31,407 bases of DNA from a virus. Shown here piece after piece: positions 1-31,407 of this stretch. Position 1 is the first letter of the stretch, and each line of letters begins with the position of its first letter. The notes under the pieces are model-generated. The model was not told the DNA's origin and ran no database searches. It saw only the letters and a list, made by a program, of their open reading frames with translations. The stretch spans positions 1-31,407 of IMG/VR virus record IMGVR_UViG_3300006310_000076; one strand, given 5' to 3'. The position numbers were made by a program, and so were the translations under genes.

Positions 1-100
1 TTATTGTTGACACATTTTAAACTTAATTGTGCCACATGAGTATGGTACACGTAGATAATATGTTATTAAACTTTAATTGTAAAGGAGTAGTGATTATGAA
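1..100. other. Leader region before the first gene
   Basis: No gene is visible in these 100 bases. A TTGACA hexamer lies at 7-12, but there is no acceptable -10 box 16-18 bases downstream. An AAAGGAG ribosome site at 81-87 serves the gene at 101; the ATG at 96 reaches a stop after two codons. The segment probably continues an upstream regulatory region outside the window. Confidence 0.4.
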
Positions 101-313
101 ATGAATAAAAATTATTCTTTAAAAGTTAATTCAAATGAGTTAAACTTTTTGAAACAATCTATAAGAAAAAATATTCAAACATATAAAGAAACTAAAAATA
201 TGAATGATGTTTTCTTTAAGACTTGTGTTCAACAACTTGAAACTCTATTAGACAAAGTTGAAAAGCAGATGGTAAAAAAGAAATCCATCGTACTAATGTT
301 CAAGGTAAAATGA
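101..313 (+). CDS. Hypothetical protein, 70 aa (possible -1 frameshifted 87-aa form)
   Basis: I do not recognise this small, lysine-rich, mostly helical protein. AAAGGAG lies 13 bases upstream of the ATG, a loose spacing. The zero-frame product ends in a short unrelated-looking tail (SIVLMFKVK). At 274-280 the message reads A AAA AAG in the correct register for a -1 slip. In the -1 frame the reading continues for 27 codons to a TAA at 361-363, giving 87 aa. The -1 frame has a stop at 259-261 and its first ATG is only at 310, so most of that extension is reachable only by frameshifting. A one-base indel in the A6 run is the alternative explanation. Confidence 0.6.
   Translation: MNKNYSLKVNSNELNFLKQSIRKNIQTYKETKNMNDVFFKTCVQQLETLLDKVEKQMVKKKSIVLMFKVK
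274..280 (+). other. Putative -1 slippery heptamer A AAA AAG
   Basis: The zero-frame codons are GTA AAA AAG, so the heptamer has the X XXY YYZ register, the same sequence used in E. coli dnaX. I see no strong stimulatory hairpin within about 10 bases downstream; a weak ATAAAG/CTTTAT stem lies about 30 bases further on. Use of the site is inferred only. Confidence 0.35.
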
Positions 314-371
314 ATAAAGCTTTTAAAACTTTATTAATGAGTGCAATACCAAGTGTTAAATAACTAACCCT

Positions 372-406
372 TATACTCTTACTTACTACTATCAAGTAGG
401 AGTATA
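372..406 (+). other. 13-bp hairpin without a U tract, upstream of a ribosome site
   Basis: The arms 372-384 (TATACTCTTACTT) and 394-406 (AAGTAGGAGTATA) pair along all 13 positions with one G-U pair, around a 9-nt loop. No U run follows on either strand, so it is not a typical intrinsic terminator. It ends 6 bases before the AAGGAGG (413-419) of the next gene. It may be an RNA stability or processing element, or a translation control element. Confidence 0.55.
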
Positions 407-423
407 AACAACAAGGAGGTAAG

Positions 424-633
424 ATGCCAAAAAGAAATAAGTTAAGTAAGGCAGAGAAGAAAATACTAACCAACTATGAAACGTTGTGTGGTATTAAGGA
501 AGATACTATTCTCAATGGTGGGAAAGTTATCTTAAAAAAAGCTAGTCTAGATGAGTATGATACACAAGGTTCTGAAGATAACCAACATGACATAGACTTT
601 GGACTAAACAACTATGATAACCTAGACAACTAA
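424..633 (+). CDS. Hypothetical protein, 69 aa
   Basis: The gene starts at an ATG four bases after AAGGAGG. The N-terminal third is basic (MPKRNKLSKAEKK) and the C-terminal third is acidic and Asn/Asp-rich, ending NLDN. It has no cysteine pairs apart from a single Cys and no membrane segment. The 13-bp hairpin at 372-406 lies directly upstream of its ribosome site. Function unknown. Confidence 0.7.
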   Translation: MPKRNKLSKAEKKILTNYETLCGIKEDTILNGGKVILKKASLDEYDTQGSEDNQHDIDFGLNNYDNLDN

Positions 634-646
634 ACAAGGAGGACTA

Positions 647-778
647 ATGATAATAACTAGAAACTTTGCATATACTATTTATAATTTAATTAGAAAATTA
701 TTTATAGAAAAATATGAAGAGCAAGATAGACAAGAAGCTATGAAGAGAAGAGATAAACTAAATGGATGGAATAAATAA
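647..778 (+). CDS. Small amphipathic protein, 43 aa
   Basis: Translation starts at ATG 647, seven bases after AAGGAGG (637-643). The N-terminal half is an aromatic, hydrophobic helix (MIITRNFAYTIYNLIRKLF). The rest is strongly charged (KYEEQDRQEAMKRRDK). It could be a membrane-surface peptide. Function unknown. Confidence 0.55.
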   Translation: MIITRNFAYTIYNLIRKLFIEKYEEQDRQEAMKRRDKLNGWNK

Positions 779-779
779 T

Positions 780-863
780 ATGTATAGTTTTATAGATAGT
801 AATTACTTTTATTTATTTATGTTTGTTGTTGGCTTTGTAATAATATGGTGGAGTGGAGTATGA
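780..863 (+). CDS. Single-span membrane peptide, 27 aa
   Basis: ATG at 780, one base after the stop of the 43-aa gene, with TGA at 861-863. Residues 9-24 (YFYLFMFVVGFVIIWW) form one hydrophobic transmembrane segment and almost the whole protein. The stop overlaps the next start as ATGA, which supports translation. It is one of several 24-28 aa membrane peptides in this genome. Confidence 0.5.
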   Translation: MYSFIDSNYFYLFMFVVGFVIIWWSGV

Positions 864-1027
864 GTTGGAGTAAAAAATATTATACAGGGTTGACCAATAC
901 TCAACATAATATTAATGATGATTGGTTTAAAAATATGTTGCGTGTGCTAAAAGAGAGTGGTATATTACACGTACCAAATTTAAATAAATCTTTTAATAAA
1001 AAAGGAGAAGAGGTAAATGAGATATAA
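860..1027 (+). CDS. Hypothetical protein, 55 aa
   Basis: I chose the ATG at 860 rather than the in-frame ATG at 845. It overlaps the previous stop as ATGA and is preceded by GGAGTGGAG. The protein starts MSWSKKYY and contains DDWFKNMLRVLKESGIL, which reads as a short amphipathic helix. The C-terminus overlaps the next start by 11 bases. Function unknown. Confidence 0.65.
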   Translation: MSWSKKYYTGLTNTQHNINDDWFKNMLRVLKESGILHVPNLNKSFNKKGEEVNEI

Positions 1028-1238
1028 AGAGTGGACAGTTAAGAAATTAATAAAAGAATTACTTGATGTACCAAATCAAAATGCTAGGGTAGATTTAATG
1101 ATACCTTATGAATTGTATAACGATTGTAGTAATGATTTTGTTAGTGAAAGATTTTATGTAGATACTAGCCATGCTCTAAATTCAGGGTGTGAAAAAGACT
1201 ATGTAGAAATATATTCATTAAGGGAGTTAGAGAGATGA
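1017..1238 (+). CDS. Hypothetical acidic protein, 73 aa
   Basis: AAAGGAGAAGAGG precedes the ATG. The N-terminal helix (EWTVKKLIKELLDVPNQNA) is followed by a hydrophobic strand (RVDLMIPYEL), a pattern common in small phage proteins that describe sequence- or value-binding folds, but I cannot name a family. It overlaps the next gene by 4 bases (ATGA). Confidence 0.65.
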   Translation: MRYKEWTVKKLIKELLDVPNQNARVDLMIPYELYNDCSNDFVSERFYVDTSHALNSGCEKDYVEIYSLRELER

Positions 1239-1489
1239 GAGCAGATAGTAGACTAATAAAAAAAGAAAGTAAGATAGCTAAAGAAAAAGTTTATCAGTTT
1301 GTATTAGCAGATAATACAGTTGAAGATATAAAGTCTATGTCTTTAAAGAAAGCTGTTAAATCTTTTCAAAATAAATATGATAAGCTAAAGATAGCTAAAG
1401 TTTATTATGTAAATAAAAAAGGGCATAGATTATTAAGCATAATAAAGTTAAAGGTAGGTAGGAAAAAGAAACTAGGAAGATGGAGTTAA
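1235..1489 (+). CDS. Hypothetical basic protein, 84 aa
   Basis: The start overlaps the previous stop (ATGA). The protein is rich in lysine throughout (KKESKIAKEKVYQFVLAD) and ends in a basic segment (KLKVGRKKKLGRWS). A nucleic-acid-binding role is possible from charge alone. The stop TAA overlaps the next ATG as TAATG. Confidence 0.65.
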   Translation: MRADSRLIKKESKIAKEKVYQFVLADNTVEDIKSMSLKKAVKSFQNKYDKLKIAKVYYVNKKGHRLLSIIKLKVGRKKKLGRWS

Positions 1490-1743
1490 TGCATAAGTAT
1501 CATGCAAGTAGGAAGAGAGCAAGATTAAGATGGCGGCACTCTGATAAGGGTAAGGCATGGGATAAGGCATACAGTCAAAGACCTTATGTTAAAGCCAAAG
1601 CAAAAGCCAAGTATTCTTATGCAGAATATAAAGAAAAACTTTTACAAAAGTATTATAAAGAAAATACTATTCAGATGTTAACAGAAATACTACATGGAAT
1701 ATTACTTAAAGATGGGTTGGAACATGAACAAATTAAAACTTAA
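1489..1743 (+). CDS. Basic protein with an RPxVKxK motif, 84 aa
   Basis: I favour the ATG at 1489, which forms TAATG with the previous stop, over the ATG at 1480. The first 50 residues are Arg/Lys-rich and contain a Y-S-Q-R-P-Y-V-K-A-K-A-K motif. Similar Y-x-x-R-P-x-V motifs occur twice in the gene at 3911. From memory, such repeats are common in small phage proteins and at the ends of phage homing endonucleases, where DNA binding is assumed. Function is inferred only. Confidence 0.6.
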   Translation: MHKYHASRKRARLRWRHSDKGKAWDKAYSQRPYVKAKAKAKYSYAEYKEKLLQKYYKENTIQMLTEILHGILLKDGLEHEQIKT

Positions 1744-1918
1744 ACTTAAATTAAAAAAATTACACGAAGTCATACATAATTTAAAGTTAAAGACATTAGA
1801 TAAAGAAGAGATAATGTTTGAAGACTTTACAGAATTATCCAACAGGGTGGACACCTTGTTAGATATAGTTATACATGATACAAAGCCAAATGATATTGGG
1901 TTGTATTATGAGAACTAA
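1724..1918 (+). CDS. Hypothetical coiled-coil protein, 64 aa
   Basis: Several in-frame starts are possible (1694, 1712, 1724). I chose 1724, which keeps the overlap with the previous gene to 20 bases; the ribosome site (GGTTGG) is weak. The protein opens with alternating Lys-Leu (MNKLKLKLKLKK) and continues as a helix with a hydrophobic heptad pattern. Function unknown. Confidence 0.5.
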   Translation: MNKLKLKLKLKKLHEVIHNLKLKTLDKEEIMFEDFTELSNRVDTLLDIVIHDTKPNDIGLYYEN

Positions 1919-1938
1919 ACAAGAACAAAGGAGGTCTA

Positions 1939-2130
1939 ATGAGTGAACAAATAAAGATAGTAGTTGATAGAAAGAACAAACATGGAACAGATTTTTATTA
2001 TCCTGTTTGTGAACTGTCGCAAACTTTGGTAAAACTTAAAGGGAATACAAAGAAAGTTTTAACGAAGAGTGATATGTTTCTTTTAAGTAAGTTGTTTGAT
2101 ATAAATTTAAAAGAACAGAAAGTATTTTAA
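1939..2130 (+). CDS. Hypothetical protein, 63 aa
   Basis: A strong AAAGGAGG lies just upstream of the ATG. The protein is mixed alpha/beta and basic, with a strand (QIKIVVDRKN) followed by YYPVCELSQTLVKL and a C-terminal helix. It has one cysteine and no membrane segment. Function unknown. Confidence 0.65.
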   Translation: MSEQIKIVVDRKNKHGTDFYYPVCELSQTLVKLKGNTKKVLTKSDMFLLSKLFDINLKEQKVF

Positions 2131-2140
2131 AGGAGGATAG

Positions 2141-2329
2141 ATGAATAAAATTAAAGAAGCCATAGATACTGTTGATAAACTTTATATATTAGAAGAAAAT
2201 AAATATGCTGATTATCAAAATGATTATGAAGAGTTTAAAGATGACATACCTAAACTTGAAAAAACTATGGAGATGTTAATTAATGTTAAAAAATATTTAA
2301 ATAATGTTGGAGAGGATATACTAGAATGA
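2141..2329 (+). CDS. Hypothetical coiled-coil protein, 62 aa
   Basis: AAAGGAGG precedes the ATG. The sequence is almost entirely charged helix with heptad-spaced Leu/Ile/Tyr (IKEAIDTVDKLYILEENKY). It overlaps the following membrane peptide as ATGA. Function unknown. Confidence 0.65.
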   Translation: MNKIKEAIDTVDKLYILEENKYADYQNDYEEFKDDIPKLEKTMEMLINVKKYLNNVGEDILE

Positions 2330-2406
2330 GTTGGAATTTAGCGATAATAAATTTAGGGTTTATGCTTTTTATTTATTGTATGTTAGTTATACTTGGAGTA
2401 TTTTAA
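2326..2406 (+). CDS. Single-span membrane peptide, 26 aa
   Basis: The ATG overlaps the previous stop as ATGA. Residues 5-26 (LAIINLGFMLFIYCMLVIL and following) form one transmembrane helix with no soluble domain. Its stop lies one base before the S21 start, so the two are probably translated together. Function unknown. Confidence 0.5.
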   Translation: MSWNLAIINLGFMLFIYCMLVILGVF

Positions 2407-2407
2407 T

Positions 2408-2611
2408 ATGACAATAGAAGTAATAGTTAAAGATAATAATATTGAACAAGCATTAAGAGTGTTCAAAAGAAAAGTATTAAAGAGTGGACTGTTAAGAGAG
2501 TATAGAGCAAAGCAAGTATATGAAAAGCCCTCTGATAAAAGACAAAGAAAAAAGAAAGAGGGTATTGCTAATGCTAAAAGACAAAAAAGATTAAGAGAAA
2601 AGTTTGGATAA
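2408..2611 (+). CDS. rpsU: Ribosomal protein bS21
   Basis: This 67-aa protein is a 30S subunit protein of the S21 family. In bacteria S21 sits near the anti-Shine-Dalgarno end of 16S rRNA and helps initiation. The S21 landmarks are present in order: an N-terminal strand (MTIEVIVKDNN), then EQALRVFKRKVLKSGLL, then the diagnostic Y-E-K-P-S-x-K-R-x-R-K-K, then an Arg/Lys-rich C-terminal helix. Length matches cellular S21 (about 65-71 aa). I chose the ATG at 2408 over an in-frame ATG at 2393, because 2408 gives the canonical S21 N-terminus. S21 genes are known in pelagiphages and other phages; the usual idea is that the phage copy exchanges onto host ribosomes. Confidence 0.93.
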   Translation: MTIEVIVKDNNIEQALRVFKRKVLKSGLLREYRAKQVYEKPSDKRQRKKKEGIANAKRQKRLREKFG

Positions 2612-2612
2612 T

Positions 2613-2774
2613 ATGTATATAATTTTAATAAAAGATAATCATAGATATAGAATATATACTAATGAAATCTTTACTACTGAAAAAGAAACTTTAGATTATG
2701 TAAAGAGGAGTAAGTTTAAGAAGGATGTTAAATGGAAAGTGGAAGAGTTTGATATGAAATATTTTAAGAGTTAA
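2613..2774 (+). CDS. Hypothetical basic protein, 53 aa
   Basis: ATG one base after the S21 stop, so probably translationally coupled to it. The protein starts with a hydrophobic strand (MYIILIKDNHRYRIYTNE) and ends Lys-rich. It is the last gene before a roughly 220-base intergenic region. Function unknown. Confidence 0.55.
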   Translation: MYIILIKDNHRYRIYTNEIFTTEKETLDYVKRSKFKKDVKWKVEEFDMKYFKS

Positions 2775-2998
2775 TATATATAACTTAGATATTGTAATGA
2801 TGATATGATTAATAACCCTAACCATCCATATATATTTATATAGAAAAAATTTTATGATTATAATAGAACATGATAAGAACTTTATAAGATGCGTCAACGT
2901 GTCGCACCTGTTAATACAATATTTTTGGGTACACCACAAAATAAACATATGGTTGCCTTAAAATTGCCATGTTTATGGTATAACAACAAAGGAGTAAT
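2775..2998 (+). promoter_or_regulatory. 224-bp intergenic region, probable regulatory region
   Basis: This is the longest gap in the plus-strand small-gene cluster, and I see no convincing gene on either strand. It holds a perfect TATAAT at 2859-2864 with a poor -35 (TTTATA at 2835-2840, spacer 18). It also has an imperfect 17-bp dyad at 2890-2906 (TGCGTCAACGTGTCGCA) and a repeated TTGCC at 2953 and 2964. The AAAGGAG at 2988-2994 serves the next gene. It may start a new transcript. Confidence 0.4.
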
Positions 2999-3157
2999 AT
3001 GAATAAAACAATAGGACAATTAATAAAGGAAGACCATTGGAGTACACGAAGATTAGCAGTAGCTATGAGAATAACTCAAGCAGATTTGAAAGGAGTGAAA
3101 TGGGAAAAGTCAAACAAGCCATACAAGAAGTCGAAGAAGAAGTCGTATCTTTGGTAA
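2999..3157 (+). CDS. Hypothetical basic protein, 52 aa
   Basis: A good AAAGGAG lies five bases before the ATG, so translation is likely despite a 58-base overlap with the next gene. The middle (STRRLAVAMRITQADLKG) could be a helix-turn-helix-like pair, and the tail is a run of Lys, Ser and Tyr. The family is not recognised. The overlap is unusually long for this genome, so one of the two genes may be spurious. Confidence 0.5.
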   Translation: MNKTIGQLIKEDHWSTRRLAVAMRITQADLKGVKWEKSNKPYKKSKKKSYLW

Positions 3158-3303
3158 AGACAGGCACGTCATTAAAAGATATATACATTTGTCTTGGAGG
3201 AGTGAGTGCAAACAATCCATACTTGCTTGATAAAGAATTGATTAAGAAGTATTATAAGAAGGCAGTATGGGAGAGAGATAACGAGGAGGAGTATCATGAG
3301 TAA
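3100..3303 (+). CDS. Hypothetical protein, 67 aa
   Basis: I place the start at ATG 3100, directly after AAAGGAGTGAA, rather than an upstream in-frame ATG at 3037. The protein begins with an acidic helix (QAIQEVEEEVVSLVKTGTSL). It continues with DIYICLGGVSANNPYLLDKELIKKYYKKA, which looks like a small helical DNA-binding-type fold (helix, glycine turn, helix). No family can be named. Its stop overlaps the next gene. Confidence 0.6.
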   Translation: MGKVKQAIQEVEEEVVSLVKTGTSLKDIYICLGGVSANNPYLLDKELIKKYYKKAVWERDNEEEYHE

Positions 3304-3469
3304 AGAATATTTAGTTTTAGTAAGTGATGTTGTGGCTAAACAAATAAGAATAAAAGCTAACTCTGAACAAGATGCTTTAACAAAAGCAGGGAGTGGCGAT
3401 TGGTTTGATAGTCAAGTAGAAAAAGAAGATGTAGTAGATAGACAAGCAGAGGAGGTACTAGATGAATAA
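3296..3469 (+). CDS. Small DpnD/PcfM-like protein, 57 aa
   Basis: GAGGAGG precedes the ATG, which overlaps the previous gene by 8 bases. The N-terminal strand (EYLVLVSDVVAKQIRIKA) is followed by a short helix (SEQDALTKA) and a Trp. This strand-strand-helix pattern, with an E/Q-D-A motif, resembles DpnD/PcfM-like small proteins. It recurs at 4060 and 4359, so the three may be related. The biochemical role is unknown. Confidence 0.55.
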   Translation: MSKEYLVLVSDVVAKQIRIKANSEQDALTKAGSGDWFDSQVEKEDVVDRQAEEVLDE

Positions 3470-3629
3470 GAATGAACGAACACATGGAGATGAGATGGCT
3501 TCAATGGGAGAATTACATAGTTTATATAAAGTAAAAATTATGATTAATAAAATGATTAATAAATTAGAAGCTACTGTTGAAAGAGATAAAAAAAATGTTG
3601 ATGAAAGAGAGAATAAAAATGGACTTTAA
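3462..3629 (+). CDS. Hypothetical helical protein, 55 aa
   Basis: GAGGAGG lies eight bases before ATG 3462, overlapping the previous gene. It is a short charged helix with Met/Leu/Ile spacing (KVKIMINKMINKLEATVERD), possibly a coiled coil. It overlaps the next start by 11 bases. Function unknown. Confidence 0.5.
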   Translation: MNKNERTHGDEMASMGELHSLYKVKIMINKMINKLEATVERDKKNVDERENKNGL

Positions 3630-3918
3630 AAATTTAGCATATCCATTTGAAGATGTGGGTGATGCACCATTTAATGTTGTAAGAATTTTAAATGAATGCT
3701 ACAATGATTATTCAAATGGAAACTTGGGTGATGGTGAACGCATGGCAGATGGTGGTATGGTAAGGCAAGAATTTTTAAGACGCATAGCACAGATTGGTTA
3801 TGATGAACTAAAGTTTCAAGACATAGCTGATACAATAGAGAATGATGTGGATGAGAACAATGCACATTTAGTTTCTAAATACTATGAGCCACCTGAAACA
3901 AATGAGGATGATGAATAG
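3619..3918 (+). CDS. Hypothetical protein, 99 aa
   Basis: I chose ATG 3619 (MDFKNLAYPFEDVGD); an upstream in-frame ATG at 3577 would overlap the preceding gene further. The N-terminus has YPFEDVGDAPFNVVRILNECY. The middle is glycine-rich (NGNLGDGERMADGGMVRQ), and the C-terminal helix ends in an acidic tail (NEDDE). It is conserved-looking and globular, but I do not recognise the family. Confidence 0.65.
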   Translation: MDFKNLAYPFEDVGDAPFNVVRILNECYNDYSNGNLGDGERMADGGMVRQEFLRRIAQIGYDELKFQDIADTIENDVDENNAHLVSKYYEPPETNEDDE

Positions 3919-4078
3919 AAAAGAATATAATAAACTATACCATCAAAGACCTGATGTGATAGAAAAGAAAAAGAAATACTTTAAAGAGTATAATGCTAGA
4001 CCTGCAGTTAAACAGGCGAGGCATGAGTGGTACATACAAAGATTAATTAAGGAGGTACAATGCCAAGATATAAAATAA
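3911..4078 (+). CDS. RPxV-repeat basic protein, 55 aa
   Basis: Starts are possible at 3902, 3908 and 3911; I use 3911 (MNRKEYNK). It holds two copies of a Tyr-x-x-Arg-Pro-x-Val motif: YHQRPDVIEKKKKY and YNARPAVKQARHEWY. The same motif occurs once in the gene at 1489. Such repeats are frequent in small phage proteins and at the ends of HNH-type endonucleases, and are probably DNA-binding. A LAGLIDADG endonuclease lies 460 bases downstream. Confidence 0.6.
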   Translation: MNRKEYNKLYHQRPDVIEKKKKYFKEYNARPAVKQARHEWYIQRLIKEVQCQDIK

Positions 4079-4359
4079 CACAACACCTAACAGGGTGGAA
4101 ATTAATAGGAAACTTTATTGATGCTAAAGATGAAGACGAAGCATGGGATAAATGGAGTGAAGAAACTTCACTTAAACCTACTAACATTTTAGTTAATAAA
4201 GAATGGGAAGAAATTGAAGAAGAATATAAAGTGACAGATACAGAGCTAGAGAAAGTTGGAGATACACCGACAGAGGGTGTTAAGAAATGGAGAGAGAATA
4301 AAGAGCAAGGACATAAAGAATGGAAGAAAGAATTAGATAGAATTTATAAGGAGGATTAA
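4060..4359 (+). CDS. Small acidic protein with DpnD/PcfM-like N-terminus, 99 aa
   Basis: AAGGAGG precedes the ATG. Residues 1-35 (MPRYKITQHLTGWKLIGNF, then a D-A-K-D-E-D-E-A-W helix) follow the strand-strand-helix layout of the genes at 3296 and 4359. Residues 45-99 are an additional, very charged helical region. It forms TAATG with the next gene. Function unknown. Confidence 0.65.
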   Translation: MPRYKITQHLTGWKLIGNFIDAKDEDEAWDKWSEETSLKPTNILVNKEWEEIEEEYKVTDTELEKVGDTPTEGVKKWRENKEQGHKEWKKELDRIYKED

Positions 4360-4541
4360 TGAAGAAGTATAGAGTGTGGGGGTATGAAACTCAAGGGTAC
4401 TACATAGACCTTGATGCAAACAACAAACAAGATGCTCACGACAAAGCATTAGATGTTAATAGAGAAGATTGGCAAGAGGGTAATGATGGAGAGAGTACTT
4501 GTTTTGATATTAATAAAAAAGATATGGAAGTAATAAAATGA
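4359..4541 (+). CDS. Small DpnD/PcfM-like protein, 60 aa
   Basis: AAGGAGG precedes the ATG, which overlaps the previous TAA. MKKYRVWGYETQGYYIDLDA is followed by the NNKQDAHDKALDV helix, the same pattern as at 3296 and 4060. It ends acidic, with one Cys. It overlaps the homing endonuclease gene by 4 bases (ATGA). Function unknown. Confidence 0.65.
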   Translation: MKKYRVWGYETQGYYIDLDANNKQDAHDKALDVNREDWQEGNDGESTCFDINKKDMEVIK

Positions 4542-4936
4542 AAATTAATTATGGAGATAAGAGATGGGCGAGTGCATTTTTAGATGGCGAAGGTTGTATT
4601 AAATATTATAAAAGATTAAAAGCTAATAGAGTAGGTAAGGTTTATAAGTCTACTATTATTAGAATAGAAGTATGTGGTACAGATTATGCACCAATAAGAT
4701 TTTTATATAAACTTTTTGGAGGAGTGATATATAAAAGAAAACGAAGACTGACTGCAAAAGGAACGTGGGCTAAACCTCAAGAGATGTGGACTGTCTATCA
4801 TAGGAAAGCATACAAGGTATGTAAAGCTGTGCTACCTTATTTGTTAACAAAGCAAAGAATAAAATCAGCACAGCAAATAATTAAATATTATGATGAGGGT
4901 ATGAATATTAATAGAGGTAGAAGAATAGGAGTATAA
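4538..4936 (+). CDS. LAGLIDADG-type homing endonuclease
   Basis: A 132-aa protein with one LAGLIDADG-type helix, WASAFLDGEGCIKYY (residues 10-24), carrying the acidic metal-ligand residue within DGEG. The C-terminal part (VYHRKAYKVCKAVLPYLLTK, then an RIKSAQQIIKYY helix) is typical of the small single-motif family. Those members act as dimers and cleave long asymmetric DNA sites. It is free-standing: no intron or intein is visible around it. It sits in the small-gene operon with ATGA coupling to the previous gene. The nuclease may mediate its own spread or affect competing phages; whether it is active is not shown. Confidence 0.8.
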   Translation: MKINYGDKRWASAFLDGEGCIKYYKRLKANRVGKVYKSTIIRIEVCGTDYAPIRFLYKLFGGVIYKRKRRLTAKGTWAKPQEMWTVYHRKAYKVCKAVLPYLLTKQRIKSAQQIIKYYDEGMNINRGRRIGV

Positions 4937-4937
4937 G

Positions 4938-5159
4938 ATGAGTGATGATAATTTATATTATAGTAAGAGTAAAAATAAATATATTAAGATAGCAGAGATG
5001 CCTGACCAACACGTTAGGAGGGCTTTTCTTATTATGAATAAACAAAATGGATTATCTATTAGTGGAAATTTAGATGTAAGATTAAAAGGAATAAGAGATA
5101 GTCTTGATAATCTAATAGATGATGTACAGAGAGATAGAGATGCGAGAGAAACAGATTAA
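4938..5159 (+). CDS. Hypothetical protein, 73 aa
   Basis: AGGAGTATAAG precedes the ATG. The protein has IAEMPDQHVRRAFLIMNKQNG in the middle and an acidic, Arg-rich C-terminal helix. No family is recognised. Its 3' end overlaps the next gene by 20 bases. Confidence 0.65.
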   Translation: MSDDNLYYSKSKNKYIKIAEMPDQHVRRAFLIMNKQNGLSISGNLDVRLKGIRDSLDNLIDDVQRDRDARETD

Positions 5160-5445
5160 AATAAAGAACGCCATTTATGGCAGAAATGTGTTCAACTCTA
5201 GGATAGAGTTAGCATATTATAGAAAGTATGAAACAATGAAAGTACATAAAAGTGAAATAGAACAACTACACCAAGCAATAGGGAGAGCCGAAGGGTTTAT
5301 AATGTGCGACAACTTGGCAGAAGAGATAGATGCATGGCAACACCTAATAGATACAGGGTATGCTTGGACACTACAAGGTTGGTTCGGAAGACGAGCTACC
5401 TTTTTAATTGAAGAAGGTTTATGCAAACGAAGTGTTGTGCATTAG
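5140..5445 (+). CDS. Conserved phage protein with AWxLQGWFGR motif, 101 aa
   Basis: I prefer the start at ATG 5140 (MREKQIKIKN) over the in-frame 5119, to limit the overlap. The C-terminal half reads DAWQHLIDTGYAWTLQGWFG and then R-R-A-T. This Trp/Gly-rich block recurs, from memory, in many small uncharacterised tailed-phage proteins. The biochemical role is unknown. The gene ends an overlapping run; 40 non-coding bases follow. Confidence 0.65.
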   Translation: MREKQIKIKNAIYGRNVFNSRIELAYYRKYETMKVHKSEIEQLHQAIGRAEGFIMCDNLAEEIDAWQHLIDTGYAWTLQGWFGRRATFLIEEGLCKRSVVH

Positions 5446-5485
5446 ACTTTAATATGATATACGAATATAATAAGGAGGAATAAAT

Positions 5486-5704
5486 ATGTTTGGAATAAAA
5501 GAAGAAGAACAAAAACTAAAAAGATTTATGGTGATGTGTAAAGGTAAAAGAAGTAGCACATTTTACCATGAAAAATCTTTCTTTACACTAGCAGATGCAG
5601 ATGCTTATGCAAATTTAGTTAGAAGACAAGAAGATGAACAAGGAAATAACTTCTATTTGTTTGAGCAAAGCAAACACTATGGGAATGGTGAAGATAAAAA
5701 ATGA
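5486..5704 (+). CDS. Hypothetical protein, 72 aa
   Basis: AAGGAGG lies seven bases before the ATG. The core is a strand (RFMVMCKGKRSSTFYHEKSF) followed by a helix with a DADAYANLV motif, loosely like the small strand-strand-helix proteins upstream. It overlaps the next gene as ATGA. Function unknown. Confidence 0.65.
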   Translation: MFGIKEEEQKLKRFMVMCKGKRSSTFYHEKSFFTLADADAYANLVRRQEDEQGNNFYLFEQSKHYGNGEDKK

Positions 5705-5991
5705 GTGACCCTTATTTAGAAAAGATAGCACAAGAAAAACATCTCCATGAGTGTGAGAAAGCTCTTGCTGATGCTAAAAAAGAAATCTTTGATTTGAAGC
5801 AAGAGATAATTCATCTTAAAGCAGAGGTTAAGTATGAAAGAGAGTTAAGAATACATGGTGCTGACTATCATAAACCTAAAGACTATCATAGTAGATTAAG
5901 ACAGATGATAGAGATAGTTAAAAAAGATACTAAACTAACTGACATCCATGATATAGTAGATGAAGCACAAAGGAGATTAGTACGTGAGTGA
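5701..5991 (+). CDS. Coiled-coil protein, 96 aa
   Basis: The start overlaps the previous stop (ATGA). Residues 10-50 form a clear charged coiled coil (ECEKALADAKKEIFDLKQEI). The C-terminal helix carries RQMIEIVKKDTK. No catalytic motif is seen. It overlaps the next coiled-coil gene by 8 bases; the adjacent pair could form a hetero-oligomer. Confidence 0.65.
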   Translation: MSDPYLEKIAQEKHLHECEKALADAKKEIFDLKQEIIHLKAEVKYERELRIHGADYHKPKDYHSRLRQMIEIVKKDTKLTDIHDIVDEAQRRLVRE

Positions 5992-6235
5992 TAAATATTA
6001 TTGGATGTGGCGAGAAGAAAAAAAGAAACGACAAGAGGCAGAAGGAGAGAATACAATTATAAAAGGGATAGGTAATAATTCTCCTGAGATGAAACTGATG
6101 CAGAAAGAAGTTGAAGCTTTGAAGACACAACTCTATGCTGATAATGAAAAAGCTCAAAGACGTATTAAGGAATTAGAACAAGATAATAAAATAAAAGATG
6201 AGGAAATTGGGAGGTTGTATAATAAAGTAAGATGA
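5984..6235 (+). CDS. Coiled-coil protein with GTG start, 83 aa
   Basis: The start is GTG at 5984, supported by an AAGGAGA ribosome site about 9 bases upstream. An aromatic N-terminus (MSDKYYWMWREEKKK) precedes a long coiled coil (EVEALKTQLYADNEKAQRR). It overlaps the membrane-peptide gene downstream. Function unknown. Confidence 0.65.
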   Translation: MSDKYYWMWREEKKKRQEAEGENTIIKGIGNNSPEMKLMQKEVEALKTQLYADNEKAQRRIKELEQDNKIKDEEIGRLYNKVR

Positions 6236-6312
6236 AAGAAAAATTATTATTAATATTATTTTATATAGTATTTTTTATTTGTGTGTTTGTTATACTATCA
6301 ATAATTAAATAA
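6232..6312 (+). CDS. Single-span membrane peptide, 26 aa
   Basis: The ATG overlaps the previous stop (ATGA). After MKEK the rest is one hydrophobic segment (LLLILFYIVFFICVFVILSI), ending in Lys. It is one of a set of tiny membrane peptides in this phage. Function unknown. Confidence 0.5.
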   Translation: MKEKLLLILFYIVFFICVFVILSIIK

Positions 6313-6317
6313 ATAAT

Positions 6318-6533
6318 ATGCTAACAAAAAAACAATTAAAGTTATTTAAATATTTACAGAATTACTTTAAAGAGAATGAAGTAATGCCAGTCTTTGAAGA
6401 GATGATGCAACATATGAATGTCAAATCAAAGAGTGGTATATTTAATATGCTCGGTTATATAGAATGGAAAGGATATATTAAAAGGTATCCTGCCCATGCT
6501 AGAGCAATACAAATAATAAAGGAGGTAGCTTAA
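6318..6533 (+). CDS. LexA-type winged-helix DNA-binding protein without peptidase domain
   Basis: The 71 residues match the LexA N-terminal DNA-binding domain along its length. They show LTKKQLKLFKYLQNYFKENE, then M-P-V-F-E-E-M, the recognition-helix region (MNVKSKSGIFNMLGYIEWKG) and the wing with a basic end (YIKRYPAHARAIQII). The C-terminal Ser/Lys self-cleavage domain of LexA is absent, so it cannot self-inactivate. It could be a constitutive phage repressor, or act by occupying host LexA-type sites. No Shine-Dalgarno precedes the ATG; it starts five bases after the upstream stop, so coupling is likely. Confidence 0.75.
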   Translation: MLTKKQLKLFKYLQNYFKENEVMPVFEEMMQHMNVKSKSGIFNMLGYIEWKGYIKRYPAHARAIQIIKEVA

Positions 6534-6910
6534 TGAAAACAAATGAAGAAGGTCATGTATGGTTGGAAAAATCCCAAGCATATATTTGTCCTAGTTATTT
6601 GAATAAGACTTGTACAGATTTTTCAGATACAGATTCTGAATGGTTGTATAATCTTTATCAAAAACATTTTCCTAATGCAAAGGTTAATGGAATTAAATCT
6701 CAAATTAAAGATGAGATATTTAATTTAATAGCAAAAGATAATTACAAAAAGAAAAACTTAATCAAAGCATTAAGGAATAAATTTCCTGATATAAAATCAG
6801 GAGTAATATGTAGGATACTTAAGAAATATCTATCCCTAAGAGTACTTGAGATAGACCGAACCTACAAAACTAAGCCCTTTGTTATCAAAGGAAAGTACTG
6901 TATTAATTAA
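6533..6910 (+). CDS. Hypothetical protein, 125 aa
   Basis: AAAGGAGG precedes the ATG, which overlaps the LexA-like gene by one base. The protein is basic, with KDNYKKKNLIKALRNKFPDI in the middle, resembling a helical DNA-binding segment. I cannot place its family. Being co-translated with a winged-helix protein, it may belong to the same regulatory unit (inference). Confidence 0.65.
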   Translation: MKTNEEGHVWLEKSQAYICPSYLNKTCTDFSDTDSEWLYNLYQKHFPNAKVNGIKSQIKDEIFNLIAKDNYKKKNLIKALRNKFPDIKSGVICRILKKYLSLRVLEIDRTYKTKPFVIKGKYCIN

Positions 6911-6919
6911 ACACAACTT

Positions 6920-7075
6920 ATGGTTGAAAGGAGTGCTAAGTTATTGATATTGTTGAGGAATTTTTATTTATTTCAGGTGTACCTATACCAGTTATTGAGG
7001 AGTATAATAGGAAGAGTTGCCCATAAATATATGGGTATAATTTCTAATTATATTAAACAACATTTTGTTGGATAG
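6920..7075 (+). CDS. Possible basic hydrophobic protein, 51 aa
   Basis: The open frame fills an otherwise empty stretch between 6911 and 7079. It has no ribosome site before its ATG and an odd composition (Leu, Tyr, Ile, Arg), so coding status is doubtful. A 7-bp hairpin at 7019-7036 (CCCATA/TATGGG core) lies inside it and could be an RNA element instead. No family. Confidence 0.3.
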   Translation: MVERSAKLLILLRNFYLFQVYLYQLLRSIIGRVAHKYMGIISNYIKQHFVG

Positions 7076-7079
7076 GACT

Positions 7080-7343
7080 ATGGCAAATAAATTCTTTATG
7101 AAAAAATCTTGGGTGAATGTAGATATGTGTATCGAAGACTATTACAATTCAGGAACATTACTACACCAAGCTAAAGAAAATTTAAATTGGAGTCCTTATT
7201 CTAATATCGTTGGCAAAGAAGTAAAGGTTCACAGGAATACTGTTGAGGAAATTGATGAAGAAACATACAAAAATAAAATCAAGAAATCCAATGGCGAGAA
7301 TCCTGAGACAAAGAGAGTTTCACTCAAGGATTGTAAAGAATAA
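7080..7343 (+). CDS. Hypothetical protein, 87 aa
   Basis: The ATG at 7080 (MANKFFMKK) follows GGATAGGA. I prefer it to an in-frame TTG at 7065. Mixed composition, with VNVDMCIEDYYNSGTLLHQA at the N-terminus and a charged C-terminal half. Its 3' end is overlapped for 53 bases by the next small frame. Function unknown. Confidence 0.6.
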   Translation: MANKFFMKKSWVNVDMCIEDYYNSGTLLHQAKENLNWSPYSNIVGKEVKVHRNTVEEIDEETYKNKIKKSNGENPETKRVSLKDCKE

Positions 7344-7401
7344 AAAACCTAAACTAATTGCTAAATACTTGGACAACGAAATGAAGTATGATACAAAATA
7401 G
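7291..7401 (+). CDS. Short basic protein, 36 aa
   Basis: Reads MARILRQREFHSRIVKNKKP at the start. This short LRQRxFHSR pattern looks like a recurring tiny basic protein of marine phages, though I say this from memory only. It has no clear ribosome site and lies mostly inside the preceding gene, so it could be spurious. It bridges the gap to the gene at 7388. Confidence 0.4.
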   Translation: MARILRQREFHSRIVKNKKPKLIAKYLDNEMKYDTK

Positions 7402-7735
7402 AAATGCACCAGCCCTCTTCGGAGGAAAAGGTGAAGGCAGAACCATAACACCTCATATACTTGTATGGAGAAGTGTTATAGTCCGAGCCATTATGGATGC
7501 CCTTGATATAGATATTCATGCATGGGGTAAACATAGAACGAAGATAGTCCAAGATGCACAGTCTTGGTTTAATACAAACGATACGCAATTCTGCGAAGTT
7601 TGTGACCACTCTGACTTTGAACCATCCTTTATAGTCAAAACTTTTAATCAATTAAAAAAAGCTAATACAAAAAAACTTTTTGAACATAAGAATTTAAATA
7701 AGTTTCTCACAAATTATTTGTGTAGTTTTCATTAA
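7388..7735 (+). CDS. Conserved phage protein with RAIMDALDIDIHAW block, 115 aa
   Basis: The protein contains a helical block (VRAIMDALDIDIHAWGKHR), then AQSWFNTNDTQFCEVCDHSD and an FIVKTFNQLKK helix. The A-x-x-W-F...F-x-E-V-C-D pattern is common in small phage and plasmid proteins of unknown role; a DNA-binding function is plausible. The spacing to the next gene is three bases. Confidence 0.6.
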   Translation: MIQNRNAPALFGGKGEGRTITPHILVWRSVIVRAIMDALDIDIHAWGKHRTKIVQDAQSWFNTNDTQFCEVCDHSDFEPSFIVKTFNQLKKANTKKLFEHKNLNKFLTNYLCSFH

Positions 7736-7738
7736 TTT

Positions 7739-8122
7739 ATGGGTGATATAAATACAAAATTTGATATTGATTTAAAGTATGGTCAGATACGAGAGAAAAG
7801 AGTAGCCGACTTATTAAAGGGAGGTAAGGTAGAAGTTAAGACTGAACGTAGTTGGTGGAGAAAGACAGGTAATATTGCTGTTGAGTATGAGTTTAGAGGT
7901 AAGCCAAGTGGTATAGATAAGACTGAAGCTAAATGGTGGTTTCAAATCTTAGAACTTAATGGTAAAGAATATTGTATGTTAGTCTTTAGAGTATCAAGAT
8001 TAAAAAAAATAGTAAACAAATATAAGAAGACACATACAAAACAGATAGGAGATTACAGAGCATCTAAATGTGTAGTCATACCTATTAAAGAATTATTTAC
8101 AGAGAAGTGTTATGAATTATAA
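7739..8122 (+). CDS. PD-(D/E)XK-type endonuclease, 127 aa
   Basis: The N-terminal half carries a restriction-endonuclease-like signature: an acidic Asp in FDIDLKYGQIREKRVADLL, then GGKVEVKTE (the ExK element), then WWRKTGNIAVEYEFRGKPSG. A C-terminal alpha/beta segment follows. In T7-like phages an endonuclease (gp3) lies just before the primase-helicase. This gene holds a comparable place upstream of SSB and primase-helicase, so it may resolve branched DNA or degrade host DNA. That equivalence is inferred from position and fold, not shown. Confidence 0.65.
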   Translation: MGDINTKFDIDLKYGQIREKRVADLLKGGKVEVKTERSWWRKTGNIAVEYEFRGKPSGIDKTEAKWWFQILELNGKEYCMLVFRVSRLKKIVNKYKKTHTKQIGDYRASKCVVIPIKELFTEKCYEL

Positions 8123-8132
8123 AGGAGAGACA

Positions 8133-8219
8133 ATGAATAAAATATATACAGGTGCAGGAGTAGTTAGTATTTCAGTAGTCATTAGTGTGTTAGTTTATAT
8201 TATAATTGTTGGAATATAA
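8133..8219 (+). CDS. Single-span membrane peptide, 28 aa
   Basis: AAAGGAGAGACA precedes the ATG. After MNKIYTGAG the sequence is one transmembrane helix (VVSISVVISVLVYIIIVG). The ribosome site is strong and makes expression likely. Function unknown; a minimal holin-like or membrane-regulatory peptide is possible but unsupported. Confidence 0.55.
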   Translation: MNKIYTGAGVVSISVVISVLVYIIIVGI

Positions 8220-8221
8220 TT

Positions 8222-8419
8222 ATGGGTATGATGGATGGAGGAACTAACTTCAAAGATATTTGTAGAACCTGCGATAGACAGGAAAATGGTGGCACTATGC
8301 GAAGGTATATCCACGATAGAAATTGTAAGATATGTCAAGATTGTTTTGAAAAATTAGATAAAGATAAACAACAAGAACACGTATGGGTGGGTCAATTACA
8401 TAGGAATAGATTATTATGA
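8222..8419 (+). CDS. Zinc-ribbon-like protein, 65 aa
   Basis: Two Cys-x2-Cys knuckles (ICRTC and KICQDC) are separated by about 20 residues, a typical four-cysteine zinc site. The rest is basic and hydrophilic. It may bind nucleic acid or protein. The stop overlaps the lipoprotein start (ATGA). Confidence 0.65.
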   Translation: MGMMDGGTNFKDICRTCDRQENGGTMRRYIHDRNCKICQDCFEKLDKDKQQEHVWVGQLHRNRLL

Positions 8420-8955
8420 TTAAAAAATGTTTAGGATTAATAGTTGGTTTATTATTATTAACTGGATGTAGTGAGTTTGCATTGTTATCTAGTGGTTCAA
8501 GTCTAGCAATAAGTAATAATGCTTATGCTAAAGCTTATAGTGGCATAGACTTTACAACTACATTAACGACAAAGAAAGATATTAAAACTCATGCATATGA
8601 GTATCTAGTAAAAGCTAAAGAATTAAAATCTTTAGTGACTAATAAAATTCTACATGACTTTGATGAACCAATGCCTGAAGTTGTGACCATATCTTCAGTA
8701 GAACAATGGGCAACATATGAACCTGATGTAAGTATTATATTAGCCAGTACTAAAAAGGAAAGACTTGTGTTAGTAGCAGATGTGTTTCAGATTTGTTATC
8801 TATCATTTTTCTTAGCAGTATCTATGGTTATACTGGTATTTGTTTTGGTATATTTATTTATATATATACTACAAAAACCAATTGAAGTAAAGAAAAGAAA
8901 AATTACAAGAGAAAGAATAAAAAATAAAAAAAAGAAAAGAAGAAAAATTAATTAG
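8416..8955 (+). CDS. Predicted lipoprotein with C-terminal membrane anchor, 179 aa
   Basis: The N-terminus is a classic lipoprotein signal: MIKKCLGLIVGLLLLTGC, with lipobox LTGC and lipidated Cys18. A Ser/Ala-rich segment (SSGSSLAISNNAYAKAYSG) and a soluble domain with KKDIKTHAYEYL follow. A second hydrophobic span (about 127-152) is followed by a very basic tail (KKRKITRERIKNKKKKRRK). The predicted topology is a lipidated N-terminus in the periplasm and a cytoplasmic polybasic tail. A lipoprotein in the early half could alter the envelope or exclude other phages; the actual role is unknown. Confidence 0.7.
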   Translation: MIKKCLGLIVGLLLLTGCSEFALLSSGSSLAISNNAYAKAYSGIDFTTTLTTKKDIKTHAYEYLVKAKELKSLVTNKILHDFDEPMPEVVTISSVEQWATYEPDVSIILASTKKERLVLVADVFQICYLSFFLAVSMVILVFVLVYLFIYILQKPIEVKKRKITRERIKNKKKKRRKIN

Positions 8956-8966
8956 TAGGAGTTATC

Positions 8967-9122
8967 ATGGGCGATATTAATAGATGTTTAAATTGTAACT
9001 GTAGGTGTCATTGTTCTTTACAAGAGCATTCAGATATGCTTGGAGTATGTCCTTGTACTGCTTGTATGTGCAAGAAAGATGTAGTTGTAGATAGTAATAA
9101 TGAATGCGAGAGTTGTCAATAA
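8967..9122 (+). CDS. Cysteine-rich metallothionein-like protein, 51 aa
   Basis: Eleven of 51 residues are cysteine, at 7, 10, 12, 14, 16, 28, 30, 33, 35, 47 and 50. They form three clusters: CxxCxCxCxC, then CPCTACMC, then CESC. The central C-x-C-x2-C-x-C is the arrangement seen in bacterial (SmtA-type) metallothioneins. TAGGAG lies a few bases before the ATG. Binding of several zinc or copper ions is the obvious prediction; a compact multi-zinc ribbon or a redox role are alternatives. It lies between the lipoprotein and a coiled-coil gene. Confidence 0.65.
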   Translation: MGDINRCLNCNCRCHCSLQEHSDMLGVCPCTACMCKKDVVVDSNNECESCQ

Positions 9123-9125
9123 TAT

Positions 9126-9407
9126 ATGAGTGATAGAGAATTAGTTACTGCATTAAAACATCAGATTGCAGATTTAACTCAAGAAAAAGATGATGCTATT
9201 AAATTAGTTTCTCAAAAAGATTCTAAGATTAAACAAATCTTAATTAAATTAGAACAATCTAATTTAGATGTACACTCTATGGGTAAAAAAATTCATGCAC
9301 TAGAGGAAAAAGCTAGTAAAAAAGCCACTTTTAAGAGGATAATTAATGAAAAAATAGATGAGGTATTAGAAAAAAAAGATGACCTTAGTGTTGACACAGA
9401 GGATTAA
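9126..9407 (+). CDS. Coiled-coil protein, 93 aa
   Basis: Almost entirely a charged helix with heptad spacing (ELVTALKHQIADLTQEKDDA), ending in an acidic tail (DDLSVDTED). No ribosome site precedes the ATG, which is three bases after the previous stop. Its last codons (GTT GAC ACA) form the -35 box of the SSB promoter. Function unknown. Confidence 0.6.
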   Translation: MSDRELVTALKHQIADLTQEKDDAIKLVSQKDSKIKQILIKLEQSNLDVHSMGKKIHALEEKASKKATFKRIINEKIDEVLEKKDDLSVDTED

Positions 9408-9419
9408 AACTGATACAAG
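9391..9419 (+). promoter_or_regulatory. Promoter for the SSB gene (TTGACA, extended -10)
   Basis: TTGACA at 9391-9396, a 17-bp spacer ending in TGA (9411-9413), then TACAAG at 9414-9419: a perfect -35 and an extended TGn -10. Two other sites (9893, 13117) share this exact geometry. Transcription would start near 9426, giving a leader of about 37 bases to the SSB gene, which has AAAAGG as its ribosome site. Confidence 0.65.
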
Positions 9420-9462
9420 ATGGTATGCAATATAAAAATATAAATAGAAAAGGAAAAAACAT

Positions 9463-9915
9463 ATGGCAATAATTGAAGGCACAGCATACTGGGCTTCTCT
9501 AATAAGACCAAACGAAAAGTTTGAACCTATGTGGAGAATTGATTTAGCAGTTGATGATAAGATTGCGACTGATTTTAAAACAAATGGTTTTAATGTTGGT
9601 GAAACAAAAGCTGATGATAAGGTAGTAAAAAATATTATCAGATTTAAACGTAAGGTTTCTAAAGCAAATGGAGATAAGAATCAACAACCACAATTAGTGG
9701 ATGCTGAAAAGAAACCTATTGATAAAATAGTCGGTAATGGCAGTAAAGTAAAAGTAATGTATAAATCTTATGACTGGAATTTTAAAGGTAAGAAGGGCAA
9801 AGGTTTAGATTTACAAGCTGTACAGGTACTGGATTTAGTGGAATTTACTCCCAATGAAGATTTTAATATAGAAAAAAAATCTTCTAATGGTGTTGACATC
9901 AAAGAAGATTTTTGA
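9463..9915 (+). CDS. T7 gp2.5-like single-stranded DNA-binding protein
   Basis: A 150-aa OB-fold-type SSB that would coat ssDNA at the phage fork. Visible features are the strand-rich start (IIEGTAYWASLIRPNEKF, then MWRIDLAV), a basic middle (IIRFKRKVSKANGD), GNGSKVKVMYKSYDW and an acidic tail ending KEDF. In T7 the gp2.5 acidic tail with its terminal aromatic residue contacts polymerase and helicase-primase; the same kind of ending is seen here and in the primase-helicase (VDDF). It is flanked by its own promoter (9391) and an intrinsic terminator (9961), so it can be made from a monocistronic message, as fits a protein needed in many copies. Confidence 0.85.
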   Translation: MAIIEGTAYWASLIRPNEKFEPMWRIDLAVDDKIATDFKTNGFNVGETKADDKVVKNIIRFKRKVSKANGDKNQQPQLVDAEKKPIDKIVGNGSKVKVMYKSYDWNFKGKKGKGLDLQAVQVLDLVEFTPNEDFNIEKKSSNGVDIKEDF

Positions 9916-9921
9916 TACAAC
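9893..9921 (+). promoter_or_regulatory. Promoter candidate inside the SSB 3' end
   Basis: TTGACA at 9893-9898, 14 bases, TGA at 9913-9915, then TACAAC at 9916-9921. The geometry is identical to the SSB promoter. The -35 is built from the codons GTT GAC ATC of SSB, and the TGA is its stop codon. The transcript would begin near 9928 and meet the terminator at 9961-10001 before the primase-helicase gene, suggesting a regulated leader. Confidence 0.5.
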
Positions 9922-9960
9922 ATTAACAGTCATAATGCATGACTCATTTTCTACTCCTAC

Positions 9961-10001
9961 AGGAGGGTCAGCTTGGCAACAGGTTGGCTCTCCTTTTTTT
10001 T
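9961..10001 (+). terminator. Rho-independent terminator after SSB
   Basis: A 12-bp stem (9961-9972 with 9983-9994, three G-U pairs) and a 10-nt loop run into a T tract at 9994-10001. This is the strongest plus-strand terminator in the window. A competing short stem (CTCC at 9954-9957 with GGAG at 9962-9965) would disrupt the terminator base, so attenuation is conceivable. Confidence 0.85.
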
Positions 10002-10028
10002 AGGGATAAATAATTTATGAGGGCGACA

Positions 10029-11663
10029 ATGGAAACAAAGAAACAAGGATTTATAAAATATCATTTACCATGTCCATTATGTGAGAGTACTGATGCAGTC
10101 TCTCTTAATGGTGATGGTTCTGCTTATTGTTTTTCATGTCAACAATATATAAAGGAATACGATATGGAAACAACACAAACAAATGGTAATGGCACACACG
10201 AATACGAAGTAAAAGATTTTGTAAAGTCTTCTGACTTTGCAGAAATTGTAGATAGAAACTTAACTGAACCTACTTGTAGAAAGTATGGGGTGAGTGTTAA
10301 GATGGATAGTATGGGTAATATAACTAATCATTATTATCCTTATCATGATAAGCAAGGTGCAAAGATTGCAACCAAGACAAGATTTACAAAGCTAAAAGAA
10401 TTTACTATACAAGGTAATACAAAAAACTCAGGATTATTTGGAGAACATTTATTCTCTAAAAATAAATTTGTTATAATTACTGAGGGTGAGATAGATTGTT
10501 TATCAGCTTTTCAAATGTTTAAGACTGATAGATATGAGACACCAGTTGTTAGTATTAAGAATGGTATAACTTCTGCAGTTAAAGATATTAAAGGAAGTTT
10601 AGAATGGCTAGAACAATTTGAAAATGTTGTAGTTAATTTTGACAATGACGAGCATGGTCGTGAAGGTGCATTAAAGGTAGCTGAATTATTTAGCCCTGGA
10701 AAATGTAAGATAATGTATCTTCCTAATGATTTAAAAGATGCGTCTGATTGTTTAACTAAAAATAAATTACAGCTTTATCAAAAAGCATTTTGGAATGCAA
10801 AGGTCTATGCTCCTGATGGAATTATAAATGCTAATGTTTTGTTTGATGAGATAAGTAAACCAACATTACAAAGCTTTGTTCAATATCCTTTTGAAGGATT
10901 AAATAAAATTACTTATGGATTAAGACCATCTGAATTAGTGACGTTCACTTCAGGTAGTGGGTTAGGTAAGACTCAAGTGATGAGAGAATTAATTCATCAT
11001 CTAATAAAACAAACTAAAGATAATATAGGTTTGTTAATGTTAGAAGAGACCCCTGTTATAACATCTAAAGGTATTATGAGTATCGAAGCTAATCAAAGAT
11101 TACATTTACCTGATGTTCATGTTCCTAAAGAAGAATTAAGAACTTACTTTGATGCTACTGTAGGTACTGGTAGAATATTTATGTTTGACCATTTTGGTTC
11201 TAACACTATTGATAATATAATTTCTAGAGTTAGATATTTAGCTAAAGGTTTAGACTGTAAGTATATTATTATAGACCACGTTAGTATTATAGTATCAGAC
11301 CAAAGTCATGGAGATGAACGTAGAGCATTAGATGAAATCATGACTAGACTTAGAACTCTTGTTCAAGAAACAGGTATAGCTATGATAGTAGTCTCACATT
11401 TAAGGAGACCTGATGGTAAGGGACATGAAGAGGGTGCGGCTACATCTCTGTCTCAACTAAGAGGTTCGGCTTCTATAGGGCAGCTAAGTGACATGGTTAT
11501 AGGGCTTGAGAGAGACGCACAGAATGATGACCCTGAAATACGTAGTACCACAAGGGTAAGAGTATTAAAGAATAGATTTGCTGGTTTAACTGGACCTTGT
11601 TGTGATTTAAGATATGATATGGATACTGGAAGATTATCTGAGGTAAAGGTAGATGACTTTTGA
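10029..11663 (+). CDS. T7 gp4-like primase-helicase
   Basis: A bifunctional replication protein (544 aa) that makes primers and unwinds DNA as a hexamer. Domains in order: a zinc-binding primase motif (C15, C18, C34, C37); a TOPRIM primase core (E152-G-E154 and D205-N-D207); an SF4/DnaB-like RecA helicase with Walker A (SGSGLGKT, 308-315), Walker B ending D416 (YIIIDH) and the H457 region (VVSHLRR). The tail ends VDDF, as expected for contact with the polymerase. I chose ATG 10029, five bases after GAGGG, over the in-frame ATG 10017. It overlaps the polymerase gene by 11 bases. It lies just beyond a terminator, so its transcription needs read-through or a regulated leader. Confidence 0.95.
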   Translation: METKKQGFIKYHLPCPLCESTDAVSLNGDGSAYCFSCQQYIKEYDMETTQTNGNGTHEYEVKDFVKSSDFAEIVDRNLTEPTCRKYGVSVKMDSMGNITNHYYPYHDKQGAKIATKTRFTKLKEFTIQGNTKNSGLFGEHLFSKNKFVIITEGEIDCLSAFQMFKTDRYETPVVSIKNGITSAVKDIKGSLEWLEQFENVVVNFDNDEHGREGALKVAELFSPGKCKIMYLPNDLKDASDCLTKNKLQLYQKAFWNAKVYAPDGIINANVLFDEISKPTLQSFVQYPFEGLNKITYGLRPSELVTFTSGSGLGKTQVMRELIHHLIKQTKDNIGLLMLEETPVITSKGIMSIEANQRLHLPDVHVPKEELRTYFDATVGTGRIFMFDHFGSNTIDNIISRVRYLAKGLDCKYIIIDHVSIIVSDQSHGDERRALDEIMTRLRTLVQETGIAMIVVSHLRRPDGKGHEEGAATSLSQLRGSASIGQLSDMVIGLERDAQNDDPEIRSTTRVRVLKNRFAGLTGPCCDLRYDMDTGRLSEVKVDDF

Positions 11664-13335
11664 TAAAGTAATATTTGATATTGAAACAACAATGACTACA
11701 GATAAAATTTGGTGTATTGTTTGTAAACATAAGGATACTTATTATCAATTTAAAGAAGATAGAATACACAGGTTTGAAGAATTTTTAAAACAAACTAAAG
11801 AAGTTATTGGACATAACATTATTGGATTTGATATACCAGTTTTAAATAAAGCTTTTGGTTATAACATATTTAAAAATTGTAAGATAACTGATACATTAAT
11901 TTTATCTAGATTATTTAACCCTATGTTAGAGGGTGGGCATTCATTAAAAAATTGGGGTGAAAAACTTTATAAAAAGAAAATGGAGTTTGATAACTTTGAT
12001 TATTTTAGTGAAGAGATGTTAAAGTATTGTAGAAATGATGTTGATTTAACTGAGAAGTTATATAAATTTCTTTCTAAAAAGATGACAGACTTTGGAGAGT
12101 CAATTGAATTAGAACATAAGGTTGCCAAGATTATACAACGACAACATGAAAAAGGATTTATGATAGATGTTGTAGGTGCACATATGCTACAAGCTAAGTT
12201 CAAGGAGGACATGACTAGCTTACAATTAATAGTAAGAAAAACTTTTCCTCCATTAAAAATAGAAACAGAATTTATTCCTAAGTCTAATAATAAAACAAGA
12301 GGTTATGTTAAGGGAGTACCATTTACAAAAGTAAAATTTAAAGAATTTAATTTAGGTTCACGTCAACAAATAGCTGAACGATTAGTTATGTTAGGATGGA
12401 AACCTAAAAAGAAAACAGATAAAGGACATATCATAGTTGATGAAAAAGTTTTATCAGAAATTAAAAATATTCCTGAAGCTGAATTAATAAAAAAATTTCT
12501 CACTCTTCAGAAAAGAATTGCTCAAGTCAGTTCTTGGATTGAAGCTACTAGAGAAGATGGGAGAGTACATGGCAAAGTAATTACCAATGGTACAATTACT
12601 GGAAGGATGAGCCATCAGTCGCCCAATATGGCACAAGTTCCTGCTGTGTATTCACCCTACGGAAAAGAATGCAGAGAGTTATGGATTACAAACAAAGGTT
12701 ATAAATTAGTAGGTGTTGATGCTTCAGGACTTGAGTTGAGGATGTTAGCACACTACATGAACGATAAGGAATATACACATGAAATCATTAATGGAGATAT
12801 ACACACAACAAATCAGATTAGGACTGGCTTGGAGTCAAGAGATGAGGCGAAGACATTTATATACGCACTCATTTATGGAGCAGGTTCAAAAAAAATCGGA
12901 AGTATCATCAAAAGGTCTGAAAGAGATGGAGAAAGAGTTAAAGAAAAATTTCTTAGAGCTACACCAAGTTTTAAACGACTACGAGAAAGAGTGGATGGAG
13001 TGGCTCAAAAAAGATGGCTCAGAGGTCTCGACCAAAGAAAAATCCTCATAAGACACCCCCACGCTGCGTTAAACACCCTATTACAGGGTGCTGGTGCGTG
13101 TGTTATGAAGAAAGCGTTGACATTACTAGACCAATATGTTATAAATAAACGAATCAAAGCTTATCCTATTGTTAATGTACATGATGAGTTTCAATATGAG
13201 GTTGAAGATAGTAGAGCCGAAGAGTTTGGAAACTTAGCAGTACAATCAATAAGAGAGGCAGGAAAGGAATTAAAAATAAGGTGTCCGTTAGATGGAAAAT
13301 ATAAAATCGGAAACAACTGGGCAGAAACGCATTGA
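11653..13335 (+). CDS. Family A DNA polymerase (T7 gp5-like)
   Basis: A 560-aa replicative polymerase with proofreading. Exonuclease motifs: Exo I FDIETT (D9, E11), Exo II NIIGFD (N55, D60), Exo III YCRND (Y125, D129). Polymerase motifs: TGRMSHQSPNMAQVP (317-330), motif A DASGLELRM (D356), motif B R396-x3-K400-x3-Y404-x3-Y408, motif C VHDE (H510, D511). Y404 aligns with T7 Tyr526 / E. coli Phe762. T7 gp5 is about 704 aa; the shortening includes the thumb region (about 199-232), where T7 carries its thioredoxin-binding loop, so thioredoxin may not be the processivity factor here. It overlaps the helicase gene by 11 bases and the nuclease gene by 44. Confidence 0.96.
   Translation: MTFDKVIFDIETTMTTDKIWCIVCKHKDTYYQFKEDRIHRFEEFLKQTKEVIGHNIIGFDIPVLNKAFGYNIFKNCKITDTLILSRLFNPMLEGGHSLKNWGEKLYKKKMEFDNFDYFSEEMLKYCRNDVDLTEKLYKFLSKKMTDFGESIELEHKVAKIIQRQHEKGFMIDVVGAHMLQAKFKEDMTSLQLIVRKTFPPLKIETEFIPKSNNKTRGYVKGVPFTKVKFKEFNLGSRQQIAERLVMLGWKPKKKTDKGHIIVDEKVLSEIKNIPEAELIKKFLTLQKRIAQVSSWIEATREDGRVHGKVITNGTITGRMSHQSPNMAQVPAVYSPYGKECRELWITNKGYKLVGVDASGLELRMLAHYMNDKEYTHEIINGDIHTTNQIRTGLESRDEAKTFIYALIYGAGSKKIGSIIKRSERDGERVKEKFLRATPSFKRLRERVDGVAQKRWLRGLDQRKILIRHPHAALNTLLQGAGACVMKKALTLLDQYVINKRIKAYPIVNVHDEFQYEVEDSRAEEFGNLAVQSIREAGKELKIRCPLDGKYKIGNNWAETH
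13117..13145 (+). promoter_or_regulatory. Internal promoter in the polymerase gene
   Basis: TTGACA at 13117-13122, 14 bases, TGT at 13137-13139, then TATAAA at 13140-13145. A perfect -35, an extended -10 and 17-bp spacing, the same layout as 9391 and 9893. A start near 13152 would give a transcript for the nuclease and SET genes, about 140 bases before ATG 13292. Confidence 0.6.
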
Positions 13336-14221
13336 TACAATAGCTACTGATATTAAAACTTTAGTAGCTGGAATATCAAATGGTAAACCTGCTAACGTCA
13401 CAGAAGAAAACATGGATAAGTTCCTTAAGAATATTAAGGAAGCTTTTAATTCATGGAACAATCCTATTAGAGAAAAAGATGGGAAGTTAAGAATGTCAGT
13501 ACTAGGTAAACCACCTAGACAATTATGGTATGATAGATTTAGTCCAAAGAAAACTAAATCTTATGATGCTAGTTTAAATATTAAATTTTTATATGGACAT
13601 ATCTTAGAACATTTATTATTATATCTAGCAGAATTAACTGGACATAAAATAGGAGACCAACAAAAGAAAGTAGAGATAGATAATATTAAAGGACATATAG
13701 ATGCGACAGTAGATGGTGAAGTGTGTGATGTTAAGTCAGCATCATCATTTAGTTTTAAGAAATTTAAAACAGGAGAGTTAGTTGGTGATGACCCATTTGG
13801 TTATCATGCCCAGTTATCAGGATATGAAACAGGTATGGGTACAAATGGAGGAGGTTTTTTGGTTATGGATAAATCAAGTGGAGATGTTTGTTTCTATAAA
13901 CCTGATGAGTTAGCTAAACCTAATGTTACAACTTTAATTAAAACTTTACAAGATACATTAAAGAGTAAGACACCACCTGAGAAGTGTTATCAATTATCAG
14001 AAACAAAAGGTGGAAATAAATCATTACCTATTGGTTGTCAGTTTTGTGCACATAAATGGGAATGTTATAAGGATGCTAATGATGGTAAAGGATTAAGAGT
14101 ATTTAAATATTCTAATAAGTTTGTTTATTTAGCTGAAGTAAATAGACAACCTAATGTTGAAGAGATAACTAAAAACTTTTCAGAAGAATTAAAAACATAT
14201 GGAAAAAGAAAAGTTGTATAA
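13292..14221 (+). CDS. PD-(D/E)XK exonuclease (RecB/Cas4-like)
   Basis: A 309-aa nuclease in the slot of T7 gp6 exonuclease, just after the polymerase. It would degrade host DNA or process replication intermediates. Motifs: KPPRQLWYD (73-81), E106 in GHILEHLL, GHIDATV (D137), CDVKSAS (D146-x-K148) and QLSGY (Q174). Cysteines at 232, 249, 252 and 258 (CQFCAHKWEC) could hold an Fe-S cluster or zinc, as in Cas4/AddB-type nucleases, although here all four are C-terminal. There is no clear ribosome site; the start overlaps the polymerase by 44 bases, so coupling is likely. Confidence 0.8.
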   Translation: MENIKSETTGQKRIDTIATDIKTLVAGISNGKPANVTEENMDKFLKNIKEAFNSWNNPIREKDGKLRMSVLGKPPRQLWYDRFSPKKTKSYDASLNIKFLYGHILEHLLLYLAELTGHKIGDQQKKVEIDNIKGHIDATVDGEVCDVKSASSFSFKKFKTGELVGDDPFGYHAQLSGYETGMGTNGGGFLVMDKSSGDVCFYKPDELAKPNVTTLIKTLQDTLKSKTPPEKCYQLSETKGGNKSLPIGCQFCAHKWECYKDANDGKGLRVFKYSNKFVYLAEVNRQPNVEEITKNFSEELKTYGKRKVV

Positions 14222-14606
14222 ACCATTACCTGATAATGAATGTATTAACCTTACAATTGCTAAGAGTAAGATACAAGGGTTAGGATTGTTTACTAAATTG
14301 TTTGCACCAAAGGGTGTTAATTTTGGTGTGAGTCATTATAAAATTAAAGATGAATTAATACGCACACCTTTAGGAGGTTTTATAAATCATTCAGATAAAC
14401 CTAATTGTGAGAAAGTAAAATCTCTAGATACAAATTATAGTAAATATAATTTAATTGCTATAAGAGATATAAAAGCATGGGAAGAACTAACTGTTAAGTA
14501 TACATTTTATAATATGGGAAGTAATGGTAAAAATCTTTCTGTATCAGAGAAACTACAGAATGAATTAGAACCTATTGTTAATGCTCCTATGATGGACTTG
14601 GAATAA
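14199..14606 (+). CDS. SET-domain protein lysine methyltransferase, 135 aa
   Basis: A minimal SET domain, the fold of S-adenosylmethionine-dependent protein lysine methyltransferases. The motifs are in order: KIQGLGLFTK (24-33, SAM-binding GxG), GGFINHSDKPNCE (59-71, the N-H-S-x-x-P-N signature that forms the pseudoknot and SAM site) and EELTVKYTFY (95-104, with the catalytic-type Tyr101/Tyr104). No post-SET cysteines or substrate domains are present. It is similar in size to the chlorella-virus vSET (about 119 aa). It overlaps the nuclease gene by 23 bases and is co-transcribed with replication genes. The substrate is unknown; ribosomal, nucleoid or phage proteins are candidates. Confidence 0.85.
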   Translation: MEKEKLYKPLPDNECINLTIAKSKIQGLGLFTKLFAPKGVNFGVSHYKIKDELIRTPLGGFINHSDKPNCEKVKSLDTNYSKYNLIAIRDIKAWEELTVKYTFYNMGSNGKNLSVSEKLQNELEPIVNAPMMDLE

Positions 14607-14722
14607 TGTTAACAATGGCTAAAGCTATAGTGGGTTTTTTATTATTAAGTCTTACTGGAGGACTTATAATTTATTTTCTTAAAGATTATAAATATATTTA
14701 TAAGAAGAAGAAAAAGAAATGA
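14606..14722 (+). CDS. Membrane peptide with poly-lysine tail, 38 aa
   Basis: The ATG overlaps the SET stop (TAATG); a second ATG at 14615 is possible. One hydrophobic segment (KAIVGFLLLSLTGGLIIYFL) is followed by a cytoplasmic-type YKYIYKKKKKK tail. The stop overlaps the next start (ATGA). Function unknown. Confidence 0.55.
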   Translation: MLTMAKAIVGFLLLSLTGGLIIYFLKDYKYIYKKKKKK

Positions 14723-14886
14723 ATTGTTGGCATTGTAAGACAGAATTAATATGGGGTGGAGACCATGATATCGAAGAAGAGGAAGAAGAGTATTCTATGG
14801 TAACAAATTTAAGTTGTCCGAGTTGTAAATCTATAGTTGATGTATATTATCCAAAGGAAAAAAATGAACACCAAACAAATGAGTAA
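14719..14886 (+). CDS. Zinc-ribbon protein, 55 aa
   Basis: Two Cys-x2-Cys knuckles, MNCWHCKTELIWGGDHD at the N-terminus and NLSCPSCKS later, are separated by an acidic Glu run. The layout matches a widespread small phage zinc ribbon of unknown function. It starts within the previous gene (ATGA) and overlaps the next by 23 bases. Confidence 0.75.
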   Translation: MNCWHCKTELIWGGDHDIEEEEEEYSMVTNLSCPSCKSIVDVYYPKEKNEHQTNE

Positions 14887-15175
14887 GATAAGAAACAAAG
14901 CTAAACATATTATGGTTGAATGGCTTAAAGGATTATTAAATCCTGATGAACAAAAGAAAGTTAATGTTAAGAATGTATTTAAATTATTACCGAATCAAAC
15001 TCATTATTGGCAAGGAACTACATTACGTTTACAACCTTGGTCTTATAAATGGATAGTTAAAAAATTAAAAAAGAATCCTCATTGGACTATAGATGATTTA
15101 AATGATAGCTTAGAACCCACAGAAAGAGATAAAAGGAGAGCAAGGATGGCTAAAGAAGGTCCAATTGCTATGTAA
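14864..15175 (+). CDS. Hypothetical basic protein, 103 aa
   Basis: ATG 14864 follows AAAGGAA; an in-frame TTG at 14837 is less likely. Contains KAKHIMVEWLKGLLNPDEQK and LQPWSYKWIVKKLKKNP, the latter a Trp-rich basic helix suggesting nucleic-acid binding. It shares one base with the next gene (TAATG). The family is unnamed. Confidence 0.65.
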   Translation: MNTKQMSKIRNKAKHIMVEWLKGLLNPDEQKKVNVKNVFKLLPNQTHYWQGTTLRLQPWSYKWIVKKLKKNPHWTIDDLNDSLEPTERDKRRARMAKEGPIAM

Positions 15176-15417
15176 TGACAGACAAAGGAATGTTTAAAGG
15201 TACGACATATGATTCATTAAGTAAGCAGGTAGATGGGAATCATTATAACTCTATGAAGATTCAACCTGCAGAATTTATTAATGAAAATAAAATTTTGTTT
15301 GCAGAAGGGAATGCGATTAAGTATATATGCAGACATCAAAAAAAAGGAAAGAAGAAGGATATAGAAAAGGCAATACACTATCTAGAAATGATATTGGAAA
15401 GGGACTATGATGATTAA
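15175..15417 (+). CDS. DUF3310 protein, T7 gp1.7 nucleotide kinase-like, 80 aa
   Basis: Matches the DUF3310 pattern: QVDGNHYNSMKIQPAEFI, then FAEGNAIKYICRHQKKG and KKDIEKAIHYLEMIL. T7 gp1.7, which has nucleotide (TMP) kinase activity, carries this domain in a longer protein. Here only the core is present, so enzymatic activity is uncertain. It lies in the operon after the replication genes, fitting a role in nucleotide supply. Confidence 0.75.
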   Translation: MTDKGMFKGTTYDSLSKQVDGNHYNSMKIQPAEFINENKILFAEGNAIKYICRHQKKGKKKDIEKAIHYLEMILERDYDD

Positions 15418-15739
15418 TGAGAGTACTATAACTCAATTAGAAAAAAGAGCAAGAGGTTTTCGTAGAATAATTTCTGCTCTTAACGATTTACCTATGTATG
15501 GAATTACTCCTCACATAGATAAAATGTTATACATAAGAATAGGTGAACTTAAAGAACATCTAAAGAAGAAGATAACTAGAAACAATGAAAAGTTAAATGA
15601 AATTCATACAACAAGTGTGGATAGTTTAATAGATGATGATGGGCAAGGAGGAGAAATAGGTGAGGTGAGAACTGAACCTAGTTTTGTAAGTAAAGACTAC
15701 TCTTCTAAAATAGAAAGCGTTATAAAAAATGATGACTGA
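15407..15739 (+). CDS. Hypothetical protein, 110 aa
   Basis: The ATGATG start lies just before the previous stop. The N-terminal half is helical and basic (MMINESTITQLEKRARGFRR); the second half is acidic and apparently flexible, with a DDDGQGGEIGE stretch. Function unknown. It overlaps the next gene by 11 bases. Confidence 0.6.
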   Translation: MMINESTITQLEKRARGFRRIISALNDLPMYGITPHIDKMLYIRIGELKEHLKKKITRNNEKLNEIHTTSVDSLIDDDGQGGEIGEVRTEPSFVSKDYSSKIESVIKNDD

Positions 15740-15932
15740 AGAACAAGATAGGGCTGAAGCATTATCTTATGAAGATGAAATTAGTTCAAGAAGAACTGTA
15801 ACTATTCCTTTAAGAGAGTATGATGAATTAAAAAAAGAACAAGGTTTTATAAAAGATAAATCTTTAATTGCTATAATAGATAAGATAGAAGAACTTGTTA
15901 GAGCATTAAGAAAACATATCGTAAGAAAATAA
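15729..15932 (+). CDS. Hypothetical charged helical protein, 67 aa
   Basis: Starts in the previous gene (ATGATGACTGA). Contains RRTVTIPLREYDELKKEQGF and an IIDKIEELVRALRKHI helix. The TVTIPLREYDEL segment resembles the beta-strand-plus-helix start of small phage regulators, but I cannot name a family. Confidence 0.6.
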   Translation: MMTEEQDRAEALSYEDEISSRRTVTIPLREYDELKKEQGFIKDKSLIAIIDKIEELVRALRKHIVRK

Positions 15933-16265
15933 ATGGTAGATAAAATTTATGATTTAAAAGGTAAACCTATTACAGGTGGACCCCCTGCTATTTATAATAT
16001 GAGATTATGTTTAGTTGGAATGGATGATATAGATATACAAAATGTACTAACATTTGGTATAGCTGATGATGGATTCTTTATGGTGAAGAGTATTAACAAT
16101 CCAAGACTTCCAGTCTTTATGACAAATCCTATTAGAGTTAGAAGTGTAGAGATATATAAAAAGGGCGATAAACCATTAACTAAGTTAAGAAAAGATAAAG
16201 GTGATGATGACTTTTTTGTTGACTTAATGAGAAAAGCTAGTGCAACTCCCTCGAAAATTAAATAA
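15933..16265 (+). CDS. Hypothetical protein, 110 aa
   Basis: The ATG follows the previous TAA directly, with no Shine-Dalgarno, implying coupling. Strand-rich and globular (PAIYNMRLCLVGMDDIDIQN), with MTNPIRVRSVEIYKKGDK near the middle and an acidic Asp run. Function unknown. Confidence 0.6.
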   Translation: MVDKIYDLKGKPITGGPPAIYNMRLCLVGMDDIDIQNVLTFGIADDGFFMVKSINNPRLPVFMTNPIRVRSVEIYKKGDKPLTKLRKDKGDDDFFVDLMRKASATPSKIK

Positions 16266-16278
16266 ATCTAAAAGAACC

Positions 16279-16308
16279 AAAAAAAAAGAAGCCGATTTAA
16301 TGGGCTTC
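16279..16308 (-). terminator. Minus-strand intrinsic terminator of the late operon
   Basis: Read on the minus strand, GAAGCC and GGCTTC form a 6-bp stem (16303-16308 with 16288-16293) around a 9-nt loop, followed by nine U residues (16279-16287). It lies about 185 bases downstream of the last minus-strand gene and overlaps the start of the plus-strand gene at 16300. On the plus strand no U run follows. Confidence 0.75.
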
Positions 16309-16497
16309 AAATTAATTATTAATAATCAAGGACAGTTTATTAGTGAATTAAAAACTTTTCCTATGGATAAGATTCCTGTCTATTTTAAAAAGGAAAATGC
16401 AGGGGTAATACAAGCTATGTTGAGAGAGTGTAAAACTAATTTTACAGAATTACATACGTACTTAGAAAAAATTGCAAGGGATGTTTTTCATTCCTAA
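16300..16497 (+). CDS. Hypothetical protein, 65 aa
   Basis: I place the start at ATG 16300 (MGFKLIINNQGQF); an upstream GTG at 16240 is possible. It contains MDKIPVYFKKENAGVIQAML. It is the last plus-strand gene, transcribed head-on against the minus-strand operon, whose last gene overlaps its 3' end by 4 bases. The start codon sits in the loop of the minus-strand terminator hairpin. Function unknown. Confidence 0.55.
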   Translation: MGFKLIINNQGQFISELKTFPMDKIPVYFKKENAGVIQAMLRECKTNFTELHTYLEKIARDVFHS

Positions 16498-16745
16498 GTA
16501 GGAGTTCCTATAGGTTCAACCTCAAAAACTTTATCAACAGGTAAACAATTATACATCATTTTTATTTGTTGGTCTTTGAATTGTTGTACCCCTATAGACC
16601 GCATATAGTTTTCAGCAACTTCCGCAATATGATAATAACCTTTGTACATACATTGTTCTTCTGTTTCAAATTTCCAATCATTATGAGTAAGAGGTGGTAG
16701 ACATCCCATCATACCACATATTGTTATTACCAAAGCTATTTTCAT
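16494..16745 (-). CDS. Secreted or lipoprotein-like small protein, 83 aa
   Basis: An N-terminal signal-like segment (MKIALVITICGMMGC) resembles a lipoprotein signal with an atypical lipobox at Cys15. The mature part has DWKFETEEQCMYKGYYHIAE and FKDQQIKMMYNC. The two cysteines and the WKFETxEQC pattern recur, from memory, in small marine-phage proteins. It is the last gene of the minus-strand operon. Confidence 0.65.
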   Translation of the reverse strand: MKIALVITICGMMGCLPPLTHNDWKFETEEQCMYKGYYHIAEVAENYMRSIGVQQFKDQQIKMMYNCLPVDKVFEVEPIGTPT

Positions 16746-16819
16746 TTTCTTTTTTTGCGTCTTCTTCTATACCAGCGTCTCTTTTTAAGGAAATAAGCAT
16801 ACAGTTTAATCGTCATCAT
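16742..16819 (-). CDS. Arginine/lysine-rich micropeptide, 25 aa
   Basis: The start (ATGATG) follows GAAGGAAG and overlaps the previous gene's end; its stop overlaps the next ATG (ATGA). After MMTIKLYAYFL nearly every residue is Lys or Arg (KKRRWYRRRRKKRK). The ribosome site and overlaps support translation, but the small size makes it uncertain. RNA- or membrane-binding is possible. Confidence 0.4.
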   Translation of the reverse strand: MMTIKLYAYFLKKRRWYRRRRKKRK

Positions 16820-17009
16820 CTTCCTTCGGTCTTACCTTACCGAAAATAATTTTATAATTCATCTTAATATTTTGCTCCATGTCAGTACTCAAAGGTTTAC
16901 CTGAGATACCAATCGAGTGTCGTGTATTTTCACACCCTGAGATTAAAAAGAATAAAATACTAAAAAGGAATATAGTTATATATCGAACCCACGCATTAAT
17001 TGTTTTCAT
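16806..17009 (-). CDS. Small lipoprotein, 67 aa
   Basis: I start at the ATG at 17009, giving MKTINAWVRYITIFLFSILF and lipobox LISGC. An upstream in-frame ATG would add an Arg-rich extension that hides the signal. The mature part is short and ends in EDDDD. It overlaps the preceding TM/coil gene. A small outer-membrane lipoprotein next to membrane coiled-coil proteins recalls Rz1-type spanin partners, but that is inference. Confidence 0.6.
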   Translation of the reverse strand: MKTINAWVRYITIFLFSILFFLISGCENTRHSIGISGKPLSTDMEQNIKMNYKIIFGKVRPKEDDDD

Positions 17010-17193
17010 TTTTTTTCTTGCGTTTCTTCTTCTTCTTAAAATTTTTAGAGTTCGATACTTCATTTTGAATAGTCGCCACCTTCTCCTTAATCAAAACCAT
17101 ATCTTTTGATATGCTATAAGTTTCCTTTAAATTCCATCCTCCAAGTGCTAATAGTATAGCAATCAGGATTGTTATAAGTTTTTCGTTTATCAT
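16996..17193 (-). CDS. Membrane protein with polybasic tail, 65 aa; paralogue of the gene at 18210
   Basis: An N-terminal transmembrane segment (LITILIAILLALGGW) leads to a short coiled coil (MVLIKEKVATIQNEV) and a KKKKKRKKK tail. The first 45 residues parallel the protein at 18210-18467 (ITILI...GW...TxS.S...K). This suggests duplication. It overlaps its neighbours on both sides. It might be involved in lysis, unproven. Confidence 0.6.
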   Translation of the reverse strand: MINEKLITILIAILLALGGWNLKETYSISKDMVLIKEKVATIQNEVSNSKNFKKKKKRKKKNENN

Positions 17194-17264
17194 ATATTTT
17201 TTAAATCATAGATAACATAGATTATAAAACAGAACAGTAGAATTAAACCTATGATATCCATCAT
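17190..17264 (-). CDS. Single-span membrane peptide, 24 aa
   Basis: Between the Lys-rich gene and the gene at 16996. MMDIIGLILLFCFIIYVIYD is one hydrophobic helix. Its stop overlaps the next ATG (ATGA), but there is no clear ribosome site. Function unknown. Confidence 0.45.
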   Translation of the reverse strand: MMDIIGLILLFCFIIYVIYDLKNI

Positions 17265-17268
17265 TCAA

Positions 17269-17424
17269 CTATCTTTTCTTTTTCTTATTTTTTTTATTTT
17301 TCTTTTTGCCTTTTTTCTTTTTCTTTTTAGCCATGTGTTTCTCCTTTCTTATATTTACCGCTTTCATGCGGTTATAATCTTCTTCACTAATATCGTCAAC
17401 ACCAAACTCTGCTTCATCATGCAT
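17269..17424 (-). CDS. Acidic-to-polylysine protein, 51 aa
   Basis: Begins directly after the previous TAA with an acidic segment (MHDEAEFGVDDISEEDYNRM) and ends in about 20 residues that are mostly Lys (MAKKKKKKGKKKNKK and more). An internal in-frame ATG at 17334, seven bases after AAAGGAG, could make the 21-aa polybasic tail alone. The T-rich stretch 17271-17330 is therefore coding, not a simple repeat. Function unknown. Confidence 0.5.
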   Translation of the reverse strand: MHDEAEFGVDDISEEDYNRMKAVNIRKEKHMAKKKKKKGKKKNKKNKKKKR

Positions 17425-17871
17425 TTATTCATAACTTTTCTTTTGTTTATAAGCTGCTTTATGTTTACCTAATATTTTTAAAATTTTCCAATCTCCATTC
17501 TCTTGTATTTCTACTAATGCATCTACCTTATCACAAGCAAAAACAAATCTTGTACCACCCATTAACTTTCTATGTTTAGGGTCTCTATATTTTAATTCTG
17601 CTTTTCTTTTTTCTTTAAGACAATGACCCATATTAACTGCGGCTCTATGGTCCACTAAATACTTAGTTCCATCTTCACCTACAGCAAATATACATACTGC
17701 AAAGACAACACCTTTTTCAGGAGCTGAAGGACTTAAATCAACTAATCCTTTTTTCTTTGCAACATCTTCAGCTTCACCTGCATAAACAAAAACAATACTC
17801 ATACAAAATATAAGGAAAGCTAACACCCATATTTTTCCTGAACTAATAAAATCTTTCCAATAATTATTCAT
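17425..17871 (-). CDS. Secreted cysteine-containing protein, 148 aa
   Basis: A signal peptide (KIWVLAFLIFCMSIVFVYA) with a likely cleavage site after VYA. The mature protein carries MGHCLKEKRKAE and RFVFACDKVDALVEI. The C-L-K-x-K-R ... V-F-x-C pattern is shared with the next gene, so they appear paralogous. Three mature cysteines could form a disulfide, matching periplasmic export. The function is unknown. It overlaps the preceding gene by 8 bases. Confidence 0.65.
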   Translation of the reverse strand: MNNYWKDFISSGKIWVLAFLIFCMSIVFVYAGEAEDVAKKKGLVDLSPSAPEKGVVFAVCIFAVGEDGTKYLVDHRAAVNMGHCLKEKRKAELKYRDPKHRKLMGGTRFVFACDKVDALVEIQENGDWKILKILGKHKAAYKQKKSYE

Positions 17872-18085
17872 CTAATACCTTTACAATTCTATAACCATAT
17901 TTGGAATCTGGTTCTTCTTCAATCTTTGCTTTAACAATTTTACATTTAAAAACCACACGTTCAGGATTTAATTCACGAGAAGCTATGCGTTTTGATTTTA
18001 AACAGGCACCTAAGTCAGGTTTATAAACGTGCTCTATCATTGAACCATTTAAAAATAATAGTAAAGCTGTAACTGTTTCAATCAT
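17864..18085 (-). CDS. Small exported-type protein, 73 aa; paralogue of the gene at 17425
   Basis: A short hydrophobic N-terminus (MIETVTALLLFLNGS) precedes ACLKSKRIASRELNPE, RVVFKCKIVKAKIEEE and RIVKVLDE. These match the C-terminal half of the downstream protein. Two conserved cysteines could pair. The start overlaps the upstream stop (TAATG). The family is common in marine phages, from memory, without assigned function. Confidence 0.65.
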   Translation of the reverse strand: MIETVTALLLFLNGSMIEHVYKPDLGACLKSKRIASRELNPERVVFKCKIVKAKIEEEPDSKYGYRIVKVLDE

Positions 18086-18210
18086 TATTTTTTTCCTTTT
18101 CCAAAGTAATGTTCAGATGGTTCATAATTCCAACGCATACCTTTATGTCCTCTAACTGTAGCGTACCACATTCTTAATCTTACTATCAATTTTCTAACTG
18201 GTCTTGACAT
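18085..18210 (-). CDS. Small basic protein, 41 aa
   Basis: TAATG overlaps with both neighbours show that it belongs to a translationally coupled chain. The sequence is MSRPVRKLIVRLRMWYATVR followed by GHKGMRWNYEPSEHYFG and a Lys tail. An amphipathic basic N-terminal helix might bind membrane or nucleic acid. Function unknown. Confidence 0.6.
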   Translation of the reverse strand: MSRPVRKLIVRLRMWYATVRGHKGMRWNYEPSEHYFGKGKK

Positions 18211-18467
18211 TAGTAGTTATAACTAGATGAAGAATCTGAAGTATTTTCTAAAGCTTCAAATAATTTTTTATGTTGTCTTATAATATCTTCATCTTTATCC
18301 ATCATGTCAGACATCTTATCTTGTAGTTTTTCAACTGTTCTTTCTAATTTACTTACCTTATCAACTTGAACAGCTTGGTTAGTAGATAAAGAAAATGTTT
18401 GAGTTAACACCCAACCTGAAACAGCTAACATAACTCCAATAAGAATTGTTATAATTTTATCCATCAT
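18210..18467 (-). CDS. Membrane-anchored coiled-coil protein, 85 aa
   Basis: A transmembrane segment at 4-23 (KIITILIGVMLAVSGWVL) is followed by a charged coiled coil (DKVSKLERTVEKLQDKMSDM) and a Ser/Tyr-rich end. It is a likely paralogue of the gene at 16996, and neighbours another TM/coil protein. Rz-type inner-membrane spanins share this architecture, but no sequence signature proves it. Confidence 0.6.
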   Translation of the reverse strand: MMDKIITILIGVMLAVSGWVLTQTFSLSTNQAVQVDKVSKLERTVEKLQDKMSDMMDKDEDIIRQHKKLFEALENTSDSSSSYNY

Positions 18468-18865
18468 TAACGTGTTCCATTAGAAAATGTTCTTTGTTTA
18501 TCTTTTAATTTTTCTATATCTCCTAAAACTTTTTCCATATCCTTTTGAAGTCTTTCAATATTAACTTCATTATGCATCATATTTCCCATAGACTTTTCTA
18601 GTTTAGAAACTAAACCTGCCATATGCTCCACCAACATGAAAAGTTCTGCTTCTCCTGCCGATTGTCCTAACTCTCCTCTAGGATATTTAATTCTAAATTC
18701 TGTATTTTGATTTAAATCTTTTTCCATTAACTCTAAAGTCGTACTATGACGATTAAGAGTTTCTTGAATTCCAAAAAATGCCCATACCCCTACTGAAACT
18801 GCTGTTATAATACCTATAAGATTACGCATAGGCATACTGATAGCAGTCTTATCAGATATTTTCAT
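18467..18865 (-). CDS. Membrane-anchored coiled-coil protein, 132 aa
   Basis: A membrane span at about 14-33 (RNLIGIITAVSVGVWAFFGI) is followed by a long periplasmic-type region: ELFMLVEHMAGLVSKLEKSM, then ERLQKDMEKVLGDIEKLKDK. The same layout is common in marine podovirus-like genomes next to holin-like genes. A role as a spanin (i-spanin-like), a scaffold or part of the lysis unit is inferred from position. It starts two bases after the holin-like gene. Confidence 0.65.
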   Translation of the reverse strand: MKISDKTAISMPMRNLIGIITAVSVGVWAFFGIQETLNRHSTTLELMEKDLNQNTEFRIKYPRGELGQSAGEAELFMLVEHMAGLVSKLEKSMGNMMHNEVNIERLQKDMEKVLGDIEKLKDKQRTFSNGTR

Positions 18866-18867
18866 TT

Positions 18868-19233
18868 TTATTTTTTTCTATTTTTTATTAAACTTGTAAC
18901 AGATATTCCATAGTTTCCACCTACTACTATAAACACTAAGTAAAGGTAGACTTCAGGAATTTCTTTTAGTCTATGAAAATAGAATTCAGTTCTATTTAAT
19001 ATTAGTTCATCACCGAAGTAAGAACCATAAGCTAGTATGCCTAATGGTGCTAGTATAAATGCACCTAATATTAAATCTAAAAATAAAGAACCATTTCTTT
19101 TTGCTCGTTCATTTCCAGTAGCCATTTCTTGCATAGCTATTGCGTGTGCTCTATCAGACTTTTCTTTTCGTCTAGTCATAAAAGTACCGACAGCTTTAGA
19201 ACCAAGTTTAAATAATATATTGTATGGTATCAT
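18868..19233 (-). CDS. Holin-like two-span membrane protein, 121 aa
   Basis: An N-terminal basic amphipathic region (KLGSKAVGTFMTRRKEKSD, then AMQEMATGN) is followed by two membrane spans at about 50-70 (LFLDLILGAFILAPLGILAY) and 96-116 (YLYLVFIVVGGNYGISVTSL). The N-terminus and layout recall holins of the gene-transfer-agent 3TM type. A holin role is likely but unproven; no separate endolysin gene is adjacent. There is no Shine-Dalgarno; a possible promoter is at 19271-19298. Confidence 0.55.
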   Translation of the reverse strand: MIPYNILFKLGSKAVGTFMTRRKEKSDRAHAIAMQEMATGNERAKRNGSLFLDLILGAFILAPLGILAYGSYFGDELILNRTEFYFHRLKEIPEVYLYLVFIVVGGNYGISVTSLIKNRKK

Positions 19234-19270
19234 AATTTTTTATGGTGGCAGAGCAGTTGTACTCTAATGA

Positions 19271-19298
19271 GTTATACTGATACCACCATGACAGTAAA
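19271..19298 (-). promoter_or_regulatory. Possible promoter before the holin-like gene
   Basis: On the minus strand: TTTACT (19293-19298), 16 bases, then TATAAC (19271-19276). It sits in the 68-bp gap between hsp20 and the holin-like gene. An inverted repeat (ATGGTGG at 19242-19248 with CCACCAT at 19283-19289) spans the start region. The -35 is weak. Confidence 0.35.
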
Positions 19299-19301
19299 GA
19301 T

Positions 19302-19721
19302 TTACTTTATCTTTATTGTTTTAGGCTTTTTACTTTCAGGTAAATCTTCGTAGAGTTTGATTTTAAGCATTCCATCTTTAAAATCAGCGTCATCTACTTT
19401 GACATACTCTGATAACGTAAACTTCCTTAAAACACTTCGAGATGCAATCCCTTGATGAATCAAGTTCTCTACATCTTTCTTTTCTTTTTTAGCTTCAATG
19501 GTTAATACACCATCTTGTAGTTCGCATTTCAAGTCCTCCTTAGAGAACCCTGCTAATGCCATTTCGACAAGATACTTGCCATCCTCTAACTTTCTTATGT
19601 TATATGGAGGGAAGTTTGAAGTGTTAAGTCGAGAGACCTCATTTAAAGAATCAAACATTCTATCGAAACCGATAGAGAAATTCTTAAAGGGGTCAAAGTT
19701 TATTAAATCGTATGTTGTCAT
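19302..19721 (-). CDS. Small heat-shock protein (Hsp20/IbpA family)
   Basis: A 139-aa ATP-independent chaperone that binds unfolding proteins. The alpha-crystallin domain is complete: PPYNIRKLEDGKYLVEMALA, GFSKEDLKCELQDGVLTIEA and the conserved DADFKDGMLKIKL (A-x-x-x-G-x-L). The C-terminal I-x-I anchor is present (KTIKIK). The aromatic N-terminus (DLINFDPFKNFSIGFDRMFD) matches IbpA-type proteins. It has its own sigma70-type promoter and a structured 5' leader. Hsp20 genes are known from cyanophages and some pelagiphages. It may help virion assembly or host protein folding late in infection. Confidence 0.95.
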   Translation of the reverse strand: MTTYDLINFDPFKNFSIGFDRMFDSLNEVSRLNTSNFPPYNIRKLEDGKYLVEMALAGFSKEDLKCELQDGVLTIEAKKEKKDVENLIHQGIASRSVLRKFTLSEYVKVDDADFKDGMLKIKLYEDLPESKKPKTIKIK

Positions 19722-19725
19722 GTTA

Positions 19726-19743
19726 ATCCTTTCGTTAAGCGAT
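19726..19743 (-). promoter_or_regulatory. ROSE-like RNA thermometer candidate over the hsp20 ribosome site
   Basis: On the minus strand, AUCGCUU (19743-19737), loop AACG, and AAAGGAU (19732-19726) fold into a 7-position hairpin that masks the Shine-Dalgarno. The pairing includes a G-G opposition (19740/19729) and a C-A mismatch. UCGCU fits the U(U/C)GCU anti-SD motif of ROSE elements, which control small heat-shock genes in alphaproteobacteria. The motif is short and untested here. Confidence 0.45.
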
Positions 19744-19750
19744 TTAAGTT

Positions 19751-19776
19751 GAGTAACTCCACAATGGACATTACTC
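19751..19776 (-). other. Hairpin in the hsp20 5' leader
   Basis: On the minus strand, GAGTAA pairs with TTACTC and, inside it, TCCA pairs with TGGA around a TTG loop, with a small internal bulge. It would lie about 5-30 bases after the predicted start of transcription and upstream of the ribosome-site hairpin. Multi-hairpin leaders of this sort are typical of ROSE RNAs. Confidence 0.5.
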
Positions 19777-19787
19777 TTTCATACTAT

Positions 19788-19816
19788 AGTATAGTAAGAA
19801 ATTCGTTAGTTGTCAA
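19788..19816 (-). promoter_or_regulatory. Sigma70-type promoter for hsp20 with overlapping palindrome
   Basis: On the minus strand: perfect TTGACA (19811-19816), 17 bases, TATACT (19788-19793). Start near 19781. A perfect 12-bp palindrome ATACTATAGTAT (19781-19792) overlaps the -10 and start, as an operator would. The -35 is made from the final Val-Asp codons of the upstream ejection-protein gene. Confidence 0.7.
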
Positions 19817-22800
19817 CAAATAAACCTGCCATCAATGCACTTAATTTTTTTGCTCGGTCAGGTGTTTGATTATGCCATTCACTTTTTAGCATTTCTTTAG
19901 ATGCAAGGTCATAACGACCATTATTTATATGTTCAAGAGTTTGAGTAAAACCAGCTAATCCTTCTCCTGTTTCTTTATTACTACCCATTTGAAAAGCCAT
20001 TTCAACCATTAGGTTGTAAGCTTTAGGGTGAACTTTACTTTTATCAATTAAGTCATCTACAGCAAGGGCTGCTTTCTCAACATCTTGTTCAAATAATTCT
20101 TTAACTTCTTTATCAGTATAAACATCTTTAGTTTTTTTATCTAATCTATGTCCTATACCAACAGTCCAAAAATCTTCTTTAACTTTTGTACCATCATCTT
20201 TTATATATTCTAATTGATAAGGTATATTTCTATATCCTTCTTCTTCTTTAATGCTTTCTTTAGTTTCATCATCTACATTAATTGTATGTTTTTCTTCTAT
20301 ATGAGGAGTGGATGCTAAATCTTTTTTAATTTCATTTACTTCTGCATTCACACCATAGACTTCATCACCTGCAACATATTTTTTTCTATGAACAATTCCT
20401 CCATGCATAAAAGATATTTTAGGTACATTTGTTTTTGATTTTATATTTCCAGATTTAGGAAACCAGAATTTTTTAACCCAGTTTCTCCATTCAGGAAAGA
20501 ATAATTGTTTCTCTAATCTTTCATAAGCTTGTTTTGGTTTTCCAGTAATCAGGTCAGTTGCTGCTAATCCAAATTCTGCTAAAACATTATAAGCAGGAGC
20601 AAAGACAAAGAAGGGAGAACTTTTAGAACCTGGTCCAACAAATCTATTAAAAACTAAATCACTTAACCAGCCAGGCATCCCTGATAATTGCCATGCTTTT
20701 GTAGCAAGTTCAGGTTTATTATATTCCATATCAGTAACTACACTTCCATGTTTCATTATTTCTCTTAATTGTTGAATACCAGAATAAACAGGAATTGCAG
20801 CCAATGTTTTTATTAAAGTTCTTGCATCTCCATTTTCTATTCTTCTTAAAATTCTATTAGTTTGTGAAGATTTTGCTTGTGCCCATGATAAGAATTGTCC
20901 TAAAGCTCTAATCCATGGTTCTTTACTTTGTGTAAATAATAATCTATTTGAAACTTGAGGAATTAATGCATCTCTATTAGAGCCAATAAGTCCAGCTTGA
21001 TTTAAAAATTTCTTTGCTGCTTCATCTTTAATAGCTTTATTAAATGTAGTATATTTTCCAATTGTTAAAGCTTGATTACTTCTAATTCCATATTTATCTA
21101 AATCTCTTATAAGAACTTTCGCAGCTCTACTATTAATTCCTTGAGGTCCATTTACTATTTTATAAAATTGTCTTGATAAATTAAATATATCAGCAGCTCC
21201 AGTATTATATGCAAATCTTCTAGCATAGCCTGTTAACCATTCTAAACCTAATCCTTTAAAAGCTAACGTATTATAAAAACTGGTTCTTTTAAAATCTTTC
21301 CATTGAACACCCCATTTACCCATCCAAGATTGACTTAATACTAATTCTTTTTCTAAACCAGCAGCAGTTCTAGTTAATGACCTAGACATTTCATTATGCA
21401 TATCATAACCTAAATTTCTAGCTAGTCCTTTTTCCCAATTAGCTTTAAATAAATTAGTTCTACCTAGTCCTTTTAAAGCAGCAGTCCAACTTATAGAATT
21501 TTGGAAAGGTTGAATTATATCTCCTAAAGATGATATAGTAACTCTACCTAACATACCTAAGTTACTCATCATAGTAAGAAGACCAACTGATGTTGAAAAA
21601 TTTTTACCTTGACTAATACCTAATTGGTATCTACCAAAGTAAGCATCAATAGAATCTAATACTAATCCAGCTTCATGTGCGGCTGCATCATTTCTAGTTG
21701 AGTTAATCCCAAGTTTATTATTTCTTAAAATTAAATTATCATATTTTGTTCTTATCTGTTCAAGTAAAGGTTTTAATAATTGTCCACCCTTACCGAATAC
21801 TCTAGCAAAGGCAATTGATTTAGTAGAATCTTGTATAATTTTAGGTAGAATAAGTGATAAATCATTTATTAAAAATCCTTCTCGTTCTAATATTTTTTCT
21901 ACATCATCAAATTTACCTTGTAAACTTCTATGTTTAAATATATGGTCCGATATAGGAGTATGAATTAAATCATGTTCTTTAGTTAAAGGGTCTACAATTC
22001 TTGCTCCCCCTTTAGGTTTTGGACTACCTCTTACAATTTTATTCCAAACATTAGTATTAATTACACTAGAATGACCAGGACCTGATGATTTTTCTAAATA
22101 TGCTCTAGCTGCATCTCTTGCTTTTTCTGTAGTAAGTTTATAATTATCTTTAAATATTTTTGTAAATACTTTTTCAGCATGAGGCATATTAGAATTAATT
22201 ATTTCCCAATTTAATACTCTAGGAAAATAATTATCTAATTCTCTAGGAGAAAAGAAACCTGCTTTATTATATAATACTTTAAATTCATCTAGAAAACCTT
22301 TTATATCATCTGCTAATTTTAAAACATCTTTACTTGCAATCTTAGCTAATTCTTTATTACCTCTAACAATTGAAACAGCTTGTATTTGTTGTTCTTTAGA
22401 AGAATTTTTAATTAGATTATTAGCTTTTCTAAGAAAATAATTATCCATAGATTCAGCTTGAGCAATAGCAGATTTTTCTGCTAAAGGGTCGTCAACTTGT
22501 CTGAATAATAATCTACCAATTTTTTGAGTCGTACCACCAAATGAATTTAATTTAGTAGCAGTAGTTGCGGATGTTAATTCTCTAAGTTTTTGAAATGTAA
22601 ATCTAACTGCATGGTTTTCAATCTGTTTATTAAATAATTGTTTTTGACCTAATGGAATTCTAATACTATTTTGAATAGATTTTTGTCCAAAGCCTAACGC
22701 CATACCAGCAAAAGCCCATGTTAAGATGTCATCTTCAACATCATAACCCATCATTCCAGCACCAACATTAGCTCCTAGACCAGTTGCTCCACCTATTAAA

Positions 22801-24164
22801 GGTCTTGTTAGATTTGATAGAAAAGCTCTTAAAAATTTAACACCTAAACCTTCTGATGCTTTTAATTCTGCTAAAATAGCAGCAGTTCTTTCACCTTCTA
22901 ATTTATAATATTTATCAAGTCTTTCTGTGCTTCTTTTAATTAATCTAGTATTTTCTTTTAACCAAGTTTTATGAGCTTCTCTAATTTTAAGTCTTATATC
23001 TAATATTTTTTTACCTTCTGCTTTAGCTCTCTCTTGAACTGGTTTAATAACTTCTTTAAAATAAGTTTTAGAATCAACTGCTTTTGAAGTTAAACCTTTT
23101 ATAGGTTTTAATATTTCTTTTCTTGCTTTATTAATATCTTTAGCTTCTTTAGAAAGTTGAGTTCTTAACTTTAAAAAATTATCTCTTGCTGTATTAACAA
23201 GAGCCGACATATTTTTAGATTGAGTGTTCCAACTTTTAGAAGTTACTAACTCATCTAATTGATTTGTAATTTTTTTAACAGAACTTTTAGCAGCAATCTC
23301 TTGTATCTTTGCTAATTCTACAGTTGTGACTCCATTTGCCTTTGCAACTTTATCATTAAGAAAATTTTGAACTTGTGTAACTTTTCCTTTCATTAGATTT
23401 GGTGCAAGTTTTTGAATTATTTTTCCACCAATAGGAAATACTAAACCTATAGCACCACCAATTAATGCAGATTGTCCTGTAGCACCCCAATCAACTTTTC
23501 CTGTTTTTGCTAAACTATCTATAGCAGTATCACCACCAATAAGGGCAGCATTTAACGTCATGGAAGTTAAAGGATTTGCTAACAAACCTCTTCCATAATA
23601 ATAACCAGCTAGATAATAAGGGTCTAATAAAAATGAAGCAGCTTCACCAATCATAGTGTAAGCTCCATCAGATTCACCATCTAACATTTTCCAATGTTCT
23701 TTTTCAAAGTCTGTTCTTCTTTCAGCTTCGTTTTCAATAGAAACATCTTCAAATGTTTTTTCAGAAAATAAAGATTCGAGATAATTTCTAGGAATTCTAT
23801 AGAGTAAATTAGTAGACACCATTTGGTTTTTATCCCAGCCATATTCTAACTTATCTAAAGTAGAAATATTAGCATACTCTTCATCTTGTATACCATCTCC
23901 AAAAATAGTATCGGTTTCAATTTCAGTTACTTTTTCCTTTTCCTTTTTTAACCCATCTAAAAAAGGCGTTTCAAAATCTTTTTCATCTTCAGGTAAAACT
24001 TCAATAGGTAAAACTTCAGCTTCAATTTGTTCTAACTCTTCATTAGGTACAACTTTCCCATCACCAAAAATGAAATCACTTTCAATTTCGTTTTCTTTCG
24101 TATCTATAATGTTAGGGGATGTACTCTCAGACAACAGTACATTGTTTAAAGATTCTGCTGACAT
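19806..24164 (-). CDS. Giant ejection/internal virion protein with C-terminal GH24 lysozyme domain, 1452 aa
   Basis: A very large helical virion protein whose last ~158 residues form a T4-lysozyme-type (GH24) muramidase. Domain landmarks: KEEEGYR (catalytic Glu about 1309), WTVGIGH (Thr about 1334), ELFEQDV, MVEMAFQMG, GFTQTL and WHNQTPDRA. The N-terminal ~1250 residues carry long helices and Gly/Ala membrane-like patches (ALIGGDTAIDSL, LIGGATGLGANVGAGMMG). T7 gp16 is a comparably large ejected protein, with its transglycosylase at the N-terminus. The protein likely enters the periplasm and opens peptidoglycan for DNA entry. Motif RKKYVAGDE (1260-1268) lies just before the lysozyme domain. 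Confidence 0.8.
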   Translation of the reverse strand: MSAESLNNVLLSESTSPNIIDTKENEIESDFIFGDGKVVPNEELEQIEAEVLPIEVLPEDEKDFETPFLDGLKKEKEKVTEIETDTIFGDGIQDEEYANISTLDKLEYGWDKNQMVSTNLLYRIPRNYLESLFSEKTFEDVSIENEAERRTDFEKEHWKMLDGESDGAYTMIGEAASFLLDPYYLAGYYYGRGLLANPLTSMTLNAALIGGDTAIDSLAKTGKVDWGATGQSALIGGAIGLVFPIGGKIIQKLAPNLMKGKVTQVQNFLNDKVAKANGVTTVELAKIQEIAAKSSVKKITNQLDELVTSKSWNTQSKNMSALVNTARDNFLKLRTQLSKEAKDINKARKEILKPIKGLTSKAVDSKTYFKEVIKPVQERAKAEGKKILDIRLKIREAHKTWLKENTRLIKRSTERLDKYYKLEGERTAAILAELKASEGLGVKFLRAFLSNLTRPLIGGATGLGANVGAGMMGYDVEDDILTWAFAGMALGFGQKSIQNSIRIPLGQKQLFNKQIENHAVRFTFQKLRELTSATTATKLNSFGGTTQKIGRLLFRQVDDPLAEKSAIAQAESMDNYFLRKANNLIKNSSKEQQIQAVSIVRGNKELAKIASKDVLKLADDIKGFLDEFKVLYNKAGFFSPRELDNYFPRVLNWEIINSNMPHAEKVFTKIFKDNYKLTTEKARDAARAYLEKSSGPGHSSVINTNVWNKIVRGSPKPKGGARIVDPLTKEHDLIHTPISDHIFKHRSLQGKFDDVEKILEREGFLINDLSLILPKIIQDSTKSIAFARVFGKGGQLLKPLLEQIRTKYDNLILRNNKLGINSTRNDAAAHEAGLVLDSIDAYFGRYQLGISQGKNFSTSVGLLTMMSNLGMLGRVTISSLGDIIQPFQNSISWTAALKGLGRTNLFKANWEKGLARNLGYDMHNEMSRSLTRTAAGLEKELVLSQSWMGKWGVQWKDFKRTSFYNTLAFKGLGLEWLTGYARRFAYNTGAADIFNLSRQFYKIVNGPQGINSRAAKVLIRDLDKYGIRSNQALTIGKYTTFNKAIKDEAAKKFLNQAGLIGSNRDALIPQVSNRLLFTQSKEPWIRALGQFLSWAQAKSSQTNRILRRIENGDARTLIKTLAAIPVYSGIQQLREIMKHGSVVTDMEYNKPELATKAWQLSGMPGWLSDLVFNRFVGPGSKSSPFFVFAPAYNVLAEFGLAATDLITGKPKQAYERLEKQLFFPEWRNWVKKFWFPKSGNIKSKTNVPKISFMHGGIVHRKKYVAGDEVYGVNAEVNEIKKDLASTPHIEEKHTINVDDETKESIKEEEGYRNIPYQLEYIKDDGTKVKEDFWTVGIGHRLDKKTKDVYTDKEVKELFEQDVEKAALAVDDLIDKSKVHPKAYNLMVEMAFQMGSNKETGEGLAGFTQTLEHINNGRYDLASKEMLKSEWHNQTPDRAKKLSALMAGLFVDN

Positions 24165-24172
24165 TTAGTACC

Positions 24173-25813
24173 TTATTGTTCAGATTTCCAAGCTTCGTAT
24201 CTTAGTTTTAAAAGATTTGGAAGTTTATCAACTTGATTAAGTTTTTCTATTTTTTCCCATGGAATAAAAATACCACCTTGTTTGAATCCTTTATTATCTG
24301 GGTCTAGTGTAATTCTTGTTTTATCTGTACCATACTTACCTTCAGTTTGAGGTACAACTTTTCCTTCTTTATCTAATTTAATGACACTATCACCAATAGC
24401 TCCTGATTCTTTTGCCATTTTTATTTGTAATTCTTCATCAGCTAAAACTTTAGGAGCTTTTGTAATAGATTCAATCTCAGGAGTATCAGGGTCATCTGGA
24501 GGAACCGATACACCTACTTTATCAGAAACAAATGCTAAGAATTTATCTTTCATCTTACCTTCAGTTTCAATTTCACTTTGAACTGCACTTAAACTATTAA
24601 ATTCTTTATTCTTTTTATATTTGCCAGTTAATGCAGGTGCTTCCATTTCTAAAAATTCTTTATATAATGATTTAATTGTATCTGTATCAGGTGTCCATTC
24701 TCCTTTACCACCTTTTGATATTCCTTGTCCTGATACAAGTATTTTATTTACTTTATCCAGAACAGTTACAGGAACAACAGCTACAAAATCAAAATTATCA
24801 TCAGTACTCCATCTTCCAGTTTCTATTCTAACACTTCTTTCATTTATAATTCTTTGAACTGCTTTATTAATTTCAGCAACACTCATTATATCTCTAAGCT
24901 CTGTTATATCTACACCTTGCGTAGCTAATGCTTGTGCTGAGAAATCTTTTTTAACTTCATCATAAACACTTTTATATGTAGCAAGAAGTGCTTGAGCTGC
25001 TGGAGTAACACCTTCTATTTCAGTATCATTATTTTTTAAATTCCAATTAGCTTCAGTATTAGCACCTGCTATTTGACTTGCTTTCATAAAAGCTAAAAAA
25101 TTATCTTTTTGTGCAACGCTATTAAAAACTACTTCCTTATCAAGAGCATTATATTGTTTTATCCATTCTGGATTTTTCTTTTTAAATCTCTTCCAATTAA
25201 GAGAAGTTTTATCTCCTGTTTGTTTTATCTCTAATCCTGAATGAGTTGTAGATTTTTCTGTCATGTTAACAGAATCAATAGCTTTTAATTGGTTTTCAAT
25301 TGCAGCATAAATATCTTTTTCTACTGTTTCTTTTTTTCTTAAGATTTTATTAATTAAGAAACTATTACCTTTAGCATCTTTAATTGCTGCGGATGTTTCA
25401 TTATTAATAAGTGTTATAGCTTTTGCAGCTTTAGCATTAATTTCTTCGGCACTACCTGATATTTTATAATCAATAGTCTTGCCATCATAATTTGCAATCA
25501 TATCTGCTTTGTAATCTTTAGGGATAGTATCCCAATTTGGTATTGTTGATGATAAAGCAAATGCTGCATAAGCATCTTTATTAATAGTTCCATCATCAGC
25601 CCACTTATTCATTTTTTCTATATTATCAAATTTTTCTTTTTCTTTATAATATGATTCTAATTCTTTATTATATTTTTTATCTTTTTGCTTAACTAATATT
25701 TCTTGATTAGCTTTTAAATTCTCTGCACGAATAATTAAATCTTCTTTGGTGATTTCTCTATCTCTTTCAATAGCACCAACAGCAACATTTCCTATGTCTG
25801 TTAACCAACCCAT
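24173..25813 (-). CDS. Predicted internal virion/ejection protein, 546 aa
   Basis: A mostly helical, acidic/basic mixed protein with a hydrophobic start (MGWLTDIGNVAVGAIERDRE) and coiled-coil stretches (NKELESYYKEKEKFDNIEKM). No enzyme motif is visible. Position between the giant ejection protein and the small structural gene at 25813 argues for an internal virion protein of the gp15 type; sequence alone does not prove it. The upstream gene ends where it starts (TAATG). Confidence 0.6.
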   Translation of the reverse strand: MGWLTDIGNVAVGAIERDREITKEDLIIRAENLKANQEILVKQKDKKYNKELESYYKEKEKFDNIEKMNKWADDGTINKDAYAAFALSSTIPNWDTIPKDYKADMIANYDGKTIDYKISGSAEEINAKAAKAITLINNETSAAIKDAKGNSFLINKILRKKETVEKDIYAAIENQLKAIDSVNMTEKSTTHSGLEIKQTGDKTSLNWKRFKKKNPEWIKQYNALDKEVVFNSVAQKDNFLAFMKASQIAGANTEANWNLKNNDTEIEGVTPAAQALLATYKSVYDEVKKDFSAQALATQGVDITELRDIMSVAEINKAVQRIINERSVRIETGRWSTDDNFDFVAVVPVTVLDKVNKILVSGQGISKGGKGEWTPDTDTIKSLYKEFLEMEAPALTGKYKKNKEFNSLSAVQSEIETEGKMKDKFLAFVSDKVGVSVPPDDPDTPEIESITKAPKVLADEELQIKMAKESGAIGDSVIKLDKEGKVVPQTEGKYGTDKTRITLDPDNKGFKQGGIFIPWEKIEKLNQVDKLPNLLKLRYEAWKSEQ

Positions 25814-26373
25814 TATTCTTTCTCCTTAATTTCTCTTACCTTTTCAGGTAATTCTGCTTCAACTTTTGATAACAAACTTTCACCTAAACTTTCTTTTGTA
25901 GGTTTACGTTTTTCTTTTGTTACGTCTTCATCTTCATCCATATTAAGAGGAGTAACATCATCTTCAGGAATCTCTGTATTAGGGTCATCTGTTTCTTCAT
26001 TATATAATGTATAATCTTTTATATCTGCATAATCTGCAATTGCTATTAATAAATAAATAGTAGGTTCAATTAAGACTAACATTAAGTCAGGAGAAAATTT
26101 ACCTTCAGTATAACCTTTATATAATATAACTTGTGCAATTTCATCTAAAGGAAGACCATCATTAATAATATTAATTAATTTTCTTAAACTATCTTCTTGG
26201 GTTATTTCCATATAGATAGCTTCCATAGCTTTATCTTGAGATGTATATTGAGGAGGTCTTTCCCATGCTTTCGGCATATCTGGAGCTGTCGTTAAAGATT
26301 CTCCAGGTATAGGTGCATTGAAAGGATTAACTCCTACTTCATCAAATTGATTTTCTTTTAGTTTCTCAGCCAT
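25813..26373 (-). CDS. Conserved virion-associated protein with NAPIPGESLT motif, 186 aa
   Basis: The N-terminus has FNAPIPGESLTTAPDMPKAW followed by ERPPQYTS. This proline-rich block is conserved, from memory, in structural proteins of many marine phages, including T4-like cyanophages. Next come DSLRKLINIINDGLPLDEIA, then a hydrophobic block (LMLVLIEPTIYLLIAIADY) and an acidic tail. Lies in the virion operon, so probably structural; biochemical role unknown. Confidence 0.7.
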   Translation of the reverse strand: MAEKLKENQFDEVGVNPFNAPIPGESLTTAPDMPKAWERPPQYTSQDKAMEAIYMEITQEDSLRKLINIINDGLPLDEIAQVILYKGYTEGKFSPDLMLVLIEPTIYLLIAIADYADIKDYTLYNEETDDPNTEIPEDDVTPLNMDEDEDVTKEKRKPTKESLGESLLSKVEAELPEKVREIKEKE

Positions 26374-26537
26374 TATTTTTTCTTCTTAGGTTTCTTACTA
26401 GGGGTTACTATCATTATTGATATGCAACCACCTTTTTCTTTTTTGATTCTGCTACTATACCTTTGAGTCCAATCTTTTGCAACTTTGGGTTCATTAGCCC
26501 ATAAAAATTTACGTTGTTTCTCAGACTTAAAAGGCAT
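26373..26537 (-). CDS. MPFKSEKQR-type small phage protein, 54 aa
   Basis: Starts MPFKSEKQRKFLWANEPKVA, a pattern shared by many small proteins in phage structural regions. The C-terminus is lysine-rich (KKPKKKK). The stop overlaps the downstream ATG (TAATG). A virion-assembly role is likely by context only. Confidence 0.65.
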   Translation of the reverse strand: MPFKSEKQRKFLWANEPKVAKDWTQRYSSRIKKEKGGCISIMIVTPSKKPKKKK

Positions 26538-26539
26538 TC

Positions 26540-26692
26540 TTATTTACCGAATCCGTATGAACCTTTAGGTTTTCTTGTAGCTTTAGCTACTTTTCTACGA
26601 CCAGCCATAGACATCTTTTTACCAGATTGTTTACCTCTTGTCATTCCTAATTGTTCGTCTTTTCTTGCGTTGTATCCTTGTTTCTTTGCCAT
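26540..26692 (-). CDS. Small basic structural-region protein, 50 aa
   Basis: AAAGGA lies seven bases before the ATG. The sequence MAKKQGYNARKDEQLGMTRG with a Lys/Arg-rich, Gly-containing end recalls tiny basic proteins between virion genes in marine podovirus-like genomes. It might bind DNA or aid capsid filling. Function unknown. Confidence 0.6.
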   Translation of the reverse strand: MAKKQGYNARKDEQLGMTRGKQSGKKMSMAGRRKVAKATRKPKGSYGFGK

Positions 26693-26715
26693 TGTATTTC
26701 CTTTATTGTTAATTG

Positions 26716-27957
26716 TTATTGACTTCCTACTATATTCATATGTCTGTAATAATTTAAAATTCTTTCTTGTGCATCTTTATTATAAACACCTTCTAATAAA
26801 CTTCCACCTGCAGAACCTTGTATTGTAGTTCCACCAAATGTTGTAGCACCAGATGTTTCCTGTGTCATATCTCCTAATGTTATTGGAAGATTAAAAGCAT
26901 CTACATGAGCTGATGGTGTTAGTAAAGATTTTTTCATAGCATCTAAAGCTGAACCTTTCATGGAAGTTTTAACTTTTTCTAAAGTTGATTTACCATTTAC
27001 ATTAAAAGATTTCTTTCCATTGAAAACATATGAAGTTGGTTCATTTGGATTTGCTAAATGAAAATCTCCTGATTTAGCAAAATTAAATTCTGATTTAAAA
27101 CCTTGACCAGGACTTGTACTTGTTAAATTAGATTGCATCATATCACCAATTTCTTTAGCATTTTGATAAGAATTATTTCCCATAGCAGCATTTGTATAAT
27201 CTGCGTGTGCTCGTATAGCACTTGGGTCCCAATTAGACATTACATTCTCTTTATAAGTTTTATTAATTGTATCTGTTATTGCTCTATCAAATTTATTTGT
27301 TTTAGTAAACCAACTTGTTTTACCTGGAGTATGACTTAGAATTTGTGCTTGAGCATCTATACCTCCAACTACACCTTGTTCTATTAAACCAGCAGCTTGT
27401 TGACTTGTCATTTGACTTACATTACCTCGCATATAATCAAAAGGTCCACCATAACCTTTTACTTTAACACTACCTAATTTTCTACTTTCAAATCTTGCAT
27501 TTCTAAATAAATCTTTAGCACCTCTAGAAATTCTAGAAAAAATATTATCACCTTTTCCCATACTAGAAAATCCTTCTGAAATAGAATTAGTAACACTACG
27601 AAACATACTAGAAATTCTACCAGTTGTAGCTTGATAACCTGTTCTTATCGCATTACCAACATTACCAATAGACCTTATAAATATATTTGAGTGACCCATC
27701 ATACCTGTAGCTTGATAACCTAATTGTGGAACTCCAGCAGTACCTATCATACTACTTAATCCACCCATAGCATAAGGCATAGCAATAGCTAAACCAATCA
27801 TACCCATAGGTCCTAATTTTTTACCTAGTTTTCCTACACCTCTTACTACTGCTTTTCCAACTTTAGCAATACCTCTAGCGATACCTTTAGTAATTTTACT
27901 AATAGGTCTTTTAATTGACCGAGTTACTTTTTTTACTACTTTTGCTACACTTCCCAT
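26716..27957 (-). CDS. Predicted internal virion protein, 413 aa
   Basis: The N-terminus is strongly basic (KVVKKVTRSIKRPISKITKG), followed by GIARGIAKVGKAVVRGVGKL and the glycine-rich hydrophobic LGPMGMIGLAIAMPYAMGGL. Such a start is common in podovirus-like internal virion proteins, where it may contact DNA and membrane. The remainder is Gly/Ser/Asn-rich without enzymatic motifs. It lies in the virion operon between two small basic genes and an acyltransferase. Confidence 0.6.
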   Translation of the reverse strand: MGSVAKVVKKVTRSIKRPISKITKGIARGIAKVGKAVVRGVGKLGKKLGPMGMIGLAIAMPYAMGGLSSMIGTAGVPQLGYQATGMMGHSNIFIRSIGNVGNAIRTGYQATTGRISSMFRSVTNSISEGFSSMGKGDNIFSRISRGAKDLFRNARFESRKLGSVKVKGYGGPFDYMRGNVSQMTSQQAAGLIEQGVVGGIDAQAQILSHTPGKTSWFTKTNKFDRAITDTINKTYKENVMSNWDPSAIRAHADYTNAAMGNNSYQNAKEIGDMMQSNLTSTSPGQGFKSEFNFAKSGDFHLANPNEPTSYVFNGKKSFNVNGKSTLEKVKTSMKGSALDAMKKSLLTPSAHVDAFNLPITLGDMTQETSGATTFGGTTIQGSAGGSLLEGVYNKDAQERILNYYRHMNIVGSQ

Positions 27958-27958
27958 A

Positions 27959-28411
27959 TTATTCCTTTAAAAATTTTCTTTTACCATTTGAAGCTTTTAT
28001 TCTATTTACTCTTTTTACTTTTTGTCCTGTTTTATCTAATCTTAACCAATTAAAATATTCATCATCAGTTAAAATTTTTGAAAAATAACTTGCAGTCCAG
28101 TTATAAATTTCTGTTAATTTATTTTGAGCTGTATTAACTGTATCTATATGCCAACAATTTTCACCACTATCCCAATCAAATTTATTTAATCTTCCTGTTT
28201 GTTTATAATTTTTTTCTACATCATTATTTAAAAATGCCCAGTTAGTAAATGCATAAGCAACTCCTGTATTATCATATCTAAAAACTTTATATTGATTTAA
28301 AGCTACAGAAGGTAAAATATGTTGAGCTACATCATCTTTTGATAAATGATTATAAACATTATGACTTTTATATAAATGTATTGTATCTTGTATATCTTGA
28401 CTTTTATTCAT
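27959..28411 (-). CDS. HlyC-like toxin-activating lysine acyltransferase, 150 aa
   Basis: The sequence follows the HlyC (RTX toxin acyltransferase) family from end to end: HILPSVALNQYKVFRYDNTG, VAYAFTNWAFLNNDVE, WDSGENCWHIDTV, then a C-terminal helix. HlyC transfers a fatty acyl group from acyl-ACP to lysines of a protoxin using His23 and Asp92. Here His22 and Asp90 are at almost the same positions. No RTX toxin is visible in the window, and the gene is embedded in the virion operon, one base from its neighbour. It may acylate a virion or ejection protein to help membrane insertion, or a host protein. Confidence 0.85.
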   Translation of the reverse strand: MNKSQDIQDTIHLYKSHNVYNHLSKDDVAQHILPSVALNQYKVFRYDNTGVAYAFTNWAFLNNDVEKNYKQTGRLNKFDWDSGENCWHIDTVNTAQNKLTEIYNWTASYFSKILTDDEYFNWLRLDKTGQKVKRVNRIKASNGKRKFLKE

Positions 28412-30522
28412 TATGGTGTTTTAGCGTCTTTACCTCTCCAAATATCTAAAGCAAATCCACCTAAAGTTTTTAAAATATCTGCTTTACCTGCATCAGATGC
28501 AGCTTCATTTCCTAAAGCAGCGATTGTAATATTAGCTTGTCTTTCTTCATAATTCTGTGCTGATTCATATTCCCATTTAGCAGCATCTCTCATTTCTTGC
28601 CATAAGAAAGATAAACCTTGATTACTCATATTAAATGAGTTCATAGCATTAGCTTGATTAACAGCATTTTGTCCTGCAGTATTTGCAGTATTCAATTGTC
28701 TTCGCCATTGTACATTTGCTTGTTCAACTAAGTTTGCATTCTGTGTATTAAATTTATTTCGTTCATTATCTAATTGAGAATTAAATTGTGCAATTTGTGT
28801 ATTTAAAGTATTCTCTAATCTATCAGCTTCTAAAGTATTATTCTGATTTAAAGCTGCAACTCTATCTGCTTCAGTTACATTAAACTGACCCATAGCATCA
28901 TCTCTTGCAGCATTCTGTGAATTAATTGTAGCTGCTAAATTATTTACAAATTGATTCATTTGATTTGTACTTGATGCATTAAACTGAGCAGCAGCATTTG
29001 TAGCCGCTTGGTCAGTTAACATACCTTGTTGTCTATTTTGTGTATTAACAACTTCTAATTGTTGAGCATTAGATAAGTTAGCCATATCCATTTGTAAAAA
29101 AGCTTGAGCATTAACTACAGCTTTTTGTTGAGCATTGGATAAATTTTGCATATCCATTGTAGCTAACTGTACAGCATTCTGCATAGTTGCTTGTTGAGTA
29201 TTACTTAAATTTGCAACTTCAAAAGTTCTAAATAAATTAGAATTTGATATAGCAGTTTGTTGTGCATTATTTAAATTTAAAACATCAAACCCTGCAGTTG
29301 TTTGAGCATTTGCTAAAGCTGTTTGTTGACCAGAACTTAAATTAGCTAAAGCCATTTGTTGAGTTAACTGTGCTTGAGTTAATCCAGCTTGTTGTATGTT
29401 AGCTAAGTTTGCTAATCTTACTTGTTGTTGTTGAGCAGCACCAGCTAAAATAGCTTGTTGCTCATTCATAGTATCAAGTTTATTAATTTCTTGAGCAAAC
29501 TGCCCAGTCATCATCTGAGCTTTCATATCATTCTCAGCATTAACTAACTGAGTTTGAAAATTCTGTTGTGCAGATAAAACTTCTGCTTGTTGTTCGTTTG
29601 TTAAATTCTGTGAAGCTCTTTGTTGTAATGCACTTGCATTTGATTGAGCTATAGGTAATGCTGATTGTATAATTGCATTAACTAATGCATCTCTACCAAT
29701 AGTAGATTTACTTAAACCTCTTTGAGCTAAATTCTTTTCTACATTTTCTACTGCACCTCTTGCCCATGTAGGTATAGTACCTGTATCTATTCCATCTAAC
29801 AAAGCAGTTATTTGAGTAGATACTAAAGCATCTGTAGGTAATGCTGCAACTTGTGCTTGTATTCCAGCAGGTTGAGCAACAATTACTTTAGTTACAGAAG
29901 CAGGATTAGTTGCAATTGCTGCCTGAATATTTCCAGGTAGAGTTGCAGTTTGACCAGCTACTGTAGCCGCAGTTCCACTTAATACTTGAGCTAAAGCTCC
30001 ACCAGATAAATTTCCTGAAGCAGCTTGTGCTACTGCAGAACCTGTAGGACCTGCTGATGCTCCTGTAGCAGTACCAGATAAAGCTCCAGTTACTGTTCCA
30101 ATTTGAGCTTGAGTTCCAACTGCACCAGTTTGAGCAGTTCCTGTTTTTGCAGTTCCTAATCCAACACTCATTGTTGAAGTTGTAGGAGCTGTAGGTGTAG
30201 ATACTTGAGCTGCTGTTAAAGCAGTCGGTGTAGTTATTGTTTGTCCTGTAATTGTTTTAGTTCCAACATCAGTCGGAGCTACTTGTGTAGCACCAGTTAA
30301 TAATTCTGGTTGTTGAACAGCTTGAGTTGTATAAGCTTGTTTTGCAGCATCCGCCAGTTCAGGAGTTTTAATTTGAGTTTTAGTATATCTATCTAAATAT
30401 TCATCTCTTGTTCCAACTTTTTGCTGAACAGGTTGAGAAGCTGTAGGGATTTTTTCAAACTTCCTAGCTTCATCTCCGACTGCATATTTTTTTCTTTTAA
30501 TTCTTTTTACTTTTGTTAACAT
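28411..30522 (-). CDS. Ala/Gln/Asn-rich virion protein with 22-residue repeats, 703 aa
   Basis: Three parts are visible: a basic N-terminus with RKKYAVGDE (10-18); an Ala/Thr/Gly-rich low-complexity section (about 85-240); and a Gln/Asn-rich helical section, including nine contiguous 22-residue repeats (307-504). Before the repeats lies ENVEKNLAQRGLSKSTIGRD, and the C-terminus has FLWQEMRDAAKWEYESAQNY. From memory, similar QQ-repeat proteins are conserved in uncultured marine phages. A virion (internal or tail-tube) role is inferred from operon position. It overlaps the genes on both sides by one base. Confidence 0.65.
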   Translation of the reverse strand: MLTKVKRIKRKKYAVGDEARKFEKIPTASQPVQQKVGTRDEYLDRYTKTQIKTPELADAAKQAYTTQAVQQPELLTGATQVAPTDVGTKTITGQTITTPTALTAAQVSTPTAPTTSTMSVGLGTAKTGTAQTGAVGTQAQIGTVTGALSGTATGASAGPTGSAVAQAASGNLSGGALAQVLSGTAATVAGQTATLPGNIQAAIATNPASVTKVIVAQPAGIQAQVAALPTDALVSTQITALLDGIDTGTIPTWARGAVENVEKNLAQRGLSKSTIGRDALVNAIIQSALPIAQSNASALQQRASQNLTNEQQAEVLSAQQNFQTQLVNAENDMKAQMMTGQFAQEINKLDTMNEQQAILAGAAQQQQVRLANLANIQQAGLTQAQLTQQMALANLSSGQQTALANAQTTAGFDVLNLNNAQQTAISNSNLFRTFEVANLSNTQQATMQNAVQLATMDMQNLSNAQQKAVVNAQAFLQMDMANLSNAQQLEVVNTQNRQQGMLTDQAATNAAAQFNASSTNQMNQFVNNLAATINSQNAARDDAMGQFNVTEADRVAALNQNNTLEADRLENTLNTQIAQFNSQLDNERNKFNTQNANLVEQANVQWRRQLNTANTAGQNAVNQANAMNSFNMSNQGLSFLWQEMRDAAKWEYESAQNYEERQANITIAALGNEAASDAGKADILKTLGGFALDIWRGKDAKTP
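29011..29604 (-). repeat. Nine tandem 22-residue protein repeats
   Basis: Residues 307-504 of the 703-aa protein split without gaps into nine 22-residue units. Most begin with L-x-N-x-Q-Q and end in a hydrophobic-A/L-N pattern (for example LSNAQQKAVVNAQAFLQMDM then AN). DNA-level identity is low, so these are old, selected repeats. A 22-residue (2x11) period fits an amphipathic 11/3 helix. Confidence 0.75.
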
Positions 30523-30731
30523 TAGTTTATCATCATTGTTTTAATAACATGAATTAAATTCGCAGCTACTCCTGCAAATACAATCCATAATATTTTTTGT
30601 ATTTGTGAAATTTTATAATCAAGGTGAGATAAATGATTTTCTTTTATATTTTTAATTTCATTATTGATGAGTTTTAATTCACCATGAATTTCTATAATCT
30701 CTTCTCTATTGCTTTGAACTTTATCATTCAT
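30522..30731 (-). CDS. Coiled-coil protein with C-terminal membrane span, 69 aa
   Basis: An acidic coiled coil (REEIIEIHGELKLINNEIKN) followed by one transmembrane segment (ILWIVFAGVAANLIHVIK). The layout is like XhlA-type haemolysin/holin-associated proteins: cytoplasmic coil, single TM. Its stop overlaps the next ATG (TAATG), which ties it to the virion operon. A lysis or virion-membrane role is possible. Confidence 0.6.
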   Translation of the reverse strand: MNDKVQSNREEIIEIHGELKLINNEIKNIKENHLSHLDYKISQIQKILWIVFAGVAANLIHVIKTMMIN

Positions 30732-30733
30732 TA

Positions 30734-30877
30734 TTATCTACCTTGTCCACGATATTTTTTAAAATTTCTCCGCTTAGACTTATTCATTGTTGATGTTATA
30801 GGTCTTCTACCAAGACTGGTTCCTTTATAAATAGGAACATGAGCTTCCTTGTTATATAATCCTTTAGCTTTTGACAT
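30734..30877 (-). CDS. Small basic protein, 47 aa
   Basis: MSKAKGLYNKEAHVPIYKGT followed by SLGRRPITST and a KSKRRNFKKYRGQGR tail. No strong ribosome site is present (AGGAAT is distant). It fills the gap between the tail protein and the TM/coiled-coil gene with only short spacers, supporting a real gene. Probably a nucleic-acid- or virion-binding peptide. Function unknown. Confidence 0.55.
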   Translation of the reverse strand: MSKAKGLYNKEAHVPIYKGTSLGRRPITSTMNKSKRRNFKKYRGQGR

Positions 30878-30895
30878 CTTAACATAAGATTCCTA

Positions 30896-31407
30896 TTAAT
30901 AAATTAAACTAACTCCTGTAATTCTTGCTTCTTTAACTCCGAGACTTTGATTAGCGAAGGAAATTTTATATTGAATACTAGTTCCTGCGGTTACACTCAC
31001 ATCATTAGCTATTGCTTGTAAAACTCCTGTTGAAAAAGTTCCTCCTGCAGCTAAAACACAAGTTGTATAATTAGAACCTCCATCAGCACTTACCTGTGCA
31101 ACAATATCGGTATTTAAAGCATTTGTTCCTACATTATTTTTATATGTGATTACAATTCCAACCTTACTTACAGAAGCATTAGCGACTGTTGCTGTTGAAA
31201 CATAATTTCCTGTTGCATTAGCTACCGAACTACTCAAAGGAGATACAACATCTGTAGAATTTTCAATCCCTCCCGCGGATGCCGTAACAGTAACACCATT
31301 ACCAGAAGTATCCGTAAATGTTGTTGAACCATCTGTTGTGTTAGAGGGTAATGAGAATAAAGTATTTCCGTCTGTTGTAAAAGGTTCTGTTGGTATGGTG
31401 TAAGTTG
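30896..31407 (-). CDS. Tail or fibre-type protein, C-terminal part (truncated by window edge)
   Basis: The frame is open without a stop from the right edge to the TAA at 30896-30898, so the N-terminus lies outside the window. The sequence is Ser/Thr/Gly/Val-rich beta structure (FTDTSGNGVTVTASAGG and later DIVAQVSADGGSNYTTCVLA), ending ARITGVSLIY. This looks like the C-terminal domain of a phage tail fibre or receptor-binding protein, often with LamG/concanavalin-like repeats. Specific receptor unknown. Confidence 0.7.
   Translation of the reverse strand, partial: TYTIPTEPFTTDGNTLFSLPSNTTDGSTTFTDTSGNGVTVTASAGGIENSTDVVSPLSSSVANATGNYVSTATVANASVSKVGIVITYKNNVGTNALNTDIVAQVSADGGSNYTTCVLAAGGTFSTGVLQAIANDVSVTAGTSIQYKISFANQSLGVKEARITGVSLIY

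Follow-up and report, generated by a model that had tools for sequence, protein, structure and literature searches.

Does the short leader that precedes the hsp20 gene of a virus infecting SAR11-type bacteria work as an RNA thermometer, letting a phage make its small heat-shock protein according to temperature? The window, by which we mean the whole stretch of 31,407 nt analysed here (IMG/VR record IMGVR_UViG_3300006310_000076), comes from a relative of the Pelagibacter phages HTVC103P and HTVC104P, its closest relatives among named phages, which resemble it at the DNA level across the structural region.

The hsp20 gene and its promoter

A phage hsp20 gene had been predicted on this DNA and was confirmed on the minus strand at 19302-19721, where it encodes a small heat-shock protein of 139 aa (PF00011, E 5.7e-16; phrog_432, Hsp20, E 1.2e-39) with 80.6% amino acid identity to the Hsp20 of HTVC103P/104P. 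Phage Hsp20 proteins are already well known (PMC3827213, PMC5028025). In T4-like cyanophages hsp20 is a core gene, pelagiphages have it too, and the role of the phage protein is debated between heat protection and capsid maturation (PMC7674155). Within the coding sequence a terminator scan flagged a 7-bp hairpin, TCTATCG-gttt-CGATAGA (window 19659-19676); a tRNA-like repeat located 3' of hsp20 was rejected as a tRNA, the tRNA search there having found none.

Like the gene, the promoter and leader elements described below are read on the minus strand. The promoter TTGACA-N17-TATACT put forward in the original prediction was found at 19816-19788, followed by about 60 nt and then by the ATG. It agrees with sigma-70 at 11 of 12 positions, a level reached by three sequences in the AT-rich window where 3.4 are expected, so that a single match is not rare. 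The promoter is nevertheless credible, because all 44 relatives compared have retained TTGACA, TATA(A/C)T and the 17 nt between them: the -35 hexamer (19811-19816), which overlaps the final codons of the preceding 1452-aa gene, is invariant, and the -10 hexamer (19788-19793 in the window) reads TATAAT in 33 relatives and TATACT in 11. From the promoter geometry, transcription would start about 7 nt past the -10, at 19779-19783. Since hsp20 thus has a promoter of its own, the further proposal that late gene expression is linked to temperature was an overreach, and just the chaperone's translation is implicated, not late genes generally.

The promoter also marks a sharp module boundary. Several loci (window 19806-19880, L001-L010) share hsp20 and its leader at 98-100% identity, and the 60 nt directly upstream of the -35 are just 25-42% identical among them. 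The sequences suggest that the 1452-aa virion lysozyme protein has had its C-terminus exchanged beside a mobile hsp20 cassette.

The two leader hairpins

The hsp20 leader, about 60 nt long, holds two hairpins. Hairpin I, GAGUAAU-[G]-UCCA-uug-UGGA-GUUACUC (19751-19776), has a conserved bulged G at 19769, and its fold matches the Rfam ROSE_3 consensus fold. In 44 close relatives five of its pairs show compensatory changes and 94% of cells are paired, against 26-50% in slid controls; folding and compensatory pairs therefore uphold the leader hairpin of the original prediction.

Hairpin II, AAUC-[G]-CUU-aacga-AAG-GAUU (19725-19744), masks the Shine-Dalgarno (SD) sequence, as judged from folding and from covariation in a wider set of phages. 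Its 5' strand carries the ROSE motif U(U/C)GCU as defined in PMC3669281, here UCGCU at 19738-19742, opposite the SD sequence AAAGGA at 19727-19732, identified by sequence; this arrangement is invariant in the 44 relatives. The masking stem had been anticipated with UCGCU opposite AAAGGA, and this part stands, whereas the G-G opposition described with it is an ungapped drawing of the same stem, which pairs better when drawn with G19740 bulged between AAUC/GAUU and CUU/AAG. Imperfect pairing of the SD around a conserved unpaired G, by which ROSE elements are recognised, is therefore present here, together with the broader ROSE features: the motif opposite the SD, an upstream hairpin, and a 5' UTR placed directly before a small heat-shock gene.

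In the 44 close relatives hairpin II is 100% paired and almost invariant, six of the seven stem pairs never varying. Covariation for the SD stem was consequently drawn from other phages, namely 80 IMG/VR loci collected through Hsp20 protein similarity and phage isolates, and most of their leaders contain the same two hairpins. The third pair of the outer SD stem varies among 110 distinct hsp20 leaders, 88 having C-G, 14 A-U and 8 U-G; none leaves it unpaired, compared with 78% pairing in shuffles. When 15 phages were inspected singly, 13 kept the bulged-G stem, with variants on the SD side matched by the partner strand, and each of these stems had a p of 0-0.014 against shuffled upstream sequence; in the Vibrio phages PWH3a-P1 and VpB-34 the bulged-G SD stem was absent. 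The SD side GAUU of the window faces AAUC; GAG faces CUC in HTVC115P and P-SSM4, GAC faces GUC in S-RSM4 and S-CAM4, GUGG faces CCAC in S-TIM54, and GAGGUUUGU faces AUAAACUUU in Mosig. The leaders of related phage hsp20 genes, to which the original prediction had looked for compensatory changes, thus re-pair the SD stem. An alignment of 70 elements has 95% of its cells paired, slid controls giving 40-62%.

A covariance model, R1, was built from 40 elements of other phages found by DNA pattern, none of them of the window's kind. Its best match in the window is the leader itself (19776-19718, minus strand, 23.2 bits, E 3e-4), the runner-up scoring 12.8 bits. Over 190 kb of loci collected by Hsp20 similarity, 38 of 39 R1 matches fell at hsp20 leaders, and the hsp20 leader was matched in 38 of the 40 sources picked by Hsp20 protein similarity. 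R1 also recognises the P. aeruginosa-type ibpA leader with 25.1 bits, where Rfam ROSE_3 gives 69.2 bits. This leader, a full ROSE_3 element, stands before an ibpA-like gene in 'Pseudomonas phage Y7' (L254), an unverified record in which the gene is probably host DNA.

Searches with the Rfam models went the other way. With E allowed up to 10, Rfam ROSE (RF00435) matched neither the window nor any of 24 records, and ROSE_3 (RF02523, cut-off 43 bits) did not match the window; that no Rfam ROSE model matches the window was an outcome named beforehand as speaking against the original prediction. However, ROSE_3 aligns end-to-end, below its cut-off, with the hsp20 leaders of related phages, namely that of locus L166 (39.6 bits, E 2.7e-7 against all Rfam) and that of Methylophilales phage Melnitz-3 (34.1 bits, E 3.5e-4), so that the negative result for the window reflects divergence. 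The L166 match had at one point been placed before dnaK, which is wrong, as it precedes the hsp20 that follows dnaK. R1 aligns both hairpins in the window and in the P. aeruginosa leader, which is the two-hairpin architecture of ROSE_3. Judged by sequence, the window's leader shares a homologous architecture with the short Pseudomonas ROSE and falls outside formal Rfam membership.

Temperature and other signals

Our reading, to which we give a probability of about 0.8, is that the leader of pelagiphage hsp20 is an RNA thermometer of the ROSE type, with two hairpins and an SD stem that would melt on warming. The sigma-70-like promoter would yield a transcript with the leader of about 60 nt, in which hairpin I would serve as a stable folding scaffold. 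In the cold the UCGCU strand of hairpin II would pair imperfectly, with one bulged G, to AAAGGA and exclude 30S ribosomes, and in the warm this weak stem would melt and Hsp20 would be translated. For the ROSE-like thermometer originally proposed before this gene, conservation, compensatory changes and the link through the model to P. aeruginosa ibpA hold, while temperature as the signal, regulation at translation and action during infection are all three what we infer from them. The likely function, from these comparisons, would be control of translation by heat, not tied to the heat-shock sigma factor of the host. The phage has probably kept the post-transcriptional sensor and removed transcription from host sigma-32, since the viral copies are without the heat-shock promoter of SAR11-like hsp20 genes.

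Folding calculations across temperature, suggested with the original prediction, agree with this reading in part. The local SD stem of seven pairs goes from about -4.9 kcal/mol at 10 C through -3.0 at 25 C to -1.5 at 37 C, and for the leader alone the predicted mean openness of the SD is 0.03 at 5 C and increases to 0.21 at 42 C. For 101 non-redundant leaders the predicted median goes from 0.08 to 0.26, compared with 0.42 already at 5 C in controls with shuffled upstream sequence. The SD of the leader alone is thus predicted to open with warming, but once 24 bases of the coding start are added the predicted swing is weak, openness then being 0.52-0.72 over 5-42 C in nearest-neighbour models, which leave out the non-canonical pairs of ROSE stems. 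The weakness comes from a competing helix, UUAAAUCG/CGAUUUAA, that pairs the anti-SD strand with codons 4-6 and leaves the SD mostly open. We considered this helix as a conserved ON state and rejected it: in the 101 leaders SD openness is 0.42 with real coding starts and 0.25 with shuffled ones, and the effect vanishes when each N-terminal cluster is counted once (n 48, mean rank 0.53-0.56), which identifies it as phylogenetic redundancy.

It is unlikely, although worth weighing, that the leader is a ROSE-homologous hairpin controlling translation in response to a phage signal other than ambient heat; conceivable candidates are a repressor that binds RNA, a RegA-like protein of the phage, the availability of ribosomes, or simply a constant low level of Hsp20 translation timed by the promoter. 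The temperature range of marine hosts is narrow, the predicted opening of the SD is modest once the coding start is included, hsp20 adjoins a gene for a RegA-type translational repressor in several cyanophages, and Hsp20 has been proposed to act in capsid maturation and not in heat protection (PMC7674155), all of which would fit such a signal. However, what has been conserved is a weak bulged-G pairing with a covarying SD partner, with no fixed single-stranded site for a protein, and the element is found also before SAR11-like and SAR116 hsp20 genes, bacterial rpoH and the proven Pseudomonas ibpA thermometer, as well as before chaperone genes of other families.

We hold it very improbable that a repressor bound to DNA exerts the main control, with the leader hairpins secondary to it. 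The original prediction had an operator-like 12-bp palindrome over the start, and this palindrome (19781-19792) does lie in an AT-rich inverted repeat around the -10 (19777-19801, minus strand), a near-perfect 25-bp dyad that spans both the -10 and the start; many relatives have some inverted repeat in this place. Nevertheless, the window has no excess of perfect 12-bp palindromes over chance (11 where 16 are expected), one 25-bp dyad with a single mismatch or none is seen where 0.4 are expected, pairing of the dyad across relatives gave no covariation above shuffles, and one clade is without the dyad. Moreover T4-like phages retain the RNA element under a different promoter of the TATAAATA type. 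The operator was accordingly not borne out.

That an AT-rich leader offers fortuitous hairpins, with UCGCU beside an ordinary SD by chance or base composition, has a negligible probability: the short SD stem, weak at 37 C, and the missing Rfam match in the window would suit it, but it is contradicted by the independent R1 match, by compensatory changes that exceed shuffled and slid controls, and by the concentration of motif sites upstream of hsp20 described below.

Distribution of the element and known thermometers

The exact motif of the window followed by ATG occurs at 89 sites in IMG/VR, of which 86 are upstream of hsp20. The cyanophage-type motif precedes hsp20 at 101 of 120 sites in a profile search, plus two truncated hsp20 starts recognised by eye, and the T4-like type at 64 of 81; since the sites were picked by motif, these counts indicate association with the gene and not conservation of the motif. 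In 884 kb of viral loci selected by pattern, R1 matches precede hsp20 in 88 cases, dnaK in 10, groES in one and other genes in three, and the DnaK and GroES family assignments of the genes so preceded were confirmed. In L166, dnaK and hsp20 each have their own element, that of dnaK being of the R1 type. In a viral groES-groEL locus (L162:5050-7350) the SD of the element leads into an ORF of 14 codons, some 130 nt upstream of groES, and a second ROSE-type element stands before hsp20, which follows groEL. ROSE-type elements were also observed before 81-aa phage proteins that apparently form two unrelated families (L289:5053; L330, minus strand; L165:7196-7438), and the small protein of L165 had no NCBIfam match.

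Among alphaproteobacterial genomes, R1 matched the hsp20 leaders of seven small, low-GC (0.29-0.32) genomes with a SAR11 appearance, and also three rpoH genes and one dnaK; the hsp20 leaders of SAR116 were matched too. The matches in L244, L245 and L252 lie directly before sigma-32 (rpoH) genes, and on this sequence evidence some alphaproteobacteria may control rpoH through a ROSE-type thermometer. A bacterial dnaK on a contig of GC 0.51 (L250:1558-3060) has a two-hairpin ROSE-like leader, so that use of the element with dnaK is not confined to viruses.

Promoters differ by group. T4-like phages use the TATAAATA late type and the window's kind a sigma-70-like one, while in four SAR11-like leaders we read by eye CTTGAAA...CCCATAT-like (sigma-32-like) promoters, which the viral copies are without. 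As the RNA element stays constant while promoters change, it is economical to suppose that regulation acts on the RNA.

The ROSE-type element is widespread in aquatic phages. A search of open-access papers turned up no account of ROSE elements from phages or with dnaK or groES, and a ROSE-type switch before chaperone genes of very diverse phages seems not to have been described before; the present elements include viral ones, and some stand in front of dnaK, of one groES and of rpoH in bacteria. Whether aquatic phages run a heat-shock regulon at the RNA level, in which hsp20, dnaK and a groES share one ROSE-type thermometer freed from sigma-32 by promoter swap, we regard as an even bet. If so, the thermometer would have been obtained with or like host genes, and the chaperone supply for virus production would track water temperature directly, which bears on how infection of SAR11 and cyanobacteria responds to ocean warming. 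A conserved thermometer before hsp20 would mean that phages themselves treat this gene as temperature-controlled, and it makes the question of the Hsp20 role, heat protection or capsid maturation, directly testable.

The element would join the few known phage RNA thermometers, for which lambda cIII is the precedent (PMC4166951). As in lambda cIII, access to the ribosome-binding site on a phage mRNA is predicted to follow temperature; however, cIII, with an unrelated structure and gene, has two alternative conformations and closes at high temperature, whereas the SD of the window should open. With ROSE1 (RF00435, the type of Bradyrhizobium hspA and E. coli ibpA) the window shares a U(U/C)GCU motif that blocks the SD in the hairpin proximal to the 3' end, but ROSE1 has three to four hairpins and the window two. 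Closer still in form is the short ROSE_3 element of Pseudomonas ibpA (RF02523), shown experimentally to be a thermometer (PMC3669281): it has two hairpins in a 5' UTR of about 60 nt with a small heat-shock gene downstream, its hairpin II pairs U(U/C)GCU with a bulged G to the SD, and its hairpin I, AUGCC...GGGU, contains a bulged G as does hairpin I of the window. In contrast to it, the window's leader is AU-rich, has a weaker SD stem (AAUC/GAUU) and lies below Rfam ROSE_3 detection; the Pseudomonas element is under sigma-32, while that of the window is viral, under a sigma-70-like promoter, and a candidate thermometer by sequence. The leaders of SAR11-like and SAR116 hsp20 genes have the same two-hairpin element immediately before hsp20, although several of them, unlike the window, are headed by the sigma-32-like CTTGAAA...CCCATAT-like promoters.
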